Positions 1 to 56,653 of a stretch of DNA of 56,653 nt are shown here, piece by piece. The notes beneath the pieces were generated by a model, which saw only the letters and a program-made list of their open reading frames with translations, had not been told where the DNA came from and ran no database searches. How positions within the stretch are numbered: position 1 is the stretch's first letter; every line of letters starts with the position of its first letter. The translations under genes and the position numbers were made by a program. Source of the DNA: an uncultured Cytophagales bacterium (GTDB taxonomy: Bacteria > Bacteroidota > Bacteroidia > Cytophagales > Thermoflexibacteraceae); NCBI GenBank assembly GCA_938039675.1, contig CALHUI010000018.1:1-56653 (forward strand). The letters are read 5' to 3'.

Positions 1-1
1 A

Positions 2-121
2 AGAGCCTTTAGTTTCTTAAATTTCCGCAGAAGATTATTCAGAGAAATGGAAAAAACGGGAGAATCAGCCGAAGCAATGCTACAAATTGCATTTATATCG
101 TTCATTATCAATTATATATAA
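2..121 (+). CDS. C-terminal end of an unidentified protein, cut by the window edge
   Basis: An open frame runs from the first bases of the window to a TAA at 119-121 and would give about 39 residues. The stretch is basic (RRRLFREMEKTG) and then hydrophobic at its end, so it could be the tail of a membrane protein. Its end overlaps the likely start of the next gene, which would fit translational coupling. The family cannot be recognised from so little sequence, and the frame may be chance. Confidence 0.3.
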   Translation, partial: RAFSFLNFRRRLFREMEKTGESAEAMLQIAFISFIINYI

Positions 122-785
122 TCGCAAAACATTATCTAAAATAGACTCACTTGCTTTTATAGACAAGTTTCTTTGGATAGCATGGTTTTATATTTTCTTG
201 TTCTTTTCGCTCACTATTTTTATTGTTTGGCAGCAGAATGAACACCGCAATCGCAGTCTGATTCGCTATTATCTGCTTCCTTATGCTGCTGAGAACGCGC
301 TGTTAGGGCGTTTTTGGGTATTGTATGGTTGTCTGGCACTTGTATGGCTATTGCTTTGCAGCATGAATTACTGGTGGGTAGAGTATCTGTTGTTTCAATG
401 GGATACCCGCTACGACCCATGGCTGCTGTCTTCGGAAAGGGTTATGTTTTTTTGGCGTGCCTTTTTGTGTATCCTTGTTTTACCTCTGCCGCTGTATTTG
501 CTGTTCTATCAAATCAGCTTGTACTACGGCAGTTTGGCGGGCAATGTAATTATCGCACTTGCCCTGCTGATATTGAATGGCTTAGGAACTTTTGATTGGT
601 TCTTTTTATTCAATACGCTCAAAGCAGTGGATATAGCTTTGAATACATTGGGCGGCACGGATAACAAATATGTTTATGAACTGAACGACCTGCTTGATAT
701 ATTTTACCAAAATGCCATACTGGCTGTTTTGTTATTGCCTTTGGGTTGGTTAGGCTTACGTTATTTTCCTGCATATGACACTTAG
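87..785 (+). CDS. multi-pass inner membrane protein of unknown function
   Basis: The 232-residue product is dominated by hydrophobic segments at roughly residues 30-48, 78-92, 120-143, 150-165 and 208-224, so about five membrane helices are expected. Several aromatic residues flank them. No catalytic or transport motif is visible. It resembles in general form the permease part of ABC-2-type exporters, but no signature supports that strongly. The only start in frame after the upstream stop is a TTG at 87, so the true start is uncertain. Its stop overlaps the ATG of the next (broken) gene by 11 bases, which suggests one transcript. Confidence 0.6.
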   Translation: MHLYRSLSIIYNRKTLSKIDSLAFIDKFLWIAWFYIFLFFSLTIFIVWQQNEHRNRSLIRYYLLPYAAENALLGRFWVLYGCLALVWLLLCSMNYWWVEYLLFQWDTRYDPWLLSSERVMFFWRAFLCILVLPLPLYLLFYQISLYYGSLAGNVIIALALLILNGLGTFDWFFLFNTLKAVDIALNTLGGTDNKYVYELNDLLDIFYQNAILAVLLLPLGWLGLRYFPAYDT

Positions 786-1339
786 TCTTAGAAAACGCTT
801 TTTGATAAGTGAGGGAATTCGCATTGGTTTCATGGCAGGCAGTTGTGTAGCGGTTGCAGACCTGCTGATTTACGGTTTTGGCATATAAGATGTGTATGAT
901 TTTCCGCTATACCTTGGATTACTTTTGATTCCCTACTTACTAGTAGGAGCTTTGCTGATTGCGCAGGTACATCCGTTAGTTGGCACTCGCTTTTTGCGCA
1001 TTTTTATTATCGGTTTTTCAGCCTGTTTAGTCGCATTTCTTATTATTATGTGTAATCTATTGCTGCTGCATCATATAATTGATACAGATTACAAAAACAG
1101 GATAGCAGCCGACTTTACTCAAAAAGCGGTAGAAAAAAGAATGAAAATCAGGCAATATGCGGTTGGTGAGTCGCCGCCCCTGCCTGATGAACAGAAATTG
1201 CATAACGACATGACTTATCGCTATGAATTATTGCCATTGGCAGGTGCCAATGTGGTGAATCTGATACCGATACTGTTTTTTTAGTCTGGTGGTAAGTTTG
1301 GTAATTCGTCTGAGAGCGCGGTTGCAGACGGATAAGTAA
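775..1339 (+). pseudogene. broken small membrane protein gene, DUF4199-like
   Basis: Reading from ATG 775 gives 37 codons and a TAA at 886-888. The same frame then continues as clear membrane protein from GAT 889 to a TAG at 1282-1284. That second stop lies in a seven-T run (1276-1282). Dropping one T joins the frame to a hydrophobic end (SLVVSLVIRLRARLQTDK) that stops at 1337-1339. The repaired product is about 187 residues with three or four helices and a charged loop before the last one, like the DUF4199 family of Bacteroidota. Two independent lesions (nonsense plus frameshift) make a pseudogene likely. Sequencing error at the T run alone cannot explain the TAA. The family call is from general form. 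Confidence 0.55.
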
Positions 1340-1370
1340 TTTATCACGTGAGAGCCTACTTTTGTAAGAA

Positions 1371-1407
1371 CGCGGATTTACGCGGAAAAATCAATACAAA
1401 ATCCGCG
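1371..1407. repeat. inverted repeat between convergent genes
   Basis: CGCGGATTT at 1371-1379 is matched by AAATCCGCG at 1399-1407 across a 19-base loop. It lies between the end of the broken plus-strand gene and the end of the minus-strand MBL hydrolase. It may act as a two-way transcription stop, but the loop is long and the T-run is poor. Confidence 0.3.
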
Positions 1408-1460
1408 GCCGATGTGTGCGTTTAAGTTTATTCACTTACTTAAATACGCTTAAAAACAGC

Positions 1461-2231
1461 CTACGCCCGCACCTTCAAGCCGTCGTAGGCCAGCCGCACG
1501 TTGGGCGGGAGTTCTTTGCTCACTTCGGCGTGCAGCCCGAGGTGGTGGCTGATGTGGGTCAGGTAGGCCATACGCGGTTGGATACGTGCTACTATATCCA
1601 ATGCCTCTTCCAGATTGAAATGTGAGATGTGTTTTTCTTTGCGCAAAGCATTGATAATCAGTATATCAGAACCTTGTATTTTCGCCATTTCTTCGGGGGC
1701 GATGTAGTTGGCATCGGTGATGTAGGTCAGATTACCGAAGCGAAAGCCCAGCACGGGCAGTTTGTAGTGCATTACCTCAACGGGTACAATGGTCGTTTGC
1801 CCGTCGTCCATCACAAACGGATTTTTTGTAATCTCCCGCAAGGCAACATTGGGTGTACCTGGGTATTTAATCGGTGAGAAAACGTAGGCAAATTCCTGTT
1901 TCAATTGTTCTATAACCCTATCGGTGGCATATACGGGCATATCGCGGTTGTCTTTAAAGTTGAACGAACGGATGTCGTCCATACCTGCCGTGTGGTCTTT
2001 ATGCGCATGCGTGAACAGAATAGCATCTACATGCGTAATATTTTCACGCAGTATCTGCTGGCGAAAATCAGGGCCTGTGTCTATCACCAGACTGTAGCCA
2101 TTGAATTTCACATGCACCGATGTGCGCAGGCGCTTGTCGCGGAAGTCAAGCGAGCGGCAGACTGCGCAGGTGCAGGCAATTACCGGAACGCCTTGTGAAG
2201 TGCCTGTTCCTAAAAACGTCAGTTCTGTCAT
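1461..2231 (-). CDS. MBL-fold metal-dependent hydrolase, PhnP-like
   Basis: The 256-residue protein has the beta-lactamase-fold metal motif THAHKDH at residues 74-80, preceded by the fold's first strand (LTFLGTGTSQGVP) and a C-x-C-x2-C cluster (Cys20, 22, 25), as in the PhnP-type branch where such cysteines hold a structural zinc. A later TDANYI segment fits the third metal-ligand motif. Family members cleave phosphodiester or related bonds in the cytoplasm; in Bacteroidota the substrate of this branch is not established, and no phosphonate genes are nearby. No signal peptide is seen. Its ATG overlaps the stop of the upstream DUF6056 gene by four bases, so the two are co-translated. Confidence 0.85.
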   Translation of the reverse strand: MTELTFLGTGTSQGVPVIACTCAVCRSLDFRDKRLRTSVHVKFNGYSLVIDTGPDFRQQILRENITHVDAILFTHAHKDHTAGMDDIRSFNFKDNRDMPVYATDRVIEQLKQEFAYVFSPIKYPGTPNVALREITKNPFVMDDGQTTIVPVEVMHYKLPVLGFRFGNLTYITDANYIAPEEMAKIQGSDILIINALRKEKHISHFNLEEALDIVARIQPRMAYLTHISHHLGLHAEVSKELPPNVRLAYDGLKVRA

Positions 2232-3673
2232 TGTACTTTTACGGCATGGATGTCGAAATATTTTGCAAAGTCTTTATTGGAAATTTTGTGCCCCGGATTT
2301 TCGGTTAATTCTTCAAACATAAGCAATTCCATGTGAGTATCAATCGGCGGGAGCAGCAAAGTGTCCTGCGGATGTGCTTTTTTATGTGCTGCAATGCGCT
2401 TGTATCGCTCTTGGTGGTCTTTGTCGTAGCGCATCGCATCGCCGTTGAGCAAAGTCAGCCATGCTACGCCGATTTTTGTGTTAGGTGAGTATAGTTTTAG
2501 TAGGCCTATTATCAGCAAAGCCACCACCGCATAGGCGGGAATTTTGCCCCATCGTAGTTGCCATTGCTGTTGAAGATAACCCACCCAGCAGGCAACATTA
2601 GCAAACCAGAAAAACAGAAACCAAAAAAAAGCAATGTTTTCAATGCGGACAAAAATGTATGTAAAACCTGTTACCCAGTAGTAGGGGAACACCGCTGCAA
2701 GAATAACAGCAACTGTAAGTGCAGCCATCAATAGAGGTGGCAGGCAAAGGAAATGCGCGGCAGGTAAACGGTACATCAGGCGGGCCAAAAGCGGTATGCA
2801 CAACAGTGTAAAAATCCAGAGTGTGCCGTTTGCTGCCCATGAAGCAAAGATAGGCAATTGCATCAGCAGCCCTGTTACTACCCGCTGCCACTGGAACGAT
2901 TCGGAATGAATACCCAACCGTGCCTGCGTACCGCCCAACATGCCGTAGAGCAGCAAGCCCGTTCCCAAGCAGGCGGCAATAGTCAGCCATTGTGAGGTTC
3001 TTTGTTGCCGCTGTGCCTGAATATCGGTTAAAAACCATATAGTCAGCCCCATGATGCCAAAAAAGGCAAGTACACTAATGGCGACTGCCTCACTGATGCC
3101 GGGTAGTAGCAGCGCAAAAATGGCGGCGGTGATTGTTTCTTTTTGTGTGAGGATTTCGCCCCGCAACAGCGGCGCGGCAATCCCCAGCAGCACCCAAACG
3201 GCAATAAACGCCGTGGCATAAACCACCGCCGAGGAATACCAGTACCACAACTCAACCGCCGAGCGCACATAGGCAAAAAAAATAGCGCAATAGCCCAAAC
3301 TAATTGCTATTAACCACCTGAAAGTCAGTTGCTTTGGCCAAAAGCGATGCATAAAATAACAGCAGGTGGCAATAAAGCCCCCCATAAAAACCATCGGTAC
3401 AAAACGGAAGGCATCAAAGTTGTCAAAAGCCAGCGGATTCAGCCCTTGTAACAAAGTAGAAACGTAGCGACCGTTCCAATACTGCAAAAAATGACCGTAA
3501 AATCCCCAATAGCCATGTTCTTTTATCAGCAGTGCTACCGAATAATCATCCCATGGAGCAGGATGGTTAAACAGCGATACGATAAAAAACGGCAACATGG
3601 CAGCAGTAAAAACGGATATCAGGGCAAATGGCAATAATTGCTTTGTGATGATAGTTTCACGCTGTTTTTTCAT
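2228..3673 (-). CDS. DUF6056-type polytopic membrane protein
   Basis: The 481-residue product has about ten hydrophobic segments. Near its N-terminus it carries PWDDYS followed by WNGRYVS and NPLAF, the conserved pattern of DUF6056 proteins. The acidic pair after the first helix resembles GT-C type membrane glycosyltransferases, where it holds metal or sugar-phosphate, so a role in transferring a sugar to a surface polymer is possible but unproven. It starts just 70 bases from the divergent porV2 start and overlaps the downstream MBL gene by four bases. Confidence 0.75.
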   Translation of the reverse strand: MKKQRETIITKQLLPFALISVFTAAMLPFFIVSLFNHPAPWDDYSVALLIKEHGYWGFYGHFLQYWNGRYVSTLLQGLNPLAFDNFDAFRFVPMVFMGGFIATCCYFMHRFWPKQLTFRWLIAISLGYCAIFFAYVRSAVELWYWYSSAVVYATAFIAVWVLLGIAAPLLRGEILTQKETITAAIFALLLPGISEAVAISVLAFFGIMGLTIWFLTDIQAQRQQRTSQWLTIAACLGTGLLLYGMLGGTQARLGIHSESFQWQRVVTGLLMQLPIFASWAANGTLWIFTLLCIPLLARLMYRLPAAHFLCLPPLLMAALTVAVILAAVFPYYWVTGFTYIFVRIENIAFFWFLFFWFANVACWVGYLQQQWQLRWGKIPAYAVVALLIIGLLKLYSPNTKIGVAWLTLLNGDAMRYDKDHQERYKRIAAHKKAHPQDTLLLPPIDTHMELLMFEELTENPGHKISNKDFAKYFDIHAVKVQ

Positions 3674-3689
3674 GAATTCGCCAGATGAA

Positions 3690-3721
3690 TTGCACCCTTT
3701 GAGGGAAAAATTGTATTTTTG
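3690..3721 (+). promoter_or_regulatory. Bacteroidota-type promoter for porV2-porU2
   Basis: TTG at 3690-3692 and TATTTTTG at 3714-3721 are separated by 21 bases. This fits the TTG-N17..23-TAnnTTTG form known for Flavobacterium and Bacteroides. Transcription would begin near 3728, leaving a short leader before ATG 3743. The alternative TTG start at 3719 would fall inside this promoter. Confidence 0.6.
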
Positions 3722-3742
3722 AACAGACTCTTCCTCGAAGGT

Positions 3743-4864
3743 ATGAAGACCTGTAAAGTTATCTTATTTTGGCTGTTGATAAGTGCTGCTGCCTTGCCAA
3801 CTTTAGCCCAGGGCATTTCTGCACCTAAATACAGCAATGATTTTTTAAGTATTGGCGTGGGTGCGCGCGCCTTGGCTATGGGCGGTGTGCAAGCGGCTGT
3901 AGCTAATGATGTTACGGCTGCCTTTTGGAATCCGGCCGGCCTATTACATATCAAAAAGCCCTTTCAGGCATCGCTGATGCACTCCGAATATTTTGGCGGC
4001 GTAGCCAATTACGACTATGCGGGCATTGCCGCCAAGTTAGACCAAAGCGGTGTCATTGGTTTTTCCCTCATTCGCATGGGGATTGATAACATCCCCGATA
4101 CGCGCCTGCTCATTGCTCCCGACGGGTCGGTGAACTACAACAACGTAGGCTCATTTGCCGATGCTTCTTATGCGTTTTTGCTGTCCTATGCGCGGGAAAG
4201 TTCGTTACTTAAAGGACTTAAAGGCGGTGCCAATCTGAAAATCATCCACCGTACAGCGGGTGCTTTTGCCAATGCATGGGGCTTCGGTCTGGACGTAGGC
4301 GCGCAGTTGCAACGGGGCAAATGGTGGTTGGGCGTTGTGGGCAGAGATATTACAAGCACTTTCAACGTTTGGAACTATAACTCGGAAAGCGTATTTGAAA
4401 TTTTTTCGCAAACAGGCAACCAAATCCCGACTAACGCCATAGAATTGACCCTGCCGCGCATTGTAGCAGATGCTGCTCACGAAATCCCGTTGGGTGAAAA
4501 TATGGGCGCAGTGCTTACAGCAGGCTTCACCTTTACTACCGATGGCAAGCGGAATACTTTGCTTCGCACCGATGTTATTTCTGCTGATATACAGGCAGGA
4601 ATGGAATGGCACTACAAGCAAACCTTCTTTCTGCGCGGCGGTGTTGGCAATTTTCAGCGCTTGCAAAACTTTGATAAAAGCTATTATACGCAGATGCAGC
4701 CGAGCTTCGGTCTGGGTTTTCGCATACTGAATTTTCAGATAGACTATGCGCTGGCAAATGCCCTGCGTTCCGATGCAGTACTTTACTCACACGTATTCAG
4801 CCTGCGCGGCGACTTTGAAAAAGCAAAAACGGATAAACAAAAGACCAAAAAAAACAAGCGATGA
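3743..4864 (+). CDS. porV2: PorV/PorQ-like outer membrane protein (PorV2)
   Basis: The product (373 residues from ATG 3743) has a signal peptide ending at LAQ and the family's opening pattern: FLSIGVGARALAMGGVQ, then AFWNPAGL. It is predicted to be a beta-barrel of the FadL/PorV superfamily. PorV proteins shuttle cargo of the type IX secretion system to the PorU sortase at the outer membrane. The next gene, overlapping by four bases, encodes a PorU-type protease, which supports the PorV2 reading over a fatty acid transporter. A farther upstream TTG (3719) lies inside the promoter and is rejected as start. The C-terminus is a short lysine-rich tail after the last strand. Confidence 0.85.
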   Translation: MKTCKVILFWLLISAAALPTLAQGISAPKYSNDFLSIGVGARALAMGGVQAAVANDVTAAFWNPAGLLHIKKPFQASLMHSEYFGGVANYDYAGIAAKLDQSGVIGFSLIRMGIDNIPDTRLLIAPDGSVNYNNVGSFADASYAFLLSYARESSLLKGLKGGANLKIIHRTAGAFANAWGFGLDVGAQLQRGKWWLGVVGRDITSTFNVWNYNSESVFEIFSQTGNQIPTNAIELTLPRIVADAAHEIPLGENMGAVLTAGFTFTTDGKRNTLLRTDVISADIQAGMEWHYKQTFFLRGGVGNFQRLQNFDKSYYTQMQPSFGLGFRILNFQIDYALANALRSDAVLYSHVFSLRGDFEKAKTDKQKTKKNKR

Positions 4865-7800
4865 AACGGCTTATTACGTGCTGCCTGTTGTTGCTGACAG
4901 CATGGGCAGCCCACTCACAACGATTTGGTAATGAGTGGATTGACTATCAGCAAACCTATTACAAAATTCCTGTTCGTGCAGAGGGGATTTATCGCATCCT
5001 GCCTGCCGATTTGCAAGCGGCAGGTTTATTAACAGCCACCATTGACCCCCGCAATATCCGCATGTTTTTCCGCGGAAGGGAAATTGCCATCAATGTGGTT
5101 GGTGAAAGCGACGGACGATTTGATGCGACAGACTACATAGAGTTTTTTGGTCGGCCGGCAGGGTTAGACCTGATTTTACCCATGTACGAAACCCCCGACC
5201 ATGTAACTAACCTGTATGCAAACTTTTATGAAGGTACGGCCTATTATTTCCTGACAGTCGGCAATACTCGCGGCAAACGCATGGCCATAGTGGCAGAGCG
5301 CAACAATAGCATTCCGGCCGAGACATACCATATGCAGGAAATTATAGACTCCCGCAATGGTAATTTTGCTAACGGCGTGCTTTTCCCCAGTAATATCATC
5401 AATAATAATGATGTCGGCGGACTTTTCTCGCATTTCAACGAAGGAAAAGGTTTAGTCTTGCTCGGTTTTCGGCCTTCCGCAACCATTATCAACCGCACCT
5501 ATGCCTTGCAGGACATGGTGCAACCGCGCGGCGAGTTGATAGTAAAACCCCGAGCCGTCATACGTGTGGCCGGGCGCAACAATACCCTCCACGATGTGGA
5601 TATGTTTTTAGGCACAACTGCTGCCAATCAAGTTCGTGTAGCTAATGCCCGTTTCCAGAATTATTCGGTGGTGGACTTAGTAGCCAATCTGGATTCAACT
5701 TTCCGTTTTCCTTTGCCTTCGGGCAATTTACTGATGGGCTACCGTGTCAATCGGGTAGCGCGAGCCGATGAAGAAGTGGCTATCGGGCATTTTTACCTGA
5801 GCTATCCGCAGGGTTTCAACTTGCAGGGCAGTACTTTCCGCAAGTTTAACCTAAACCCTAACACCAACGGTACTTCACGCATCGTACTGACTAACGTACC
5901 GTCCAACATGCGCCTGTTAGACATTACCGATGAAGGCAATGTTAGCATTATGAACGGGGAAAGCGCAGGCGGCGGGCTTTCGGTAGTTGTGCCTAATACG
6001 CTACGCGGCCGTGTGTTGTACGCAGATGCGCGCATTACGCGTCCTACGGGTATTGTACGCATGAATTTCCGCCGTTTGCCGGTAGAAACCTCCGATTACC
6101 TGATTGTTTCTCATCCGCTTGTACGCCGTCCGTCGGGCAATATCCCCGACCCGGCACAGGCATATGCCAACTACCGCGCATCGGCCAAAGGGGGCAACTA
6201 TCGCCCTTTGTTAGTCAATGTGGACGAACTTTTTGACCAGTTTACCGAAGGCGAACCCAACCCGTTGGCCATTCGCCGCTTTGCTGATTATGCATTGGCA
6301 AATGGCAAACCTAAGTTTTTGTTTTTGTTGGGTAAAGGATTGCAGATTTCAGCTTTTCACTACATGAACCCGGGTTCCGTAGCTGCATGGACACAAATTC
6401 CGCCTTATGGCAGCCCCGGTTCAGACAATGAAATTACGGCAGGGCTGGCAGGTTTTCCCAAACACGTGCCCGCAATTCCTACCGGCCGACTGCCGGCATT
6501 TGACCCTGCGCATGTAGTGAATTACCTCAATAAGGTGATTGAGTACGAGGAGTTTGCATTTGACGAATTGTGGAAAAAAAACGTGCTGCACCTCAGCGGC
6601 GGTTTTACAACCTCAGAAAATGCCCTGTTCCGCGCTTATGTGGATGGCTTTGCAGAAGTAGCGCGAGGCGACTTTTTGGGAGCTAAGGTGGAAACTGTTT
6701 CCAAGAGAACCACTGACTTTGTAGAGTTTATCAACATCCGCGACCAAGTAAACCGCGGGCTGGGGCTAATTACCTTCTATGGCCACGCCGCACTGGATTT
6801 TACCGATATTGACATCGGACGGGTTTCCAACACTACGCTGGGCTACAACAACCGCCGCCGCTATCCGATGGTAATTGTGAACGGCTGCGGCTCGGGTGAT
6901 GTTTTTCAATACAACATTTCATTGGCCGAAGATTGGCTAAATACTGCCCAACGCGGTGCTGTGATTTGGCTGGCACACGGACACTTGGGTTTTGCCGGGC
7001 CGCTGCGTTCTTACACGCAAATTTTCTACGAAAACGTGTTGGGCAAGCGCGAAAATATCAATCTGCCTATCGGAAAAGCCATGCAGAATTTCCTGACAGA
7101 CTACCTACAGCGCTCACCAACTGATTTCAGCATTGCCAATGCACAGCAGTTTATTCTGGCAGGAGACCCTGCCCTGCACCTGTTCAAAGCACCGCAACCC
7201 GACTATGCCATCAGCAACGACAAGGTATTTATCAACGGATTTAACAATGCGCGGGTGATTACGGCACAGGCCGACTCATTCCGCATAGGCATGGTGGTTT
7301 CCAATTTTGGCATTACCGACCGCAACGAGCTGACCGTATCTATCCGCCGAACTTACTCCGACGGGTCGGTAGATATTCTGCCCGTGCGTGCCTTCAACCC
7401 GGTGCGCTATCAGGATACACTGTTCTTCACGGTAGTCAATCCACGCAATTCGCAAAACCGCATCTTCGGCATGAACCGCTTTGAAATTACGGTAGATGCA
7501 GAAAACCGCGTGGCCGAACTACGGGAAGACAATAACACCGCCGTTTTTAATTTCTTCTTCCTGCGCGGTACGATGATTCCGCTTGCACCCAAAGAGTTCA
7601 GCATTGTTAGCCGACAGCCTGTGCCGCTTATTGCACAGAACTCCGACCCGTTTTCGGCAGAGCGCCGCTACCGTTTCCAGTTAGATACTTCCTATTTGTT
7701 CAACAGCGGCATCAGGCGCGATACCACCGTTTTCGGTTACATTACGGCACAATGGACAACAGGGCTGCCCAATGTGCCCGACAGTACGGTTTTCTACTGG

Positions 7801-9894
7801 CGCGTGCGCTATGCCGACCCGCGTGCCGATGAAGACACCGCATGGGCAGAGTCCTCTTTTGTGTTTATCCGCAACAGCCCCGACGGTTGGTCGCAAAGCC
7901 GTCACCCTCAGTTCCGCAAAAATGAACAGCGCGCCATGCAGTTAGATTTGCAACGCCGCAAATGGAACTTTCAAGACCAAACACTCACTTTTACGGGGAC
8001 AGCATTTGGCAATGCTAATGCCAATGCGCTCAATTTTGTACTCAATGTAAACGGGCAGCCGCTGATTACCAACAGTTGCGCCCTAAATCAGCCCAGCCGT
8101 TTCTGCGTGCCGGGTGTCAGCATAGACCGCCTGCTTATTACCGCCATTGACGGGCAAACGGGGCAGTTCTACCGCCCCGATGCCGGCATGGATGCCTGCG
8201 GCTCGTCGTTGTTGGTGGCTGCGATTGACCAATGCGAACTGGTGCGCGGTAATATATTGCAACAAACCTTTAATCGGGTCAAAGATGGCGACTATGTAAT
8301 TGTCATGAATTCGCGCACTGTTGGTTTCGGCGGTTGGGGACAAGGCAACCTGAACGCCATGGGCAGCATTGGTGTAAACGTGGCAACTTTCCGCACCCGT
8401 TATCCCAGTGGTGCACCCATGATTATCATCGGCAGAAAAGGCAGTCCGCAAGGCACGGCAGTAGAGGCTTTCTCAGGTAACAACACCGGGCAGGCAACTA
8501 TTAACCACACCTTGCGCTTTACACCCCACACCGGCACGATAACCTCTACATTAATAGGCCCTGCGGCAGAGTGGGGCAGCCTTTTCCGCCTGATTAACAA
8601 TGCTGAAAATCCGCAGCGCGAAAGCTGGCGATTAGACATATTCGGAGTTGATTTTCAGGGTAATGAGCGTCAGGTATTCAGCAATGTACGCCCAGACAAC
8701 TTTTCGCTGCGCGACCTGAATCCGGCGCAAGTACCTTACCTGCGCCTGCGCTTGCAAGTAGTGGACAGTTTGAACCGCACACCCTACCAGTTGCAGCGCT
8801 GGCAGGTGATTTACAAAGAGGTCCCGGAAGGCATTTTGCTCTACGATACGCTTACCTACCGGGAAAATACCACGCTCAACATCATAGAGGGCGATACGGT
8901 AAAAATCGGATTCTATTTTCTCAACATATCGGGCAACGATTTTGTGGACAGCCTGACGGTAGAATATCGCATTGAAAATACGCAGACAGGAGTTACCTCT
9001 ACGCGTCGTATGCGCATTGTTGCGCCCAAGCGCAATGAACAAACCTATTTCCGCGTGCCAATTAATTCGCTGGAATTTTTGGGTGAAAACCGCATGACCG
9101 TAACCGTCAATCCGCGCATACAGCCCGAGCAGGTCTATGAAAACAACGTGTTGCAGGTGCGCTTCCGAACCAAACCCGATGATATCAACCCCGTGTTGGA
9201 TGTGGCCATAGACGGGCGGCAGATTATGGACGGGGAAATTGTTTCGCCCGAACCGTTTATTATTATCACGCTGAAAGATGAAAACAAACGACTCATCAAA
9301 CGCGATACCAGCGGATGGGATATTCGCATAGGGTTAAACACACCCAATGCCGACATGCGCCGGATTAACTTTAACGACCCCAACCTGAATTGGCGGGTGG
9401 ATGCCGCAGGCAGATTCATTATTGAATATCGCTCTAACAAACTGCCCAACGGCAGCTATCTGCTCACCGTACAGGCTCGGGATGTTACGGGTAATCCTTC
9501 GGGCAGAGAACCCTACCGCATCACTTTCCGCGTCATCAACGAAACAACGGTAACGAATTTCTACCCTTATCCGAATCCGTTTTCTACCAATGTGCGCTTT
9601 GTGTTTACCCTCACGGGCGAAATCCCCGAAGACATCCGCATTCAGATTATGACCGTTTCGGGCAAGGTAGTCAAAACTATTTTCAAAGATGACTTGGGTC
9701 CGCTACAAATCGGCAATAATATCAGCCAGTACGCATGGGATGGTACCGACGAGTTCGGCGACCAGTTAGCACGTGGTGTGTACCTGTACAAAGTAGATGT
9801 GCGCAAAGCAGGTGGAGAGGATTTTGACCGCCGCCCGACTGCTGCCGATGATATGTTCAAGCAGGGCTACGGGAAATTGTACCTGATGAAGTAG
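4861..9894 (+). CDS. porU2: PorU2-type C25 peptidase, type IX secretion sortase-like
   Basis: This 1677-residue exported protein has a signal peptide (residues 1-20), a beta-rich N-terminal part, a gingipain-type C25 peptidase domain (about 410-775), several Ig/CARDB-like beta domains, and a C-terminal FlgD-like/sorting domain (about 1560-1677). The catalytic His642 lies in FYGHA and Cys676 in NGCGSG, both intact. C25 sortases of this group cut the C-terminal signal of type IX cargo and link the cargo to surface lipopolysaccharide. This one is longer than the canonical PorU of about 1100-1300 residues and matches the long PorU2 form. It overlaps porV2 by four bases. A surface C25 protease rather than a sortase remains possible. 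Confidence 0.85.
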   Translation: MKRLITCCLLLLTAWAAHSQRFGNEWIDYQQTYYKIPVRAEGIYRILPADLQAAGLLTATIDPRNIRMFFRGREIAINVVGESDGRFDATDYIEFFGRPAGLDLILPMYETPDHVTNLYANFYEGTAYYFLTVGNTRGKRMAIVAERNNSIPAETYHMQEIIDSRNGNFANGVLFPSNIINNNDVGGLFSHFNEGKGLVLLGFRPSATIINRTYALQDMVQPRGELIVKPRAVIRVAGRNNTLHDVDMFLGTTAANQVRVANARFQNYSVVDLVANLDSTFRFPLPSGNLLMGYRVNRVARADEEVAIGHFYLSYPQGFNLQGSTFRKFNLNPNTNGTSRIVLTNVPSNMRLLDITDEGNVSIMNGESAGGGLSVVVPNTLRGRVLYADARITRPTGIVRMNFRRLPVETSDYLIVSHPLVRRPSGNIPDPAQAYANYRASAKGGNYRPLLVNVDELFDQFTEGEPNPLAIRRFADYALANGKPKFLFLLGKGLQISAFHYMNPGSVAAWTQIPPYGSPGSDNEITAGLAGFPKHVPAIPTGRLPAFDPAHVVNYLNKVIEYEEFAFDELWKKNVLHLSGGFTTSENALFRAYVDGFAEVARGDFLGAKVETVSKRTTDFVEFINIRDQVNRGLGLITFYGHAALDFTDIDIGRVSNTTLGYNNRRRYPMVIVNGCGSGDVFQYNISLAEDWLNTAQRGAVIWLAHGHLGFAGPLRSYTQIFYENVLGKRENINLPIGKAMQNFLTDYLQRSPTDFSIANAQQFILAGDPALHLFKAPQPDYAISNDKVFINGFNNARVITAQADSFRIGMVVSNFGITDRNELTVSIRRTYSDGSVDILPVRAFNPVRYQDTLFFTVVNPRNSQNRIFGMNRFEITVDAENRVAELREDNNTAVFNFFFLRGTMIPLAPKEFSIVSRQPVPLIAQNSDPFSAERRYRFQLDTSYLFNSGIRRDTTVFGYITAQWTTGLPNVPDSTVFYWRVRYADPRADEDTAWAESSFVFIRNSPDGWSQSRHPQFRKNEQRAMQLDLQRRKWNFQDQTLTFTGTAFGNANANALNFVLNVNGQPLITNSCALNQPSRFCVPGVSIDRLLITAIDGQTGQFYRPDAGMDACGSSLLVAAIDQCELVRGNILQQTFNRVKDGDYVIVMNSRTVGFGGWGQGNLNAMGSIGVNVATFRTRYPSGAPMIIIGRKGSPQGTAVEAFSGNNTGQATINHTLRFTPHTGTITSTLIGPAAEWGSLFRLINNAENPQRESWRLDIFGVDFQGNERQVFSNVRPDNFSLRDLNPAQVPYLRLRLQVVDSLNRTPYQLQRWQVIYKEVPEGILLYDTLTYRENTTLNIIEGDTVKIGFYFLNISGNDFVDSLTVEYRIENTQTGVTSTRRMRIVAPKRNEQTYFRVPINSLEFLGENRMTVTVNPRIQPEQVYENNVLQVRFRTKPDDINPVLDVAIDGRQIMDGEIVSPEPFIIITLKDENKRLIKRDTSGWDIRIGLNTPNADMRRINFNDPNLNWRVDAAGRFIIEYRSNKLPNGSYLLTVQARDVTGNPSGREPYRITFRVINETTVTNFYPYPNPFSTNVRFVFTLTGEIPEDIRIQIMTVSGKVVKTIFKDDLGPLQIGNNISQYAWDGTDEFGDQLARGVYLYKVDVRKAGGEDFDRRPTAADDMFKQGYGKLYLMK

Positions 9895-9911
9895 GTTTTT
9901 TGAAATAACAT

Positions 9912-9942
9912 TTGGCTATAAAAGAAAGCCGTGCTAAATTTG
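9912..9942 (+). promoter_or_regulatory. promoter of rpmH-rnpA
   Basis: TTTG at 9911-9914 and TAAATTTG at 9935-9942 are 20 bases apart, an almost ideal Bacteroidota promoter. Transcription would start near 9949, about 15 bases before the rpmH ATG. Confidence 0.7.
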
Positions 9943-9963
9943 CAGCCTTAAAAGCGAATAGTC

Positions 9964-10122
9964 ATGAAAAGAACTTACCAGCCTTCTAATCGTAAAAGGC
10001 GCAATAAGCACGGCTTCCGCGAGCGCATGTCCACTCACAATGGCCGCCGTGTATTGGCAGCCCGCCGTGCAAAAGGTCGTAAAAAACTGACTGTTTCCGA
10101 TGAGCCTCGTCATAAAGGTTAA
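9964..10122 (+). CDS. rpmH: 50S ribosomal protein L34
   Basis: The 52-residue product begins [18 protein letters not shown] and continues with [22 protein letters not shown], the nearly invariant L34 sequence. It is a basic protein of the large ribosomal subunit. It carries its own strong promoter and is followed 31 bases later by rnpA, the usual bacterial pairing. The acidic-to-basic tail DEPRHKG is a small extension of the common length. Confidence 0.98.
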
Positions 10123-10153
10123 TCCGAAACCTCAAAAATGAGCGTGTAAGGTT

Positions 10154-10573
10154 TTGAAAACCAATGGTTTACCAAAGCGCGAACGGCTTAAAAGCAAAAA
10201 AATAATACGGGAGCTTTTTGCGAAAGGCTCCTCTCTTTTTTTGTATCCGTTCAAAATTGCCTACCTCATGCCATCATCTGCCGCTGATGTCGGCAAACTT
10301 CCACAAATATTGGTTTCCGTATCGCGCAAAAATTTCCGCCGCGCCCACGACCGCAACTTGATTAAACGCCGCTGTCGGGAAATTTATCGGGTTTATAAAT
10401 CTGAATTACTTACTCGAAAACGCCAACTTCCTACTTATTTGGGTATTATCTACGTAGGGAAGAAACACGAATCTTTCGCTTTTATGCAACAGCAACTGCG
10501 CGAAGTACTTGACCGTTTGCCTGCGGCTACCTCTGCATCCGAAATTGAGCCACCGACACAGACTGCACCGTAA
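10154..10573 (+). CDS. rnpA: ribonuclease P protein component
   Basis: The 139-residue product has the RnpA opening (LPKRERLKSKK), the F-K-I-A-Y strand, and the RNR signature (FRRAHDRNLIKRRCRE) that binds the RNA subunit. The protein helps the P RNA mature the 5' ends of tRNAs. The start is a TTG at 10154; no ATG in this frame lies before the conserved region. The last 25 residues or so are an unconserved, proline- and threonine-rich tail. Confidence 0.95.
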   Translation: MKTNGLPKRERLKSKKIIRELFAKGSSLFLYPFKIAYLMPSSAADVGKLPQILVSVSRKNFRRAHDRNLIKRRCREIYRVYKSELLTRKRQLPTYLGIIYVGKKHESFAFMQQQLREVLDRLPAATSASEIEPPTQTAP

Positions 10574-10586
10574 CCGCATACGGTGC

Positions 10587-11363
10587 TTACCATTTGACAG
10601 CGGGCAGTGGCAGCCTGAATGTCTGCGACAAAAAGCCTGTAATTTTGCCTGCCTTGTGTCGTTGTAAACGGACGGGGAGTTCCAAGTCTAAACCCAGTAG
10701 CAAATGACGGCGAGATTGGTAGCCTGCACGGCGGTTTTGGTCTGGGTTGCCATAGACCATCCCTGTGGCACTGTACCCGACCACAACCCTTATCCACTGA
10801 TAATCGGCAGGCAGAAAAGGCAGCGGCAACGAGAGCCAATAGCTTTGCCCGTTGTAGTCTTTGATGAGTTGCTCGGCAAAGTTGTGGCCGAGCTTTTCGG
10901 GGCGCAGGGCAGCATAGGGCCCGGGCACAAACCAGAATTTAGGGCGGATGGGCTGCTTGCCTGCTACCTGTTCTTGTGCAATGAACAGTGCCGCGCCCGC
11001 TGCATTTGCCATTAGGTCATAGGCACTTGCTCCGTGCGTGATTGCTAAACTGTCCAATAGTTCAATTGGTGAAAGGGCGGCAAAACCAAGAAGGGCGGCA
11101 TAGTGATAGGCTTTTTCAGGTGCTACTCCCGCCCAAAGCAAGAGGCGGTGGGCTATTCGGCTCATCTGGTAGGCGGCAAATGCATGTCCGGCTTTGTCCA
11201 TTTGTTGCCAGTCGCGGCTGTCATCAAACCAGCGGGGGCGGCTGCGTGGCACGGCGGCATACCAAAGCCTGTCCAACAGGTAATAAATAAGGGCTGCGAG
11301 TGCCAAAGCACCACAGCCCAAAAATGCTCTGCGGGAGAAAGTGTTATTCCTCATCATCTTCAT
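10587..11363 (-). CDS. DUF2279 membrane-anchored protein
   Basis: The product is about 258 residues, with a twin-arginine-looking start (SRRAFLGCGALAL) that is more likely a membrane anchor. It has the DUF2279 hallmark WQQMDKAGHAFAAYQ and further small helices. The family is predicted to sit in the membrane or periplasm and has no proven function. Three in-frame ATGs (11363, 11357, 11354) are possible; all overlap the end of the upstream AAA+ ATPase gene, so the two are coupled. It ends 13 bases from the convergent rnpA. Confidence 0.7.
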   Translation of the reverse strand: MKMMRNNTFSRRAFLGCGALALAALIYYLLDRLWYAAVPRSRPRWFDDSRDWQQMDKAGHAFAAYQMSRIAHRLLLWAGVAPEKAYHYAALLGFAALSPIELLDSLAITHGASAYDLMANAAGAALFIAQEQVAGKQPIRPKFWFVPGPYAALRPEKLGHNFAEQLIKDYNGQSYWLSLPLPFLPADYQWIRVVVGYSATGMVYGNPDQNRRAGYQSRRHLLLGLDLELPVRLQRHKAGKITGFLSQTFRLPLPAVKW

Positions 11364-12846
11364 TGGCTCCAAGGCTGAACATGCCGCTTAGGATGTCTTT
11401 GAACTGGATGCCGCGCTCCAAGTTTTTGCGACTTACGACCGAATACTCTGCCAGCCCGTGCAGTGCAAACTCCATCATGAAATATTGCTCGTTGCTGCTC
11501 AGGTTGGGCAGTTTGGCTTTGACCAAATCGCTGAGGCCGGGCACTCTGTCCAGCATGGCGCGGTAGTCATGGTCGGAGGCATCGTTGAGCAAGTCTAAAT
11601 GTTCGCCATTGCCGAACCAGTCTTGTATGGTCTTGTAGGCACTGTTGGTCTTTTTCTTTTCCTTTTCGGGGTCGGGAAAAAACTGTTTAAAAAAAGTGCG
11701 TATCGTTTTGCTGACTAATGCCTGTGCTACAGATGCTGCACCTTCCTGCTCGCCTTCATATACTAATTCAACCTTACCCGAAATAGACGGGATAATTGCC
11801 CAAAAATCGCTGACACGCACATGGGTTGCGGTTTCACCGTTGAGCAGTGCGCGCCGCTCGGCCGCACTGACAAGGTTTTCATAGGCAGAAATGGTCAAAC
11901 GTGCCGAAACACCGCTTTTTACGTCCACATATTCGCTGTTGCGGGCTTCCATTGCCACTTGTTCTATCATGTCCTTTGCAAGGTCAAATACCTCTACTTT
12001 TTCTTGCTCAGGCTTAATATGGGCTTCTTGTTGAGTAATTTTTCGCCCTGTGGCAATATCTTTTGGATAGTGTGTAATAATTTGACTGTCAATGCGGTCT
12101 TTCAATGGTGTTACAATGCTGCCGCGATTGGTGTAGTCTTCGGGGTTGGCCGTAAATACAAACTGAATATCTAACGGCAGGCGCAGTTTGAAGCCCCGAA
12201 TCTGAATGTCGCCTTCCTGCAAAATATTGAAGAGCGCAACCTGAATACGTGCCTGTAAATCAGGAAGTTCGTTGATAACAAAAATGCCGCGATGCGAACG
12301 TGGAATGAGCCCGAAATGAATCACGCGCTCGTCGGAATAGGGCAGTTTCAAGGTAGCCGCCTTAATGGGGTCAGTATCGCCGATGAGGTCAGCTACCGAC
12401 ACATCGGGAGTTGCCAGTTTTTCGGTGTAGCGCTCCGAGCGATGCAGCCATTCAATCTGCGTATGGTCGCCGTGGGTAGCTACCTCGTCCTTGCCGAAGC
12501 GCGAAAGAGGCTGCAGCGGGTCGTCGTTCAGCTCGCTGCCTTTAATAACAGGGATGTACTCATCCAGCAGATTGACCATCAGTCGGGCAATGCGGGTTTT
12601 TGCCTGCCCGCGCAAGCCCAACAGGTTAATATTGTGCATAGAAAGAATGGCGCGTTCTACTTCAGGCAGTACGGTAAATTCATAACCGTGGATGCCTTCA
12701 AATACGGGTTTGCCTTTGCGCAGACGTTGAATCAGGTTGTCGCGCAGTTCCTGCTTTACCGAACGGCTGGTATAGCCTGCTGCTTTCAGCTCGCCTAAGG
12801 TCTTGATTTTCAGTAGTTGGTCGGGAGACAGTTGGTAATAGTTCAT
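11344..12846 (-). CDS. MoxR/ChlI-like AAA+ ATPase
   Basis: The 500-residue protein is an AAA+ ATPase of the magnesium-chelatase/MoxR group. Walker A is GLRGQAKT (77-84), Walker B is GIFVINE (187-193), and the sensor-1 segment is FTANPED (231-237), followed by the arginine-rich LKDRIDSQI. The C-terminal half is a helical lid and an unnamed extension. It is cytoplasmic, with no signal. MoxR ATPases act with von Willebrand-A partners to remodel complexes, but no such partner is adjacent here; the co-transcribed downstream gene is a DUF2279 protein. Automatic pipelines may label it a sigma-54 interacting regulator, but the GAFTGA loop that contacts sigma-54 is absent. Confidence 0.85.
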   Translation of the reverse strand: MNYYQLSPDQLLKIKTLGELKAAGYTSRSVKQELRDNLIQRLRKGKPVFEGIHGYEFTVLPEVERAILSMHNINLLGLRGQAKTRIARLMVNLLDEYIPVIKGSELNDDPLQPLSRFGKDEVATHGDHTQIEWLHRSERYTEKLATPDVSVADLIGDTDPIKAATLKLPYSDERVIHFGLIPRSHRGIFVINELPDLQARIQVALFNILQEGDIQIRGFKLRLPLDIQFVFTANPEDYTNRGSIVTPLKDRIDSQIITHYPKDIATGRKITQQEAHIKPEQEKVEVFDLAKDMIEQVAMEARNSEYVDVKSGVSARLTISAYENLVSAAERRALLNGETATHVRVSDFWAIIPSISGKVELVYEGEQEGAASVAQALVSKTIRTFFKQFFPDPEKEKKKTNSAYKTIQDWFGNGEHLDLLNDASDHDYRAMLDRVPGLSDLVKAKLPNLSSNEQYFMMEFALHGLAEYSVVSRKNLERGIQFKDILSGMFSLGANEDDEE

Positions 12847-12966
12847 GCAGTTAGGTCAGAAATATACTACTTGCAAGTATTAACTTTTTTTAGCTCGTTA
12901 AAGTTAGCCATTGGCGGCTAAAATTCGTAAATTTATATAATAGTTCACCGGTAAATTCTTACAACT

Positions 12967-13725
12967 ATGGCACGCTCTTATTTTCCCATCGGCTTTATAT
13001 TTTTATTGATGTTCACTGTGTTACTGCCTTTTTCGGCAGAGGCGCAGCAGAAAAAAAAGCGTAAGAAACAAAATAAATCGGCAGCTAATTTTACCACTTC
13101 GCGCAACGCACGTGTACAGGCAGTTGCTTTTTCTTTGGAAGGAGACCCGATTAAAAAATCGGGACGTGTCATGAAACCCGGTGCTACGCGGCGTGCCGGA
13201 GGTGCATTAATGCCCTGCCCCGACCTCAAACCCGATGTGCGGATTAGCAGCAGCAAAAACCCTACACTTATCACTTATCAGGGAGCACCCAACCTGACCT
13301 ACGAACCGCCGCTGCAGGAAACAGTACCTGAGTTAGTTATGCCGCCCCAAAAAGATACTCCCCCAACAACCGTAAGCACAGGAAAACCGCCTAAGCCAAC
13401 GCTGCGGCCGTTGTATTTTGTATTTGATGAAGATGAACTCACCAAAGAAGACATGGAAACCATCCGCAATGCAGCCGCTTATGTACAGCACGGCTATCGG
13501 ATTGTAATAGAAGGGCATACGGACAGTTTCGGCAGCGATTTTTACAACGAACGCCTGTCTAAAAAACGTGCCGAACGCATCAAAGCTATTATGATGCAAA
13601 TGACGGGTATCAACGAAGATGCTGTTATTGTCAAAGCCTATGGTGAAAGCTACCCTGCCGTACCCAACAGTTCACCCGACAGTCGCCAATTGAACCGTCG
13701 GGTGGAAATTAAGGTGGTGGATTAG
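12967..13725 (+). CDS. OmpA-family peptidoglycan-binding protein
   Basis: The 252-residue product has a signal peptide (cut near AEAQQ), a lysine-rich linker and a low-complexity proline region. It ends in an OmpA C-terminal domain (about 150-252) with the core motif EGHTDSFGSDFYNERLS and the closing NRRVEIKV. The domain binds peptidoglycan non-covalently, tying the envelope to the wall. There is no lipobox and no beta-barrel, so the N-terminal part is probably a periplasmic tether. It stands alone as a single-gene unit. Confidence 0.88.
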   Translation: MARSYFPIGFIFLLMFTVLLPFSAEAQQKKKRKKQNKSAANFTTSRNARVQAVAFSLEGDPIKKSGRVMKPGATRRAGGALMPCPDLKPDVRISSSKNPTLITYQGAPNLTYEPPLQETVPELVMPPQKDTPPTTVSTGKPPKPTLRPLYFVFDEDELTKEDMETIRNAAAYVQHGYRIVIEGHTDSFGSDFYNERLSKKRAERIKAIMMQMTGINEDAVIVKAYGESYPAVPNSSPDSRQLNRRVEIKVVD

Positions 13726-14246
13726 TGAGCTTTCGGGTAGATTAGCTTTCACAAAAATAACTTTTGTAACCCACTAATCCGCATTTTGCGCACACAGAAG
13801 CATGTAGTACAAATTTCTTGTCTTATATATTGTCGATGGTTAACATCTTATTATATTTACAGAAATGTCTGCGAAACAAGTATAGCCTAAAAGGATTCTG
13901 TCATGTTGCCCTCTTTACAATCTTGTAACTGATACCGGTACTTTCCGATTCTCGGCGGTGTCTGTTCAATGAACTTGTTGTTGCCCAGAGATATTTTGTG
14001 ATTAATACTGTTACCAAAATTGGTCAGGTGGGTTGCAGAAACTATCAGACGGGCAAGTTTGGTATTGAGCGAAAGTAAATTGACCCCTACTCGGTCTGTA
14101 ATTTAATTAATCATAAGCCTACATGATTGTATAAGTTTTTAACTGTAGCCGATTGTACATACCTTTGCATAAAATTGGTTCTAAAAAAGTACACTTATCT
14201 CTTTCATGCTCGGTTGATTTGAGCAAGAAAACTCGACAATGAATAT
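13726..14246. other. gene-free, AT-rich region with a possible gene remnant
   Basis: No supported gene lies here. On the minus strand one frame is open for 72 codons (14102 down to a TAG at 13887) but lacks an ATG near its beginning; it reads like degraded protein (for example RIGKYRYQLQDCKEGNM). The right end holds a -7 element for the next gene. No transposon ends or strong hairpins were seen. Confidence 0.4.
14160..14167 (+). promoter_or_regulatory. -7 element upstream of the DUF2490 gene
   Basis: TACCTTTG matches TAnnTTTG exactly. The best TTG is 30 bases upstream, outside the usual spacing, so only the -7 half is convincing. It would give a leader of about 70 bases. Confidence 0.35.
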
Positions 14247-15053
14247 ATGCTTCAAGGTTATCATTATTTTATTTTAGGATTCACACTTTATTGCTCATCC
14301 GCCATCGCTCAGAATGCCTCTATTATTGAATTAGAAGAAACAGGTATCTGGAATGGTCTGTATATTAAAGGCAGAATTACCAATAAAATAGGTTATTACG
14401 GCGAGCATCACTTTCGTGTACGCAACAGAATAGATGACGTTTCTTCTTTTGTTGGCAGAAACAGACAAATCTATAACAGAGCAGGTATCAATATTTTGTT
14501 TAACAATTATTTTGAAGCCGTTGTAGGCCCGACACTTGTTTGGAACTATAGCCCGGACCCTGAAAATACCAATTTTGAGCCAACCGTATTAGAGCCTCGC
14601 ATTTGGCACCAGTGGTTATTTATTATGCCCGAAATGGGACGCGTTAAAGTATATCATCAATTTCGTTTTGAGCACCGCTGGCGCAGAAGCAATCTGATAC
14701 GTTCGGCATATGAGTATACCAACCGCTACCGATATAAATTTTTCACATATATTCCATTGAATAAGAAAAAGATAGAGGTCAAAACCCTGTTTTTTTCATC
14801 CAGCGCAGAAATCTTCATGCAAAGCGGGCGTGCTATTGTGAATAATCCTTTTGAAGATTTCCGAACCTATAATGGCTTGGGATACGTTTTAAATCCTAAA
14901 GTTACCTTTTTTGCAGGTCATATGTGGACAATCGGACAGAAAAGTTCTGGCTTTGCATACAGAACAAGTCATATTTTGCGGTTTAATGTCTTTATAGGAC
15001 TGGATTTTAGAAAGTTAGATGCCAAACTACCTCAAATTAACTTAGGCTACTGA
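14247..15053 (+). CDS. DUF2490 outer-membrane beta-barrel protein
   Basis: The 268-residue product has a signal peptide ending at AIAQ, then alternating hydrophobic strands typical of a small barrel. The pattern of the DUF2490 family is visible: early ETGIWNG, mid HQWLFIMPE, HQFRFEHRWRR, YRYKFFTYIPL, and a final strand LRFNVFIGLDFR. Function is unknown for the family. Its TGA overlaps the ATG of the next gene by one base, indicating translational coupling with a MORN protein. Confidence 0.75.
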   Translation: MLQGYHYFILGFTLYCSSAIAQNASIIELEETGIWNGLYIKGRITNKIGYYGEHHFRVRNRIDDVSSFVGRNRQIYNRAGINILFNNYFEAVVGPTLVWNYSPDPENTNFEPTVLEPRIWHQWLFIMPEMGRVKVYHQFRFEHRWRRSNLIRSAYEYTNRYRYKFFTYIPLNKKKIEVKTLFFSSSAEIFMQSGRAIVNNPFEDFRTYNGLGYVLNPKVTFFAGHMWTIGQKSSGFAYRTSHILRFNVFIGLDFRKLDAKLPQINLGY

Positions 15054-15928
15054 TGATAAATCGAACGAACTTACGATACAAAATTGCACTGGCAGCTATA
15101 TGTGCATTATGCTCGGCTCTGTTGTTTTCGACAATTGCTTATTATAAGCAGGCAAGTACACTCGGTGCTGCATTAGCTGAGGCAAGGCTAAAAACGAAAA
15201 TAGACAGTACAACAATTGCAAACTACCAACTGTTGGACAACAAATTGCGCAGCATATTTACTAAATACAGCTCAGACAGCCAAGTTACCGATGTGGTGTT
15301 ACGTTTAGATATGCTCTTAGCAGATTATGTGGCTCAAAACGCTCTACTGAGCTTACAAACAAAAGCACATAGAAAGCTGCTAAAAACATTCAGAAATGAA
15401 ATAACAGTTGCTAATTACAAAATAGCCACTCTTGAGAAGCAAAAAAGTGAAGTAGAGGAAAAAAGAATTTTACTGGCAACTGACCTGCAGAATAAAAGCA
15501 GATTGTCTGACAGCATTGCAGCAGACTTGGCAGCATTGCGCTATCAGTTAGAAAAAACTGATTTTGACTCACTTACGCTACTTTCGCCCAGAGGGAATAA
15601 AATTTTTTACTGCGGCAAACTTCTTAACGGATTGCCCCATTCTTTTGGTATTGGATTCTATCAAGGAAGGGGTTATTATATCGGGGAATGGCAAGGTAAT
15701 GCTCGCAACGGCTGGGGTAAACACTTCTACAGAGATGGTTCTATTTATGAGGGCAATTTTGAAAATGATTTGCGTGCAGGTTTTGGCACTTATTACTATG
15801 CTTCGGGCGAAGTTTATAAGGGTTATTGGAAAGATGACCTAATGAACGGCGAGGGAGAGATTACTGTTGCAGATAAGAAGGTTATTACAGGTATTTGGGA
15901 AAATGGAAAATTACAGCAAAGAAAATAA
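15053..15928 (+). CDS. membrane-anchored coiled-coil protein with MORN repeats
   Basis: The 291-residue protein has one N-terminal membrane helix (about 9-30), a long helical region likely to form a coiled coil (about 40-175), and four or so MORN repeats (about 190-285) with the G-x-x-x-x-G-x-G pattern, for example GEWQGNARNGWGKH and GNFENDLRAGFGTY. MORN repeats bind lipids or act as scaffolds. With the anchor, the repeats probably face the periplasm. It is coupled to the barrel gene before it, so a joint envelope role is an inference. AT content is higher than in neighbouring genes. Confidence 0.7.
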   Translation: MINRTNLRYKIALAAICALCSALLFSTIAYYKQASTLGAALAEARLKTKIDSTTIANYQLLDNKLRSIFTKYSSDSQVTDVVLRLDMLLADYVAQNALLSLQTKAHRKLLKTFRNEITVANYKIATLEKQKSEVEEKRILLATDLQNKSRLSDSIAADLAALRYQLEKTDFDSLTLLSPRGNKIFYCGKLLNGLPHSFGIGFYQGRGYYIGEWQGNARNGWGKHFYRDGSIYEGNFENDLRAGFGTYYYASGEVYKGYWKDDLMNGEGEITVADKKVITGIWENGKLQQRK

Positions 15929-15937
15929 TATTTGCTG

Positions 15938-16252
15938 CTACCCTTTCATGGCTGAAATTTTATCCAAAGAAACCGTCCCAAACCGGCGATACACTTGGTA
16001 AGCAATAGCAAGTGCCAGCGCAGACTCAGCGGCTGCAATGGCAATAATAAAAAGTGTAAAAATTTGTCCCTCAACAGCCTGCGATTCATTATTCCAAACG
16101 GCAACAAGATTGATATTGGCAGCATTCAGCATCAGTTCCAGCCCCATCAATACGCCGATGATGTTGCGTTTGGTAATCGTAACAGCCATCCCGATACAGA
16201 AAATCAAGGCTGAAAGAATCCAGTAATGAAGCGGAGTAAGGGTTTGCCACAT
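15938..16252 (-). CDS. nuoK: NADH-quinone oxidoreductase subunit K
   Basis: The 104-residue product has three membrane helices and the NuoK signature: KRNIIGVLMGLELMLNAAN, with the conserved membrane glutamates (in GLELM and AAAESAL). It is part of the proton-pumping arm of respiratory complex I. I chose ATG 16252 over an upstream TTG (16273). A -7 element (TATTTTTG, complement of 16275-16282) lies just upstream, so the gene may have its own promoter. Unusually, no other nuo gene is adjacent; the rest of complex I must be elsewhere. Confidence 0.93.
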   Translation of the reverse strand: MWQTLTPLHYWILSALIFCIGMAVTITKRNIIGVLMGLELMLNAANINLVAVWNNESQAVEGQIFTLFIIAIAAAESALALAIAYQVYRRFGTVSLDKISAMKG

Positions 16253-16393
16253 AGCGTTAATGTAAGTAAGCAAGCAAAAATACGCTGATATTTAGGAATT
16301 CGGATTTAAAAAAATCAGCGAAAACCGTGTTGTCCGCAGTAAAATAATCTGTATGCCGGTGTCAAACTACTCAATTGTCCACTGTAATTTTTG

Positions 16394-18625
16394 TTAAATA
16401 TTTAACCAATAGGTCAGTTTGGCAACCAACGCCCGATTTTTTACGAGCAGTATATCGGCAAAGTAGTTATCAGTATATACCAGAAAGAAGTCGGAAACGG
16501 GTTTAAACCGCCATTGCAGGCGTGTATTGATATTGATATTGTTAATCTGGCTGTTATACTGAAAAAACGTGGTCAGGAAGAGCGCACGACTGAAAGTTAC
16601 GTCAAATCGGGGGCCGAGCAGCCACAAGTCGGCACTGTTGTATGGCGCAGGAAAGCGCAACCTGTTATAGGTAAAGTCTAGCGACAGCAGCGCATATGGC
16701 TGAATGCGATAGTTCAAATCGCCTGAAAATCCCATGCGGTTGCCATTGAAAAACTGCCCCATATAGGTTTGCAGGTTGTAGTAAAAGTTGTTGCGTGTAT
16801 CACTCGAATAGTTGGCGCTCAGGCTGTAATAGGTGTAAGCCGTGCCCGTTGGCAGTCGCTCACCGCCTGTATTGGTAGGGTCAAAAGGGCGGAAAAGCAA
16901 GGTGTAATCGCGGGAAAGTGCAATATCAAATTCAGCCGTACTGCGGAAGCGCACCGTATTGCCCAGTGAAACATTATGGTCAGTCAGGCCATTTTCCGCA
17001 TTCCAAGTAACATCTGTAACAGCAAAAAAGCCGTATCGGTTAATGTTTTTGGAATTGGGGAAAAAGTTGCGCACAACGCGCGGTGCAATGCGTCGGAAAT
17101 TATTGCGTGGCACAAAGCCCACAGGGGCGGTATAGTTTTTCCCAACCACCTGATGTGTCCACTCCACCGTGAGTGTGGGCTTGCTGTAAACTAAATTAGC
17201 ACCATGTACGAAGGCTTCAGGAAGGTTTTCTTCCGCTATGCTTTTATGGAAGAAGAATTTACCTGTCCATTCGTTGCTTTTGGAAGCGAGGTTGTAGTCA
17301 ATCCCTACCAGCCGATGGAAACGCATGGGGCGCTTAGTGGGGTCGGGTTCAGTGATGGGTGTAAAAGTCTCTTTATTGACAAAAATACCGCCGATATTGG
17401 AGCGGCTCAATACCTTGCGTTGCAAGGCAGCCACCGAATAGTTATAGCCCGGCAGCCCGATGGCATCATCGGGAGCGGCCTGCATAGTCATCAGGCCGGT
17501 GCGCCAGTTGCTGTTCAGTTTGCCGCTCAGGCGCGCACCAAAGTGAATGGTGTTCTGGATGTTTTGCCCGGTGCGCTGGTCTATGGCAACCCCAATTCGC
17601 CGCGAAAAGAAAGGCCGCAGGCGATTCATGCCAAAATCAGCAAATAAATCTGCGTTTTCCAGAAAAAATTGCCGTCTTTCGGGGAAGAAAATTTCAAAGC
17701 GGTCTAAATTAGTAACTTGCCTGTCTACTTCTACCTGCGAAAAGTCGGGATTGACAGTCAGGTCTAAGTTGAGTGCAGGTGTAACCGCCACTTTGGCATC
17801 CATGCCAACGCTGCGCTGATAACGGGTATCGGTCCCGGCAAGATGTTGCTTGGAGATGCCTCCCGCCGCATAGGGAATAACCACCAGATTGGAGCCGGGC
17901 TTTTTCAGCGGCTTGTCCCAAAGCAGTTCGGCAGTGTAAGCCAGCGAATACAACTGAAAATTGCGTGGAATCGGCACCCATGTAGAGCGTTCATTATATT
18001 TGCTGTCTATGCGATAAAAATTGATGAACCATTTGTCTGTATTTTCTTTGAATCGCAGGGTCTTAAAGGGAATGGCAATTTCCACAGTCCAGCCTCCCGG
18101 ATGTATTTTTGTTTCGGCATACCATTTATTGTCCCACGAAAGGGCAAAATCGGTCGAACTGCTGCCCCCATTGGCAATCAGGCCTTCGCGTTGTACCCCA
18201 AACGGGCTGATACCGAAGAAGAAGCCGTTGGTGCGGTCGCAAAAAGGATCAATAACAACTGTAAAACCGTCGTAGGCAGGCCCGCGAAAGTCGCGCCGCA
18301 GCGATGAAATTAAGTAATTGCCTTTCAAATCGTTGTAGCAGGTTGCCCCGACATAGACAAACTGCTCGTCGTAGGTCATGCGTACTTCGGTTTTGGCATC
18401 CGAATACGAACTGTCAAATGGAAAATGCTGAAAAAAATTACTGACTTTTTCGGCTACGTCCCATTCTGGTTCATCCAGCACACCGTCGAGGACTATTTTA
18501 GTATTCGCTTTTTGGATGCGGATAGATATCACTTCTTTGCGGGCAGCTGAAGACTGCGCCTGCGCACCGCTGAAACCACACAAAAGAATACCTGCAAAAA
18601 GGGCAATAGTAAAAATACAGCGCAA
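16394..18625 (-). CDS. DUF5916 outer membrane protein with CBM9-like N-terminal domain
   Basis: The 743-residue protein has a signal peptide (cut near AQAQ), then a CBM9-like beta-sandwich with the typical opening KIVLDGVLDEPEWDVAE (about 44-60). DUF5916 follows, a likely beta-barrel with NPDFSQVEVDRQVTNL and FFPERRQFFLEN. The family is common in Bacteroidota, probably at the outer membrane, with unknown function. The start is a TTG at 18625: a TAA lies four codons upstream in frame and no ATG precedes the signal peptide. Confidence 0.85.
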   Translation of the reverse strand: MRCIFTIALFAGILLCGFSGAQAQSSAARKEVISIRIQKANTKIVLDGVLDEPEWDVAEKVSNFFQHFPFDSSYSDAKTEVRMTYDEQFVYVGATCYNDLKGNYLISSLRRDFRGPAYDGFTVVIDPFCDRTNGFFFGISPFGVQREGLIANGGSSSTDFALSWDNKWYAETKIHPGGWTVEIAIPFKTLRFKENTDKWFINFYRIDSKYNERSTWVPIPRNFQLYSLAYTAELLWDKPLKKPGSNLVVIPYAAGGISKQHLAGTDTRYQRSVGMDAKVAVTPALNLDLTVNPDFSQVEVDRQVTNLDRFEIFFPERRQFFLENADLFADFGMNRLRPFFSRRIGVAIDQRTGQNIQNTIHFGARLSGKLNSNWRTGLMTMQAAPDDAIGLPGYNYSVAALQRKVLSRSNIGGIFVNKETFTPITEPDPTKRPMRFHRLVGIDYNLASKSNEWTGKFFFHKSIAEENLPEAFVHGANLVYSKPTLTVEWTHQVVGKNYTAPVGFVPRNNFRRIAPRVVRNFFPNSKNINRYGFFAVTDVTWNAENGLTDHNVSLGNTVRFRSTAEFDIALSRDYTLLFRPFDPTNTGGERLPTGTAYTYYSLSANYSSDTRNNFYYNLQTYMGQFFNGNRMGFSGDLNYRIQPYALLSLDFTYNRLRFPAPYNSADLWLLGPRFDVTFSRALFLTTFFQYNSQINNININTRLQWRFKPVSDFFLVYTDNYFADILLVKNRALVAKLTYWLNI

Positions 18626-18754
18626 TAAAGTACAGCATTAAAGTAAAACGGAATTAAAAATCGGGCTGATATGTTGGGCTTTTCCTATAATGCAAAAGTA
18701 CGGTGTATTGTTTTTATGCGTTATTTTGAGCCATTTATTTTTTGATGAACCTTT

Positions 18755-19708
18755 ATGGAAATCAATCAGATACCTGATAACATTTTGGCGCAGGTCAAGA
18801 AACTGGAAGAGAAATATGAGGTTATGGGACAGGATTTATCATCCTATCTGGACGGCCTGCTCTATGCCAATTACCTCACCTACTGGGATTATATCCATCT
18901 GGACACCTTACTCAGCCTGCAAAATCCGAAAACGGATTTCCCCGATGAAATGATATTTATTTCCTACCATCAGATTACGGAGCTGTATTTTAAACTTTGC
19001 CTGCACGAAATGCGCCAACTGGCCACTGCATCATCGCCCGATGCTGCTATTTTTGTTGATAAAGTCAGGCGAATTTCGCGATATTTTAAACAATTAGTCA
19101 GCTCTTTTACCGTGATGGTAGAAGGAATGGAGCAGGCGCAGTTTCTTAAATTCCGCATGTCGCTGCTGCCTTCCAGTGGCTTTCAGTCTGTACAATATCG
19201 TATGATAGAAATTTGTGCTACCGATTTTAAAAATCTGGTAGCAAAAGATTTTCGTCCGCAAATAGACACGCATACAACCATTGAGGAAATGTATGAAAAC
19301 GCATATTGGAAAAAAGGTGCAACAGAGCTGGCCACCGGCAAACAAACCCTGACGCTCAAGCAGTTTGAGGCTAAATATTCCGAGCAACTCATCAAGCTGG
19401 CATATTGTTACCGCGACTGCAACCTCTGGCGGCTCTATCGTGCTCATTATCCGGACAGTGAAGCGGCTAAAGAAGCCCTCCGCGAATTGGACGCATTGGT
19501 GAATATTGACTGGCCGCTGGCACACCTAAGTTCTGCCATGCGCTACCTGAAACGCGAACCTGCCGACATTGCAGCCACAGGCGGTACTAACTGGCAAGAA
19601 TATTTACCTCCCCGCTTTCAAAAAAGAATTTTCTATCCCGAATTATGGACAACAGAAGAAAAAAAAGAATGGGGTAAAAGCTGGGTGATACAAAAGTTGA
19701 AGGGATAA
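18755..19708 (+). CDS. kynA: tryptophan 2,3-dioxygenase
   Basis: The 317-residue product matches the heme enzyme that opens the indole ring of tryptophan with O2 to give N-formylkynurenine, the first step of the kynurenine route. Visible signatures are LTYWDYIHLDTLLSLQ, the active-site FISYHQITELYFKL with His72, the HLSSAMRYL helix with the likely proximal heme ligand His257, and the TGGTNW substrate loop. It is cytoplasmic. No other kynurenine-pathway genes are adjacent. The ATG at 18755 begins the conserved N-terminal helix region. Confidence 0.93.
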   Translation: MEINQIPDNILAQVKKLEEKYEVMGQDLSSYLDGLLYANYLTYWDYIHLDTLLSLQNPKTDFPDEMIFISYHQITELYFKLCLHEMRQLATASSPDAAIFVDKVRRISRYFKQLVSSFTVMVEGMEQAQFLKFRMSLLPSSGFQSVQYRMIEICATDFKNLVAKDFRPQIDTHTTIEEMYENAYWKKGATELATGKQTLTLKQFEAKYSEQLIKLAYCYRDCNLWRLYRAHYPDSEAAKEALRELDALVNIDWPLAHLSSAMRYLKREPADIAATGGTNWQEYLPPRFQKRIFYPELWTTEEKKEWGKSWVIQKLKG

Positions 19709-19781
19709 TATTATTTGCCCATGCTGTCAATTTTAAGTGAAATTAATAGTGTAAAAATTTACAAATGACAGTCGGCAGAGC

Positions 19782-19994
19782 TTGTTTTACCTCAGTAAAT
19801 CGTCTTTTATTGTTGAACCTATTGCATATGTGATTTCATTGGTAAAAATGCCATCCGAAACAGCAAAGCGCCTGTTCATAGGCGAGCGAACACTGTACCG
19901 CTACTTGAAACGACTCAAAGGCGTGGGGGCTTCGCTGTCCTTTTGTCGCCGTCGCTACGTTTACACAAGCGAATGGCAATTACCTGCCCCATAA
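19782..19994 (+). CDS. short helix-turn-helix protein, possibly shortened
   Basis: The frame gives up to 70 residues. The middle (SETAKRLFIGERTLYRYLKR, then LKGVGASLSFCRR and YVYT) looks like the small HTH proteins common in Bacteroidota, whose form is roughly ER(T)LYRYL..LK..GA.I.YCR..YYYT. Compared with those, a few residues between ISLVK and PSETA seem missing. There is no ATG ahead of the domain: the frame can start at TTG 19782 or later at an internal ATG that would cut the first helix. It may be a decaying gene. It sits 52 bases before kdsB. Confidence 0.4.
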   Translation: MFYLSKSSFIVEPIAYVISLVKMPSETAKRLFIGERTLYRYLKRLKGVGASLSFCRRRYVYTSEWQLPAP

Positions 19995-20045
19995 AATATA
20001 TATCCCGAAAGGCTTTTGTATCTTTCAGGCGAAATACTGTTAGTT

Positions 20046-20801
20046 ATGAATCAGATTCTGGGAATTATCCCTGCCCGATATGCTTCTACGCGCTTTCCGG
20101 GCAAAGTGCTGGCCGACATTGCCGGGAAAACTATGCTGCGCCGCGTATATGAGCAGGTCAGCGGTTGCAGCTCGCTGGCCAAAGTGGTAGTTGCTACCGA
20201 CCACGAATTAGTGGCAGAAGAAGTGCAACGCTTTGGCGGCGAAGTAGTTTTTACGCACGAAGACCATCCCAGTGGCACCGACCGCTGTTTTGAGGCGCTG
20301 CAAAAAACGGCAGGACATTTTTCACATGTCATCAATATTCAAGGTGATGAACCTTTCATCAAGCCCTCGCAAATAGACTTAGTAGCTGAGGCACTGCAAC
20401 GCGAAGGTGCAGATATTGCCACGCTGATTATCAAAGTAGATAAAACCGAACAACTCACCGACCCGGGCGAGGCCAAAGTAGTACTCAAAGCCAATGGCGA
20501 AGCTATTTATTTCAGCCGTCAGGCTATTCCGCACCTGCGCGGTATTCCGTTGGAGAACTGGCTGCAACACCACATTTTTTACCGCCATGTAGGTATTTAC
20601 GGCTATCGCAGCGAGGTGCTGGCAGCCATTACGCGCCTTGCGCCTTCGCCTTTGGAAGAATGCGAAAAATTAGAACAACTGCGTTGGCTGGAACATGGCT
20701 ACCGCATCCAGACAGCCCTCACCAACGAAGACAGCTTCTGTGTGGAAACCCCCGAAGACCTTGTAAGGGCTGTTGAAATGACGGAAATCTTCGGTGTATG
20801 A
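20046..20801 (+). CDS. kdsB: 3-deoxy-manno-octulosonate cytidylyltransferase
   Basis: The 251-residue enzyme activates Kdo with CTP to CMP-Kdo for the lipid A inner core. The nucleotide-binding start GIIPARYASTRFPGK, the NIQGDEPF metal motif and the ending CVETPEDL are all clear. ATG 20046 begins directly before the first strand; the longer frame from 20016 overlaps a TATCTTTC promoter-like element (20019-20026) and is not used. It is cytoplasmic and shows that the organism makes lipopolysaccharide. Confidence 0.95.
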   Translation: MNQILGIIPARYASTRFPGKVLADIAGKTMLRRVYEQVSGCSSLAKVVVATDHELVAEEVQRFGGEVVFTHEDHPSGTDRCFEALQKTAGHFSHVINIQGDEPFIKPSQIDLVAEALQREGADIATLIIKVDKTEQLTDPGEAKVVLKANGEAIYFSRQAIPHLRGIPLENWLQHHIFYRHVGIYGYRSEVLAAITRLAPSPLEECEKLEQLRWLEHGYRIQTALTNEDSFCVETPEDLVRAVEMTEIFGV

Positions 20802-21019
20802 GCAGCAGAAAGAGTAAGCCGTTCTGAAGAATTTTATTCTGCACCTGCAATTGCTTTGAATGACGTGTTATTTGAGTTCTATTGGAAAAGTTACATTTTA
20901 ACTTAACGGCTGTTAGGGGCTGCGGCGTAAAACATCCGACCGCTACCGGGGGATTTACACAAAAACACAGGTGGGTTTGCGAAAATGTTCTGTGTAAGTT
21001 TTTGAAAAAAGTTTTTAAG

Positions 21020-21062
21020 ACCTGTCAAGTTTGCGTATAAATATCCCTGATAGCGGCTGAAA
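21020..21062 (-). repeat. copy of a dispersed palindromic intergenic repeat
   Basis: On the minus strand the left half reads TTTCAGCCGCTATCAGGGAT, nearly identical to the left half of the copy at 45961-46006. The right half (ACTTGACAGGTC) is diverged. Confidence 0.5.
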
Positions 21063-21109
21063 TTCCTATCAAAAAAATGATTATATTTTAGCTTGCTTAA
21101 AAAAAATGT

Positions 21110-21152
21110 AAAACCTCACGGCAAGCATGTAAGCATTTCACCGCGAGGTTTT
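21110..21152 (-). terminator. intrinsic terminator of the bd-like cytochrome operon
   Basis: AAACCTC..CGG (21111-21121) pairs with CCG..GAGGTTT (21141-21151). Read on the minus strand the hairpin is followed by a run of Ts from the A-run at about 21099-21106. It lies 24 bases after the stop of the last small gene. Confidence 0.7.
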
Positions 21153-21175
21153 CGCAAGGCTGCAAGCGGCAGTAC

Positions 21176-21325
21176 CTACTCTGCCAGCGCGTATAAAACG
21201 GTCAGAATACCCGCTATGAAAGCGGCAGTAGCCAGTAGGAACACGCGCACACTGTTAATGAACATGCCCATTGCCCATTTTTGGTCGTCGGTATAGGGCT
21301 TGCTGAACAAATTTTCGGTTTTCAT
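21176..21325 (-). CDS. 49-residue single-helix membrane protein
   Basis: From ATG 21325 the frame encodes 49 residues: a polar N-terminus with KPYTDDQKWAMGMF, then one hydrophobic helix (about 22-46) and a stop at 21176. It is too short to appear in many gene predictions. It lies 18 bases downstream of the DUF6787 gene and directly before the terminator, so it is the last gene of the cytochrome operon. Small single-helix proteins (CydX, CydH) are accessory subunits of bd oxidases, so this could be an analogous subunit; that is inference from position and size only. Confidence 0.65.
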   Translation of the reverse strand: MKTENLFSKPYTDDQKWAMGMFINSVRVFLLATAAFIAGILTVLYALAE

Positions 21326-21343
21326 GACTCAATGCATTTAAAG

Positions 21344-21646
21344 TTACTTGCGAGCAGGTTTGTGTAAAATTTTTTGCCACAGGGCCTTTTCCTTGTTCCA
21401 AAAGAATCGGAATTGCCCGAGCAGCGTTCCGTAAATGAGTAATAACAGCTGGTATGAAGGAAACAGGAGGAGCAGGTACGTAACGGTTTTTATCCACATG
21501 GGAGTGGCTTCTGTATAGCCCAACAGTTGGAAGACGAACTTCCGCACCCACACTACCGAACTGCCGGCAAGTGTGAAGGTCAGCAAAACGGCAAGCAGTT
21601 GGGCATTGCTTGTGATTTGCCATTTGTTTTTCAATCGCTCAAACAT
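21344..21646 (-). CDS. DUF6787 small membrane protein
   Basis: The 100-residue product has an N-terminal basic segment (FERLKNKWQI), two membrane helices (about 18-42 and 50-74) and the motif LLGQFRFFWNKEKALW after the second helix. This matches the DUF6787 family of Bacteroidota, which has no known function. It starts 11 bases after the cytochrome c gene ends and is clearly in the same operon. Confidence 0.7.
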   Translation of the reverse strand: MFERLKNKWQITSNAQLLAVLLTFTLAGSSVVWVRKFVFQLLGYTEATPMWIKTVTYLLLLFPSYQLLLLIYGTLLGQFRFFWNKEKALWQKILHKPARK

Positions 21647-21657
21647 AGGCTTGTCGG

Positions 21658-23001
21658 TTAGTTGATGTGCAAAATGTATTCGGAAAGAGCTTGCAGTTCA
21701 CCATCGGAAAGTTGGGCAAAGCCGGGCATCTGGGGCGCATCGCTGCGTTTTTTTCCGGGAGCTTTAATCCACTTTTTGAGTCCTTCGGGGTCGTTTTTAT
21801 AAATGCTGACCATTTCGGTAACGGGCGGCCCGACCACTTTAACATCTTGCGCATGGCAGGCACTGCAATTTTTCTGAAAGACGGCTTCGCCTGCACCGCC
21901 GCCCGCATCGGCAAGCAGTTCGCCGGTCGGGTTGTTTTGCATGGCTTGGGCGTGTTGTGCTATTAGTTCGCGGTAGGCGGCAGTTTTTTCCGCCATCAGT
22001 TCGCGGTGCGGCTCTATGGCATTAGCGCGGTAGATGTGTCTGCCGCTGCCCAACACCAGTACGGTTACCAACATCAGGGAAGCCACCTTGCCGAAATGCC
22101 TGTCCAAATGAACGGGGTTAGGCGAAGTCATATCTTGCCACATCCAATACAGCGCAGGGGCTACTAAGGCTACACCCGCCAGCAGCGTAATTACCAGCGT
22201 AGGGCTGATGCCTTTGGAAGGCAGCGTGCTAATCAGAATCGGACCGACCAATGCCACCTGAACCGCCAGCGCACCGAACGCCAGCCCGTAGAACATTTTG
22301 CGCACTTGGTAGCGGTTCAAATCGGGCAGTTTTTCCTCAAACTCATACGATTGCCGACCGAAATACCAAAACAGGAACAGCCCCGTAACTGCCAACGTGC
22401 CGACGGTGAAGAACAGATAGCGCGGCAATACGTTAGGCAACATCAACGCTTCCAAAAAGCCCTTCACCGTTCCCCATTTTTCGGGGAAAAGCATCAGGTT
22501 TACGTTGGTCAGAAAAATAAACGGAATGAACAGGAAAATCAGTGCCGATACGCCGATGATGGCTAAGTGCAATTCTTTTTGCTGTGCCAACTTTTCCCAA
22601 GAATATTTATGGGCATAGGTCAGCAGGAAAGCCACCGTAACCAACGGAATAATCATAATCCACGCAAGCCCCGTGAGGGCATTGGCAGAGTAGAAATAGA
22701 TGGTGTACAGCGTATTGATAGCCAGCAGCGGGGCAACGCCCAGCACTACGGCAAGGCTTTTGTTTACTGTAACGGTTTTGGCAATTTCATGCGCCAGCGC
22801 GTCGTAGCCTTTGTTGCGCAAGCCTTTCCACTCAAACCAGAGGGTGAGCAGCACACCGCCGACCATCAAATCCACAAAAATGATGTGCAGTAGGAACGAA
22901 AGCACCAGCACGCCCACCAAAAACCATTCGGGCATGGGCAGAGGCAAGTCCAAATCTTTCGGAACGGGAACTTGCGCTAATATGAACAGCAAGGTTTTCA
23001 T
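21658..23001 (-). CDS. bd-oxidase-like membrane protein with C-terminal cytochrome c domain (second subunit)
   Basis: The 447-residue protein has about eight membrane helices (from residue 27 to about 330), then a periplasmic monoheme cytochrome c domain with CSACH (Cys379, Cys382, His383) and a later MPGF segment offering a Met ligand. The first helix region FLLHIIFVDLMVGGVLL has a His placed like the early heme ligand of CydA. It follows the first subunit gene by 14 bases. It is probably paired with that protein as a two-subunit membrane complex; whether it binds b or d hemes cannot be told. No quinol-binding GRQPW motif is present. Confidence 0.75.
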   Translation of the reverse strand: MKTLLFILAQVPVPKDLDLPLPMPEWFLVGVLVLSFLLHIIFVDLMVGGVLLTLWFEWKGLRNKGYDALAHEIAKTVTVNKSLAVVLGVAPLLAINTLYTIYFYSANALTGLAWIMIIPLVTVAFLLTYAHKYSWEKLAQQKELHLAIIGVSALIFLFIPFIFLTNVNLMLFPEKWGTVKGFLEALMLPNVLPRYLFFTVGTLAVTGLFLFWYFGRQSYEFEEKLPDLNRYQVRKMFYGLAFGALAVQVALVGPILISTLPSKGISPTLVITLLAGVALVAPALYWMWQDMTSPNPVHLDRHFGKVASLMLVTVLVLGSGRHIYRANAIEPHRELMAEKTAAYRELIAQHAQAMQNNPTGELLADAGGGAGEAVFQKNCSACHAQDVKVVGPPVTEMVSIYKNDPEGLKKWIKAPGKKRSDAPQMPGFAQLSDGELQALSEYILHIN

Positions 23002-23015
23002 GGCTCTTCAAAAAA

Positions 23016-24518
23016 TTATTGTTTCAAAATGGCTTGTGTGTTGCTTTTTTCGGCAAGTTGCTTGTTGTTGCGCTCACTTTCTTTGCGGGCGAGGATGCGT
23101 TCGGAAAGCTGTTGAATCTCTTCGCGGGTTGTTTGTATGGGTGTTCCGGCAGTTTGCACGCCCTCTATGCTTTCAGGATAGACCTGCAACTGCGCAATGT
23201 ATGCTACCAATGCGTCTAACTCTTTTTCATTGCCGGGGAAGGGCGGCATATAATAGCGAGCATTGTGCATGTTTTTGATGTAGTTTTTCATCGCTTCTTG
23301 TGGGAACGGCTGCCCCTTGCCGCCGTACATGCGGTCAAATACCGAAACGATAGAGTTAATACCGCTTGTGGTATGGCAGCGGCTGCATGCTACCATGAAC
23401 ACATCTTTACCGGCTTCCACCTTATTGGCTGCGGTAACTTCGCGGTGCTTCACGTAGGTAGCAAATTTGAGCACACCTTCTTTTTGCAAGAGCGGGTATT
23501 CATCTACCCGTATGCCGTTGGAATACATGTAGTTGCCGATAACGTAGGGTTTGCGGATAAATTCGCGGATGCGCTCAAAGATGCCCGCAAAGCCCAGCAT
23601 CACTACCACGGGGACTACGTAGGCGTAGGCAGGCACTTGCTGCGGCTTCCAACGGCTTGCCAGTGCCACGATGAAGGAAACGCCCGGCGCACCGAAAATG
23701 AACTTGGTCAGCAGGTTGTACCAATCCTGAAAGTCTTGCGTACCAACTGCAACGGCCATGTTGCCAATCATCAGCGTAGGGATAACTTTGTAGTACCACA
23801 GCGAAGCCGCCAACGAAAACGGCATCCAGAACAACATCCAGCCACCCAAGAATCGCAAGGCTTTGTAGCGGATTTCTTCGCCTTTTTTGGTGAAAACGAT
23901 AGTCAGGAAAAGCCCCATTGCACCCGCCATTACCATTGCCAACGGTGTGCGGAAGGCAAGCTGCGGCAAATAAATCGGGTTAGTGAAGCCATTTACCAAC
24001 GAACGTTCGGTCAGCCAGTTGCCTGTATCCATCATAAAGCCCAAAATGCCTACGATGATTGCCATAGTAAACCATGAAGCAATACTTAGGCCTATGCCAA
24101 AGAGAATGTGCTTGCCTTTGCTGCGGAAACTTGCATTGGATTTTTTCCATGTGAGGAAATAAATCAGAATCAGTACAACTTCGGTAACAAATACAATCCA
24201 TTCGGTAAACCATGCAAAGAAAAACACGCGAATTAGGCTGCCAATAGAATAGGGGTTGATAAGTGAAGAAGACAGCCAGATGCCTACGCCCGTCATTGCG
24301 CCGATAGTAGTGGTAATAACAAAGCCTACAAACATGATTTTGTAAGCCAATTTATCCCAGCGCTCATCCTGCGTTTTAAAGCCGAGCCATTCCATAAAAG
24401 TTACCATAGGAATGAAACCGACCGCCAGTGCGTGATTAACTAAGACGTGCAAAATAGCGATGATGGCTATTAGCACGCGATTGTTTAAAAAATCAAGGTG
24501 AAATATAGGAAAGTCCAT
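23016..24518 (-). CDS. CydA-like membrane protein fused to cytochrome c (first subunit)
   Basis: The 500-residue protein has an N-terminal multi-helix part resembling subunit I of cytochrome bd: an early helix with His24 and His29 (ILHVLVNHALAVGF), and a helix with paired acidic residues Glu106 and Glu113 (AWFTEWIVFVTEVV), like the proton-channel glutamates of CydA. The C-terminal part is a monoheme cytochrome c with CSRCH (Cys378, Cys381, His382) and YMPPF with a Met. The classic Q-loop GRQPW motif is missing, so it may not use quinol directly. Comparative work describes heme-c-bearing relatives of bd oxidases. It is the first gene of a four-gene operon. Confidence 0.78.
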   Translation of the reverse strand: MDFPIFHLDFLNNRVLIAIIAILHVLVNHALAVGFIPMVTFMEWLGFKTQDERWDKLAYKIMFVGFVITTTIGAMTGVGIWLSSSLINPYSIGSLIRVFFFAWFTEWIVFVTEVVLILIYFLTWKKSNASFRSKGKHILFGIGLSIASWFTMAIIVGILGFMMDTGNWLTERSLVNGFTNPIYLPQLAFRTPLAMVMAGAMGLFLTIVFTKKGEEIRYKALRFLGGWMLFWMPFSLAASLWYYKVIPTLMIGNMAVAVGTQDFQDWYNLLTKFIFGAPGVSFIVALASRWKPQQVPAYAYVVPVVVMLGFAGIFERIREFIRKPYVIGNYMYSNGIRVDEYPLLQKEGVLKFATYVKHREVTAANKVEAGKDVFMVACSRCHTTSGINSIVSVFDRMYGGKGQPFPQEAMKNYIKNMHNARYYMPPFPGNEKELDALVAYIAQLQVYPESIEGVQTAGTPIQTTREEIQQLSERILARKESERNNKQLAEKSNTQAILKQ

Positions 24519-24544
24519 ACGGCTTGTGCATTTTTAGACCTGTG

Positions 24545-24552
24545 CAAAAGTA
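24545..24552 (-). promoter_or_regulatory. -7 element of the bd-like cytochrome operon
   Basis: Read on the minus strand the sequence is TACTTTTG, an exact TAnnTTTG match 26 bases before the first ATG. The nearest TTG upstream is 15 bases away, a little short for the consensus, so the site may need an activator. Confidence 0.45.
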
Positions 24553-24628
24553 GCAGCAGGGGGCAGGCAAGTAAAGTCATGTTTTACGGTGAAAATGGTA
24601 CTTTTTACGGTTTATAGGTCGCAAAGCC

Positions 24629-24636
24629 TATCTTTG
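24629..24636 (+). promoter_or_regulatory. -7 element of the AGCS symporter gene
   Basis: TATCTTTG lies 25 bases before ATG 24662. A clear TTG at the right distance is lacking. It is divergent from the cytochrome operon promoter, with only about 75 bases between them, so shared regulation is possible. Confidence 0.45.
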
Positions 24637-24661
24637 CCCGAAACACCCCCTCTGTAAGCAT

Positions 24662-26026
24662 ATGTTAGAAAAATTTGAAGCCCTTTGCGTGGCATTCAGC
24701 GACTTTGCATGGGGCTACCATTTAGTGGCTTTACTGGTCGGCGGCGGTATTTTCTTTGCCATCTATTCGGGGTTTAAGCCCTATCTCTACTTGGCACATG
24801 CCGTTAATATCCTGCGCGGCAAATACGACGACGAGGACTCCCCCGGCGACATCAGCCACTTTGCAGCCCTTTCTAGTGCCATTGCCGCTACGGTGGGCAT
24901 GGGCAACATCAGCGGCGTAGCAGTTGCCATTGCCACAGGCGGACCGGGGGCGTTGTTTTGGATGTGGGTAAGCGCATTTTTCGGTATGGCTATCAAATTT
25001 TTTGACTGTACGCTCGCTATTATGTATCGCGGCAAAGACACCGAAGGCAACATCCAAGGCGGACCGATGTACATCATCACCGAAGGTTTGGGGCAGCAGT
25101 GGAAACCCTTGGCGATTTTCTTTGCATCGGCAGGCATGATTGGCATGTTCCCCGCTTTTCAGGCAAACCAACTCACGCAAATCATCCGCGAAGTGGTGCT
25201 GTTGCCCAACGGCTGGGCTTCGGCAGACCCTTTTACCTCTAACCTCTTCACAGGCATTGTGATTACGGTGTTGGTGTCCTTTGTCATTTTCGGCGGTTTG
25301 CAGCGCATTGCCGATGTGGCTTCCAAACTTGTGCCTACAATGGTGGTGATGTACGTGGCTTCCGTTCTGTTTGTGATTGTAAGCAACATAGAAAATGTCC
25401 CTGCTTCTTTTGCGCTGATTTTCAAGGATGCCTTTTCGGGGGATGCCGTGCTGGGCGGTGCTTTGGGCGCGCTCATCCTGACGGGCGTAAAGCGGGCGGC
25501 ATTTTCCAACGAAGCGGGTATCGGGACGGCACCGCTGGCACACGGGGCAGCCAAAACCACCGAACCCGTCCGAGAAGGGTTGGTTGCCATGTTCGGACCT
25601 GCGATAGATACCCTTTTGATTTGCACCATGACCGCACTTTCCATCATCGTAACGGGCGTTTGGCAAAACCCGAAAAGCAACGGTGTAGCCCTGACGCTGG
25701 AAGCCTTTCAATCAGCCATGCCAGTCTTTGGGCAGTACGTACTGATTGCCTGCGCCGCCATCTTTGCGCTGACCACGCTGTTTACCTATTCTTATTTCGG
25801 CGGCAAGTGTTTCGGCTATTTGTTTGGTGCTAAGCGGCAACATTGGTACAACTATCTCTACGTCGGCAGCATCATCATGGGCGCGGTGGCTTCGCTGAGG
25901 GCAATGGTTGGGCTGATTGACGGCGCTTATGCACTGATGGCACTGCCCAACATGTTTGCCGCACTGATGTTAGCCCCCAAAGTCAAGGCTGCCATGAACG
26001 ATTATTTTCAACGGATGGGGAAATGA
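24662..26026 (+). CDS. alanine/glycine:cation symporter (AGCS family)
   Basis: The 454-residue protein has about ten membrane helices and the AGCS signature regions: MGNISGVAVAIATGGPGALFW in the first third, then GGPMYI, and AFSNEAGIGTAPLAH in the middle. Family members bring alanine, glycine or related amino acids into the cytoplasm with Na+ or H+. It overlaps the lycopene cyclase gene by four bases, so the two share a transcript although no functional link is evident. Confidence 0.93.
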   Translation: MLEKFEALCVAFSDFAWGYHLVALLVGGGIFFAIYSGFKPYLYLAHAVNILRGKYDDEDSPGDISHFAALSSAIAATVGMGNISGVAVAIATGGPGALFWMWVSAFFGMAIKFFDCTLAIMYRGKDTEGNIQGGPMYIITEGLGQQWKPLAIFFASAGMIGMFPAFQANQLTQIIREVVLLPNGWASADPFTSNLFTGIVITVLVSFVIFGGLQRIADVASKLVPTMVVMYVASVLFVIVSNIENVPASFALIFKDAFSGDAVLGGALGALILTGVKRAAFSNEAGIGTAPLAHGAAKTTEPVREGLVAMFGPAIDTLLICTMTALSIIVTGVWQNPKSNGVALTLEAFQSAMPVFGQYVLIACAAIFALTTLFTYSYFGGKCFGYLFGAKRQHWYNYLYVGSIIMGAVASLRAMVGLIDGAYALMALPNMFAALMLAPKVKAAMNDYFQRMGK

Positions 26027-27210
26027 AAAACCACTACGATTACATCATTGCCGGAGGCGGGTTGGCAGGTTTAAGCCTTGCCTATGCCATTGCACAAAGT
26101 CCTGATTTACAGGATAAAAAGGTGCTGATTATAGACCGCGAAACCAAAAAAAGCAACGACCGCACATGGAGCTTTTGGGCAGCCTCACCGACGATGTTTG
26201 ACCACATTGCCTATCGCACATGGAAAAAAATCAACTTTGTTTCCGATACGCTCAACCGACAATTTGACCTGACCCGCTACTGCTATTCCACCATTCGCGG
26301 CATTGACTTTTACAAGGAAGTAAACCGCGTATTGCAACAGGCAGCCAATATTTCTTTCACATACGGCGAAATTACCGAAGTAGGGCAGGAGGGCGAACAA
26401 GTGTTCGCAACCGTCAGCGGGCGGCGATTCACGGGTAACTACCTCTTTGATTCGCTGTTTAAGGCAGAGTTATTCAGCCCCTACCATACTGATTATCACT
26501 ACATTCAACAGCATTTCAAGGGTTATGTCATCCGAACGCCGCAGCCTTTTTTTGATGACCATGCCATCACGATGTTTGACTTCCGCACGGAACAGAAAGA
26601 CGGCGTTTACTTTTTCTACATTCTGCCCTATGCCAACAATTTGGCGTTGGTAGAGTACACGGGCTTTTCACGCGACTTGCTGCCCGAAGCCGAGTATGAC
26701 CAAGAGTTGCGCGACTATATCCGCAACCGGCTGCAACTGACTGATTATGAGATAGAAGAAACAGAGTTTGCCGTTATTCCAATGACCGATTTCCGCTTTG
26801 AGAGCCGCAAGGGACGTATCATGCGTATAGGTGTACAAGGCGGCATGTCCAAACCTTCCACAGGCTACGCCTTCATCAGGATTCAGCGGCAAGTAGAGCA
26901 AATTGTCAAAAGTTTGAGGGAGAACGGCACACCGTTTTACAAAGAGTCTTACCGCCCGCAATTCAGAATTTACGATGCCATGCTGCTCAATATTATGCAC
27001 CGCGAGGGTTGGAAAATCGCGGAAATTTTTTCGGAAATGTTCAGAAAAAATCCCATTGAGCGGGTTTTACGCTTTTTGGATGAACAGACGCACTTTGGCG
27101 AAGACCTTCTGATTATGGCATCTGTTCCGCCGATGCCTTTTTTGCAGTCTATCTGCAACCTATTTTTCCGCCGAAAGCCTGTGAAAAAGATTAAAAAGTA
27201 TAGAAATTGA
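26023..27210 (+). CDS. crtY: CrtY-type lycopene cyclase
   Basis: The 395-residue flavoprotein has the FAD-binding start DYIIAGGGLAGLSLA (6-20) and the cyclase motif NDRTWSFW (46-53). The internal GGMSKPSTGYAF is also typical of bacterial CrtY. These enzymes form beta-ionone rings on lycopene, giving beta-carotene or, in many Cytophagales, precursors of zeaxanthin- or flexixanthin-like pigments. No other crt gene is near. It ends with a basic tail and its last 20 bases overlap the convergent siaC gene. Confidence 0.9.
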   Translation: MKNHYDYIIAGGGLAGLSLAYAIAQSPDLQDKKVLIIDRETKKSNDRTWSFWAASPTMFDHIAYRTWKKINFVSDTLNRQFDLTRYCYSTIRGIDFYKEVNRVLQQAANISFTYGEITEVGQEGEQVFATVSGRRFTGNYLFDSLFKAELFSPYHTDYHYIQQHFKGYVIRTPQPFFDDHAITMFDFRTEQKDGVYFFYILPYANNLALVEYTGFSRDLLPEAEYDQELRDYIRNRLQLTDYEIEETEFAVIPMTDFRFESRKGRIMRIGVQGGMSKPSTGYAFIRIQRQVEQIVKSLRENGTPFYKESYRPQFRIYDAMLLNIMHREGWKIAEIFSEMFRKNPIERVLRFLDEQTHFGEDLLIMASVPPMPFLQSICNLFFRRKPVKKIKKYRN

Positions 27211-27568
27211 AAGGCAGATTTACATCTTCGGCAAATTCTTGACCACTCTCGAGCATGTCAAAGTCGTTGTTTTGGTAGTACCAATTGACGGTTACTTTGC
27301 CTTTTTTGCTGCGCTTATAGTCTTCCAGCATATCAAAAATTTCCAGAAAACGGCGAGAACTGCTGGTGTTGAAGTAAATCATTTTGAAGTTAAAAACGAT
27401 TTCTCTGCCCGGTGTTGCCAAATAATCGCGCAGCCATTTGATGATAGGTTGAAAAAACTCTACGGTATATTCATGGTAAGATTCGCCGGCAATCTCGAGC
27501 ACTCCCGACTGCGCATCAAAATACACGGTCGGGATATAATTTGAGCCGGTAATCGAAAAATTCTCCAT
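27191..27568 (-). CDS. SiaC-family regulatory phosphoprotein (DUF1987)
   Basis: The 125-residue protein fits the DUF1987/SiaC family: PTVYFDAQSGVLEIAGESY near the start, an acidic middle with FNFKMIYFNTSSSRR holding the phospho-acceptor-type serine/threonine stretch, and WYYQNNDFDMLESGQEF near the end. In Pseudomonas SiaC is phosphorylated by the SiaB kinase and, when unphosphorylated, stimulates the SiaD diguanylate cyclase. The gene lies 9 bases after siaB. No SiaA phosphatase or SiaD cyclase is in this window. Confidence 0.88.
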   Translation of the reverse strand: MENFSITGSNYIPTVYFDAQSGVLEIAGESYHEYTVEFFQPIIKWLRDYLATPGREIVFNFKMIYFNTSSSRRFLEIFDMLEDYKRSKKGKVTVNWYYQNNDFDMLESGQEFAEDVNLPFNFYTF

Positions 27569-27577
27569 CTATCTACT

Positions 27578-28135
27578 TTATTTTTTTTCCTGATTGATTT
27601 GTACTGTCAGAATGAAAAAACTGTGCTCATTATCGGTTGGCAGAAATTCGTAGCGCAGGGGATTTTTAGCTTTTCTGATAATGCCTACGAGGCCTTTGCT
27701 GTCTTGGTCTTCGGGTGTTCGCAACTGCTGCCTGAAATAGCCGCGCAGTTGCTCATTGTCAAGCTGATTAATGTAATCTAATTTCTGTTTCAGATAGTCA
27801 ATTTGCTCGTTTTTTACCGTATTGCCCGAACCAACCGTGAAGGCGCTTTTATCGTGATTGGTTGCAATGATAACGATGCCTTTGCCGACCATTTTTTTAT
27901 CGGACTCCGAATAGTCTTTTTCGGCAGAGTAGAGGTTAATGTTTTGTACCAACTCCACCATAACGCTAAAAATCCGCCGTCTTGTTATATCGCTTTCCGC
28001 TTGTTCTTTTACGTTTCTGCCCATCATGGTCAGTACGTCGGTAGTCATCATACCCTGAAAAGCAAGCAGAATATGATGTTCTTCCACTAACTTGTAAAAG
28101 TCGTAAGGTGTATCGTTGTTATTTTGTTGGCTCAT
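27578..28135 (-). CDS. SiaB-family protein kinase (DUF6272)
   Basis: The 185-residue product (from ATG 28135) is a SiaB-type kinase of the histidine-kinase-like ATPase superfamily. The N-box-like segment MVELVQNINLYSA is visible, then VIIATNHDKSAFTVGSGN and a DSKGLVGIIRKA region corresponding to the ATP lid. The kinase phosphorylates its partner SiaC, whose gene follows directly. The longer frame from a TTG at 28144 is not needed. An exact -7 element (TATATTTG, complement of 28142-28149) lies only about six bases before the ATG, so the mRNA may be nearly leaderless. Confidence 0.85.
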   Translation of the reverse strand: MSQQNNNDTPYDFYKLVEEHHILLAFQGMMTTDVLTMMGRNVKEQAESDITRRRIFSVMVELVQNINLYSAEKDYSESDKKMVGKGIVIIATNHDKSAFTVGSGNTVKNEQIDYLKQKLDYINQLDNEQLRGYFRQQLRTPEDQDSKGLVGIIRKAKNPLRYEFLPTDNEHSFFILTVQINQEKK

Positions 28136-28190
28136 TGTAAGCAAATATAAGAGTTTCGGGCAAATTCAGAAATTTAAAAGGTATGGCTAT

Positions 28191-28225
28191 AAAAAAAATG
28201 CGCCGTTTGCAAAAAAACGGCGCAT
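28191..28225 (-). terminator. strong intrinsic terminator after the ABC1 kinase gene
   Basis: An 11-base perfect stem, ATGCGCCGTTT (28198-28208) with AAACGGCGCAT (28215-28225), encloses a six-base loop. On the minus strand it is followed by a T-run (from As 28191-28197). It starts three bases after the stop codon of the kinase gene. Confidence 0.88.
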
Positions 28226-28228
28226 CGC

Positions 28229-29545
28229 TTATTGCCAACTTGTATGCGTTCTGATATTGGCTTTCAGACTGTTAAGCATGGAGTAAAGCCCGAAATAGGT
28301 GCGATTGAGGTACAAAGCATCTTTTGCGCCTCGCGGTTTTTTGGATTTTTTGAGTTCGTCCATTTTGGACAAGCGTTCGCCAAACTGATAGAGTTGCATA
28401 AAGTAGCTTTCATCGCCAAAATCAAAAGATTCTTCACGGAATGGGCGAATGGTCAGGTAAATCATTTCACTGAATGTTTCTATAAACAGTTGCTTGATAG
28501 CAGGGCTGTCGTCTTCATAAATGAAACCCAAATCGTAGAAGGTTTGCTCCAAACCTGCGGGGTCATCAAAAATGCGGGGATTAATAACTCGGAAGTGGGT
28601 TTTATAGTAGTCCGGCGGGATAACTTTTACACAACCAAAGTCTATGATGCCCAATGTGCCGTCGGGGCGCATCAGAAAGTTACCCGGGTGCGGGTCGGCA
28701 TGCACCATTAACATGCGGTGCATTTGGTAGTCGTAGAAGTCCCACAGTGCTTGCCCAATTTGATTGCGGACTTCCTGCGAAGGGTTGTCTTTAAGGAAAT
28801 CATCCAAGTGCTTACCCGACATCCAGTCCATGGTCAGAATGCGTTTGGATGTATATTCGGGATAATATTTCGGGAATGCCAGGTTTGGTATGTGGGCACA
28901 GGCTTTGGCAATGCGGTCAGCATGGTTCATTTCCAGCTCATAGTCGGTTTCTGCTATGAGCATGTTTTGAACTTCGCTCATGTAGAGGTCTAAGTCGCGC
29001 TCGTTGAGTCCCAGAATCTGTACGGCAAAGGGGCGCACCATTTTCAAGTCGGAAGCGATGCTGTCGGCAACGCCCGGGTACTGGATTTTAACGGCAAAAG
29101 TTTGTCCGCCTTTGGTTGCTTTGTGTACCTGCCCGATAGAGGCTGCATTAACTGCATCTTTAGTAAAGGTGTCGAATATTTCGTTCGGATTTTTGCCGAA
29201 AAACTGCTGAAAAGTCTTCACTACCAACGGATAGGAAAGCGGCGGGGCAGAATACTGAGCCATTGTGAATTTCTCCTGATAGGCAGTGGGAAGCATGTTT
29301 TTATCCATACTCATCATCTGGGCTACTTTCAAAGCACTGCCTTTCAGTTCGCTGAGCGTTTCGTAGATGTCCTCTGCATTGTCGCGATGCAGGTCTTCGC
29401 GGCTGACACTGCTGTCCACTAATCGCTTGGCGTAGTGCTTGATGTAGTTGCCGCCGAGTTTGACACCTGTTTTAACAAATTTGGCGGCGCGTTCGGCTTT
29501 GGTGATTGGTATAGTGTCTTGGACTTTTGGCTTATCTTCTGCCAT
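28229..29545 (-). CDS. ABC1/UbiB-family atypical kinase (AarF-like)
   Basis: The 438-residue protein (from ATG 29545) is an ABC1/COQ8-type kinase. It has the family's alanine-rich loop (AASIGQVHKA), the VAIK-like lysine in FAVKIQYPG, the catalytic HADPHPGN and the metal-binding IDFGC. The KxGQ element at the N-terminus is a variant, K73-V-A75-Q76, with Ala in place of Gly. Members support isoprenoid-quinone or lipid metabolism as ATPases. No membrane helix is evident. An ATG 30 bases upstream would add MHTYNKKSPI. It follows a TetR gene by about 105 bases, a pairing seen in other Bacteroidota. Confidence 0.88.
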   Translation of the reverse strand: MAEDKPKVQDTIPITKAERAAKFVKTGVKLGGNYIKHYAKRLVDSSVSREDLHRDNAEDIYETLSELKGSALKVAQMMSMDKNMLPTAYQEKFTMAQYSAPPLSYPLVVKTFQQFFGKNPNEIFDTFTKDAVNAASIGQVHKATKGGQTFAVKIQYPGVADSIASDLKMVRPFAVQILGLNERDLDLYMSEVQNMLIAETDYELEMNHADRIAKACAHIPNLAFPKYYPEYTSKRILTMDWMSGKHLDDFLKDNPSQEVRNQIGQALWDFYDYQMHRMLMVHADPHPGNFLMRPDGTLGIIDFGCVKVIPPDYYKTHFRVINPRIFDDPAGLEQTFYDLGFIYEDDSPAIKQLFIETFSEMIYLTIRPFREESFDFGDESYFMQLYQFGERLSKMDELKKSKKPRGAKDALYLNRTYFGLYSMLNSLKANIRTHTSWQ

Positions 29546-29650
29546 AATGGGTGATTTTTTATTGTAAGTATGCAAGTAGCATGTGATATGTGTTCGGATG
29601 CATGTGCATCCTAACAGTTGTATTGCCTATGCGAAAGCACTTGTTTACGT

Positions 29651-30280
29651 TTAACGTGCAAAAACAAATTTGGCAAAGTCAAAGGCCGAATCTGCGATGT
29701 TTTTACCTAACAGGTCAAAAGAGAGATTAACAGCTTTTTCAATGGCTGCATCGGTTCTTTGAAAACTTTGGCTGTTGTCTTTTATCCAGAAACCAATGAT
29801 AAATTTCATTTGCCACCAAAGAAAGCCTGCATAGCGGTCGGTCAGGAAAGGGCGGTCTGTTATTTCGCCAGTATATATGCCGTCGTTAATAATCCCTTTT
29901 ACAAAACTATCAAAAGATTTTTCTAAGCGTGCAAAAAGGTTTGGTTCTCCGCAGAGGCGGCGTTCTAAACTGCCCCGCTGCTCATAGGTCATTTTAGCAA
30001 AGCTGCGAACATTTTTCAGTGTTTCTATGTAACCGTAGTACATGGCAAGCATTTTTTCACGGGTGCTGTACTCTTCAAAAACGCTGTCGTTGCGCAATTT
30101 GTTAATTGTTTCGTTAAAGGCATCGTCCCATACGGCCTCTTCCAAAGCGGCAAAAGATGAATAGTAGTCGTAAAACGATTTTTCATCCATATTAAGGCTT
30201 TGCATGAAGGTAAACACAGAAGCTGGGCGTTTGCCGTGATTCAGTACGTAGCGGATGTATTCCTGCTTGATTTGTTCCAT
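29651..30280 (-). CDS. TetR-family transcriptional regulator
   Basis: The 209-residue product (from ATG 30280) has an N-terminal helix-turn-helix like TetR regulators, FTFMQSLNMDEKSFYDYYSS, with the typical FYxYF-like turn. The rest is a helical ligand-binding domain with a Trp-rich helix (GFLWWQMKFIIGFW). It is probably a repressor or sensor of a small hydrophobic ligand; the target is likely itself and/or the ABC1 kinase gene directly downstream. I rejected a TTG start 21 bases upstream. Confidence 0.82.
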   Translation of the reverse strand: MEQIKQEYIRYVLNHGKRPASVFTFMQSLNMDEKSFYDYYSSFAALEEAVWDDAFNETINKLRNDSVFEEYSTREKMLAMYYGYIETLKNVRSFAKMTYEQRGSLERRLCGEPNLFARLEKSFDSFVKGIINDGIYTGEITDRPFLTDRYAGFLWWQMKFIIGFWIKDNSQSFQRTDAAIEKAVNLSFDLLGKNIADSAFDFAKFVFAR

Positions 30281-30728
30281 AATGAGGGATGCTGATAGCA
30301 AAAACTTTCAGTTTTGATTTTACCTACTTTAACTGATTGAGCAGCTAAAAGGTTCTCAAACAATGAAAAACATTGGCTGCCGTTGTTTTTTCACAGGCTT
30401 ACCAACCTGACATATTTTTTCTGCGGGGGCGTACATACAAAACCTGACGGTTCTTTAAGACTTCTTAGGTTTAAATGCTTGTTTTTCAATAGCTTACGTA
30501 AGAATTTTTCGCAAATCGCCTGCGTTTTTGTATAAGTGAGCCCCAACCGGCATTTCGGAATTCGGATATGGAATTGCGGATTCATAAAAAATCAGCAAAA
30601 AATATTTTACAGATTAGCGCAATTGGTTTGCACAAGATTAGACACGCAACCCTAACGAATTTTGGATGCCCGTCAAGAGGGTGCCTATGCCATGCATTCG
30701 ATTTTGCCAGAGGCTCGGGCAATGGTTG
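30281..30728. other. gene-free region
   Basis: No convincing gene is present. A minus-strand frame of 64 codons (30391-30585) has no family resemblance and unusual composition, so I leave it out. There is a weak inverted repeat around 30439-30473 (AAACCT with AGGTTT). A segment at 30570-30600 resembles one at 16295-16320 (GGAATT.CGGATT then AAAAATCAGC), so fragments of dispersed non-coding repeats may be here. Confidence 0.5.
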
Positions 30729-30974
30729 TTACCCTCCGCTTACAGGCGGAATCAGTGCGATTTCGTCGGTTGGGCGAATGATGTAGTCGGGTATTGCATA
30801 CTCGCCGTTGATGGCCACCGCTACCGATTTAAGTGTGCCTATCATCGGGTAAGTGGTTTTCAGTTCGTTGAGCAAATCGGCTACGGTGCAATGTTCCTGT
30901 GCAATTTCCCACTCCAGCGACGATGTGCTGAGTTGTTCGCGCAGAATCCCAAAAACTAAAATGGAAAACTTCAT
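30729..30974 (-). CDS. moaD: molybdopterin synthase sulfur carrier subunit
   Basis: The 81-residue product from ATG 30974 has the ubiquitin-like MoaD/ThiS form: MKFSILVFGILRE at the start, TVADLLNELKTTYP in the middle, and the end DEIALIPPVSGG. The terminal Gly-Gly is thiocarboxylated and passes sulfur to precursor Z during molybdenum cofactor synthesis. The longer frame to 31085 has no coding character. No other moa gene is adjacent. An exact -7 element (TATTTTTG, complement of 30982-30989) lies just upstream. Confidence 0.88.
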   Translation of the reverse strand: MKFSILVFGILREQLSTSSLEWEIAQEHCTVADLLNELKTTYPMIGTLKSVAVAINGEYAIPDYIIRPTDEIALIPPVSGG

Positions 30975-31123
30975 AGCAAAACAAAAATATGAATTTTGTG
31001 CTAAAAAAAGTGTTAGTAAAACTTGCTTCTTATAAGGTTGCGTTTTTATCTTGCAAAAGAAGGAATCAGCTGATATTTCTATCAATTTATTTTTTTATTT
31101 TATTATTTAGTTGTTTTTTCTTT

Positions 31124-32485
31124 ATGTTTAAACGTTTTCAAATCCTAATTTTTTACTTGATTTTTTTTTATTGTGTGTCTTTTTTAGCTTATGCACAGGG
31201 CGATTCTCAAAAAGGTATTGACCATTCGTACAAACCGCTGACTTTGAAATTGGATGATAGCGGCAGCAAGTATGTTCGTTTTATCATTTGGCATCACTTC
31301 TGGCTAAGTCGTACGCAGAACAACCCGGGTACGCGTTCCTACACAGGAGAGGATATGCCTGTATCGGTTGATTTTGGGGTGCGGCGTTCCCGTTTTTTGG
31401 CCTATGCACAGGTTTCTCCCCGTTTTTTAGTGATGACCCACTTTGGTATTAACAATCAGAATTTTGCCTCCGGCGGTGCTCCCGGTACAGATGCAACCAA
31501 TCAGCTAATCTCCGGCAACAAAAAACCACAACTTTTTTTTCATGATATCTGGACAGAGTATATGATTACCGATAAAAAACTTTATATCGGTACAGGCCTG
31601 CATTATTGGAACGGTATTTCGCGCATGAGTAGCCATAGCACACTAAATTTTATGACTATGGATGCGCCGATTTTCAATTGGCCGCTGATTGAACACAATG
31701 ACCAATTTGCCCGTCAGTACGGTATATATGCCAAAGGACAACTCGGAAAGTTTGACTATCGGATTGCCATTAATAAGCCGTTTTTGTTTGACCGACAGCC
31801 GCTGGAAAATCGCGCATTTGGTACGGCAACTGAAAAAGCAGCTTTTACGGGCTATTTTAATTATATGTTCAAAGATAGCGAATCTAATAAATTGCCCTTT
31901 TTTGTTGGCAGTTACCTTGGTTCAAAAACGGTTTTCAACGTTGGTGCGGGCTTTTACTACCATCCCGAATCTACGGCCAGTCTGCAAAATGGGGTCAAAA
32001 CCAAGCACGACATTGCACTGTTTGGCGCAGATGTGTTTTACGACCGGCCGTTGAATAGTGGTAAAAATTTTCTCTCGCTATATTCGGTATTCTATAATTA
32101 CGACTTTGGGCCGAATTACATTCGCAACATTGGTATTCTAAATCCTGAGATTAATTTTAACCCCACGGCTGTCTCTTTCAACGGGCCCGGGAATGCACAG
32201 CCAACCATTGGAACGGGACAAATCTGGTACACGCAGATTGGTTTTGGATTGCCCAAACTGAAAAACGGTACACAGTTTATGCCTTATGTAACACATACCT
32301 GGAAAAATTTTGAGTATCTCAACCAGTCATCACATCAGTATGACCTAGGACTGCAGTGGTTTATTAACCAGCACTATGCTAAAATATCGCTGCAATACAG
32401 CGCAAGGCCTGTGTACGACCTAAACCGCAATAAACTTAGCAAGCTTTATGGCGAGTGGATTTTACAAACTCATATTTTCTTATAA
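31124..32485 (+). CDS. outer membrane porin
   Basis: The 453-residue product (from ATG 31124) has a strongly hydrophobic signal peptide cut near LAYAQG, then repeated aromatic strands ending in Phe-Leu, typical of a barrel porin. Conserved-looking parts are KYVRFIIWHHFWLSRTQNNPG and VDFGVRRSRFLAYAQVSPR. The leader upstream of the ATG is very T-rich. The gene is followed by DUF4212 and a sodium:solute symporter, so the porin probably lets the same solute through the outer membrane. An upstream extension to 30989 exists but starts before the signal peptide. Confidence 0.8.
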   Translation: MFKRFQILIFYLIFFYCVSFLAYAQGDSQKGIDHSYKPLTLKLDDSGSKYVRFIIWHHFWLSRTQNNPGTRSYTGEDMPVSVDFGVRRSRFLAYAQVSPRFLVMTHFGINNQNFASGGAPGTDATNQLISGNKKPQLFFHDIWTEYMITDKKLYIGTGLHYWNGISRMSSHSTLNFMTMDAPIFNWPLIEHNDQFARQYGIYAKGQLGKFDYRIAINKPFLFDRQPLENRAFGTATEKAAFTGYFNYMFKDSESNKLPFFVGSYLGSKTVFNVGAGFYYHPESTASLQNGVKTKHDIALFGADVFYDRPLNSGKNFLSLYSVFYNYDFGPNYIRNIGILNPEINFNPTAVSFNGPGNAQPTIGTGQIWYTQIGFGLPKLKNGTQFMPYVTHTWKNFEYLNQSSHQYDLGLQWFINQHYAKISLQYSARPVYDLNRNKLSKLYGEWILQTHIFL

Positions 32486-32509
32486 TCAACTTTTTACTCA
32501 TCTACGAAA

Positions 32510-32779
32510 ATGAAAACATTAGAGGAAACCGAAAAATTGCGCCAATATTGGCAGCGAAATTTACGTATCTTAGCCATATTACTTGGTATATGGTTGCTTG
32601 TATCTTGCTTTTTGAGTATTTTTTTTGCAAAAGAACTAAATGCTTATCATTTAGGTGGCTTCAAACTAGGCTTTTGGTTTGCACAGCAGGGCTCTATTTA
32701 CGTCTTTCTTCTATTAATCGTCATCTATGTGCGTCAAATGAACAGTTTAGATAAGCAGTTTGATGTTGATGAGAAATAA
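32510..32779 (+). CDS. DUF4212 small symporter subunit
   Basis: The 89-residue protein has two membrane helices (about 20-40 and 57-77) and the family's opening EKLRQYWQRNLRIL and closing YVRQMNSLDKQFDV. DUF4212 proteins accompany large sodium/solute symporters of the VC_2705 (acetate) type, as here, where the partner gene starts 42 bases downstream. Confidence 0.88.
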   Translation: MKTLEETEKLRQYWQRNLRILAILLGIWLLVSCFLSIFFAKELNAYHLGGFKLGFWFAQQGSIYVFLLLIVIYVRQMNSLDKQFDVDEK

Positions 32780-32821
32780 AATCGAATAAACATAATCAAC
32801 CACTTTAAACAAGTCAATCTT

Positions 32822-34519
32822 ATGGATGTTCAGATTTGGACTTATATTATTGTAGGACTAAGTTTTGCACTGTATATCAGTATTGCGGTTTGGTCTCGGG
32901 CTAGCTCTACCAAAGAGTTCTATGTGGCAGGCGGCGGCGTTTCTTCGCTGGCCAACGGTATGGCGACAGCTGCCGATTGGATGTCAGCAGCCTCTTTTAT
33001 TTCAATGGCCGGCATTATTTCATTTGCAGGCTACGATGGCTCGGTGTATTTGATGGGTTGGACAGGAGGCTATGTATTATTAGCCTTGTTACTTGCTCCA
33101 TACTTGCGCAAATTTGGCAAATTTACCGTTCCTGATTTCATTGGTGAACGCTACTATTCCAATGTTGCGCGGACAGTAGCCGTTATTTGTGCCCTTTTCG
33201 TTTCGTTTACTTATGTAGCAGGGCAAATGCGCGGCGTAGGCATCGTATTTTCTCGCTTCTTAGAAGTGGACATTAATACGGGTGTAATTATCGGGATGTT
33301 CATTGTGCTGTTCTATGCTGTACTGGGTGGTATGAAAGGTATTACTTACACGCAGGTGGCGCAGTATGTTATCCTGATTTTTGCCTACATGGTTCCGGCA
33401 ATTTTTATTTCTATCCAACTGACAGGCAATCCTGTGCCGCAGTTAGGTTTTGGTAGTACGCTGGCAACTGAACCGGGCGTTTACTTGCTCGATAAACTTG
33501 ACGGGCTAAACCGTGAATTAGGTTTTGCCGAATATACCAATGGCTCTAAGTCGCTGATAGATGTATTTGCTATCACCTTTGCGCTGATGGTAGGTACTGC
33601 CGGATTACCGCATGTAATTGTGCGATTTTTTACAGTTCCTAAGGTACGTGATGCGCGCTCCTCTGCGGGCTATGCGCTGCTGTTTATTGCCATCTTGTAC
33701 ACCACAGCGCCTGCCGTTGCAGCATTTGCTCGCACCAATCTGATTCAGACCGTTAGCAATCAGCCATATACTACTATGCCCGATTGGTTTAAAAAATGGG
33801 AGACAACAGAATTAATTAAGTTTGAAGATAAAAATGCAGACGGACTAATTCAGTATGTGGCCGACAAGGATAAAAATGAGTTGAAAATAGACAATGATAT
33901 TATGGTGCTTGCCAATCCGGAAATTGCTAAGTTGCCCAATTGGGTAATTGCGCTGGTAGCAGCTGGCGGTTTGGCAGCAGCGCTCTCTACGGCAGCAGGA
34001 TTGCTGCTGGTAATTTCTGCTGCAATTTCACATGACTTACTCAAAAAGCAGTTGATGCCCAAAATTACCGAAAAGCAGGAGTTACTTGCCGCGCGTACCG
34101 CATCAGTATTTGCCGTAGTTGTTGCGGGCTACTTTGGTATCAAGCCTCCCGGATTTGTAGCGGCAGTAGTAGCGTTGGCATTTGGGTTGGCCGCTGCTTC
34201 ATTCTTCCCGGCCATTGTTCTTGGTATTTTCTACAAGCGCATGAATAAGGAAGGTGCCGTAGCAGGTATGGTGGGCGGCTTGCTCCTTATGATTTACTAC
34301 ATACTGGCTTTCAAGTTCAATGCTTTTGGCGAAACTACTCCCAAAGACTGGTGGTTCGGCATTTCTCCCGAAGGCTTCGGAACAGTCGCGATGTTTGCCA
34401 ATTTCTTCATCTCTATTGTGATTAGCGCCTTTACACCGCCGCCGCCCGTACGTGTGCAACATTTGACTGAAAGCATACGCTATCCGAAAGGAGCCAAGGC
34501 CGCAACAGCTCATCATTAA
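32822..34519 (+). CDS. VC_2705-type sodium:solute (probably acetate) symporter
   Basis: The 565-residue protein has about 13 membrane helices of the solute:sodium symporter fold. It has the ActP-like FYVAGGGVSSLANGMATAAD, the SFISMAGIISFAGYDG stretch and the sodium-site region with GGLAAALSTAAGLLLVIS. It also has an internal loop of about 60 residues typical of the VC_2705 subgroup. It works with the DUF4212 subunit, probably in acetate or other short-chain acid uptake. Substrate is inferred from family naming. Confidence 0.9.
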   Translation: MDVQIWTYIIVGLSFALYISIAVWSRASSTKEFYVAGGGVSSLANGMATAADWMSAASFISMAGIISFAGYDGSVYLMGWTGGYVLLALLLAPYLRKFGKFTVPDFIGERYYSNVARTVAVICALFVSFTYVAGQMRGVGIVFSRFLEVDINTGVIIGMFIVLFYAVLGGMKGITYTQVAQYVILIFAYMVPAIFISIQLTGNPVPQLGFGSTLATEPGVYLLDKLDGLNRELGFAEYTNGSKSLIDVFAITFALMVGTAGLPHVIVRFFTVPKVRDARSSAGYALLFIAILYTTAPAVAAFARTNLIQTVSNQPYTTMPDWFKKWETTELIKFEDKNADGLIQYVADKDKNELKIDNDIMVLANPEIAKLPNWVIALVAAGGLAAALSTAAGLLLVISAAISHDLLKKQLMPKITEKQELLAARTASVFAVVVAGYFGIKPPGFVAAVVALAFGLAAASFFPAIVLGIFYKRMNKEGAVAGMVGGLLLMIYYILAFKFNAFGETTPKDWWFGISPEGFGTVAMFANFFISIVISAFTPPPPVRVQHLTESIRYPKGAKAATAHH

Positions 34520-34584
34520 TGTCATGTTGCCGCAGTAGTAGTAGATAGAGTGATATTCCAAAGGATATTCAAATTCAAGTACTG

Positions 34585-34616
34585 AAACCTGATGGGCTTA
34601 AACAGCCGTCAGGTTT
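34585..34616 (+). terminator. hairpin terminator after the symporter operon
   Basis: AAACCTGATGG (34585-34595) pairs with CCGTCAGGTTT (34606-34616), with one G-T wobble and a 10-base loop, followed by ACAATTTTAT. It lies 66 bases beyond the symporter stop. The T-run is short, so termination may be partial. Confidence 0.6.
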
Positions 34617-34751
34617 ACAATTTTATATAAGCCCCAAAATTATTTTGCCATTGCATGTGTTCGCTATGTGCAATAATAAGTCTGTCGCTAAGGAAGAAAC
34701 AGAGATAAGTATGAAAATGTGAAAAACTGTGGCGAATAACAGATAGTACTT

Positions 34752-35807
34752 TTACTTCACGTTATCACATTTGCCCGCTTTCCATTGCGAAATACCGTTG
34801 CGCAAAGCCTCGGCCGCATTGCGGTAAGTCATCCCGTCACAGCCACAGACAGCAGCAGCGGCAGAGCTTGAATAACTGCCGGCACGTACATCTGCCGGTT
34901 GGTTCTTTTTACACTCCAATTTGCTGAGCCATTCCAAATCATAATTGGCGCGGTTTATCAGCTCGCTGCGTGTACAAAGGCCGGTTTTGTAGGTGTAATC
35001 AGCGTTTCCGGTGGCATAAATCAGGTATTCTTCGCCTTTGAAAAATAGCCAGTCGCACGAACTGAAACCTATTTCTATGTAGATATTGCGGTCTTGCAGT
35101 ACAACACCTTTCCAGATTTGGATAACATCAAAAATGGCGTATTTTTTTACGCCCATATCTACGAACCCTGTGATTTTTCCATGAAATACAGCATCTGCAT
35201 TTTCAAAAGCCTTTTGTACTGAAACGGCGGAGTCGCTGCATTTGCAGGCGATGTAGTTATCGTTAGCAAAGTCGCCTTGTTCAATCCGTCCGTCGGGATA
35301 AATCATTACGCCTCTGCCGTGCCGTTTGCCCATTTTCCAATCGCCCATGTACTTGGTACCGCTCGGCCAAATGCGTATGCCGTAGCCATTAGGCTCGTCG
35401 TTTGCCCAGGTGCCTTCATGTGAGCCACCGTCGGCAGAGGTTAATTTACCCTCGCCATGTCTTTTATCGTTCAGAAATTCGCCTACGTAGCGGTCGCCGT
35501 TTGGCCAAGTGTAGAGTCCGTAGCCGCTGCGCTTGCCCTGCACCCAGTTGCCTTGGTAAATGCTGCCATCTTTACCTGTGTAAGTGCCGTGTCCGTCCAT
35601 CAGGTCGTTGCGCCACATGCCTATGTATTTGCTGCCATCCGGCCAGATGAAAGTGCCGCGTCCGTGCCGTTTGCCTGTGCGGTACTTACCTGCGTATTTA
35701 CCTGTTTGCGTGGAATCCTTTTTTTGAGCATATGCCGATGATAAATCAAGACAGAAAAACAGCCAAAAAACTGCCCCGATGCGTAGCAGATGGGTTATTG
35801 TCATCAT
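34752..35807 (-). CDS. secreted MORN-repeat protein with NTR-like and Kazal-like ends
   Basis: The 351-residue protein has a signal peptide (to AYAQ, about 28), six or seven MORN repeats (about 38-180, for example GTFIWPDGSKYIGMW), then a cysteine-paired domain (Cys188, 190, 251, 278) beginning IACKCSDSAVSVQKAFENAD, like the TIMP/netrin NTR fold. The end AVCGCDGMTYRNAAEALRNG and C347 resembles a Kazal protease-inhibitor motif, with two cysteines replaced by alanine-like residues. The combination suggests an extracellular scaffold with inhibitor-like tail. The function is unknown. Confidence 0.75.
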   Translation of the reverse strand: MMTITHLLRIGAVFWLFFCLDLSSAYAQKKDSTQTGKYAGKYRTGKRHGRGTFIWPDGSKYIGMWRNDLMDGHGTYTGKDGSIYQGNWVQGKRSGYGLYTWPNGDRYVGEFLNDKRHGEGKLTSADGGSHEGTWANDEPNGYGIRIWPSGTKYMGDWKMGKRHGRGVMIYPDGRIEQGDFANDNYIACKCSDSAVSVQKAFENADAVFHGKITGFVDMGVKKYAIFDVIQIWKGVVLQDRNIYIEIGFSSCDWLFFKGEEYLIYATGNADYTYKTGLCTRSELINRANYDLEWLSKLECKKNQPADVRAGSYSSSAAAAVCGCDGMTYRNAAEALRNGISQWKAGKCDNVK

Positions 35808-35863
35808 GTTGTGTGCTTATCAATATATTAAACGAATTTAAAGCAAAGTGGGTTATTTGCGGA

Positions 35864-35871
35864 TAACTTTG
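35864..35871 (+). promoter_or_regulatory. -7 element of the BASS transporter gene
   Basis: TAACTTTG is an exact match, 33 bases before ATG 35904. No TTG is at the usual distance. Confidence 0.4.
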
Positions 35872-35903
35872 TTTAAATTCCGCGCACGGGGGAATGAAAA
35901 ACA

Positions 35904-36779
35904 ATGGATACGGCATTTATTTCGGGCGTTCTTTTTCCTGCCATTCTGGCGGTACTGATGTTGGGCATGGGTATGACGCTCAGCCCTGCAGATTTTAAGC
36001 GTGTAGCTGTTTTGCCGAAGGCAGCATTGGCAGGGTTGGCAAGCCAAGTGTTGCTCTTGCCGCTGCTCGGCTGGCTGATTGTGAGCGTGTGGCAATTGCC
36101 AACGGTTATTGCCGTAGGGGTGATGATAATAGCTGCCTGCCCGGGCGGTGCTACTTCTAACCTGATTACCTATTTTGCACGCGGCGATGTGGCACTGTCC
36201 ATTACGCTCACGGCGCTTTCCAGTGTCGTAACAGTTTTCTCTATCCCATTGATTATCAATGTTTCACTTGCTCATTTTACGGGTGAGGGACAGGAAATCC
36301 AATTGCCCGTTGTCAAAACTATTATTCAAATCATTACCCTGACTGCCCTGCCCGTGAGCATCGGTATGTTAATTAACGGGCTGTTTCCGCGCTTTGCCCG
36401 TTGGTTTGAAAAGCCGATGAGTTGGATTTCTGCCCTGTTCATCATATTAGCAGTGGCATTGATTGTGGTTGTGATTCAGCAACGGGGCAGTGTTTGGGAT
36501 TTTATTGCACAGGCAGGTCCGGTAGTGCTGGTACTGAATCTGGCATCGCTTACCTTGGGTTTTGTGATAGGGAAAATACTTCAACTGCCTTTTAGTCAGT
36601 CAATCACTATATCCATAGAAACAGGTATTCAAAACGGCACATTAGGCATTACGATAGCTTCCAGTCCCTTTCTGCTCAACCGCCCCGAAATGGCGGTGCC
36701 CGCAGCGGTTTATGGCATTACCATGTGCATAACGGGTGTGGCTGCTATCTGGTTTTTTCGTCGGCAGGCAACCCGTTAG
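35904..36779 (+). CDS. bile acid:sodium symporter family (BASS) transporter
   Basis: The 291-residue protein has nine or ten membrane helices and the BASS signatures: GMGMTLSPADFKRV early, AACPGGATSNLITYFARGD (the sodium/substrate crossing motif) and a second crossover with ETGIQNGTLGITIAS. Members carry organic anions with sodium; in bacteria substrates include pantoate, pyruvate and sterol-like acids. The gene stands alone. Confidence 0.92.
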   Translation: MDTAFISGVLFPAILAVLMLGMGMTLSPADFKRVAVLPKAALAGLASQVLLLPLLGWLIVSVWQLPTVIAVGVMIIAACPGGATSNLITYFARGDVALSITLTALSSVVTVFSIPLIINVSLAHFTGEGQEIQLPVVKTIIQIITLTALPVSIGMLINGLFPRFARWFEKPMSWISALFIILAVALIVVVIQQRGSVWDFIAQAGPVVLVLNLASLTLGFVIGKILQLPFSQSITISIETGIQNGTLGITIASSPFLLNRPEMAVPAAVYGITMCITGVAAIWFFRRQATR

Positions 36780-36823
36780 CTTGAAAGCAGATTTGAAATT
36801 TTGGCACTCTTTCCAAAACGTGT

Positions 36824-37726
36824 CTACCTAAAATTATCTACCTTTCTGTATGCCTCTATCAAAGCTCGCTCCCCTTCTTTGCCGGGCTTGGCATTGCCGT
36901 GCTCCATGCCTAAAATACCTTTGTAGCCTTTTTCGTAGATGTATTTGAACACTTGCTGATAGTTAATTTCACCTGTAGTAGGCTCTTTTCGGCCGGGATT
37001 ATCGCCAATTTGGATATAGCCGATTTCGTCCCAGCAAAGCTCCATGTTGCTGATAATATGCCCCTCGTTGCGCTGCATGTGGTAGATATCGTACAAAATT
37101 TTGCATGACGGACTTTTAACTGCCTTGCAAATCATGTAGGCTTGGTCGGAGTTGCGCAAGAACAGGTCTGGCGTATCGCTAAGCGGCTCGAGAACCATGA
37201 CTATACCGTGCGGTTCCAAAATATCAACGGCGCGGCGCAGGGTATCTATTACGTTTGCTGTCTGGATGCCGATAGGCAAGCGACGCTCAAAATATCCCGG
37301 TACTACCGTTACCCACTTGGCATTGACGCGTTTGGCGGCTGCTACAACTGCCTGACAGGTTTTAAGGAAGTTATCGCGAAATTCGGGCTTGCCTGTGGTG
37401 AGTGAGGTTTTCCAATTGTCGCCGCCGTCAATGACAAAAACGCCCATTTGCATGTTTAATTTGGCAAGGGCTTCACCTATTTTCACTTGTTCCGATGCAG
37501 GGCGTTGCAATAAACCGTTATCTTCCAGTGCGGTAAATCCTTCTTCTGCCATAAATTTCAGTTGCTCAATCAGGTCTTTGCCTGCGTGTTGCTCAAACAT
37601 GCCGAAATGGGGGGCATAGTTCAAATTAAACTTATGTTTGGCAGCGGCACCAAACGATTGGGAAGCCAAAACAGAAAGAGCTGTTCCTGCAACTGTTGTT
37701 TTAATGACAAAATCACGTCGTTTCAT
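36824..37726 (-). CDS. Tat-exported TIM-barrel protein, hydroxypyruvate isomerase-like
   Basis: The 300-residue product from ATG 37726 starts MKRRDFVIKTTVAGTALSVL, a twin-arginine signal cut near SFGA. The rest is an AP-endonuclease-2/xylose-isomerase-like TIM barrel: LNYAPHFGMFEQHAGKD, the acidic ligand in VMVLEPLS, the YDIYHMQRNEG and the QIGDNPGR segments, and a final GMEH. These fit hydroxypyruvate isomerase relatives, which rearrange small hydroxy-carbonyls or sugars; substrate unknown. A longer frame to 37804 lies before the signal peptide. Confidence 0.87.
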   Translation of the reverse strand: MKRRDFVIKTTVAGTALSVLASQSFGAAAKHKFNLNYAPHFGMFEQHAGKDLIEQLKFMAEEGFTALEDNGLLQRPASEQVKIGEALAKLNMQMGVFVIDGGDNWKTSLTTGKPEFRDNFLKTCQAVVAAAKRVNAKWVTVVPGYFERRLPIGIQTANVIDTLRRAVDILEPHGIVMVLEPLSDTPDLFLRNSDQAYMICKAVKSPSCKILYDIYHMQRNEGHIISNMELCWDEIGYIQIGDNPGRKEPTTGEINYQQVFKYIYEKGYKGILGMEHGNAKPGKEGERALIEAYRKVDNFR

Positions 37727-37822
37727 GGGTTTGCGCTGAATTTGGGAATACTGTCCACTTTTAAATATGGCAGATAAATTTTCCGCAATAAAGATACGTA
37801 ACAAATGCAGCGCACCAAACGG

Positions 37823-38106
37823 CTACGGCGTTTTCACGATTTTTTGGGTGAAGTAATACCGCTTGTCAAAATTGTTGGCAGCTTGCGGGAATAAGGCAAA
37901 GGGTTGGCGGGCATGGATGCCGTCTCTGCGTCCGCCGATGATGAGACACCTGCCCTCATGCTGTGCAAAAGCATAAGAATGGATGCCCGGCAGGTTGGGA
38001 ATGGTAACAGGTTCTACAAAACGCTGTAACCGAAAGTATTTTGTCCTTGCACGCCGTAGCCTGTAAGCCCAAAAAAACATGCAATCATCAAAAAATATGG
38101 TCGCAT
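37823..38106 (-). pseudogene. truncated, frameshifted remnant of a kelch-type secreted protein
   Basis: From ATG 38106 a good signal peptide is read (MRPYFLMIACFFGLTGYG, then VQGQ) and stops after about 30 codons. The neighbouring frame then carries EPVTIPNLPGIHSYAFAQHE followed by IGGRRDGIHARQPF, the opening of Bacteroidota kelch-like secreted proteins. That frame ends at 37823 after about 60 residues, far short of the family's several hundred. So there is one frameshift near 38020 plus loss of most of the gene. Confidence 0.6.
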
Positions 38107-38169
38107 ATTTTCTGATTTAAGTGAGTGAACAGTTTAAAACTAACTTAATTTGAATCCGCTCACGGGGTC

Positions 38170-38215
38170 TTCGACCGCTGTCAGGAATTCGGAAAAGCCT
38201 GTTAGCCGTCACAAG
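38170..38215. repeat. copy of the 46-bp palindromic intergenic repeat
   Basis: The 46 bases align without gaps to 45961-46006 at 35 of 46 positions. They contain CCGCTGTCAGG and CCTGTTAGCCG, a near-palindrome that could form a hairpin. It sits before apbE. Confidence 0.6.
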
Positions 38216-38268
38216 TGCCAACAGCGCTTTAAAACGTTTCATTTTATTGACTTCAATTTTGAGCAAAG

Positions 38269-39225
38269 ATGGGAAAAATGCCTCGCACGAAAAGTAACTT
38301 TGGTTGCATAATCGGCTGTATGCTGTGGGCAGTTTTGCCAAGTACAAGCCGCGCCCAAGCATTTGTTTTTGAACACGGGCAAATGGGAACGCTGTTTCGC
38401 ATCCAAATTATTGCCGATGACAGCACCCGCGCGGCAGCAGCGGCAAAAGCAGCCTTTGAGCTGTTGGATTCGCTCAACCTCATTATGAGCGACTACCGCT
38501 CAGACAGCGAACTCAACCGCCTTTCCGCTACGGCAGGCAGCGGGCAACGGGTGGCGGTAAGCCCCACGCTGTGGGAAGTGCTGCAACAGGCGCAAGAAAT
38601 TTCAAAACTTACTGACGGGGCGTTTGATGTCAGCATCGGTGCGCTGACGCAACTCTGGCGGCGTGGCGTGCGCCAAAAAGAACTGCCCGACCCACAGCGA
38701 TTAAAGGCAGCCCTTGCCGCCACGGGCTACTGCTATATCCGCCTCTACCCCAAAGAACGCAAGGTCAAACTCACCCGCAAAGGCATGAAGTTAGACCTCG
38801 GCGGCATTGCCAAAGGCTATGCTAATGCGCAAATGCAGCAAGTTTTGCGGCAATACGGCTTCCGAAAAACCCTGATTGAGGGCGGCGGCGACCTGCTGGC
38901 AGGCGATGCCCCCGACGGCACAAACGGCTGGCGCGTAATGCTCGGCAGCGATACGGTCAGTTTGCAAGGGTCAGCACTTGCCACCTCGGGCGATGATTTT
39001 CGCTTTATAGAAATTGGCGGGCAGCGCTATTCGCACATCATCAACCCGCGCACAGGCACAGGCGTAACGCACCGCACGCGGGTATCGGTCATGTGCAGCA
39101 ATGCCGCCCTCGCCGATGCGCTTTCATCTGCCTTTTCAGTCATTGGTGAAAGTAAAAGCCGCCGATATGCCCCTCGCTTGCAGCGAAAATATGATTTTGC
39201 GTTGGTTTGGCATTTGAATTGGTAA
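38269..39225 (+). CDS. apbE: FAD:protein FMN transferase
   Basis: The 318-residue product has a signal peptide (to SRAQA) and the ApbE fold: FEHGQMGTLFRIQI at the start, SDYRSDSELNRL, DLGGIAKGYANAQ (the flavin-binding core), EGGGDLLAG, and the metal-binding HIINPRTG. ApbE enzymes attach FMN covalently to a threonine in periplasmic redox proteins such as NqrB/C or RnfG. The target here is not in the window. It has higher GC than the flanking sequence. Confidence 0.92.
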   Translation: MGKMPRTKSNFGCIIGCMLWAVLPSTSRAQAFVFEHGQMGTLFRIQIIADDSTRAAAAAKAAFELLDSLNLIMSDYRSDSELNRLSATAGSGQRVAVSPTLWEVLQQAQEISKLTDGAFDVSIGALTQLWRRGVRQKELPDPQRLKAALAATGYCYIRLYPKERKVKLTRKGMKLDLGGIAKGYANAQMQQVLRQYGFRKTLIEGGGDLLAGDAPDGTNGWRVMLGSDTVSLQGSALATSGDDFRFIEIGGQRYSHIINPRTGTGVTHRTRVSVMCSNAALADALSSAFSVIGESKSRRYAPRLQRKYDFALVWHLNW

Positions 39226-39411
39226 TTTGATGTGAATTATTTGCTAGCTTGGTAACCGGTGCACTTTGTGTTAAAAAACCAAAATCAAACATTGGCACAA
39301 AGATGCGTATCTTTGGATTGTACTTTTCCAATATTTCATCACATAATTTCCGTCGTTTTAGCCTGCTCAAATAGCTGCTCAGGCAGTACAAGTCGCAAAA
39401 TAAATAAAAAA

Positions 39412-39431
39412 CTCCCACAGAGTTGCGGGAG
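39412..39431 (-). terminator. intrinsic terminator after sufB
   Basis: On the minus strand CTCCCGCA pairs with TGTGGGAG (one G-U pair) around a four-base loop, followed by a T-rich tail from the A-rich stretch 39397-39411. It is about 37 bases after the sufB stop. Confidence 0.8.
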
Positions 39432-39468
39432 GTGTAATTATTCAGAAAACATGCTCAGAAACAAAGGA

Positions 39469-40914
39469 TTAACCTACGCTGCCCTCCAAACTGATGGCAA
39501 GCAATTTTTGCGCTTCTACGGCAAACTCCATCGGCAACTGGTTCAATACCTCTTTGCAATAGCCATTTACAATTAAGGCTACGGCTTCTTCGGTATTAAT
39601 GCCACGCTGGTTGCAGTAAAAAATTTGGTCTTCGCCGATTTTTGAAGTAGTGGCTTCGTGCTCTACTTTGGCAGTTTTGTTTTCAACCTCAATGTAAGGG
39701 AAAGTATGTGCACCGCACTTGTCGCCCAACAGCAGAGAGTCGCACTGGGAGAAATTGCGGGCATTCTCCGCACGCTTACTGATTTGTACTAATCCGCGAT
39801 AGGAATTTTGGCTATGTCCGGCAGAAATACCTTTGGAGACAATGCGGCTGCGGGTGTTTTTGCCAATGTGAATCATTTTAGTACCTGTATCGGCTTGCTG
39901 GCGGTTGTTGGTAATGGCTACCGAATAAAATTCACCTACCGAATTGTCGCCTTTCAGGATACAACTTGGATATTTCCAAGTAATGGCAGAACCTGTTTCT
40001 ACTTGCGTCCATGAAATTTTTGAATTATCGCCTAAGCAGATACCGCGTTTGGTTACGAAGTTGTAAATGCCGCCTCTGCCTTCTTTATCGCCCGGATACC
40101 AGTTCTGAACGGTTGAATATTTTACCTCAGCATCTTTCATCGCTACAATCTCTACTACTGCGGCGTGCAGTTGGTTATCATCGCGCATGGGAGCGGTGCA
40201 ACCTTCCAAATAGCTAACGTAAGAAGCCTCGTCGGCAATTATCAGCGTGCGCTCGAACTGCCCCGTATTGGCTGCATTGATGCGGAAGTAGGTAGAAAGT
40301 TCCATCGGGCAACGCACGCCTTTGGGGATATAGCAGAACGAACCGTCGCTAAACACGGCAGAGTTCAAGGATGCATAATAGTTGTCGTTTACGGGCACCA
40401 CCGAACCGATGTACTTGCGCACCAATTCAGGATGCTCACGAATGGCTTCGCTCATAGAGCAGAAAATAATACCCAACTCGGCCAGTGTTTCTTTGAAGGT
40501 AGTAGCTACCGAAACGCTGTCAATCACCGCATCAATAGCAACCCCCGTGAGGCGCTTTTGCTCGGAAAGGGATATGCCGAGCTTCTCGAAAGTTGCCAGC
40601 AACTCAGGGTCTACTTCGTCTAAACTGTTGTATTTCGCTTTTTTCTTGGGTGCAGAATAGTAGATAATATCGTTGAAATCCACCTGTGGATAGCTAACAT
40701 TTGGCCATTTCGGTTCTTTCATGGTCAACCACTGGCGATATGCTTTCAAACGCCATTCAGTCATCCATTCCGGCTCTTCTTTTTTGGCAGAGATGAAGCG
40801 GATAATGTCTTCGCTCAATCCTTTGGGAGCTTCTTCAGTCTCAAAATTGCTGACAAAGCCGTATTTATATTCCGAATTGGTGAATTCTTCTAAAATCTGA
40901 TTGCTCTGATTCAT
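39469..40914 (-). CDS. sufB: Fe-S cluster assembly protein SufB
   Basis: The 481-residue product (from ATG 40914) is SufB, the scaffold of the SUF system. It is recognisable from [71 protein letters not shown] and [21 protein letters not shown], with the conserved Cys/Glu sites. It works with SufC and SufD to build [Fe-S] clusters. Neither partner is adjacent, because the genes upstream and downstream run divergently or convergently. The longer frame to 41019 has no conserved content. Confidence 0.95.
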
Positions 40915-40950
40915 ATGTTTCCGGTGGAACAATAAAGTGGTATGAATACG

Positions 40951-40958
40951 CAAATATA
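40951..40958 (-). promoter_or_regulatory. -7 element of sufB
   Basis: On the minus strand TATATTTG lies 37 bases before the sufB ATG, inside a very AT-rich stretch. A TTG at ideal spacing was not found, so regulation by an activator is possible. Confidence 0.45.
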
Positions 40959-41054
40959 CTAACAAACAATTATTTAAAATTGTTCTAAATACAAGTAAAA
41001 CAAAAAAATTCGTTGACAAACAATTGCGAATAGATTCGGGTTAATTGCTTAATT

Positions 41055-41088
41055 TTGAAGGCTTAGTATTATTCGACCCGTAATTTTG
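41055..41088 (+). promoter_or_regulatory. promoter of the ferredoxin-NADP reductase-like gene
   Basis: TTG at 41055-41057 and TAATTTTG at 41081-41088 are 23 bases apart, at the upper end of the Bacteroidota spacing. The start would lie near 41095, 16 bases before the ATG. Confidence 0.55.
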
Positions 41089-41110
41089 AAAAAATTGTAA
41101 TTCATTACAC

Positions 41111-42175
41111 ATGAAACAGTACAACCTCAAAGTAAAAGATATTACTCAGGAGACTGAAGATACCGTAACACTGCATCTCAAGCAACCGCTTTTCAGCAAA
41201 ATCAAATACAAACCCGGGCAATTTTTGACCCTCATACTCACTATTAATGGTAAAAGTGTGCGCCGTGCTTACTCCATGAGCAGCTCTCCGCACGTAGATG
41301 AAACCCTGTCCGTGTCTATCAAGCGTGTGGAAGGCGGGCTGGTTTCCAACTATGTGAACGACCACATCAAAGTTGGCGACTATGTGGATATTTTAGAGCC
41401 CATGGGCAATTTCTTCTTGGAGCCCGACAAGAATTTAAAGCGGCATATCGTGCTGTTTGGCAGTGGCAGCGGCATTACCCCGCTGATGTCTATTGCCAAA
41501 AGTGTACTGCTGATAGAGCAACAGAGCGTCGTGTCGCTGATTTACGGCAATAAAACGATGGAAACGGTCATTTTCCGCCAAAAATTGGAGGAAATGCAGA
41601 AGAAATACGGTGAGCGCTTCAAAGTTGTTCATGTGTTGAGTCGCGCCGAGAATAACGACTGGCACGGCTATAAAGGGCGGATAGATAAAACGCTGGCCAT
41701 CAATGTTTTAAACCTGCTTCCTAAGTTTGATGCCGATAAAACCGAGTACTTTATGTGCGGGCCTGAGGGAATGATGGACCAAGTAATGGAGGCATTGCAT
41801 TACCTCAAAGTACCTAAAGAACGCATCCACCGTGAAAGTTTTTTCAGCCCCGTTGCCGAAGAAGCCAAAGACGAGGCCGCACTGAAAGCCTCAGGCATTA
41901 CCGAGCAGCAGGTTACTGTTATTCTGGATGGCGACGAGTATCAGGTAACGGTTAAGCCTACACAATCTATTTTGGATGCAGCGTTGGATGCAGGCATAGA
42001 CATGCCTTACTCTTGCCAAAGCGGCCTTTGCACAGCCTGTCGCGGCCGGAGAAAATCGGGTGAAGTGAAAATGGACGAAGACGAAGGTCTTTCAGAAACC
42101 GAAATTAAGGAAGGCTACGTACTCACCTGCGTATCGCATCCGCTTAGCGAAAATGTGGTAATAGAAATCGGATAA
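41111..42175 (+). CDS. FAD/2Fe-2S NAD(P)H oxidoreductase, PaaE/HmpX-like
   Basis: The 354-residue protein has three domains: an FAD-binding barrel with RRAYSMSSSP, an NAD(P)-binding fold with LFGSGSGITPLMS and the CGPEGM motif, and a C-terminal plant-type ferredoxin domain with Cys302, Cys307, Cys310 and Cys340 (CQSGLCTAC..TC). It moves electrons between NAD(P)H and an iron-sulfur acceptor or oxygenase. PaaE of phenylacetate-CoA epoxidase has this layout, but no paa genes are near, so its partner is unknown. It is a single-gene transcript with a clear terminator. Confidence 0.9.
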   Translation: MKQYNLKVKDITQETEDTVTLHLKQPLFSKIKYKPGQFLTLILTINGKSVRRAYSMSSSPHVDETLSVSIKRVEGGLVSNYVNDHIKVGDYVDILEPMGNFFLEPDKNLKRHIVLFGSGSGITPLMSIAKSVLLIEQQSVVSLIYGNKTMETVIFRQKLEEMQKKYGERFKVVHVLSRAENNDWHGYKGRIDKTLAINVLNLLPKFDADKTEYFMCGPEGMMDQVMEALHYLKVPKERIHRESFFSPVAEEAKDEAALKASGITEQQVTVILDGDEYQVTVKPTQSILDAALDAGIDMPYSCQSGLCTACRGRRKSGEVKMDEDEGLSETEIKEGYVLTCVSHPLSENVVIEIG

Positions 42176-42196
42176 TTATTTGATTACCAATATGTT

Positions 42197-42229
42197 AAAT
42201 CCTAAGGGTAAGGCTTTCCCTTAGGATTT
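42197..42229 (+). terminator. intrinsic terminator after the reductase gene
   Basis: AAATCCTAAGGG (42197-42208) pairs perfectly with CCCTTAGGATTT (42218-42229) around a nine-base loop and runs into TTTTTTG. It is 21 bases after the stop. Confidence 0.9.
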
Positions 42230-42679
42230 TTTGTTTGACGCCGAACAATCGGGCAACGACTTTTCGGGCATGTAACCTATGGTTTAAAGCCTACCAAATG
42301 GCATCTTTAACAGTGGCAAACAGGGTTTCGGCTGTCGGCTTGCTGTTGGAGTAGTAATGTTATATTTCCCTGTTGATACTTGCTGCAAATGCCTGCAAGA
42401 CCGATTCTAGAGCAGTGTAATAGCTTTCTTCGCATTCTGTCTTGTCAAAAATTGCTTACAAACAGGTTAGAATCATTGCCGACAAGTATTTATTTATTAT
42501 ATAGTGTGTATCTTATTGACTTGCACAAATAAAGATTCTTTGCCAATGTTCCGACTTGTGGGGGCAGCGTACTTGCATTGTTCGAGGTTTGTGCTGTAAG
42601 ATAATTTTTTCTAAAACAAATAAACAAGTTTAAATATATATATATTTACATCTGAAAATGACTGCTATTACAGAATCTT
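42230..42679. other. gene-free region with a possible gene remnant
   Basis: No intact gene is present. On the minus strand, 42455 to 42291 reads as 55 codons with one in-frame stop (TAA, complement of 42360-42362); the text (FDKTECEESYYTALESVL, then HYYSNSKPTAETLFATV) looks protein-like and may be the tail of a lost gene. Near 42636-42651 is an AT-dinucleotide run just upstream of the cytochrome gene. No promoter with a good consensus was seen. Confidence 0.4.
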
Positions 42680-43738
42680 ATGGAAAATCAAGACTGGCTG
42701 CGTCGCTGGAGTACGGCAACTTATCAACTCACAGCACTGATTATCATTGTGTTGGTATTTTTCTTGGTTCAGATTTGGTTCTTATTGAATCCGCCTGCGC
42801 CCAAACAAGATTTAACCAATCATCCTTTCTTACAACAGGCTGCTGAGAATCCGGTAACTACGGTAGCAGTGGCGGCACTGTGGCAAGCACCTGACATCGG
42901 CAGTTTACCTGCCAATGAATCGGGGGACAGCATCCGCTACGGCCGAGAACTGATTGCCAACACAGCGGCTTATTTCGGCCCTAAAGGTTCGCTGGGGCAT
43001 ATTACTAACGGTATGAACTGTCAAAACTGCCATTTGGACGCAGGTACACGCCCTTGGGGCAATAATTACGGTGCTGTTTGGAGTAATTATCCTAAGTTTC
43101 GTACGCGCTCCGGCAGCATAGAAACAGTGGAAAAGCGTATCAATGATTGCTTTGAACGCAGCCTAAACGGCAAGCCCCTACCCGAAGACAGCAAAGAAAT
43201 GAAAGCCATTGTTGCTTACATGCGCTGGCTGGGGCAAGGCTTGCCCAAAGGCAAAGTTCCCGAAGGCAGCGGCATTATAGAACTGCCCTACATAGACCGT
43301 GCGGCAGACCCCGTAGCTGGGAAGAAACTCTACGAACAGAAGTGCACTGTTTGTCATCAAAAAGACGGTCAGGGGGTACTGGCTTCTGACGGCAAAACCT
43401 ATACCTATCCGCCGTTGTGGGGCGAGCACAGCTACAATGTCAGTGCAGGTTTGTATCGCCTTTCCCGTCTGGCCGGCTACTTGAAAGCCAATATGCCGCT
43501 CGGTGCAACTTGGGAAAAGCCGCAATTAACCGATGAAGAAGCATGGGATATTGCTGCTTATGTCAACTCTATGCCGCGCCCCGAAAAACGTTTTGCCGGC
43601 GACTGGCCTGACATCAGCAAAAAGCCGATAGACCATCCGTTTGGCCCTTTTGCCGACTCTTTTAGCGAAAAACAGCATAAGTATGGTCCTTTTCGCCCTA
43701 TCAAAAACTGGTACAAGCAGCAAAATGAGAAAAAATAG
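42680..43738 (+). CDS. membrane-anchored diheme cytochrome c, TsdA-like
   Basis: The 352-residue protein has one N-terminal membrane helix (about 17-36), then two cytochrome c domains: CQNCH (Cys114, Cys117, His118) and CTVCH (Cys222, Cys225, His226). The first is followed by RINDCFERSLNG with Cys157, at the position of the unusual Cys heme ligand of thiosulfate dehydrogenase TsdA, and the second by NMPLG with Met272. TsdA oxidises thiosulfate to tetrathionate or reduces the latter. An OprD-like porin gene follows. Substrate is inferred; other SoxA/DHOR-like roles are possible. Confidence 0.8.
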   Translation: MENQDWLRRWSTATYQLTALIIIVLVFFLVQIWFLLNPPAPKQDLTNHPFLQQAAENPVTTVAVAALWQAPDIGSLPANESGDSIRYGRELIANTAAYFGPKGSLGHITNGMNCQNCHLDAGTRPWGNNYGAVWSNYPKFRTRSGSIETVEKRINDCFERSLNGKPLPEDSKEMKAIVAYMRWLGQGLPKGKVPEGSGIIELPYIDRAADPVAGKKLYEQKCTVCHQKDGQGVLASDGKTYTYPPLWGEHSYNVSAGLYRLSRLAGYLKANMPLGATWEKPQLTDEEAWDIAAYVNSMPRPEKRFAGDWPDISKKPIDHPFGPFADSFSEKQHKYGPFRPIKNWYKQQNEKK

Positions 43739-43921
43739 CGCGGGTCTTCGGAGAGCGGTAGCAGTAATGTTGTTTTTGCCTATGGCTGTCTTTAAGCAGT
43801 ATCGCTTGGAGCGAATATATTGGAAGCGCAGGATGTTCCAATGGAATTTCTGCACAACCGCGCCGACATGCACCTTATTGACTTTATGGTGCGCTACAAA
43901 TTCCACCAGTATACTAATTAA
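43727..43921 (+). pseudogene. possible frameshifted small secreted protein
   Basis: ATG 43727 overlaps the end of the cytochrome gene and begins a signal-like sequence (MRKNSAGLRRAVAVMLFLPM). A second frame covers the downstream part and ends in ADMHLIDFMVRYKFHQYTN at a TAA (43919-43921), four bases before the porin ATG. A shift of frame around 43790 would join them. I do not recognise the family, and the open frame could be accidental. Confidence 0.3.
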
Positions 43922-43924
43922 ACC

Positions 43925-45277
43925 ATGAAACAGTTTTTTACACTTGTAACTGCTTTTTTACTTGTGCTTTCCGCACAGGCAACACCTCCCGATACGCTGC
44001 AACATTTGTTGCGCAAAGGGAAATTTGAAGTGCAGGCGAGAACCTTCTTCATGGCAACCATCAATGAGGGAAGCCTGAAAGATTTTTATGCACTGGGTGC
44101 GGGCATTGGCAGCAGCTATGAAAGTCCGCGCTGGAAGGGCTTACAGCTAGCAGTTTCGGGGTTTGTGTGGGACAATCTAACATCATCTAACTTAGCGCCG
44201 CAAGCCAATGTAATTAATCGCTACGAAGTGGGGCTGTTTGACATCACCCGCCCCGACTATACGGGTACGCTTGCCCGTTTTGAGCACTTGCGGCTGATGT
44301 ATCACTACAAAAAGTCTTCTCTTATACTGGGGCGTATGTTGCTGAAAACGCCTTTTGTCAATCCGCAGGATGGCCGAATGCGCCCCAACATGCAAGAAGG
44401 CGTATGGTTAGACGTAAAAGGCAGAAGCAAGTTGAAAGGGCAGGGAGGCATACTCTGGGCGATGTCGCCGCGCTCTACCGAAAAATGGTACAGCATTACC
44501 GAAACCTTCGGCATTTATCCGCAGGCGCGAGCCATAACAGGCCGCCCGGCACAGTATGCGGGCAACATGCCCCGTCAGCCTCTGGCAATCGGGCAGTTAG
44601 CCTATGCACTTTCACCAAAGTCGGAAGCGCAGTTTTGGGCTTATTACATGCCCCAAACTTTCTACACGCAATTGCTGCAATGGGAAGGCAGCCGTAAGAA
44701 CACCACAGGCAAAAACGAATGGCTATGGGGCGTGCAATGGGCTTGGCAGCAAGGACTGGACACCCGTGAAAATATTACGCCCGAACAGCGCTATATGCCC
44801 CAAAATCACCGCGCATGGGTAGCTAGCGGACGCATTGGCCGCCGCATCGGCAAGCAGACTTTTACGCTGAACTACACCCACATCGGCGAAGGTGGGCAGT
44901 GGCTGTTCCCCCGCGAGTGGGGGCGCGACCCGTTCTACACCTTCATTCCCCGCGAGCGCAACGAAGGTTTTGCCAATACTCATGCCATTACGTTTAACTA
45001 CCAAACGGCTTTGACGCAAACGCTGCAAATGCAACTTTCTCTTGGCAACTATTCTGTCCCTTCGCCTACAAACGCAGCTCAAAACAAATACGCTATGCCT
45101 GATTATCAGCAGTTTAATATCCATTTGCAACACCGCCCGCAAGGATTTTGGAAAGGTCTGGAAATGGAATGGCTCTACATGATTAAAAACAATGCAGGCG
45201 AACTGACCAATGAGGCGTTTATCTTCAACAAAGTCAATATGCACCACATCAATTGGGTGATGAACTATCGGTTTTAA
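43925..45277 (+). CDS. OprD-like outer membrane porin
   Basis: The 450-residue product has a signal peptide (to SAQA), then a barrel with the OprD-type features: KGKFEVQARTFFMATINEG at the start, RMLLKTPFVNPQDGRM (the loop region between strands), and a final NWVMNYRF strand. Such porins take up small anions or carboxylates. It lies downstream of the TsdA-like cytochrome, so it may bring in that enzyme's substrate; this is an inference from position. Confidence 0.82.
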   Translation: MKQFFTLVTAFLLVLSAQATPPDTLQHLLRKGKFEVQARTFFMATINEGSLKDFYALGAGIGSSYESPRWKGLQLAVSGFVWDNLTSSNLAPQANVINRYEVGLFDITRPDYTGTLARFEHLRLMYHYKKSSLILGRMLLKTPFVNPQDGRMRPNMQEGVWLDVKGRSKLKGQGGILWAMSPRSTEKWYSITETFGIYPQARAITGRPAQYAGNMPRQPLAIGQLAYALSPKSEAQFWAYYMPQTFYTQLLQWEGSRKNTTGKNEWLWGVQWAWQQGLDTRENITPEQRYMPQNHRAWVASGRIGRRIGKQTFTLNYTHIGEGGQWLFPREWGRDPFYTFIPRERNEGFANTHAITFNYQTALTQTLQMQLSLGNYSVPSPTNAAQNKYAMPDYQQFNIHLQHRPQGFWKGLEMEWLYMIKNNAGELTNEAFIFNKVNMHHINWVMNYRF

Positions 45278-45418
45278 AAATTGCCCCGATTGGCACAAAA
45301 ACAGGCTGCCTTTCAACAACATTTACCGACGTTTGCCGAGGACGGGCAGACACTGTTGCCTATGGCTTCAACCACTTACTCAAAATCACGTAACTTGCGG
45401 CAAATTTCACTAACAACT

Positions 45419-45940
45419 ATGAACAAAAAGAAATTTGCCCGTGAGTCAGAAGTGATTATGACCGAAATGGTGCTTCCTAACGATACCAACACGCTTCATA
45501 ACCTCATGGGCGGGCGCATGATGCACTTCATTGACATCGCTTCGGCAATTGCCGCACAGAAACATTCCAACCGCACCGTGGTAACAGCTTCTATGGATAG
45601 TGTTTCCTTTGAGAAGCCGATAAAATTGGGCAATGTGGTTACCGTTCGGGCAAAAGTTACCCGTGCTTTCAACTCTTCAATGGAAGTTTATGCCGAAGTA
45701 AGTGCAGAGGATATTCCTTCGGGTACTAAGCAGATTACTAACAAAGCATTTTCTACATTCGTAGCCGTTGACCAGTCGGGTAACCCGATTCAGGTGCCGG
45801 AATTAGTTCCTGAAACTGCCGAAGAGCAACGCCTCTATCAAGGGGCACTGCGCCGCCGTCAGTTGCGCCTCATTTTGGCAGGCCGCATGAAACCCGACGA
45901 TGCTACCGAATTGAAGTCGCTTTTTGTGGATAATGATTAG
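45419..45940 (+). CDS. acyl-CoA thioesterase (hotdog fold)
   Basis: The 173-residue protein (from ATG 45419) has the hotdog thioesterase pattern: MVLPNDTNTLHNLMGGRMMHFIDIASAIAA with the conserved N-x-x-G-x-x-x-x-x-D, then VTASMDSVSFEKPIKLGNVV. It hydrolyses acyl-CoAs in the cytoplasm, probably of fatty or branched acids. The longer frame to 45281 is not coding. No partner gene is adjacent. Confidence 0.9.
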   Translation: MNKKKFARESEVIMTEMVLPNDTNTLHNLMGGRMMHFIDIASAIAAQKHSNRTVVTASMDSVSFEKPIKLGNVVTVRAKVTRAFNSSMEVYAEVSAEDIPSGTKQITNKAFSTFVAVDQSGNPIQVPELVPETAEEQRLYQGALRRRQLRLILAGRMKPDDATELKSLFVDND

Positions 45941-45960
45941 TTGGTAATACTGACAGGGTT

Positions 45961-46006
45961 TTCAGCCGCTGTTAGGGATATGCAAAAACCTGTCAGCGGT
46001 CGCAAG
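45961..46006. repeat. copy of the 46-bp palindromic intergenic repeat
   Basis: The segment contains CCGCTGTTAGG and CCTGTCAGCGG as an imperfect inverted repeat and aligns gap-free with 38170-38215. It follows the thioesterase stop by about 20 bases and could act as a terminator or REP-like element. Confidence 0.6.
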
Positions 46007-46046
46007 ACTCTGCCGGCGTTTTTATTAAACACTTAATTTTTTCGCT

Positions 46047-47039
46047 ATGCAATACGTTCGCTTTGGAAATACGGATTTGGAAGTAAGCCGCATCGGTTTT
46101 GGTGCTTGGGCTATTGGCGGCGCAGCAGAAGTAGGCGGCATCCCGATTGGCTGGGGACCTGCCGATGATACCGTTTCGGTAAAAGCCTTACACAAGGCAT
46201 TAGACAGTGGCATCACCTTCTACGACACCGCCGATTTTTATGGCTTAGGACATTCCGAAGAACTCATCGGCAAAACTTTCGGCAACCGCGCCGATGTGGT
46301 GGTTGCCACCAAAGTAGGGCAGCGCCAAGGCGAAGGCAATACTATTCAAATTGATTATTCATTGCCATATGTGCGCAAAGCCTGTGAGCAAAGTCTGCGT
46401 CGCCTGCGCCGCGAAACCATTGACTTTTATCAACTGCACGTTGCCAAAGTGCCCAACCTGCAAAACGGAGAACTGGAAGGCTTTTTGAAGGATTTGCAAA
46501 AGGAAGGAAAAATCCGTTGGTATGGCATCTCATTGGTAACTTTTATGCCGGAACCCGAAGCCGAATTTTGTTTGGAAAACCGCTTTGGCCATGGCTTTCA
46601 GGTTGTTTACAACATCTTCAACCAACTGATTACGCCGTATTTGACACCGATGCAGCAGGGCAGTTACGGCGTAATTGCCCGTATGCCTTTGCAATTTGGC
46701 TTGCTCACAGGCAAGTTTGATACAAATACTACTTTCCCTCCAAGCGACCATCGTAGTTTCCGACTGACAAAGGCTGTTTTGCAAGAAGCTGCAAAGTTAT
46801 TACAGCCACTGCAAAAAATGGCTCAGGGCTATGGTATAAGCCTTGCGCAATTGGCATTCAGTTTTATCTTGTCGCATCCTGCTATCAGCACTGTAATTCC
46901 GGGAATTCGCACGCCCGAGCAAGCAGTTCGCAACGCAGAAATTCCGCCTGCGCTCAGCCCCGCCGACCGCGATTGGTTGGTACAATTCTGGCACGAAGAC
47001 TGCCGCAACCTGTTTGCTGCTATGAAACAGGCAGGGTAG
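46047..47039 (+). CDS. aldo/keto reductase
   Basis: The 330-residue protein is a TIM-barrel AKR. The catalytic set is visible: Asp and Tyr in FYDTADFYG, Lys in VVATKVGQ, and His in DFYQLHVAK. NADPH-binding SFILSHPAISTVIPGIRTPEQ is at the C-terminus. Substrates of this branch are small aldehydes or ketones and cannot be told. It is cytoplasmic, and its last 20 bases overlap the convergent aminotransferase gene. Confidence 0.92.
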   Translation: MQYVRFGNTDLEVSRIGFGAWAIGGAAEVGGIPIGWGPADDTVSVKALHKALDSGITFYDTADFYGLGHSEELIGKTFGNRADVVVATKVGQRQGEGNTIQIDYSLPYVRKACEQSLRRLRRETIDFYQLHVAKVPNLQNGELEGFLKDLQKEGKIRWYGISLVTFMPEPEAEFCLENRFGHGFQVVYNIFNQLITPYLTPMQQGSYGVIARMPLQFGLLTGKFDTNTTFPPSDHRSFRLTKAVLQEAAKLLQPLQKMAQGYGISLAQLAFSFILSHPAISTVIPGIRTPEQAVRNAEIPPALSPADRDWLVQFWHEDCRNLFAAMKQAG

Positions 47040-47868
47040 CAGCAAGCGATGCTGTCATTTCATTAAACAAGCCAAGCAAGCGCAGCGTGTGCCGCCCGGG
47101 TTTACCGTTGGCTATCGGTTTGCCGTCAATAGTAGTAATTGGCATAACGCGCTTGGTTGTTCCCGTGGTAAAAACTTCATCGGCTTGCCACAGTTCCTCT
47201 ACTGCAACGGGGCGTTCTTCCACTTTGTAAATATCTTTTGCCAGTTGCAGCGTAACATGGCGCGTAATGCCTTTCAGGATGTTGGCTTCGGGTGTAACCA
47301 GCGTGTTGCCGTGGAACAGGAACAAGTTGCTCCGGCTCAGTTCACTCACCAAACCATCCTTATGGAAAAGCACATCTACTGCTCCGGCAGCCTTGATTTG
47401 ATTGCGCAGCATAATGAGCCGTACGTAGTTGGTGGACTTGATTTCGGGCAGTTCGCGCAGGTACTCATCGGTGATGATGTGGATGCCCTGCGTGAATTTT
47501 TCGGGTGCTATGTAAGGAATATCTTCCGTGATAATCAGCAAGTTAGGAGTTTCGGCGGGTGTAACGCCGTCGGGTGTATAGCCGCCTGTCAGCACCAAGC
47601 GGAACGAAATATCCCGTATGCCTGTGCGTTGGTACAGGTCATCCATTTGCTGCCAAACAGCATCCTTGCTGAACGGGAAAGGAATACCCATCAGTGCGGC
47701 GGAGCGCTCAAATCGTTGCAGATAGAGGTCGTGCATGAAAGGCCGACCGCCATAGGTGCGGCAGTAGTCAAAAAGCCCGTAGCCGCGCAGCAGCCCGATA
47801 TCGTTAATAAAAATCTGCCCTTTGTCGGCGGGCATTATCTCTCCGTTAATTGCGCAAAAATGAGCCAT
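47020..47868 (-). CDS. class IV PLP-dependent aminotransferase
   Basis: The 282-residue protein has the class IV fold: ISINDIGLLRGYGLFDYCRTY-type opening (FINDIGLLRGYGLFD here), the lysine in ELPEIKSTNYVRLI that would bind PLP, and the ending GTTKRVMPITTIDGKPI. It could be a D-amino acid transaminase, a branched-chain type or an aminodeoxychorismate lyase; the family does not decide. It ends inside the aldo/keto reductase gene on the other strand (20 bases overlap). Confidence 0.87.
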   Translation of the reverse strand: MAHFCAINGEIMPADKGQIFINDIGLLRGYGLFDYCRTYGGRPFMHDLYLQRFERSAALMGIPFPFSKDAVWQQMDDLYQRTGIRDISFRLVLTGGYTPDGVTPAETPNLLIITEDIPYIAPEKFTQGIHIITDEYLRELPEIKSTNYVRLIMLRNQIKAAGAVDVLFHKDGLVSELSRSNLFLFHGNTLVTPEANILKGITRHVTLQLAKDIYKVEERPVAVEELWQADEVFTTGTTKRVMPITTIDGKPIANGKPGRHTLRLLGLFNEMTASLAATLPVS

Positions 47869-47906
47869 AAGAAACGAATGTATAAGAATTAGAGAAATAA
47901 AAGTAT

Positions 47907-47914
47907 CAAACTTA
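47907..47914 (-). promoter_or_regulatory. -7 element of the aminotransferase gene
   Basis: On the minus strand TAAGTTTG lies 39 bases before the ATG. No TTG is at the consensus distance. Confidence 0.35.
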
Positions 47915-48078
47915 GCGGCAAATTCAGCCTACCGGTCGGTAAACCGCTTTGCCCGGCATTACTGGCGAAAGTACGCTAAGTACGATGCGCTCCTTGATGC
48001 AGATTGCCTTTCATAAACATCTTGTTGAGCATTTCTAATAGCTAGCAAGTTGCGTAAATTGCTCCTCTCACAGCCTGC

Positions 48079-49185
48079 TCAAACATAAATGCTGCCAATA
48101 TTATCTTGAATTTTTTTTCGGTCAATTTTTCCGGTTTTTGTTTCGGGAAAAGTCGATAATTGAAAAACATCTTTTGGCACATGATAGCGCGGCAATTTTT
48201 CTTTGAAATATTGCAAAAGATATGTTGCCGACAGCTCAGTATTGGTTTCCACAACTAATACTACACGTTCCCCCAGCCGCTCATCAGGTAAGGAACTGAT
48301 GATGAAGCGCTTGCCCGACAGTTCGGGCAGTTGCAACCGTTGAATTTCCTGCTCCAATTGTTCGGGGAGTATTTTTACGCCCCCCGAATTGATGACAAAA
48401 TCGGCACGCCCCTCAAAACGGAAGCGGTCAGATTGGGTAAAGGTTACTACATCATTGGTATAAACCCATTGATTATCAGTTACTTCACCTTTGAGCATTA
48501 GACAGCCGCGCTCATCGGTTTGGGCGGTAATGCCGGGCAGCAGCCTGTACAACGTTTCGGGCGACGAGCCATTGACACGCCGCAGAGCGATATGCGAAAC
48601 GGTTTCAGTCATGCCGAAGGTGGCGTAAACAGCGGCATAGGTTTGTTGCGCTGCCTGTTCCAATTCGGCACTCATGGCAGCCCCGCCGATGATAACCTTG
48701 CCGCAATGGTCTAAAACAGATTTATCGGGTTCATTTTCAAGGCTTTGCTGCAATTGCAAGGGCACCATTGCCACAAAATCAAAGCCCGTTTCGGCAATAA
48801 AATTTTGCAAAGGACGCGAAGACGGCGCAACTAAGTGCATCTGCAACCCGATTTCCCAACCACGCGCCAGCATCATAATGCCTGCAATATAGGCAGGATT
48901 AAGACAAACCAATGCCGATTGTCTGCCGTACAGTTGCAAAGCTGCTGCCGTTCCGTGTATGCTTGCCAGCATCTGCCTGCGGCCTACGGTAATGGGCTTA
49001 GGGATGCCCGTAGAACCGGAAGTTTGCAAGTGAAAAAGTTCATCCCCGCGCAGCCAAGCGCGGCTAAACTGCAAAGCCGCCCGATGTACAGTATCATAGC
49101 TTTCTAATTGATTATCAGTTACTTGCAGGATTTTATCGGCTGTCCATACAGGTTTTTCGGGCAGGTCGTTAAGGCGGAGTTGCAT
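48079..49185 (-). CDS. menE: o-succinylbenzoate-CoA ligase
   Basis: The 368-residue protein is a short acyl-CoA synthetase. The P-loop LQTSGSTGIPKPITV, the adenylate motif YATFGMTETVSH and the C-terminal lysine in TKTGKIDRKKI are present. At this compact length (long ligases have about 500 residues) it matches the MenE found in Bacteroidota, which activates o-succinylbenzoate in menaquinone synthesis. The rest of the men pathway is not in the window. Menaquinone is the expected respiratory quinone. Confidence 0.88.
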   Translation of the reverse strand: MQLRLNDLPEKPVWTADKILQVTDNQLESYDTVHRAALQFSRAWLRGDELFHLQTSGSTGIPKPITVGRRQMLASIHGTAAALQLYGRQSALVCLNPAYIAGIMMLARGWEIGLQMHLVAPSSRPLQNFIAETGFDFVAMVPLQLQQSLENEPDKSVLDHCGKVIIGGAAMSAELEQAAQQTYAAVYATFGMTETVSHIALRRVNGSSPETLYRLLPGITAQTDERGCLMLKGEVTDNQWVYTNDVVTFTQSDRFRFEGRADFVINSGGVKILPEQLEQEIQRLQLPELSGKRFIISSLPDERLGERVVLVVETNTELSATYLLQYFKEKLPRYHVPKDVFQLSTFPETKTGKIDRKKIQDNIGSIYV

Positions 49186-49250
49186 GGAGGCTATGTTTTA
49201 CCCCAAAATTCGCACTTCAAACAAAAGAACGCAAAAACTTGCGCTGCTGT

Positions 49251-50390
49251 TTACCTTGTTCCTTCAATAACATTAACCTGCATCTCGAGCATTTGCTCGG
49301 GTTGCTGCTCGTCGTTGCTTTTAATGACAAAGCGACGAATTTGTTTGCCAAGTTTTCCGTTGTGGATAAACCGCACCTGAATAACGGCAAACTCCTGCGG
49401 AGCAAGCGAAAATTGTTTTTCGGAAATAATTTCGCAACCGGGGAAGGGTTGTATGTCAAGTATTTCCAGTGGTTTGCCGCCCTCGTTATAAATTACAAAT
49501 TCAGTAACCAAGCCTACGTTGAGGTAAATATCGCCAAGGGTTTGCACTGTTTCGCTCAGTTGCATACGTGGCCCTAAATTGGGGTTAGTGGTGCTGCTGC
49601 CGGTGCGGGGCATCCCCGGCGGTACAGACTTACTTGCCTCACCGAACAGCACCTCCCCTGCCGAAGGCACAATATTGGCTATCATGTTTACTTCCACCCT
49701 TGGCTGAGCGACATTTTTGGTAAATAAGGCTACATTTTCCTGAAAAAAGCCTGCCGATTTTTTCAACTTGGGGTCGTAGGTAACTACAATGGAGCCGATT
49801 TTGCCGGGCGGAATGACTAATGAAGAGTCAAAATAGACGCGGATATGCGTCGGAGTTTCTATGCGGTCGGTAAAAACGATGGTGTCATTACCGGCATTGT
49901 ACATCTCGAATCGCTTGCTTACAACCGCCTGTCCGGTAATGCTGCCAAAATTCAGGTTTTTATGGCGGAAGCGCAGCACGCCGCTGATGTAAGGGAACGA
50001 AGCCTCAGGAGTAGCAGGGGAGGGGGCAATATAACCTTCTAATTTCAGCGTAAAAGTGCGCGGCTGAGGGTCGCTAATGTGCACCGTGAAAATTTTCTGA
50101 AAAGGCCCCAACTTGTATGGAGCAAACACAACCTTGATGGAGCCGGACCTGCCCGGTGCGATAGGGGTTTGGGTAAAAGATGCGGTACTGCACGAACAAT
50201 CGGGGATGACTTTTTGGATATTCAGCGGCGTAACCCCTTGATTTTTAATGATAAACTCATGAATAACGGGAGTTTCTTCTTTGCTGATGCGCCCTACGCT
50301 TTGTACTACTTCCGAAATCTGTATTTGTGCAAAAGCGATACTTGCCGACATTAACCAGCAAAAACATCCTATCCAACTTCCAAGTTTCAT
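49251..50390 (-). CDS. exported DUF1573 protein
   Basis: The 379-residue product from ATG 50390 has a signal peptide (to AFAQ), then a DUF1573 Ig-like domain (about 25-130) with HEFIIKNQGVTPLNIQKV followed by DCSCSTASF. A second similar domain is at the end (LVTEFVIYNEGGKPLEIL). The family is periplasmic or secreted with unknown function. The middle part (about 130-250) is a third, weaker beta domain. A -7 element lies 25 bases upstream of the start. Confidence 0.82.
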   Translation of the reverse strand: MKLGSWIGCFCWLMSASIAFAQIQISEVVQSVGRISKEETPVIHEFIIKNQGVTPLNIQKVIPDCSCSTASFTQTPIAPGRSGSIKVVFAPYKLGPFQKIFTVHISDPQPRTFTLKLEGYIAPSPATPEASFPYISGVLRFRHKNLNFGSITGQAVVSKRFEMYNAGNDTIVFTDRIETPTHIRVYFDSSLVIPPGKIGSIVVTYDPKLKKSAGFFQENVALFTKNVAQPRVEVNMIANIVPSAGEVLFGEASKSVPPGMPRTGSSTTNPNLGPRMQLSETVQTLGDIYLNVGLVTEFVIYNEGGKPLEILDIQPFPGCEIISEKQFSLAPQEFAVIQVRFIHNGKLGKQIRRFVIKSNDEQQPEQMLEMQVNVIEGTR

Positions 50391-50414
50391 GCTGTAACGT
50401 TTTTTCAAATACCG

Positions 50415-50422
50415 CAAACATA
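50415..50422 (-). promoter_or_regulatory. -7 element of the DUF1573 gene
   Basis: On the minus strand TATGTTTG is an exact match; transcription would start about 18 bases before ATG 50390. No TTG at proper spacing was seen. Confidence 0.4.
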
Positions 50423-50685
50423 AGAGAATTTTCAGAGTGTTTTATCTAACCTGCACTTTCACCGCAACGCAAGGATGCGAGCAAACCTCTGCCGATTACT
50501 TTTCCGACATTTGCCAGCAACAAAGAAAACAACGCCTGCAAAGATGCTCTGCGAAAACTTTGCAACTGGGGGGCGTACCTGTTGGTTGTCGCAAGTGCAT
50601 AGATAATCCGCAAGGTTTTCGGGAAGGTGCGCCAACGATTTGGCAAAAAAGAGTTATCATTACGAAAAATTACCTTTCAAAACGT

Positions 50686-51474
50686 ATGAATCTGAATCTG
50701 CAACATAAAAAGGCCATTGTTTGCGGCAGCACGCAAGGGATAGGCAAAGCGGCTGCCATCGGGTTGGCGCAATTAGGCGCAACCGTTACGCTGCTGGCAC
50801 GCAACCAAGAATCACTCAAAGCCACATGTAAAGAACTGCCAAGCCCCAATCATCAGCAACACAGTTATATCTGTGCCGACTTTGGGTATCCCGAACAGGT
50901 GCAACAGGCGGTCAGTGAGTGGCTGAAAGTGCATGGCGGCGCACATATCCTCATTAATAACACGGGAGGCCCTCCGGGTGGTCAGGCAATAGATGCAGCA
51001 CTTTCCGAATATACCGACGCTTTTACCAAGCACCTGATTTGTAATCAGTTATTGGCGCAAATGCTCGTGCCCTACATGAAAAGCGAGGGTTTCGGACGAA
51101 TTGTAAACATTATTTCCACCAGTGTTCGCGAGCCGCTGGCAGGCTTGGGAGTGTCCAATACCATTCGCGGTGCAGTGGCAAGCTGGTCTAAAACCATCTC
51201 TATGGAGTTGGCGGCTTTCGGTATTACGGTAAACAACGTATTGCCCGGCTATACCAAAACAGGCCGTTTGGCAAGCCTCATCAAAGCCCGCAGCCAACAG
51301 CAGGGTAAAACCGAAGACGAAATTGCACAGGGAATGCTGGCAGAAGTGCCTGCCCGCCGTTTTGCCGAAGCAGAGGAAGTAGCCAATGCAATTCTGTTCC
51401 TTTGCAGCCCTGCGGCAGCTTACATCACAGGCATCAATGTACCCGTAGACGGCGGACGCATTCGGGCTTTGTGA
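50686..51474 (+). CDS. short-chain dehydrogenase/reductase with altered active site
   Basis: The 262-residue protein has the Rossmann start KKAIVCGSTQGIGKAAA, the NNTGG segment and the closing GINVPVDGGRI. The usual catalytic Y-x-x-x-K is replaced: the aligned stretch is SNTIRG at 157-162, so the Tyr position is Ser and the Lys is Arg; the preceding serines 144/146 are kept. A known SDR subgroup shares the SN-x-x-R pattern, so this is a real protein, not a damaged gene, but its reaction is unclear. The longer frame to 50437 is not coding. Confidence 0.88.
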   Translation: MNLNLQHKKAIVCGSTQGIGKAAAIGLAQLGATVTLLARNQESLKATCKELPSPNHQQHSYICADFGYPEQVQQAVSEWLKVHGGAHILINNTGGPPGGQAIDAALSEYTDAFTKHLICNQLLAQMLVPYMKSEGFGRIVNIISTSVREPLAGLGVSNTIRGAVASWSKTISMELAAFGITVNNVLPGYTKTGRLASLIKARSQQQGKTEDEIAQGMLAEVPARRFAEAEEVANAILFLCSPAAAYITGINVPVDGGRIRAL

Positions 51475-51508
51475 GCGCCTGTATATCAGCATATTGCCCG
51501 AAGCTGTT

Positions 51509-51516
51509 TATCTTTG
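51509..51516 (+). promoter_or_regulatory. -7 element of the binding-protein gene
   Basis: TATCTTTG lies 28 bases before ATG 51544. A TTG is 12 bases upstream, too close for the consensus. Confidence 0.4.
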
Positions 51517-51543
51517 CGCGTACTTTTAGGAAAAAACTTACGC

Positions 51544-53094
51544 ATGGCAAAATTGCTTCGCTATTGCCTTATAGGCTGTCTGATGTGCATCTTTTCACAG
51601 ATAGCACATGCGCAATCTTTACAGGAGTTTACCAACAGTTTCCGGTTGGGCAAAAAGCTGATTGACGAAAAAAATTACACGGTAGCCAAAAGCACCCTTG
51701 CCAATGTGCTGAAAGATGTGCCGCAGAATCCGTACTATAAACATGCCGTATATCTCTATGCTTTGGCAGATTATCACACAGGTGAGTTTGCACGCTGTCG
51801 CGAAATGCTGGTTAATTTTCTGAACCGCTATCCCGCATGGGAGCAGGCCGATGAAGTGCGCTTGCTTGCGGCACTTGCCGCCTTGGCAGCTAACGACCCG
51901 AATGGTGCCAATACGATAGGCAGTGCATTGAAAAACAGTCAGTTGCGCAAAGTGTTTGACAATGCGCGCCTTGCCTACCGGCAAAAAAATGGAGGGGATG
52001 CTGCTAACAGCACGCCCCTAAACAACCGCCTATCTGTTACCAAAAAAACTTACCATGTTGCGGTTATACTTCCCTTCATGCTTTCGGAAACAGATGCGAC
52101 CAAACCCAGCAGGCGTTTCCAGTTTGTGTACGACATGTATGAAGGTATGAAAATTGCGCAGGAAGATTTGGCAAAGGAAGGTATTGATATTCAGCTGTAT
52201 CCTTTTGATACCGAGCGCAACAATGCCGTTATCAGGCGCAAATTGGAAGAGCAAAAAGGACTGGATATACTCATCGGGCCGCTGTATGCCAACAATATAG
52301 AACCAATGGATGAGTATGCTGCTCAACATAACATCAGCGTCGTCAATCCTTTTGGCACGGGCGTTGATTTGCTCAAAAATGCACGTACGCTGTTGGCCGA
52401 GCCTTCGCCTATGGCTATGGCACAACAGGCCGCCGCTTTTGCCTCCGCACAACTGCCCGGCAAAACGGCTATTATCTACCACGGCAATACTTCTGAGGAT
52501 TCGCTGATGGCGTATGCCTACAAACAGGCGCACGAACGCAACAACGGCCGCACGCACATCATCCGTTCGCTAAACCCCAAGATAAACTTTCAGCGCATCA
52601 TCAGCGAATTGGATGCCACCCCTCGCAGCGACTCTACGCACATTTTCATTTGTGCCCGACAGCCCGCCGTTGCCGTAAGCGTAGTAAGCGCCTTGCTTTC
52701 TTCCAAACGCGTACTGCCTGCCATTACTACGCAAGATTGGCTGAATTATGATTTGTTGAGCTACGAACAGTTGCAGTTGGCGCGTATGCACTTTATCATA
52801 TCAGACTTTGTACGCGAAACACCCGCCAAAACCCGTTTTGACAAGCTGATTGTAGAGCGAACCAACATGGTTCCTTCTAAGTTTTCATATATCGGCTACG
52901 AAAACGTTTACTTTTTCGGAAAAATGCTGCACAAATACGGTGTCAATTTTCAGCAATTTTTAGCGCAGGAGTCGCCCGTTGAGGGCGTTATGATGCCCGG
53001 GTTTGATTTCCGCAACGGGCGGGAAAATATTCGGGCAGCTATCTGCACTTTCAACGGAGGCGTTTTCCAACAGGTATTTCCATTGGCGAAATAA
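51544..53094 (+). CDS. periplasmic protein: TPR-like N-terminus plus LivK-type ligand-binding domain
   Basis: The 516-residue protein has a signal peptide (to HAQS), a helical TPR-like part (about 30-130, with YKHAVYLYALADYHTGEFARC), then a type I periplasmic binding-protein domain (about 165-510): VAVILPFML, the ILIGPLYANNIEPMDEYAAQ pocket, SVVNPFGTG and GKTAIIYHG. Such fusions in Bacteroidota may sense or present a ligand in the envelope rather than serve an ABC transporter, as none is adjacent. The TonB receptor gene starts six bases downstream. I use the second ATG because the signal peptide begins there. Confidence 0.83.
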   Translation: MAKLLRYCLIGCLMCIFSQIAHAQSLQEFTNSFRLGKKLIDEKNYTVAKSTLANVLKDVPQNPYYKHAVYLYALADYHTGEFARCREMLVNFLNRYPAWEQADEVRLLAALAALAANDPNGANTIGSALKNSQLRKVFDNARLAYRQKNGGDAANSTPLNNRLSVTKKTYHVAVILPFMLSETDATKPSRRFQFVYDMYEGMKIAQEDLAKEGIDIQLYPFDTERNNAVIRRKLEEQKGLDILIGPLYANNIEPMDEYAAQHNISVVNPFGTGVDLLKNARTLLAEPSPMAMAQQAAAFASAQLPGKTAIIYHGNTSEDSLMAYAYKQAHERNNGRTHIIRSLNPKINFQRIISELDATPRSDSTHIFICARQPAVAVSVVSALLSSKRVLPAITTQDWLNYDLLSYEQLQLARMHFIISDFVRETPAKTRFDKLIVERTNMVPSKFSYIGYENVYFFGKMLHKYGVNFQQFLAQESPVEGVMMPGFDFRNGRENIRAAICTFNGGVFQQVFPLAK

Positions 53095-53100
53095 AAAGGC

Positions 53101-55482
53101 ATGATGCGTTGTGCGGTTGGGTTGCTCTTAGCATTGCTGGGATACATGCCACTGAGGGCACAGGTATTGCCCGTTCAAACCGTGCGCGGCACAGTAACCG
53201 AAAAAGAAACAGGCAATAGCCTGCCCGGTGTGGTTGTGCTGCTGCAAGGTAAAAATTTTTCGCAAAATACTGTCAGTGATGGGCAGGGAAATTTCCGATT
53301 TGACAAAGTGCCCGTCGGTCGCTATTGGCTGGCTACGCAAATTATTGGTTATGAGAGTTTCACAACAGAAGTGGCCGTCAATTCCGCCGCTAAGGAAGTG
53401 GTATTGCAGCTTGCGCTGACCGAACAAATCAGGCAACTGTCCGAGGTGGAAGTCAGAAGCGACCGACAAGGGTCGCAGGCACTCAATGAAATGGCAACCG
53501 TCAGCACCCGCACATTTTCTGCCACTACGCTCAACCGCTATCCTGCCTCTTTGGGCGACCCTGCACGCATGGCAACCGCCTTTGCAGGTGTGAACGGCGC
53601 GGGCGATTTCACTAACGAAATCATCATTCGGGGCAATGCTCCCAACGGTCTATTGTGGCGGTTAGAAGGTGTAGAAATTCCTTCTCCTAACCATTTCACC
53701 AACGAAGGTGCATCGGGCGGCGGTGTAAGCATCCTCAGTGCGCAGGTGTTAGGTAGTTCAGACTTTATGACAGGTGCTTTTGCCGCCGAGTACGGCAATG
53801 CGATATCAGGTGTATTTGATATCAACCTTCGCCGCGGCAACAATACCCGCCGCGAATTTACCGCACAGGTAAGCGGTATAGGCGTTGAAATGGCAGCAGA
53901 AGGGCCTTTCAACCGTAAAAAGGCAGGAGGCGCATCATTTTTAGTCAATTATCGCTATTCTACTCTAGGTTTGGCACAACGGTTAGGTATTCAACTGCCC
54001 GACGGTACACTCACTTTTCAGGATTTATCCTTTCACCTGTTGTTTCCGCTGAAAAAGGGAGGGACAATTGCTGTTTTTGGCATTGGCGGGCTGAGTGCAC
54101 AAAAGCAATTAGCTCTACGCGATTCTACCCGTTGGCGCAGCAACAGCGACCGCACCGACCGTATTTTTGATTTTCAAATGGGTGCGGCAGGTGTTTCGTA
54201 TCAGGCAACCATTGGCAAAAGAGCATTTTTCAGACAAACTCTTGCCCTTACCTATGGCGGCAACGGCGAATATGAAGCCCGTTTAGGGGCGCGTTACGTT
54301 GTGCAACCCCTCCGCGACAATAATTACGGCGAACAGCGCCTTGCATGGGCAGGCAGCCTGAATTATAAACTCAGCCCTCGCTGGACGGTTAAAATGGGGG
54401 TGTTCATCAATCGTTTGTCGTATGATTTGACCACTAAAAGGCAAAATACGCCCGGCGGACTGCTAATAACTCAATTGCAGGAAGCAAACAGTGCGCTGCT
54501 GTTGCAGGCGTACACGCAATGGAAATTCCGCATCAGCGAACAACTCACTGCCTTAGCAGGTTTCCATTTTACCCATCTGGGCTTCAATGGCAGGCAGGTT
54601 ACAGAGCCTCGCTTGTCTTTGCGTTGGCAACCTGCCGAAAATCATACGTTTATGGCAGCCTATGGCAGGCACAGCCGCATGTTAGCCTTAGGAACGTACT
54701 TTGCACAGCAACAGGTGCGCAATATAGGCACTGTACAGCCCAATAAAAATCTGGACTTTACCAAAGCCGAACATTGGGTGGCAGCGTGGGAGTGGCAACC
54801 CCAACCGAAATGGCACACCAAAATGGAGTTGTATTACCAGCAATTGTTCAGCGTATCCGTGCGCACGATTCGCAACAGTAATTTTTCGCTCATCAATCAA
54901 TCAAGCGGTTTTGTATCGGACAGTCTGGTGAATCGCGGCAAAGGCAGGAACTACGGCATAGAACTCACCGTAGAGCGGCAGTTTGACGGGCAATGGTATT
55001 TGCTCAATACGCTTTCGCTGTACAACTCGCGCTATGCAGGTGCAGACGGAATTTGGCGCAATACGCGTTTCAACGGCAGGCATGTATGGAACATGGTGGC
55101 CGGCAAAGATTTTATCAAAAACAAAACCGACCGCAAGGGCAGAAGCATACAGCGCGTTATCAGTTTCAATGTGCGCAGTGTATGGTCGGGCGGCTTTCGC
55201 TACACCCCTATTGACGAAGTGCGCTCCCTACGCGACAATGCCGAGCGGCGCATAGAATCGCAGGCATTTGAGGCGCAACTGCCCGATTATTTTCGTTTGG
55301 ATTTCCGCATATCTTTCCGCAAAAACCGACCGAATTACAGCCGAGTGTTTTCTCTTGATTTGCAAAACGCCACTAACCATCGCAACGTAGCACGTTATTA
55401 TTACGACAGCAACCGCCGTGCCGTGCGCACCGAATACTGGTTGCCGATTCTACCTGTTCCGGTTTGGCGCATCGAGTTTTAA
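53101..55482 (+). CDS. TonB-dependent receptor with carboxypeptidase-like N-terminal domain
   Basis: The 793-residue protein has a signal peptide (to LRAQ), a CarboxypepD regulatory-like domain (about 27-110, VRGTVTEKETGNSLPGVVV), a plug domain (about 130-240, with NEIIIRGNAPNGLLWRLEGVE) and a 22-strand-type barrel ending in WRIEF. It takes up a large ligand across the outer membrane using TonB energy; the ligand is unknown. Two adjacent ATGs (53101, 53104) are equally possible. It follows the binding-protein gene by six bases, so a shared ligand is plausible. No SusD partner is adjacent. Confidence 0.9.
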   Translation: MMRCAVGLLLALLGYMPLRAQVLPVQTVRGTVTEKETGNSLPGVVVLLQGKNFSQNTVSDGQGNFRFDKVPVGRYWLATQIIGYESFTTEVAVNSAAKEVVLQLALTEQIRQLSEVEVRSDRQGSQALNEMATVSTRTFSATTLNRYPASLGDPARMATAFAGVNGAGDFTNEIIIRGNAPNGLLWRLEGVEIPSPNHFTNEGASGGGVSILSAQVLGSSDFMTGAFAAEYGNAISGVFDINLRRGNNTRREFTAQVSGIGVEMAAEGPFNRKKAGGASFLVNYRYSTLGLAQRLGIQLPDGTLTFQDLSFHLLFPLKKGGTIAVFGIGGLSAQKQLALRDSTRWRSNSDRTDRIFDFQMGAAGVSYQATIGKRAFFRQTLALTYGGNGEYEARLGARYVVQPLRDNNYGEQRLAWAGSLNYKLSPRWTVKMGVFINRLSYDLTTKRQNTPGGLLITQLQEANSALLLQAYTQWKFRISEQLTALAGFHFTHLGFNGRQVTEPRLSLRWQPAENHTFMAAYGRHSRMLALGTYFAQQQVRNIGTVQPNKNLDFTKAEHWVAAWEWQPQPKWHTKMELYYQQLFSVSVRTIRNSNFSLINQSSGFVSDSLVNRGKGRNYGIELTVERQFDGQWYLLNTLSLYNSRYAGADGIWRNTRFNGRHVWNMVAGKDFIKNKTDRKGRSIQRVISFNVRSVWSGGFRYTPIDEVRSLRDNAERRIESQAFEAQLPDYFRLDFRISFRKNRPNYSRVFSLDLQNATNHRNVARYYYDSNRRAVRTEYWLPILPVPVWRIEF

Positions 55483-55558
55483 GCAACGAATTTTGTAAAA
55501 GAACACCGAAAACAAGGAATGTTTTAATCTGCAGCGGTATCAAGGGCTAAAAAAACCT

Positions 55559-56277
55559 ATGAAACCGCTGTCGGCAGCTCTGTTGGTCTTTCTGCTGTGT
55601 GCATTTGAGCCCTCTCATCCGCGCTCTTCATTGCACAATGGGTTTACTTCCGAAAAAATACAGGATTTTGCCCGTGAAGTACAGCGGCAGGCATTGCTTT
55701 ATCCGAACAGTTACTTTCTTGAAAAAATTACTGACAAAAAATAGCGGCTATTACGTTTGACGATGGTCCGGACAGCCTCTACACGCCACAAGCGCTGAAA
55801 GTTTTAGCCAAGGAAGGGGTAAAAGCCACTTTCTACGTTACGGGCGATAGCATTGCCAAATGGGGAATGGTATTGCAACGAATAGCTGCTGACAGGCACA
55901 GCATCGGTATGCACGGGCAAAGTCATCGCAAACTGCGCCAATTGCCGCCTTGTGAGTGGCAAGCGGAAATCCTGCCTTGTCAGGCAACTGTCAGCCGTGT
56001 AAGAGGCAGGCAGCCTATGTGGTTGCGGGCACCTTTCGGTGCAGTCAGCGATGAGCAGATTGAGTGGTGCGCTGCCCGCAGTATTCGTATTGCCAACTGG
56101 TTGTTAGGCAGCTAAGACTGGGAAAATGCCAAAGAAAACACCTCCAAAGCCATCGCGCGCCACGTGCTGAGCTATGTGCATCTGGGAGCGGAAAAATGTT
56201 TGCGAAGGGCGGGATTAAATAGCACTTCATTTCGGCAGGCTCAATGCAACGCCTTGCCTTACGCACAAAGTTTATAG
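55559..56277 (+). pseudogene. broken polysaccharide deacetylase (NodB domain)
   Basis: ATG 55559 begins a signal peptide and about 60 codons that stop at TAG 55742-55744 after a six-A run (55736-55741). One more A joins the next frame, which gives the NodB core: IAAITFDDGPDSL (metal Asp), MHGQSHRKL (metal His pair), and WLRAPFG. This frame stops at TAA 56113-56115 just before DWENA, the next conserved motif, which is in frame after the stop. The remainder lacks the usual closing LLHD segment. So there is a one-base loss, a nonsense codon and a damaged end. Confidence 0.72.
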
Positions 56278-56367
56278 AAAGTACAAAAGCCTAAATTACG
56301 CACATCAGCCCGCACTTCAACAAGTTCAGTGTATCACCTTTTCGCAAACATAATGTTGGCTGATGTT

Positions 56368-56653
56368 TTATTCTTCGCTATGCACTCCGTTTTTTTGATA
56401 AACTACTTCGTTCTCAAATAATCTGAACTCGTTTGTTTCGGTTTTGTAACCATTTTTAAGTGGCGAAGAAACCGTAACTTTTGACTTCAATATAATCGGC
56501 ATTTGGTCTATTTCTTCGGGTTTGCTCGGAATAAAAAAGTATTCTTTCAACTTTTCCCAATCACAATCTCGTAAGGTTACAATTTTGTCTAAATAGAAAC
56601 TCACCCAACAATCTCCCAATTTTGAATTAGATTTTTCTTGTGCTAATTTGTTT
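56368..56653 (-). CDS. partial protein cut by the right window edge
   Basis: A minus-strand frame is open from the window edge to a stop at 56368, giving about 94 visible residues. It includes LGDCWVSFYLDKIVTL and DCDWEKLKEYFFIPSKP and ends in VYQKNGVHSEE. There is no start inside the window that must be used; a TTG at 56619 is the first possible. The protein looks soluble and mixed alpha/beta; the family is not recognised. Confidence 0.5.
   Translation of the reverse strand, partial: NKLAQEKSNSKLGDCWVSFYLDKIVTLRDCDWEKLKEYFFIPSKPEEIDQMPIILKSKVTVSSPLKNGYKTETNEFRLFENEVVYQKNGVHSEE

Follow-up and report, generated by a model that had tools for sequence, protein, structure and literature searches.

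By the usual division, a terminal oxidase either uses copper and is fed by cytochrome c or lacks copper and oxidises quinol, and the locus described here raises the question of whether two adjacent genes of an uncultured Cytophagales bacterium encode an enzyme that is both copper-free and fed by cytochrome c. The genes lie on the minus strand of the window (the whole stretch of 56,653 nucleotides that was analysed) and are referred to as A (23016..24518, 500 aa), a CydA-type subunit, and B (21658..23001, 447 aa), a paralog of the CydA' type. Both had been read in a first-pass annotation as membrane proteins of eight or nine helices, each followed by a heme-c domain; the structure models gave eight helices in A and in B, the third of B being short and broken, and did not bear out a ninth. 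The C-terminal motifs, CSRCH in A (residues 378-382; 23373..23387, minus strand) and CSACH in B (residues 379-383; 21853..21867, minus strand), were translated from the DNA where that annotation had placed them, within cytochrome c domains scoring above the Pfam cut-off (A 366-441, B 370-443). A/B is probably a CydAA'-like copper-free cytochrome c:O2 oxidoreductase, fed by alternative complex III. If this is true, such an enzyme would keep the quinol:cytochrome c step in use when copper runs out, a step that is bypassed by CydAB.

A is a genuine CydA relative, on the basis of its sequence match, its bd-oxidase fold and its kept residues H24, E106 and E113. Residues 11-197 matched Geobacillus CydA (5doq_A) with E-values of 7e-10 in phmmer and 1.8e-9 in a profile search, and the similarity to CydA on which the first-pass annotation depended was thus recovered. 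The Pfam check that it had proposed failed, with the membrane part of A falling below the Cyt_bd_oxida_I model (PF01654), no match above the gathering score for A or B, and no match to this model across the whole genome of the organism. Since A misses the Pfam model, its link to CydA needs profiles, structure or intermediate sequences; two divergent relatives, found by the A profile with E-values of 4e-79 and 1e-81, pass Cyt_bd_oxida_I with 63.6 and 74.4 bits (cut-off 26.2) and supply the intermediate-sequence link. When the models were compared by Foldseek, ranks 1-13 for A were bd-oxidase chains (CydA-type 1-7, CydB-type 8-13), six of them at E ≤ 0.001, the best being 5doq_A (E 9.4e-6) with a loose superposition (TM 0.52/0.60, rmsd 6.7). 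For B, ranks 1-9 were bd chains, led by 7oy2_C (E 8.4e-4), the one match at E ≤ 0.001. Chains of alternative complex III appeared from rank 14 for A (E 0.44) and rank 18 for B (E 0.14). An NrfD- or PsrC-type fold, which had been named as one outcome that would refute a bd-oxidase assignment, was rejected on this ranking, bd-oxidase chains standing first for both proteins.

The CydA ligand positions H19, E99 and E107 were found to correspond to H24, E106 and E113 of A (hhalign, HMMER). The early-helix histidine and the glutamate pair remarked on previously are conserved among the aligned A sequences (H24 and E106 in 57/57; E113 in 56/57, with one Asp), as are the histidine and glycine of B (H39 and G48, each 51/51), in which R194, R321 and R325 are also conserved. 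E319 of A, likewise present in 57/57, is judged from the alignment to be probably an active-site heme ligand: the RExxRKPY motif of A lies opposite AExGRQPW of CydA, as seen by eye, and E445, R448 and P450 of CydA do not vary across 19 rows (13 distinct sequences), the profile segment that places E319 on the b595 ligand E445 being low-scoring and below significance. H24, E106 and E319 were kept in all nine further loci L116-L124. A would thereby hold the two hemes of a bd-type O2-reducing site through H24, E106/E113 and probably E319, and its heme c is predicted to be bound by C378, C381 and H382 (57/57) together with M424. The heme-c motif was present in A of every locus of the family locus set. 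Two further observations concern outlying sequences: there are eight CxxCH motifs in the A protein of one divergent relative, and an A-like protein of the L129 lineage is without H24, E106, the E319 residue and CxxCH.

A is without the Q-loop and without the b558 ligand at the H186 position. The missing Q-loop, already noticed in the first-pass annotation, is reflected in the linkers between helices 6 and 7, which span about 11 residues in A and 8 in B in the models, and the position of CydA H186 is occupied by R190 in A (57/57); in CydA, K252/E257 of the Q-loop and H186/M393 of b558 are invariant in 19 rows, 13 of them distinct. Q-loop, H186 ligand and CydB partner, the features of a canonical qOR, are thus all absent from A/B, and no PF02322 (CydB) protein was found in the genome of the organism. 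After removal of the heme-c parts, A and B matched each other in hhalign with a probability of 91 (E 1e-6), and both matched CydA (65.7 for A, 74.5 for B), whereas the values against CydB were 0.3 and 0.6, respectively, which rules out B as a CydB. The paralogy proposed earlier was thereby confirmed and, B being a CydA-type paralog, the CydAA'-like reading stands. Searches located B in 84 of 86 loci, with at most 43 bp between it and A in 75 and an overlap of the two genes in 22; B would be the paralogous partner of A in a complex, in place of CydB. The heme-c domain of B is not general across the B family: C379, C382 and H383 were present in 40/51 aligned sequences, and the 11 with a gap comprised one from Thermus and ten that were mostly alphaproteobacterial by title. 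A plasmid search with B returned Agrobacterium and three records matching the cytochrome c domain only.

With the quinol site and heme b558 lost, electrons would instead enter through the periplasmic heme c that A carries at its C-terminus, and the second heme c on B may, in this lineage, extend the electron wire. The genome of the organism contains an alternative complex III-cytochrome oxidase operon and two heme-copper oxidases beside A/B, and no bc-type cytochrome b was found in it. Electrons would accordingly be expected to pass from quinol through alternative complex III and cytochrome c to A/B, beside the two heme-copper oxidases, and we infer that the complex takes electrons from a periplasmic cytochrome, where the first-pass annotation had it taking or giving them. 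A genome of the same genus carries A/B together with CydAB, which counts against the preferred reading. Cytochrome b adjoins A in six divergent genomes, with a Rieske protein seen in five and the sixth fragment too short, and in one genome a HiPIP gene lies between A and B.

Directly behind B, starting 11 bp after it, lies a gene for a small DUF6787 protein (21344..21646, minus strand, 100 aa; Pfam E 1.3e-25). A second DUF6787 copy was found adjoining B in 4/4 tested genomes with A/B and in 0/4 without, making the protein a candidate third subunit or assembly factor. The surroundings of the genomic DUF6787 paralog, inspected in two genomes, presented no consistent respiratory link.

The neighbours of A across the family were also evaluated, with the copy L091 standing in for the surroundings of the window. 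SCO1, YHS, MbnP or MauG genes were found within 8 kb of A in 26/53 Bacteroidota loci, and each of the 23 loci with SCO1 had SCO1, a Cys-pattern protein and AraC, in this order, on the strand of A and upstream of it, sometimes with further genes interspersed. None of the seven counted families was found in 13/53, four of which have less than 2.3 kb upstream of A. Outside Bacteroidota, SCO1 was near A in 0/33 loci and RegA-like regulators in 10/33. A Pfam scan of 102 neighbour proteins from 28 non-Bacteroidota loci (chosen from 166 proteins, 37 loci) gave recurring response regulators, kinases and Fis-type HTH proteins (6 members each) and MauG in 2, and the 25 commonest of the 87 families included none for copper. 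This family-wide pattern suggests that respiration falls back on A/B when too little copper is available for the heme-copper oxidases, and a SCO1 neighbour could equally mark copper excess. No copper gene was found among the neighbours of A examined in the window, and the two MbnP genes of the genome lie away from A/B; because its own locus is without a copper gene, a copper role here is one that we infer. A wider reading, put forward tentatively and held to be somewhat doubtful, is that A/B represents the core of a widespread copper-sparing branch, present in many phyla and on plasmids, wired directly to a bc complex or to alternative complex III by heme c domains on the two subunits, and turned on along with genes for copper acquisition (SCO1, MbnP/MauG, TonB receptor) once heme-copper oxidases can no longer be supplied with their metal, with the second DUF6787 protein as third subunit or assembly factor. 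The family is common, with at least 559 confirmed stretches in one scan, and cultured strains of Flavobacterium, Chitinophaga and Pedobacter occur among the loci, so that the question is directly testable.

The same complex, with the same cytochrome c donor, might reduce NO, peroxide or another small oxidant in place of O2. The substrate cannot be read from sequence, the active site may hold b-type hemes only, and the eight CxxCH motifs of the divergent relative hint at other electron partners; against this, the ligands at the active site are the ones found in bd oxygen reductases, the RegA-like regulators and SCO1 neighbours fit terminal oxidases, and no nitrogen-oxide family was found among the 25 commonest in the 28 loci scanned, making a substrate other than O2 unlikely. 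It is quite improbable that A/B is a copper or redox sensor or an assembly factor, its membrane hemes sensing O2 or redox state without respiration. Such a role would explain why A/B is linked with copper chaperones and two-component systems, as seen in the RegBA-like pairs and AraC/SCO1/MbnP genes nearby, and the L129 protein indicates that the fold can serve without hemes, but the invariance of H24, E106 and E319 and the heme-c motif of A at every locus argue otherwise, and the strong induction of the Methylococcus capsulatus relative alongside a drop in the caa3 signal, as reported in the published description, looks like oxidase replacement (PMC4831470). Least credible, with very little probability, is a quinol:cytochrome c reductase that resembles alternative complex III to some degree, in which electrons would leave quinol at a site not yet recognised and run through the bd-like hemes out to heme c. 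In its favour, the direction of electrons is not given by sequence and A weakly resembles the C and F subunits of alternative complex III in Foldseek (E 0.44-2.4); against it, bd-oxidase chains match A far better (E 9e-6), the Q-loop and b558 ligand are absent, alternative complex III is already encoded in the same genome, and the divergent operons bring their own Rieske protein and cytochrome b, rendering a further quinol site redundant.

The preferred reading, a copper-free cytochrome c:O2 oxidoreductase, places A/B in a kind that has been predicted already and is apparently uncharacterised, and to our knowledge no enzyme of this kind has been purified. An OR-C family of the cytochrome bd superfamily was reportedly defined by Murali, Gennis and Hemp in 2021, and its members carry heme c. 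Canonical CydAB (5doq, E. coli CydA) and A have the core helices and the heme-pair ligands in common, whereas A/B has no Q-loop, no b558 ligand and no CydB, and has heme c added. A presents the architecture of cytochrome cbd and OR-C, namely a CydA core without quinol site and a fused CxxCH domain. In the papers that cite it, OR-C is a named clade of the bd superfamily that stands apart from the quinol-binding qOR group, and the likeness of A/B to it, as a non-quinol bd clade, follows those descriptions (PMC10839748, PMC13189123, PMC11707229). The OR-N CydAA' oxidases of Nitrospinota and Nitrospirales resemble A/B in having two CydA-type paralogs and in being thought to be cytochrome c-fed, but they belong to other phyla and no fused heme-c domain is mentioned in the passages on them (PMC10839748, PMC12342949). 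The copper-independent cytochrome c oxidase "cytochrome cbd" was postulated in 2015 for MCA1187 of M. capsulatus, which was up 28.3-fold under copper limitation while the caa3 signal fell; MCA1186 and MCA1185 were proposed to join it in a complex (PMC4831470). According to that description, to which the likeness of A in architecture and postulated role is owed, MCA1187-like proteins have eight helices and a C-terminal CxxCH domain and keep the CydA H19 and E99/E108 positions, without H186, M393, the Q-loop or helix 9 (PMC4831470). The two systems differ in their partners: the diheme cytochrome MCA1185 is a protein of its own, and the relevant passages do not present MCA1186 as CydA-like (PMC4831470), whereas B is CydA-like by profile and bears its own heme c. 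A further difference is that the A/B locus of the window is without a copper gene. Beyond the 2015 postulate, the present analysis adds the copper-gene and RegA-like neighbours, the cytochrome b and Rieske genes beside A, and the second DUF6787 gene after B.

The CydA-type gene A (23016-24518, minus strand, 500 aa) and its adjacent CydA'-type paralog B (21658-23001, minus strand, 447 aa) gave only cytochrome c domains above the Pfam cut-offs, and their NCBIfam matches were likewise to cytochrome c and all sub-threshold. In a one-sequence phmmer search against solved structures, residues 11-197 of A matched Geobacillus CydA (5doq_A) with an E-value of 7e-10, and A-family profiles built from 6 and 57 relatives matched Geobacillus CydA with E-values of 2.4e-9 and 1.8e-9, respectively. 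The first-pass annotation had described both membrane parts as CydA-like and the two proteins as likely paralogs; both claims were borne out by profile-profile comparison of the membrane parts with the c domains removed, in which CydA was matched by A (probability 65.7, E = 6e-5) and B (74.5, 3e-5), and A and B matched each other (91, 1e-6). The CydA and CydB sets consisted of relatives plus E. coli, duplicates included (19 CydA rows, 13 distinct). An identity of B as CydB was rejected, the membrane parts reaching probabilities against CydB of only 0.3 (A) and 0.6 (B). Two divergent relatives found by the A profile (E = 4e-79 and 1e-81) both exceeded the Pfam Cyt_bd_oxida_I cut-off when tested, thereby closing the gap left by A's own failure in Pfam. 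Fold matches of the AlphaFold models were headed by bd-oxidase chains, at ranks 1-13 for A (mean pLDDT 83; six at E <= 0.001) and ranks 1-9 for B (mean pLDDT 91; one at E <= 0.001), the best superpositions being loose (TM 0.43-0.60).

When A was aligned with CydA, H24 fell on H19/H21, E106 on E99/E101 and E113 on E107/E108, and among 57 A sequences H24 and E106 were kept in 57 and E113 in 56, the remaining one having Asp, which upholds the earlier comparison of Glu106/Glu113 with the CydA proton-channel pair. The quinol Q-loop, already noted as missing, is indeed absent: about 11 residues connect helices 6 and 7 of A, leaving no space for K252/E257. The position of the b558 ligand H186 of CydA is occupied by R190 in all 57 A sequences. 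E445, R448 and P450 were invariant in the CydA rows (19 rows, 13 distinct), and a short C-terminal segment (RExxRKPYVIG in A, AExGRQPWIL in CydA), with a score below significance, paired E445 with E319, kept in 57/57 A sequences; judged from sequence, this suggests E319 as a candidate heme b595 ligand. The heme c residues C378, C381, H382 and M424 were also kept in 57/57. In B, H39, R194, R321 and R325 were each invariant (51/51), and the residue matching E319 by eye was H in 37, Q in 12 and E in 2 of the 51 sequences, a lead towards a possible heme bound by B itself.

Of the 86 loci in which the search detected A, 84 also yielded B; in the other two, the Thermus and Methylosinus plasmids, the next annotated gene aligned with B at 23-24% identity. 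B followed A within 43 bp in 75/84 loci and overlapped it in 22/84, counts that rest on start codons picked by rule. Each A of the locus survey contained one CxxCH, including that of a Sphingobacterium MAG (L061:7409-9419) whose frame lacks the first ~27 residues; just upstream, on the opposite strand, a 205-aa frame also matched A, reflecting an assembly error or a rearrangement. CxxCH was found in 40/51 aligned B sequences. Among divergent A proteins, one degenerate copy (L129) had none and another (L118/L125) had eight, the latter carrying a long fused C-terminal part with Pfam similarity to MtrC/MtrF-type domains (L125:7940-10627), which might indicate a link to extracellular electron transfer. 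Two loci (L089:4304-4786 and L090:7286-7906) have, between A and B, a short open frame of roughly 50 aa or more that ends in a single hydrophobic helix and might encode a small CydX/CcoQ-like subunit.

A one-genome-per-species scan gave at least 591 pattern matches, at least 559 of them encoding A relatives, of which the best 80 were kept for study. Fifty of these 80 were from Bacteroidota by record name, and the others included Planctomycetota, Alphaproteobacteria, Methylococcaceae, Acidobacteria and Zixibacteria; copies were plasmid-borne in Agrobacterium (54% identity), Thermus and Methylosinus. A match was found in 5/39 related genomes, the window's own included (one being a 60-residue fragment, E = 8e-4), in 2/4 genomes of the genus, and at E <= 1e-20 in 16/296 genomes of a phylum sample, 3 close to the window type (own included) and 13 divergent. 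Such patchiness is what a branch that is dispensable and transferable would be expected to show.

In the window, A and B are separated by 14 bp, and B is followed after 11 bp by a gene for a DUF6787 protein (Pfam; 21344-21646, minus strand, 100 aa); given these gaps and the common strand, the three probably form a single operon. A sodium:alanine symporter gene (24662-26026), oriented opposite to A, occupies the other flank. Some 5 kb past the operon, on its strand, lies a gene of the NuoK type, encoding NADH dehydrogenase chain 4L (15938-16273). In eight genomes chosen by hand, a DUF6787 gene was present in all; the four with A/B (G000, G002, G010 and G025) had an extra copy immediately following B, and those lacking A/B (G001, G003, G006 and G007) had one gene only. 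Around the copy away from B, no consistent association with respiratory genes was apparent in the two genomes inspected.

The window's own genome (34 contigs, completeness 100) contained two COX1 genes and one NrfD gene, the latter in an alternative complex III-cytochrome oxidase operon assigned by gene order and size, with family tests covering its COX1 and NrfD genes; searches of this genome for bc cytochrome b and for CydAB found none. Given this operon and these absences, electrons would likely pass from quinol through alternative complex III and cytochrome c to A/B. Of the phylum-sample genomes with a divergent A, seven belong to a single family (f47). Cytochrome b adjoined A in all six of these whose DNA was read (G154, G200, G208, G212, G310 and G360). 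A Rieske gene was found in five of the six, the remaining fragment being too short to show one; Pfam tests covered three proteins each of cytochrome b and Rieske type, L129 included, and the others were identified by tblastn. Both loci with wider DNA (L126:7244-11462 and L131:4295-8511) showed the order B'-Rieske-cytochrome b-A(c), an operon assigned to L119-L124 as well; it may amount to a quinol:O2 chain in one piece, joining a bc complex to a bd-like cytochrome c oxidase. No further CxxCH protein was listed around L126 and L131, suggesting that A's heme c replaces cytochrome c1. A like operon (L129:4268-8398) encodes the A-like protein without H24, E106, the E319 residue and CxxCH, which from its residues looks like a heme-free structural subunit next to the Rieske/cytochrome b pair. 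Among the further divergent loci read, L125 and L128 matched neither Rieske nor cytochrome b. A and B of G025 have a HiPIP gene between them, and this gene and the bc-type operons are the strongest hints that electrons come from cytochrome c-level donors.

Neighbour genes were clustered for the window and 86 loci, with Pfam tests of one representative per cluster (two for SCO1). The Bacteroidota counts cover 53 loci (50 by record name and L089-L091 by kinship), mostly up to ~8 kb from A. An AraC regulator was found near A in 34, SCO1 in 23, YHS in 9, a TonB receptor in 8, MbnP in 8 and MauG in 6; the MauG-type partner of MbnP goes by the name MbnH. At least one of SCO1, YHS, MbnP and MauG was present in 26/53 loci, the nearest 0.1-7.7 kb from the A start. 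In 33/53 there was also a ~126-aa membrane protein with a conserved Cys pattern (CiNRF..ip.C.G.CyL) and a PP end (e.g. L058:6570-6947), whose tested representative had no Pfam match; it is a candidate for a metal-binding protein that acts with the copper genes. All 23 SCO1 loci had SCO1, then the Cys-pattern protein, then AraC upstream of A and on the same strand as A, at times with intervening genes. Twenty locus genomes chosen by hand held 62 SCO1 genes that scored strongly (E <= 1e-15) in ~110 Mb, from which ~0.5 would be expected by chance in the 0.81 Mb of loci, against 23 loci observed, a comparison that the kinship of the loci keeps from being a probability. Against a copper-related reading stand 13/53 loci with none of the seven counted families, although four of the 13 extend less than 2.3 kb on that side of A where SCO1 would stand, upstream. 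None of the counted copper/redox neighbours was present at the window's locus or at its 97% copy (L091), and the two MbnP genes of the window's genome lie away from A/B. Among the 33 non-Bacteroidota loci, SCO1 was found near A in none, TonB receptors in 3, MauG proteins in 3 and a response regulator bearing a Fis-type HTH in 10, accompanied in 8 by a histidine kinase; 7/8 kinases contained GGxxNPF, the quinone motif of the RegB family. In the Methylosinus plasmid, methanobactin genes are annotated near the A/B operon. The expression evidence found for this enzyme type concerned only Methylococcus capsulatus MCA1187, of the same architecture, which was 28.3-fold up in copper-limited cells and was placed by the text in their inner-membrane fraction only, the table adding the outer membrane, while the caa3 signal decreased (PMC4831470).

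The enzyme type was postulated in 2015 as 'cytochrome cbd' (PMC4831470), and OR-C is a named family within the bd superfamily (PMC10839748, PMC13189123, PMC11707229). Among the matches listed for MCA1187 or cytochrome cbd, nothing beyond PMC4831470 was on the subject; the passages naming OR-C in papers on cytochrome bd oxygen reductases gave no OR-C biochemistry, and none of the listed titles and abstract starts named a bd-type cytochrome c oxidase of Bacteroidota with a link to copper, most subscription papers being outside the scope. A/B was therefore assigned to an already known, apparently uncharacterised enzyme type. Within the same scope, three points are apparently new in print: the copper genes near A, the operon of bc type and the DUF6787 gene that accompanies A/B. 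A functional parallel is provided by Bordetella CydAB, which is required for growth under copper limitation (PMC12914433).
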